10,192 nucleotides of DNA from assembly GCA_947313765.1 (NCBI GenBank), contig CAMZNQ010000351.1, positions 1-10,192 on the forward strand, read 5' to 3'. The notes under the pieces are model-generated. The model ran no database searches and was not told where the DNA came from. It worked only from the letters and a program-made list of their open reading frames with translations. Shown here in pieces: positions 1 through 10,192 of the stretch (position 1 is its first letter; the number at the start of each line of letters is the position of its first letter). Made by a program: the position numbers and the translations under genes. The DNA comes from an uncultured Sulfurovum sp. GTDB taxonomy: Bacteria > Campylobacterota > Campylobacteria > Campylobacterales > Sulfurovaceae.

Positions 1-215
1 AACTTAGATATGATTATACTGTTTACAAGAGGTTTTTCATCTACCCATACTTCTAAAATGGATGGTCGCTTAACTCCTACTAAATCCTCTAACTCTGCTG
101 TGGAGATATATCTATTTCCCTCAAATTTTATAGGGATATATAGACTATTTAAACTTTTGGCTTTTAAAACCATAGAGAAGATAAAAAATATATAAAAGAT
201 ATAAATCCTCTTCAT
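1..215 (-). CDS. TamA/BamA-like outer-membrane assembly protein, N-terminal part (cut by window edge)
   Basis: The reverse strand opens at ATG (213-215) and reads 71 codons without a stop to the window edge, so the C-terminus is missing. Residues 1-19 look like a signal peptide (MKRIYIFYIFFIFSMVLKA), giving export to the periplasm. The following stretch, IPIKFEGNRYISTAELEDL, resembles the start of a POTRA domain (beta strand, 'F.GN..IS...L' helix), as found at the N-terminus of Omp85-family proteins such as TamA and BamA. These insert beta-barrel proteins or autotransporters into the outer membrane. An AGG ribosome site lies 6 bases upstream. It follows proA after 23 bases and is probably co-transcribed with it. 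The Omp85 barrel that would confirm the call is outside the window; the choice of TamA over BamA is a guess from memory of Campylobacterota relatives. Confidence 0.62.
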   Translation of the reverse strand, partial: MKRIYIFYIFFIFSMVLKAKSLNSLYIPIKFEGNRYISTAELEDLVGVKRPSILEVWVDEKPLVNSIIISK

Positions 216-238
216 GGCTTACCTATGGACTTTAATGA

Positions 239-1471
239 TTAACGCACTTGCCCATTACCATAAATCTTAAATTTATAGGTTGTTAGCTCATTTATCCCCA
301 TTGGACCTCTAGCATGTAGTTTATTTGTACTAATTCCAACCTCTGCACCAAATCCAAAAGCTCCACCATCTGTAAATCTTGTACTAGCATTAACATATAC
401 ACAAGAGGCATCAACAGCATCTAAAAACTTCTCTGTAGCTGAATAGTTCTCTGTAATAATAGCTTCTGAATGACCTGAACCATATTTGGCAATATGTTCT
501 AGTGCTTCACCTAAATTCTCTACAACTTTAATATTTAACTGGTTTGAGAGATGCTCTGTGTTAAAGTCTTTATCTGTAGCACTATCAATATATATAAACT
601 GCTTTGTTTTTGCACAACCTTTTAACTTTGTTCCTGCATCTATGAAGTATTTATATAGTTTAGGAAGAATATCTTTTGCTATTGCAAAATCTACAATTAA
701 TGTCTCCATTGCATTACATACTCCTGGTCGTTGACACTTTGCATTAACAGCAATTCTTATTGCCTTTTCATGACTAGCATCACGATGAATATAGGTGTGA
801 CAAAGCCCTTTATCATGCTTAACAACAGGTACAGAAGAGTTTTGAGATATATAGCTAATTAACCCCTCTCCACCACGAGGAACAATTAAATCAACATACT
901 TATCTTGTCTAATCAACTCTGCTACACCCTCTCTAGTGCTATCTGGAAGTAGAGAAATCATCTCTTTTGGTAGCTTATATATCTCCAATACTCTTTGAAG
1001 TATCTTTGCAATAATAGCATTGGAGTGTTCTGCCTCTTTACCCCCTTTTAAGATGGCAACATTTCCACTTTTAAAACACAATCCTGCCACATCAGAGGTT
1101 ACATTTGGACGAGATTCATAGATGACACCAACAACACCAATTGGAACAGATACCTTCTCAATGCGAAGATTATCCTCTGTAACCCAACCATCTAGTACAC
1201 GCCCAACAGGCTCTTTTAGAGAGGCAATGTCTCTTAATGATTGTGCAATATCAGCAACCCTACTCTCATCTAAATATAGTCTATCGAGTAGTGCTGTATC
1301 TAAATTCTCCTCTTTCCCTGCCTTCATATCTTTGGCATTTTCCGATATAATTATATTTGCATTATCCTCTAATGCATCAGCCATTTTATTTAATATTCTA
1401 TTTTTAGTTTTTCCATCTAATGTGGCTAACTGTTGTGTGCATGATTTTGCTTTTGCTAAAAACTCTTGCAT
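239..1471 (-). CDS. proA: Glutamate-5-semialdehyde dehydrogenase (gamma-glutamyl phosphate reductase)
   Basis: ProA catalyses the second step of proline synthesis: NADPH-dependent reduction of gamma-glutamyl phosphate to glutamate-5-semialdehyde in the cytoplasm. The 410-residue product has normal family length and is an aldehyde-dehydrogenase-fold enzyme. Visible signatures are IGVVGVIYESRPNVT (111-125, nucleotide-binding region), LKGGKEAEHSN (141-151), VPRGGEGLI (197-205), NAKCQRPGVCNAMETLI (243-259) with the presumed catalytic Cys252, STRFTDGG (363-370), GFGAEVGIST (373-382) and HARGPMGI (386-393). The ATG start is supported by an AAGGA site five bases upstream and by the family-typical beginning. 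It lies 36 bases after dedA and 23 before the TamA-like gene. The partner proB (glutamate 5-kinase) is not in the window, so the proline genes are not clustered here. All key residues are present and nothing suggests inactivation. Confidence 0.97.
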   Translation of the reverse strand: MQEFLAKAKSCTQQLATLDGKTKNRILNKMADALEDNANIIISENAKDMKAGKEENLDTALLDRLYLDESRVADIAQSLRDIASLKEPVGRVLDGWVTEDNLRIEKVSVPIGVVGVIYESRPNVTSDVAGLCFKSGNVAILKGGKEAEHSNAIIAKILQRVLEIYKLPKEMISLLPDSTREGVAELIRQDKYVDLIVPRGGEGLISYISQNSSVPVVKHDKGLCHTYIHRDASHEKAIRIAVNAKCQRPGVCNAMETLIVDFAIAKDILPKLYKYFIDAGTKLKGCAKTKQFIYIDSATDKDFNTEHLSNQLNIKVVENLGEALEHIAKYGSGHSEAIITENYSATEKFLDAVDASCVYVNASTRFTDGGAFGFGAEVGISTNKLHARGPMGINELTTYKFKIYGNGQVR

Positions 1472-1507
1472 CTTATTCCTTTTTATTTTTATAGTTAAAA
1501 GTATATC

Positions 1508-2104
1508 CTATTTAACTCTTTTATTTATAAAAAAATATCCCATAGATAAAATAAAAATTAACAATAGAGTTACAATTACAATTTGATGCAAATATTGATT
1601 GATTAAATCTTGATTTGAACCAATAAAATAGCCTAAAAGAGTTAAAACAACTACCCAAATTCCTGCACCTAGCGTGGTATAGAGTGAAAATTTTCTTAAA
1701 GGCATATTTGCAAGTCCAGCAGGAAGAGAGATGAATTGTCTAACCCCTGGAATTAGACGACTTACAAAAGTGGAAAAAGAGCCATGCTTAAGGAAGAAAG
1801 CCTCCATCTTTAGAAGTTTCTCTTCATTAAAAAGAAAATATTTTCCAAACTTCAAGACCCCTACTCTACCATATTTTTTAGCTAAGTAGTAGTTGAATAA
1901 TGCACCACCTAAAGAGCCAAGAGTTCCAATGGCAATGGCTAAAATCAGACTCATCTCCCCTTGTGAAGCCAAATATCCTGCTGGTATCATTGCCACCTCA
2001 CTAGGAAAGGGAAAAAATGTACTCTCTACAAACATCATAATAAAGATACCTAAATATCCAAATTGACTAACAACCTCTACTATTGCATCTATTATCTCAT
2101 GCAC
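1508..2104 (-). CDS. DedA family inner-membrane protein (VTT/SNARE-associated domain)
   Basis: DedA proteins are polytopic inner-membrane proteins linked to membrane potential, drug tolerance and, in some members, lipid-carrier flipping; the substrate here cannot be told. The 198-residue product has the usual length. Signatures are FVESTFFPFPSEVAMIPAG (25-43) with acidic Glu27 and Glu36, the glycine-rich IGTLGSLGGALFNYYLAKKYGR (59-80), and SRLIPGVRQFISLPAGLANM (115-134), which carries the conserved arginines Arg116 and Arg122. The GAGxW motif is at 146-150. Hydrophobic segments lie at about 16-35, 52-73, 141-162 and 173-193, with a re-entrant region likely near 30-45. The start is GTG, one base overlapping the TAG stop of the yigZ-like gene (TAGTG). 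A strong AAAGGAG site seven bases upstream, inside the end of that gene, supports this start and suggests translational coupling. Confidence 0.93.
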   Translation of the reverse strand: MHEIIDAIVEVVSQFGYLGIFIMMFVESTFFPFPSEVAMIPAGYLASQGEMSLILAIAIGTLGSLGGALFNYYLAKKYGRVGVLKFGKYFLFNEEKLLKMEAFFLKHGSFSTFVSRLIPGVRQFISLPAGLANMPLRKFSLYTTLGAGIWVVVLTLLGYFIGSNQDLINQYLHQIVIVTLLLIFILSMGYFFINKRVK

Positions 2105-2118
2105 TACATATCTCCTTT
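2102..2118 (-). promoter_or_regulatory. Ribosome binding site and TAGTG stop/start overlap for dedA
   Basis: On the reverse strand AAAGGAG (2112-2118) is followed by seven bases and then GTG (2102-2104). The GTG shares its first G with the TAG stop of the upstream yigZ-like gene. The ATG in GGAGATATG is immediately followed by TAG in its own frame, so it cannot start a protein. This fixes GTG as the dedA start and implies reinitiation or coupled translation. Confidence 0.7.
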
Positions 2119-2658
2119 AAATCTCTCTAATTTCTCTTCTGTTGATTCTATTTTCCACGCTACACCATCGCCTAAAAATTCACGCTCAATTTGCAAAATA
2201 TCAAACTTTTTAAGAAGATACTCTGTCCTTTGAACTTGGCTATATGTGGTGGAAAAGGAGTATTTTAACATTTTTTCATATAGAACAATATTAGATTTAG
2301 CAATAACCTCTTTAACAGAAGTTCCATAAGCCCTAACAAGCCCACCAATACCTAATTTAACTCCTCCAAAATAACGAACAATAAGAACAGCTACGTTTAT
2401 CATATCCTCCCCACGCAAAACATTTAAAGCAGGTGGGGCAGATGAACCTTTTGGCTCTCCATCGTCAGATGAGTTCTCTACTATCTGCTCAAACTCATTG
2501 AGATAACGTAAAGCATAGACAACATGACGTGATTTTGGATGCTCCTCTCGTAACTTATCTTGAAAACCTTTAAATTGAGAAATAGGAATTAAATATGCTA
2601 TGAATTTTGATTTTTTAATTTCGTATGTTATTGTCGTCTCTTCTAATACTGTCTTCAT
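2104..2658 (-). CDS. YigZ / IMPACT family protein
   Basis: Members of the UPF0029/IMPACT family have an N-terminal domain with a ribosomal-S5-like fold, often followed by a small ferredoxin-like domain (DUF1949). The eukaryotic IMPACT proteins regulate the eIF2-alpha kinase GCN2; the bacterial role is not settled. The 184-residue product shows the family pattern: KSKFIAYLIP (16-25), SSDDGEPKGSSAPPALNVL (63-81), and the signature NVAVLIVRYFGGVKLGIGGL (88-107) followed by VRAYG. Residues about 133-184 match the position of the C-terminal domain but look slightly short. The ATG has an AAAAGGG site nine bases upstream. It follows the dipeptidase gene by 23 bases and overlaps dedA by one base. The family call is firm; the molecular function is not known. 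Confidence 0.92.
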   Translation of the reverse strand: MKTVLEETTITYEIKKSKFIAYLIPISQFKGFQDKLREEHPKSRHVVYALRYLNEFEQIVENSSDDGEPKGSSAPPALNVLRGEDMINVAVLIVRYFGGVKLGIGGLVRAYGTSVKEVIAKSNIVLYEKMLKYSFSTTYSQVQRTEYLLKKFDILQIEREFLGDGVAWKIESTEEKLERFKGDM

Positions 2659-2681
2659 CTATTTTTACCCTTTTAAAAACT

Positions 2682-3350
2682 TTAATTAATTAAAAAAGAG
2701 AAATACTTTTTTGGATATGGTTCATCGTTCAATGTAAAATGCCACCACTCTTGTAGATATGACTTGAAGCTATGTTTCAACATTATGTTGTGAAGTAGCA
2801 TTCTATTTGCATGAGCTTGTGCAGATATTTTACCGTAGTAAACCCAAGATTGTTTACCAAAGAAATCAAAAGGTGACCCCATATCTAGCTCCTCTTTACT
2901 CTCTAAATCAATTAAGGTTAAATCGACTGTACTTCCTCTACTGTGACTAGATTTTTTTGCAATATATCCATCTCTAAATAGATTTCTTTTTTTAACATTA
3001 GGATAATATATCGCTTTCATCTTAACATCCGATAAATCATGACCCCAGCGTACAAAATGGTCAACAGCTTTTTGAGGTCGATAGGCATCAAATATTTTCA
3101 ACCCTAAACCAAACTTTTTAAGCTCTTTTTGAATAGATAAGAGAGCATTAGTAGCTTTAACTGTTAATATGGCTTTAGGGGCAAAATAGCCATCTATTTT
3201 AGAACCTATAAAATTATTGTTGGAGTAGTATCTTAGCTCAAGCTCTATGGTTGGTATCTTATCTTTAACATAACAAAAACCCTTGGGTAATTCTGCTTGA
3301 AGAATATTAGTTAAAAGAGAAACTATTAATATTTTTTTCATAAACATCAT
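2682..3350 (-). CDS. Exported D-alanyl-D-alanine dipeptidase (VanX/DdpX-like, peptidase M15D)
   Basis: VanX/DdpX enzymes are zinc dipeptidases that hydrolyse D-Ala-D-Ala. The 222-residue product has the expected metal and catalytic set: DAYRP (88-92, with the Arg91 equivalent of the VanX active-site arginine), SHSRGSTVDLTL (135-146) with zinc ligands His136 and Asp143, and EWWHF (201-205) with catalytic Glu201 and ligand His204. Residues 1-19 (MMFMKKILIVSLLTNILQA) look like a signal peptide, so the enzyme probably acts in the periplasm, possibly in peptidoglycan peptide turnover rather than vancomycin resistance; no vanH, vanA or vanRS genes are nearby. The first ATG overlaps the hemH stop (ATGA). 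A GAGG site is four bases from Met1 and seven from Met2, so Met2 is an equally good start; Met4 is also possible. Function is a strong family inference, physiological role is not shown. Confidence 0.9.
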   Translation of the reverse strand: MMFMKKILIVSLLTNILQAELPKGFCYVKDKIPTIELELRYYSNNNFIGSKIDGYFAPKAILTVKATNALLSIQKELKKFGLGLKIFDAYRPQKAVDHFVRWGHDLSDVKMKAIYYPNVKKRNLFRDGYIAKKSSHSRGSTVDLTLIDLESKEELDMGSPFDFFGKQSWVYYGKISAQAHANRMLLHNIMLKHSFKSYLQEWWHFTLNDEPYPKKYFSFLIN

Positions 3351-4285
3351 CTAGCCTCAACTAACTTAACCACTAAATCTACAAACTCATCATCATCATT
3401 AAAACATTTTGCTACTAGATAGTCATCATACTTTATCTTCTCTGCTATTTCACGATGTTCAATATCTAATTCATAAATAGTTTCAGAGTTATCAATGGTA
3501 AATGCCAATGGATATATTAATACTTTTCTATGATATGGATTACGCAATACATCTACTAAATTTGGCTCTAACCATGCAGAACTTCCAACTTTTGATTGAT
3601 ATACTAACTTGATATTATGAAACTCTATCCCTCTCTCATGTAGATAAATCTTAATTGCCGATACGTTTGCCTCTACTTGGTTTTGGTATGGGTCTCCTGC
3701 TTTGATAATGCTCATTGGTAGACCGTGTGCAGATAGAAGTAAATCATACTCTCTACTATCTCTATCTCCTAATGCCTCCATAATCTTATCTACAGAAAGT
3801 TTAATATAATCATAATTGTCATAATATGGCTCTATTACTCTTATCTTAGGCTCATAGTTCAAAACTTTACAACACTCCTCTATATCTTCAACGGAAGAGA
3901 GTGTAGTTGTTGTTGAGTATTGAGGATACATAGGAAATAGAATCAACTCCTCGATACCATCTTTTTTAAACTTTTCAAGGGTTGGTGTAGCAAATGGTGG
4001 CACATAACGCATGATTGGAGCAATGGGTATCTCTAGTTCTCTTTTTAGTTTTTCAATAAGTCTATTTGTCAACTCAAGTAGAGGAGATTTACCACCTAAA
4101 TTTTTAGAAAAGTTATCTTTAACTTCATCAATGCGATTAAAAATGATAATCTCTCTAACTAATGCTCTTGTATATCTATCCATAGTCAAAATATTTTTAT
4201 CTGAAAACATATTCCTCAAAAACATCTCAACCTCATCTATGCTACTTGCACCACCCATATTGAGTAGTATTAATGCTCTTTTCAA
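3347..4285 (-). CDS. hemH: Ferrochelatase
   Basis: HemH inserts ferrous iron into a porphyrin at the end of haem synthesis (protoporphyrin IX, or coproporphyrin III in other lineages); it is a cytoplasmic, often membrane-associated enzyme. The 312-residue product carries ILLNMGGAS (6-14), GGKSPLLELTNRL (64-76), RYVPPFATPTL (93-103), FPMYPQYSTTTT (117-128), LLSAHGLP (183-190) with the catalytic His187, YQSKVGSSAWLEP (229-241), and FTIDNSETIYELDIE (262-276), where Glu268 and Glu272 match the conserved acidic pair of the metal site. The DH pair of human ferrochelatase is DN here. No C-terminal iron-sulfur cysteine cluster is visible. The start codon is TTG, supported by an AAGGAAG site and by the family-typical MKRALILLNMGG beginning. 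It follows the RND gene by two bases and overlaps the dipeptidase gene. Confidence 0.96.
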   Translation of the reverse strand: MKRALILLNMGGASSIDEVEMFLRNMFSDKNILTMDRYTRALVREIIIFNRIDEVKDNFSKNLGGKSPLLELTNRLIEKLKRELEIPIAPIMRYVPPFATPTLEKFKKDGIEELILFPMYPQYSTTTTLSSVEDIEECCKVLNYEPKIRVIEPYYDNYDYIKLSVDKIMEALGDRDSREYDLLLSAHGLPMSIIKAGDPYQNQVEANVSAIKIYLHERGIEFHNIKLVYQSKVGSSAWLEPNLVDVLRNPYHRKVLIYPLAFTIDNSETIYELDIEHREIAEKIKYDDYLVAKCFNDDDEFVDLVVKLVEAR

Positions 4286-4299
4286 TTTTAAACTTCCTT
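4283..4299 (-). promoter_or_regulatory. Ribosome binding site deciding the TTG start of hemH
   Basis: On the reverse strand AAGGAAG (4293-4299) precedes TTG (4283-4285) by seven bases. The site lies inside the last codons of the RND permease, whose TAA stop (4288-4290) is two bases before the TTG. No ATG is available at this point and the protein begins exactly where ferrochelatases normally do, so TTG is the likely start and translation is probably coupled to the RND gene. Confidence 0.75.
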
Positions 4300-7200
4300 T
4301 TTAATTCTGTAAATTACGGCGTACATAAGTGGAACAAAGTATAGATTTAACACAGTAGCCCAAGCTACACCAAATCCAAGACTAATTGCCATTGGTTGTA
4401 AAATTAGTGCCTGTCCTGATGCGAAAAAGATAAGTGTTGATAGACCCAATACTGTTGTTATTGAAGTCAAGATTATTGGTCTTAATCTATCTCCTGCAAA
4501 ATCTAGTATCTCTTTGTGGTTTTTAGCTCTTCGTACAAACTCAAGCATAATCAACCCATCATTAACAACAACTCCTGCCAAACCAACCATTCCCATTGCT
4601 CCTGTCATGGTTAGATTTAACCCCATCACTTTTGTACCTACTAAAACACCAAAGATGGAGAGTGGGATTATGGATATAATAATCATAGGTTGCCAAAAAG
4701 AGTTAAACATCCAAACCAAAGTTATGAATATTAGAAACATTGCAATAACCATAGCTTGTAACATCTCTTTCATAATCTTACTATTTGCCTTCTCTTCACC
4801 CTTGACAATAACTTTAACTCCACTCCTCTCTATCTTCTTCAAGAGTGGTTTTAAACGTTTCATCACTTCAGAGGGGACTATTACCTTTTTATCAACACTT
4901 GCATATAGAGAGTTTACTTTCACTCCATCCTCTTTAAAAATACGAACAAATGATTTTTTATAGTAAAAGTCACACACTTGATTAAGTGATACGACTAGAC
5001 CATCTGGAGTATCTATTTTAAAACCTTTAATTTTCTCTGAAGAGTCTTTAAACTTATCCTCTATCTTAATACGAACAAGACCCTTATCATTAAATATCTT
5101 TCCATATTCTCCCTTAAAAAATGAACCACGAAGAGCAGATGTAATATAACCCTCACTTAATCCTAATGATTGTCCATACTCATTGACTCTTAACTTTAAC
5201 TCTCTCTCTCCCTCTTTGGCATTATCTCCAATATCAGATATCCCCTTTATCTTATGAAGCTTATCTTCGACTAGATGTAGAGCCTCTTCCACTTTTGCAT
5301 GGCTTGAGCTAGAGAATCCTATCTCTATATCATTACCAACCATTCCTGTCTGCCTAACATAGATATTGAACTCTTCAAAAATCTTCTTTCCATCAATCTT
5401 CATATCTCTCATATCTTCTAAGATACCATCTTTAATCTCTTTTGCTATCTGTTGAGATTTTTTTATTCGTACCATATCTGAATCATCATACTCTAAAGAG
5501 AAGATTGGATTTATGTATCTGTCAAAGATATTTTCAGGAGCTTTCTCATGTAGATTAATGAAAATATGAAAAAGATTATCTCCTAACTCAAAACTCTGGT
5601 TCGCATTCATCTTAAAGCCTATTGATGATGTGACTGAATCTACACCATTCTTATCGAGATAATCTATTAATCTCTTCTCAATCATAGTAACATACTTCTC
5701 TGTATCTCTTAAACTATTATTGATATTTACAACCCCATTTAACTGAATCTGCTGAACATCAAACTCTGGCATAAATTGGATTTTACTAATCTTTATCATC
5801 CCTACTGTTCCTAAAAGGATAGAGACAACCAAGATAAAAAGTGACAAATGTTTAAAGCGTAACAGAAATTTTAAAATAGCTCTATATAGAGTCTTTAAAC
5901 CTCTCCAAAGTCCACTCTCTCTATGCTCCTTATGTTCTATTTTTCCAATAGAGAAGAACTCTTTAGCGTGTAGAGGTAAGAAGTAGAAAGCCTCAAAGAG
6001 TGAAGAGAGAAGTAGTATTGAAATCATAATGGGAAGAATCTTCATAAAAACTCCCATTTGACCTGTCATAATAAGTAGTGGTAAAAAAGCAAAAATTGTA
6101 GTCATGGTTGCAGTTAAAATGGCAGGAAACATCTCACTTGCACCATCAATAGAGGCTTGTCGTGGACTCTTTCCCATCTCTAGGTGTCTATATATATTTT
6201 CAGCAACAACAATAGCCTCATCAACTAACATTCCTAACGCTATCAATGCACCCATTAAGCTCAACATATTTAGACTATATCCCATCATTTCAGAGTAGAT
6301 TAGAGTTATCATAAATGAAGCAGGAATACCAATACCAACCACCATTGCAATACGAATATTTAGTGTTAAAAAGAGAGCTAAAATAACCATTATAAGACCA
6401 AATATAATATTTGAAGAGACTAAATTTAGACGATTTTTAATCCAAATAGATGTATCTGTATAGGCTTTGAATGTTACCTTACCTTTATACTTCTCATTAT
6501 GCTCCTTTAAAACCTCTCTAATCTCTTTAGTCAACGCAATAGCGTTACCATTTTTTGTCTTTTTTATGTCTAAAGAGATATTTGGAACTCCATTGAAGTG
6601 AGAGAGCTGTGTAGGCTCTGCTAAACCTAACTTAACAGTAGCAATATCTTTAAGATAGAACCTTTTACCATTAACAGATAACATACTCCCCTCAAGTGCT
6701 TTTTTACTCTTTTCTCCATTAATAGTTGAGATATATATATGATTACCCTGCTCTTTAACTGTTCCTATGGGAAAGATGGAGGAGAGAGAGGAGATAGCAG
6801 AGTAGATGGAGGATTTAGAGAGTCCATAAGCATCAATCTTCTCTTGATTTAATAGAATCAAAATCTCCTCATCAGACTCTCCACGTATCAATACATCACT
6901 TAAGTTTGGAATGAGTGTTATCTTATCTTTTAAATCCTCTCCTGCATCTACTAACTCTTTCATTGAACCATCTCCTGCAATGGCAACTAAGATAAGTGGA
7001 AAATCGTGAACTTTTATCTTAGCTACAGGTTCATCCATATCTGAGGGTAAATCTCGTTTCAATTTAGAGATAATATCTTTTACATCTCCAAGAACCATCT
7101 GATTATCATTCCCTGAAACAATATCTGCACGAATTGAGAATATACCATTTTGAATGGTGCTATAGACTGTATCTATTGAGGCTAAACCTTTTAACTCATC

Positions 7201-7410
7201 CTCAATAGACTTAACAACCATCTTATCGAGAACATCACCACTTGCACCAGCATATACTCCTGCAATAGCTACTTGGTCAAGTTGAGATGGAGGAAAAATC
7301 TCTTTAGGAATAGCTCTATAGGCAAAGATAGACATAATAATCATTAAAACCATAACAAGATGGTTCAATACAGGTCTATCTATGGCAAATTGAAGAAATC
7401 TTCTAATCAT
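4288..7410 (-). CDS. RND efflux permease (AcrB-like, no adjacent adaptor gene)
   Basis: A 1040-residue protein of normal length for proton-driven RND pumps of the inner membrane. It shows the internal repeat: TM1 at about 15-33, a large periplasmic domain at 34-330, TM2-6 at about 333-476, TM7 at about 521-541, a second periplasmic domain, and TM8-12 at about 884-1034. The TM4 motif GMLVDEAIVVAENIYRH (393-409) has Asp397-Glu398 where AcrB has the Asp407-Asp408 proton relay. TM10 reads GLAGVVVNDGLIMLEF (943-958), with Asn950 where AcrB has Lys940, so the relay is not AcrB-identical; such VVND variants occur in less-studied RND groups. The substrate is unknown. The ATG is three bases after the FtsL-like stop and has only a weak ribosome site, suggesting coupling. 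No membrane-fusion or TolC-like gene lies in the window. Confidence 0.94.
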   Translation of the reverse strand: MIRRFLQFAIDRPVLNHLVMVLMIIMSIFAYRAIPKEIFPPSQLDQVAIAGVYAGASGDVLDKMVVKSIEDELKGLASIDTVYSTIQNGIFSIRADIVSGNDNQMVLGDVKDIISKLKRDLPSDMDEPVAKIKVHDFPLILVAIAGDGSMKELVDAGEDLKDKITLIPNLSDVLIRGESDEEILILLNQEKIDAYGLSKSSIYSAISSLSSIFPIGTVKEQGNHIYISTINGEKSKKALEGSMLSVNGKRFYLKDIATVKLGLAEPTQLSHFNGVPNISLDIKKTKNGNAIALTKEIREVLKEHNEKYKGKVTFKAYTDTSIWIKNRLNLVSSNIIFGLIMVILALFLTLNIRIAMVVGIGIPASFMITLIYSEMMGYSLNMLSLMGALIALGMLVDEAIVVAENIYRHLEMGKSPRQASIDGASEMFPAILTATMTTIFAFLPLLIMTGQMGVFMKILPIMISILLLSSLFEAFYFLPLHAKEFFSIGKIEHKEHRESGLWRGLKTLYRAILKFLLRFKHLSLFILVVSILLGTVGMIKISKIQFMPEFDVQQIQLNGVVNINNSLRDTEKYVTMIEKRLIDYLDKNGVDSVTSSIGFKMNANQSFELGDNLFHIFINLHEKAPENIFDRYINPIFSLEYDDSDMVRIKKSQQIAKEIKDGILEDMRDMKIDGKKIFEEFNIYVRQTGMVGNDIEIGFSSSSHAKVEEALHLVEDKLHKIKGISDIGDNAKEGERELKLRVNEYGQSLGLSEGYITSALRGSFFKGEYGKIFNDKGLVRIKIEDKFKDSSEKIKGFKIDTPDGLVVSLNQVCDFYYKKSFVRIFKEDGVKVNSLYASVDKKVIVPSEVMKRLKPLLKKIERSGVKVIVKGEEKANSKIMKEMLQAMVIAMFLIFITLVWMFNSFWQPMIIISIIPLSIFGVLVGTKVMGLNLTMTGAMGMVGLAGVVVNDGLIMLEFVRRAKNHKEILDFAGDRLRPIILTSITTVLGLSTLIFFASGQALILQPMAISLGFGVAWATVLNLYFVPLMYAVIYRIKKEV

Positions 7411-7413
7411 AGT

Positions 7414-7665
7414 TTACTTAACATCTTGTGTAATCAGATTTTCATCTGAATATATCTTCTCTAAACGATTTTTTATTAACACCTGCTCCTCTTGAAATGT
7501 GATTTTCAATGATTGAAGGTGTGATATATCTCTACTAAGATAGTAGATGTGATTATCCAAATAGATGTTTGGAATTGTCAAAAGCAGTGCTAAGGCTATG
7601 GAGAAGATAGTAATCAAAAGAGTACTTCCTGTAATTCCATTCTCCTCTTTTTTAATATTTTTCAC
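7414..7665 (-). CDS. Small bitopic membrane protein, FtsL-like cell-division protein
   Basis: An 83-residue protein with a charged N-terminus (KNIKKEENG), one hydrophobic segment at about 13-33 (TGSTLLITIFSIALALLLTIP), then a helical stretch at about 34-72 with heptad-like spacing of L, I and V typical of a short periplasmic coiled coil. This layout, the size, and the position directly after rsmH match FtsL, which with FtsB and FtsQ links the division ring to septal peptidoglycan synthesis in many bacteria. FtsL sequences are too divergent to prove it by eye, so the call rests on architecture and synteny. The start is GTG, with a strong AGGGGGG site nine bases upstream, and it lies within the out-of-frame tail of the rsmH reading frame. 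It is followed after three bases by the RND permease. Confidence 0.66.
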   Translation of the reverse strand: MKNIKKEENGITGSTLLITIFSIALALLLTIPNIYLDNHIYYLSRDISHLQSLKITFQEEQVLIKNRLEKIYSDENLITQDVK

Positions 7666-7681
7666 TATTATTTACCCCCCT
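7663..7681 (-). promoter_or_regulatory. Ribosome binding site for the FtsL-like gene (GTG start)
   Basis: On the reverse strand AGGGGGG (7675-7681) is followed by nine bases and GTG (7663-7665). The site is inside the downstream rsmH frame. If ribosomes stop at the rsmH TGA about 120 bases earlier, this gene must be initiated independently from this site rather than by termination-coupled reinitiation. Confidence 0.6.
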
Positions 7682-7762
7682 AAAAATAAATGTTCTAAGC
7701 TTTGCTGAACGTGAACGAGCATTAATCTTTAGCTCCTCTTTTGTTGCTGTAATCGGTTTACG

Positions 7763-7786
7763 CACCAACATCTTTCCAAGTTGATG
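7763..7786 (-). other. Possible stem-loop 15 bases downstream of the rsmH TGA
   Basis: On the reverse strand CATCAAC (7780-7786) can pair with GTTGGTG (7763-7769): seven pairs including one G-U, with a ten-base loop TTGGAAAGAT. The hairpin begins 15 bases after the TGA, in the distance range of bacterial SECIS elements. The bases also encode the conserved HQLGKMLV region, so the pairing may be chance. No bulged U on the 5' side like that of E. coli fdhF is seen. Confidence 0.25.
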
Positions 7787-7801
7787 ATTTTTATTTCTTT
7801 T

Positions 7802-8602
7802 TCACCTCATAGCTTGTGCGTCACAGATATAAGAGGTTGCCCACTTTTTATATCTATTTTTAACTAGTCTATCTTCTAATGAGTGAAAAGTGATTAGTGA
7901 AACAACTGTACCCTTTAACTCTCCTGCCATAAACTTATCTTCTAAGACATCTAAAAGCCCCTCTATCTCGCCCAATTCATTATTTACTTCAATACGAATC
8001 CCTTGAAAAGAGAGTGTTGCAGGGTGAATCTTACCTCTATTTGGAATAAGAGTTGAGATTATATCTGCCAACTCTTTTCCACTCTCAATGGGCTTCTTTG
8101 AACGTGCTTGAACAATAGCAGAAGCAACCTTGCGATATGAGCGTACCTCTCCATAATGATTTAAGATATACTCCAATCTCTCTTGGCTATATTTATTTAC
8201 AACTTCATAAGCCGATAGCTCTGCTTGAGTATCCATTCTCATATCTAAAGTTTCACTCTCAAAAGAGAATCCTCTATCCATCTTATCTAGTTGCAAAGAG
8301 GAGACACCAAAATCTGCCAACACTCCTACAATAGGTCTCTCTTTTAGAGTAGGTAGGATTGTAGCAAATGTACCTTTATAGAGTCTTACTCTCTCATTAA
8401 AAGGTGTCAATCTCTCTTTTGAAAACTTTAATGCTTCATCATCTCTATCAATACCTATATGTTTAATCTCTTTAAAAGAGTTCAATATTGCTTCAGAGTG
8501 ACCAGCATAACCCAATGTACAATCGACAAAATATCCATCTTTTAGTTGGGAAAAGCTATTTAAAACCTCTGATAATAGAACGGGGATATGAGGTATATTC
8601 AT
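7802..8602 (-). CDS. rsmH: 16S rRNA (cytosine(1402)-N4)-methyltransferase, open frame ending at an in-frame TGA
   Basis: RsmH (formerly MraW) uses S-adenosylmethionine to methylate N4 of C1402 in the decoding centre of 16S rRNA. The 266-codon open frame contains HIPVLLSEVL (5-14), the SAM motif VDCTLGYAGHSEAIL (26-40), GIDRDDEAL (50-58), ADFGVSSLQLD (96-106) with DRGFSF (109-114), LDMRMD (119-124), LSFQGIRIEVNNEL (197-210) and ITFHSLEDR (237-245). The family is usually about 300-316 residues, so this product is some 50 short. The missing C-terminus is encoded in the same frame after the TGA (7802-7804). The ATG has an AAAGG site eight bases upstream. nagA ends 43 bases before it. The catalytic and SAM regions look intact; whether the short form is stable and active cannot be told from sequence. 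Confidence 0.93.
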   Translation of the reverse strand: MNIPHIPVLLSEVLNSFSQLKDGYFVDCTLGYAGHSEAILNSFKEIKHIGIDRDDEALKFSKERLTPFNERVRLYKGTFATILPTLKERPIVGVLADFGVSSLQLDKMDRGFSFESETLDMRMDTQAELSAYEVVNKYSQERLEYILNHYGEVRSYRKVASAIVQARSKKPIESGKELADIISTLIPNRGKIHPATLSFQGIRIEVNNELGEIEGLLDVLEDKFMAGELKGTVVSLITFHSLEDRLVKNRYKKWATSYICDAQAMR

Positions 8603-8625
8603 ATATCTAACCTTTAATATTTAAA

Positions 8626-8634
8626 AATATAGCA
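8626..8634 (-). promoter_or_regulatory. Possible extended -10 promoter element upstream of rsmH
   Basis: In the 43-base gap between nagA and rsmH the reverse strand has TGCTATATT, a TGn plus TATAAT-like hexamer with one mismatch, about 24 bases before the ATG. No convincing -35 hexamer is visible, which is normal for sigma-70 promoters in Campylobacterota. In such AT-rich DNA a chance match is likely, so this is only a candidate for separate transcription of rsmH and the following genes. Confidence 0.25.
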
Positions 8635-8645
8635 TCATATCAAAA

Positions 8646-9773
8646 TTATAAATTTAATGCAAAAGAGTCTCCAGCTATGTAGACTCTATCTATCTCGAAA
8701 TCTATATTGAAAATAACAAAATCGGCAGGATACCCCTCTTTTAGTTCCCCTATCTCCAACCCAAGCTTTTTAGCAGGAATAGAGGTAACCATAGCAATCA
8801 ATTTTGGGAGTGGTATATTTGTATATTTATGAAAATTTTTCAAAGCCTCATTCATTTTCAAAACACTACCTGCTAATGTTCCATCTTCAAGACGTGCCTC
8901 TCCATCTTTTACAATGACCTTTTGACCACCAATTTCAGATGTTCCATTAGATAGGCAACCTGCCCTCATGGCATCTGTTATTAGTAGAAGATTATCTCTT
9001 TTTAATCTATCTAATATTTTAAATAGAGATGGGTGGATATGGATTAAATCAGCAATAATATCACAAGATAGATTATCATTTTCAAGAACTGCACCAACAA
9101 CTCCTGTCTCTCTATGGTGTAGTGGATTCATAGCATTAAATAGATGTGTAGCGTGAGAGAGACCCCATCTAAAGCTCTCTTTTGTCTGATTATATGTGGC
9201 ATTTGAGTGTCCTATGCTAAGTAGAACTTTTGGATAATATTTTTGAAGATACCCAATAAACTCTTTAGCACCTTTAACCTCTGGAGCTACTGTTACCATC
9301 TTTACAATATCCATGTAGGGTTCTATGAGATTAAAGTTTGGTTCTTGAATATATTTCTCATTTTGAGCCCCCTTTTTTATTGGATTAATAAAAGGACCCT
9401 CTAGGTGTACTCCAAGAACTCTTGCTCCTTTTTTCTCCTTATAGTTCTGAATATTACTTAGTGCTTTATCTATCTCCCCTTTTGACATAGTCATAGTAGT
9501 TGCTAAAAAAGAAGTAGTTCCTGTCTTTAAAATGGATTTAGATATTTCATCTAATGCCTTAGGTGTAGCATCCATTACATCAAATCCATTTGAACCATGA
9601 ATATGAATATCTATGAAACCTGCCGATATATAGAGACCATCTACATCAATAGTCTCTACTCCAAGAGGTAAATCTTCACTAATCCCAACAATTTTACTAT
9701 CTCTAAATAGTAAGTTGTATCCTATTAAAATCTCTCTATCTGTAACTATCTTACCATTTACTACAGCTTTCAC
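8646..9773 (-). CDS. nagA: N-acetylglucosamine-6-phosphate deacetylase
   Basis: NagA removes the acetyl group from GlcNAc-6-phosphate to give glucosamine-6-phosphate, feeding amino sugars from peptidoglycan recycling or external chitin back into metabolism. The 375-residue product is a full-length amidohydrolase-fold enzyme. Signatures are AGFIDIHIHGSNGFD (51-65), GVHLEGPFINPIKKGA (121-136) with metal ligand Glu125, SIGHSNA (186-192) with His189, HATHLFNAM (207-215) with His210, the substrate-site His245 region in IADLIHIHP (240-248), and LITDAM (264-269) with the catalytic Asp267. The residues correspond to the E. coli Glu131, His195, His216 and Asp273 set with a constant offset of six. The start is GTG, overlapping the upstream TAG by one base, with AAAGG seven bases before. 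No nagB, nagK or sugar transporter lies in the window. Confidence 0.96.
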   Translation of the reverse strand: MKAVVNGKIVTDREILIGYNLLFRDSKIVGISEDLPLGVETIDVDGLYISAGFIDIHIHGSNGFDVMDATPKALDEISKSILKTGTTSFLATTMTMSKGEIDKALSNIQNYKEKKGARVLGVHLEGPFINPIKKGAQNEKYIQEPNFNLIEPYMDIVKMVTVAPEVKGAKEFIGYLQKYYPKVLLSIGHSNATYNQTKESFRWGLSHATHLFNAMNPLHHRETGVVGAVLENDNLSCDIIADLIHIHPSLFKILDRLKRDNLLLITDAMRAGCLSNGTSEIGGQKVIVKDGEARLEDGTLAGSVLKMNEALKNFHKYTNIPLPKLIAMVTSIPAKKLGLEIGELKEGYPADFVIFNIDFEIDRVYIAGDSFALNL

Positions 9774-9785
9774 TAACGAACCTTT
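9771..9785 (-). promoter_or_regulatory. Ribosome binding site and TAGTG stop/start overlap for nagA
   Basis: On the reverse strand AAAGG (9781-9785) is followed by seven bases and GTG (9771-9773), which shares its G with the TAG stop of the YrdC-like gene. The NagA-typical beginning MKAVVNGKI supports this GTG. The arrangement mirrors the yigZ/dedA junction and implies coupled translation. Confidence 0.6.
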
Positions 9786-10192
9786 CTTACTCTTTTTTGA
9801 CCTAAAATATAAATTTCAGAGGCTCTTCCACTCTTTATATTTGGAAAAGAGACAATTATCTCTGCTCTATCTTTTGCATAGAGTTCATCATACATAGCCC
9901 CACTTAAATTAGCAGAAGATGAGTATATCCATTTCACTCTATCTAGCAAGAGATTATGTTCTGTATCTTTTACAATACGAAAAGATAGACCATTAGGGAG
10001 GATAAAGGTTGTTTTATTAGAGCGTCTTAGACGATTTTTATATATATTTGGAACACGACTAAACTCTTTTAAGGTTTCAAAAGAGTTTACAACTCTTATG
10101 TAGTGTTTATTTGGTAATCTTTTTTTAGCTCTATCTATCTTTGAACTATTTTGAGATACAAAACCTACTGTTGTATCTGTTTGTGTTAGATA
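9773..10192 (-). CDS. YrdC/Sua5-family protein, short form (5' end cut by window edge)
   Basis: The reverse strand is open from the window edge for 139 codons to TAG (9773-9775). The start is missing, but the protein begins YLTQTDTTVGFVSQN, close to the usual N-terminus, so only a few residues are likely lost. Family features are QTDTTVGF (4-11, where TsaC/Sua5 proteins have their PTDTxYG motif), AKKRLPNKHYIRV (the KR motif region), RSNKTTFILPNG and WIYSSSANLSGAMYDEL (the conserved SAN.SG motif). TsaC/Sua5 enzymes make threonylcarbamoyl-AMP from threonine, bicarbonate and ATP for the t6A37 tRNA modification. This form, about 145 residues, is shorter than E. coli TsaC (190), so it may be the lineage's TsaC or a paralogue such as YciO. 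It overlaps nagA by one base (TAGTG). Confidence 0.85.
   Translation of the reverse strand, partial: YLTQTDTTVGFVSQNSSKIDRAKKRLPNKHYIRVVNSFETLKEFSRVPNIYKNRLRRSNKTTFILPNGLSFRIVKDTEHNLLLDRVKWIYSSSANLSGAMYDELYAKDRAEIIVSFPNIKSGRASEIYILGQKRVRKVR

Follow-up and report, generated by a model that had tools for sequence, protein, structure and literature searches.

An in-frame TGA, very probably an ordinary stop codon, within a small local lesion of rsmH in a draft Sulfurovum genome

RsmH, also called MraW, is the 16S rRNA (cytosine1402-N4)-methyltransferase (PF01795; 1n2x, 1m6y, 1wg8, 3tka). Methylation of C1402 is held, in excerpts of one earlier study (PMC5053481), to raise decoding fidelity. For B. 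subtilis, sections of a preprint (PMC13317604) report that an mraW allele truncated by 109 residues behaves as a loss of function and that an mraW deletion mutant grows without obvious phenotype. In METTL15, according to the available text of PMC10828496, an N-terminal and a C-terminal segment together form the seven-stranded sheet, and the C-terminal one extends to the final residue of the construct. Belinky et al. (2021, PMC7918605) described in-frame stops of bacterial genes, and the portions of that article used here give 71% as the share of its pairwise comparisons that show no mismatch in a span of 30 bases around the stop. Here we describe an rsmH gene with an in-frame TGA and compare it with these systems.

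The window, that is, the whole stretch of 10,192 nucleotides that was analysed, is contig C351 of an assembly (G000) of 2.02 Mb in 379 contigs that is 83% complete. By RsmH, its closest named relatives are Sulfurovum and 'Campylobacteraceae' MAGs. The order of genes on the minus strand is a nagA-like gene, rsmH, a small gene without a Pfam match, an RND transporter, ferrochelatase and an M15 peptidase, followed on the same strand by a UPF0029 (yigZ-like) protein, a VTT-domain protein and proA; the names nagA, yigZ and proA are what we take these genes to be. The parts of rsmH are listed in Table 1. The short frame matches PF01795 with 290.9 bits (cut-off 27) and covers profile positions 2-261 of 309. 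The first-pass annotation of this DNA had described a 266-codon rsmH frame ending at a TGA (7802-7804), and the same frame continuing for 49 codons with RKPITATKEEL and NARSRSAKLR and no indel; both statements are borne out by the sequence (ORF 8602-7802 on the minus strand, closing TAA at 7654-7652). It had also given 316 residues as the length after readthrough and as normal for the family; the other homologues listed are 309-331 amino acids long, and all of them (119/119) carry the NxRSRSAKLR tail. The usual end of the family is near residue 309, so that about 7 of the 316 read-through residues extend past it, and this end varies among relatives. Stop-to-stop stretches of at least 49 codons make up 38 of 1434 in all six frames of the window, and a 49-codon continuation that carries the family tail is more than chance. 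At 7652-7681, where the continued frame extends beyond the usual family end, it also runs into the next gene, which begins with the GTG at 7665; six G in a row ahead of this GTG may be the ribosome-binding site of that gene. The cluster of the window protein (P0001) consists of one contig only, and there is no second record of the sequence. A second intact rsmH is absent from the assembly, in which one weak partial match only was found.

Table 1. Positions of the rsmH frame, its stops and the local lesion in the window
Feature	Position	Strand	Remarks
rsmH as a gene caller sees it	7802..8602	-	266 sense codons and TGA; from the ORF list, PF01795
In-frame TGA, codon 267	7802..7804	-	column is cysteine in 80/80 relatives
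In-frame continuation, 49 sense codons	7655..7801	-	codons 271-307 are the conserved tail, including NARSRSAKLR
TAA closing the continued rsmH frame	7652..7654	-	read from the sequence
Lesion, codons 258-270	7793..7831	-	C258Y, C267stop and C269R, with changed codons 268 and 270; length unchanged

The TGA belongs to a broader local lesion that was overlooked in the first-pass annotation. Protein columns were counted as conserved when at least 97% of 80 relatives from sequenced genomes agreed (n=139). The rsmH of the window matches 136 of these 139 columns and departs only at 258 (Y in place of C), 267 (a stop in place of C) and 269 (R in place of C), the sites of three out of four cysteines in a CxC-x6-CxC motif. 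This motif is present in 119/119 other homologues listed, each of its four columns is conserved across the 80 loci, and in a wider sample the four cysteines are all kept in 36/36 other loci; the samples of relatives overlap, with G024, for example, present in more than one. An alignment of rsmH from relatives at codon 267, which had been proposed as a check, gave cysteine in all 80 loci. Residues 1-257 are normal at every conserved column, as are the conserved residues between the two cysteine pairs. Codons 268-270, directly after the TGA, read K-R-N and are abnormal; normal tail sequence resumes at codon 271, past which point 15/15 conserved columns are matched. A restart of translation after the stop was among the readings set aside: an SD-like GAGGTGA is found at the lesion, but the first in-frame ATG, as read from the sequence, is 30 bases past the TGA. 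CxC-x6-CxC may perhaps be a small metal site in RsmH. In the literature consulted on zinc and RsmH and on cysteine and MraW a metal site in bacterial RsmH is not mentioned, and the word 'zinc' occurs 0 times in the accessible text of PMC13317604 and PMC10828496.

At the level of single bases, 29 of the 921 positions compared in rsmH carry a window-only base, one absent from all 16 relatives. Seven of these are in codons 258-270 and 7/7 are changes to A, against 2/22 in the rest of the gene (Fisher p 2.3e-5, in a test made after the pattern was seen). Seven window-only changes within 13 codons do not fit a plain single nonsense mutation; a recent nonsense mutation was among the options of the first-pass annotation. 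Under a stricter count, restricted to columns at least 90% conserved in the 16 relatives, the patch is changed at 3/23 columns, all to A, and codons 1-257 at 14/399, 5 of them to A. K, R and N are here preferentially encoded by AAA, AGA and AAT, and a K-R-N segment would therefore be A-rich in any case. The rsmH of L046, which has 48 unique changes overall, contains a denser run of them elsewhere in the gene, with 8 in 13 codons. In 78 gene pairs we counted nine-base blocks with at least six changes to one base: with the assembly's own gene as focal sequence there are two such blocks to A, one of which is rsmH, and one to G, and with the reference as focal sequence there are four, all to A. 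In L003, on the same contig as L032 and the nearest relative among the genomes, the DNA past the block is nearly identical to that of the window. A template switch from a nearby copy was considered and rejected, as the exact words of 9-14 bases of the patch are found nowhere within 2 kb in the window. A second copy of the 23-base stretch over the patch is absent from the assembly at up to 3 mismatches.

We consider it very probable that the TGA is an ordinary stop inside a small local lesion of an otherwise normal rsmH, with the lesion lying either in the record or in the organism. RF2 would recognise the TGA as an ordinary stop within the abrupt lesion of codons 258-270, and the gene as written would give a 266-residue RsmH that lacks both the last core strand and the NxRSRSAKLR tail. 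Such a short product, judged by the structure model of an intact relative (P0002), should not make m4C1402 of 16S rRNA. The model has a mean pLDDT of 85.5, with 75 in residues 261-270 and 63 in 271-280. Its last strand is at 301-306, and among the matches listed the structural alignments to solved RsmH, METTL15 and other class I methyltransferases end at 307-309. The encoded frame has neither the NxRSRSAKLR tail, which exists only past the stop, nor this strand. As the last core strand of the model is in the lost tail, the 266-residue product is probably inactive.

The tail past the stop looks healthy, which would mean that the lesion is very recent or is absent from the organism. Compared with L032, tail codons 271-307 have 8 synonymous differences and a single nonsynonymous one. 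In comparisons with 12 relatives, the pN/pS values are 0.03-0.21 for the tail and 0.16-0.21 for codons 1-257, with no close sister carrying the TGA among them. These values show that the rsmH tail was under strong purifying selection until recently; they say nothing on present translation. With past selection on the tail this strong, the lesion is recent or not real. We infer, rather than see, the recency of the lesion, and the same holds for its origin and for the loss of activity. An intact tail is equally predicted by productive readthrough, and this counts against the explanation that we prefer, an ordinary stop in a local lesion.

As a control of the assembly, 40 of its 379 contigs and the window were compared with stretches of G024, G036 (and L037). 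This yielded 74 gene places with 23,118 aligned residues in all; none was flagged for a frameshift, and five of them contained stops. The stop-bearing places are rsmH, the yigZ-like gene at 185 of 187, which is its own end, two places on L135 and one on L136. One of the two places on L135 carries four stops, and L135 has no Rfam match and, for one query, no Pfam match. The stop-bearing match on L136 (15-431) is at a contig edge, and its reference has a pilin-type N-terminus. With the L135 and L136 matches set aside as unexplained, rsmH is the only recognised gene among the 74 places to be interrupted by a stop in mid-gene. The control sample contains 30,049 N bases in 250,539. In the window the other genes are open; the RND gene departs at 6/352 conserved columns, not clustered in one patch, and the small gene downstream of rsmH departs at 5/36 columns (7 relatives only).

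Between the two places in which the lesion may lie, we judge a local consensus error to be a little more probable than a genuine, recent inactivating mutation. We would give a little under an even chance to the possibility that some 40 bases of this fragmented MAG were miscalled or wrongly assembled and that rsmH is normal in the organism. Some assemblers fill ambiguous bases with A, which is a possible source of such a patch. An error of this kind is consistent with a single abrupt patch in which 7/7 changes are to A, with the absence of any other departure in the 136 conserved columns, with the 379 contigs and the lack of a second record, and with the lack of a local donor to explain a real block replacement. 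It is less easily reconciled with the open state of the other window genes and the unclustered departures of the RND gene, or with a control in which, two unexplained contigs apart, no recognised gene other than rsmH is interrupted midway by a stop. Blocks of changes to A only are moreover found in nature, being more numerous with the reference as focal sequence, and the favoured codons make K-R-N A-rich; the stricter count lowers the number of changes, the run in L046 is denser, and the small downstream gene has departures of its own. The other possibility, which we hold to be credible though also short of even, is that a multi-base change together with C258Y wrecked the motif and made the stop in the organism, where loss of m4C1402 would be tolerated. 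In-frame stops are widespread in bacterial genes and mostly short-lived, according to the parts of PMC7918605 that deal with them, and loss of MraW is tolerated in B. subtilis in the sections cited of the preprint PMC13317604. The rsmH tail has also been broken separately, by a frameshift, in G290. Yet a lesion that packs so many changes into 13 codons and leaves all other conserved columns untouched is unlike gradual decay, a single block event would be without a donor word of 9-14 bases within 2 kb, and C258Y would be needed as a second change in the same motif.

The four options offered in the first-pass annotation included these two, which remain, and productive readthrough and recoding, which have lost ground. 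Readthrough, in which a near-cognate tRNA would decode the UGA at a low level and give a full-length RsmH without the cysteine motif, seems to us improbable. An A after UGA favours leakiness. The low pN/pS of the intact tail and the changes C258Y and C269R, as in a lineage that drops the motif and keeps the protein, fit this reading, and passages of PMC7918605 describe TGA as a leaky stop that is usually decoded as Trp. Against it, the TGA is shared by orthologues in 0/45 other genomes, the column is cysteine in 80/80 loci, and loss of the motif with function kept would be unprecedented in the 36 loci of the wider sample. One leaky stop also leaves the loss of two further invariant cysteines unexplained, and in the same passages of PMC7918605 most in-frame stops are short-lived and assumed not to be functionally recoded. 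An old, shared readthrough stop can be rejected, since it was seen in none of the relatives checked. In an order-wide search for rsmH 387 of 398 genomes had a match, and among the matches listed the sole other one with a stop is in G290, as a frame change near the tail: at this locus (L121; G290:C1:1800200-1801500, on a contig of 2.88 Mb) KKEPTQ is the last stretch read in the normal frame, and the motif NPRSRSAKLR is in the next frame. A same-genus assembly has, besides a 73% identical rsmH match, a second one that is 52% identical (G017:C80:11120-11905) and may be on a contaminant contig. As to recoding, RF2 is present in the assembly (499 bits) and TGA ends 13/143 long ORFs in the sampled contigs, so that a code in which UGA is reassigned is not supported. 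Selenocysteine at codon 267 has a UGA in a cysteine column to recommend it and is nonetheless extremely improbable: SelA has no match in the assembly, the single match similar to tRNA-Sec is below the cut-off and is a tRNA-Leu, and folding around and after the UGA is no better than in shuffles (z -0.36). The assembly being 83% complete, absent genes are weak evidence, and two of the other three motif cysteines are gone too. It is also very unlikely that the 266-residue protein is a working shortened RsmH. Its SAM-binding and helical parts are normal at all conserved columns to residue 257, but the tail that it lacks is found in 119/119 other homologues listed and holds the last core strand of the model, structural matches reach 308-309, and in METTL15, by the text available of PMC10828496, the C-terminal part belongs to the sheet.

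Should the patch be an error, it illustrates how a minor fault in a draft metagenome assembly comes to look like recoding in a conserved gene; it is the neighbouring residues that betray the fault, with three invariant cysteines lost and all changes to A. Should the lesion be real, nature has produced here a loss-of-function allele of an rRNA methyltransferase that is widely conserved. The finding would be of wide interest only if the unlikely readthrough reading were true. We can then speculate about a Sulfurovum-like lineage without the otherwise invariant four-cysteine motif of RsmH, in which full-length enzyme would be made only through UGA readthrough and leakiness would set the level of C1402 methylation, with a possible feedback loop through the fidelity of decoding that this methylation is held to raise; we think this decidedly improbable.

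Residues 1-257 of the window protein are like those of known RsmH/MraW at every conserved column, and the locus differs from them in that its open frame closes at profile position 261 of 309 and that it lacks three cysteines of the motif. The truncated mraW of B. subtilis, as described in those sections of PMC13317604, shares with the rsmH of the window the loss of the C-terminal part. That allele is a one-base insertion that arose in laboratory selection, unlike the patch seen here. The short-lived in-frame stops of Belinky et al. (2021), in the portions of PMC7918605 referred to above, combine a nonsense codon with signs of purifying selection, as is the case here. Unlike those stops, the stop in the window is common to no other species and sits in a cluster of changes.
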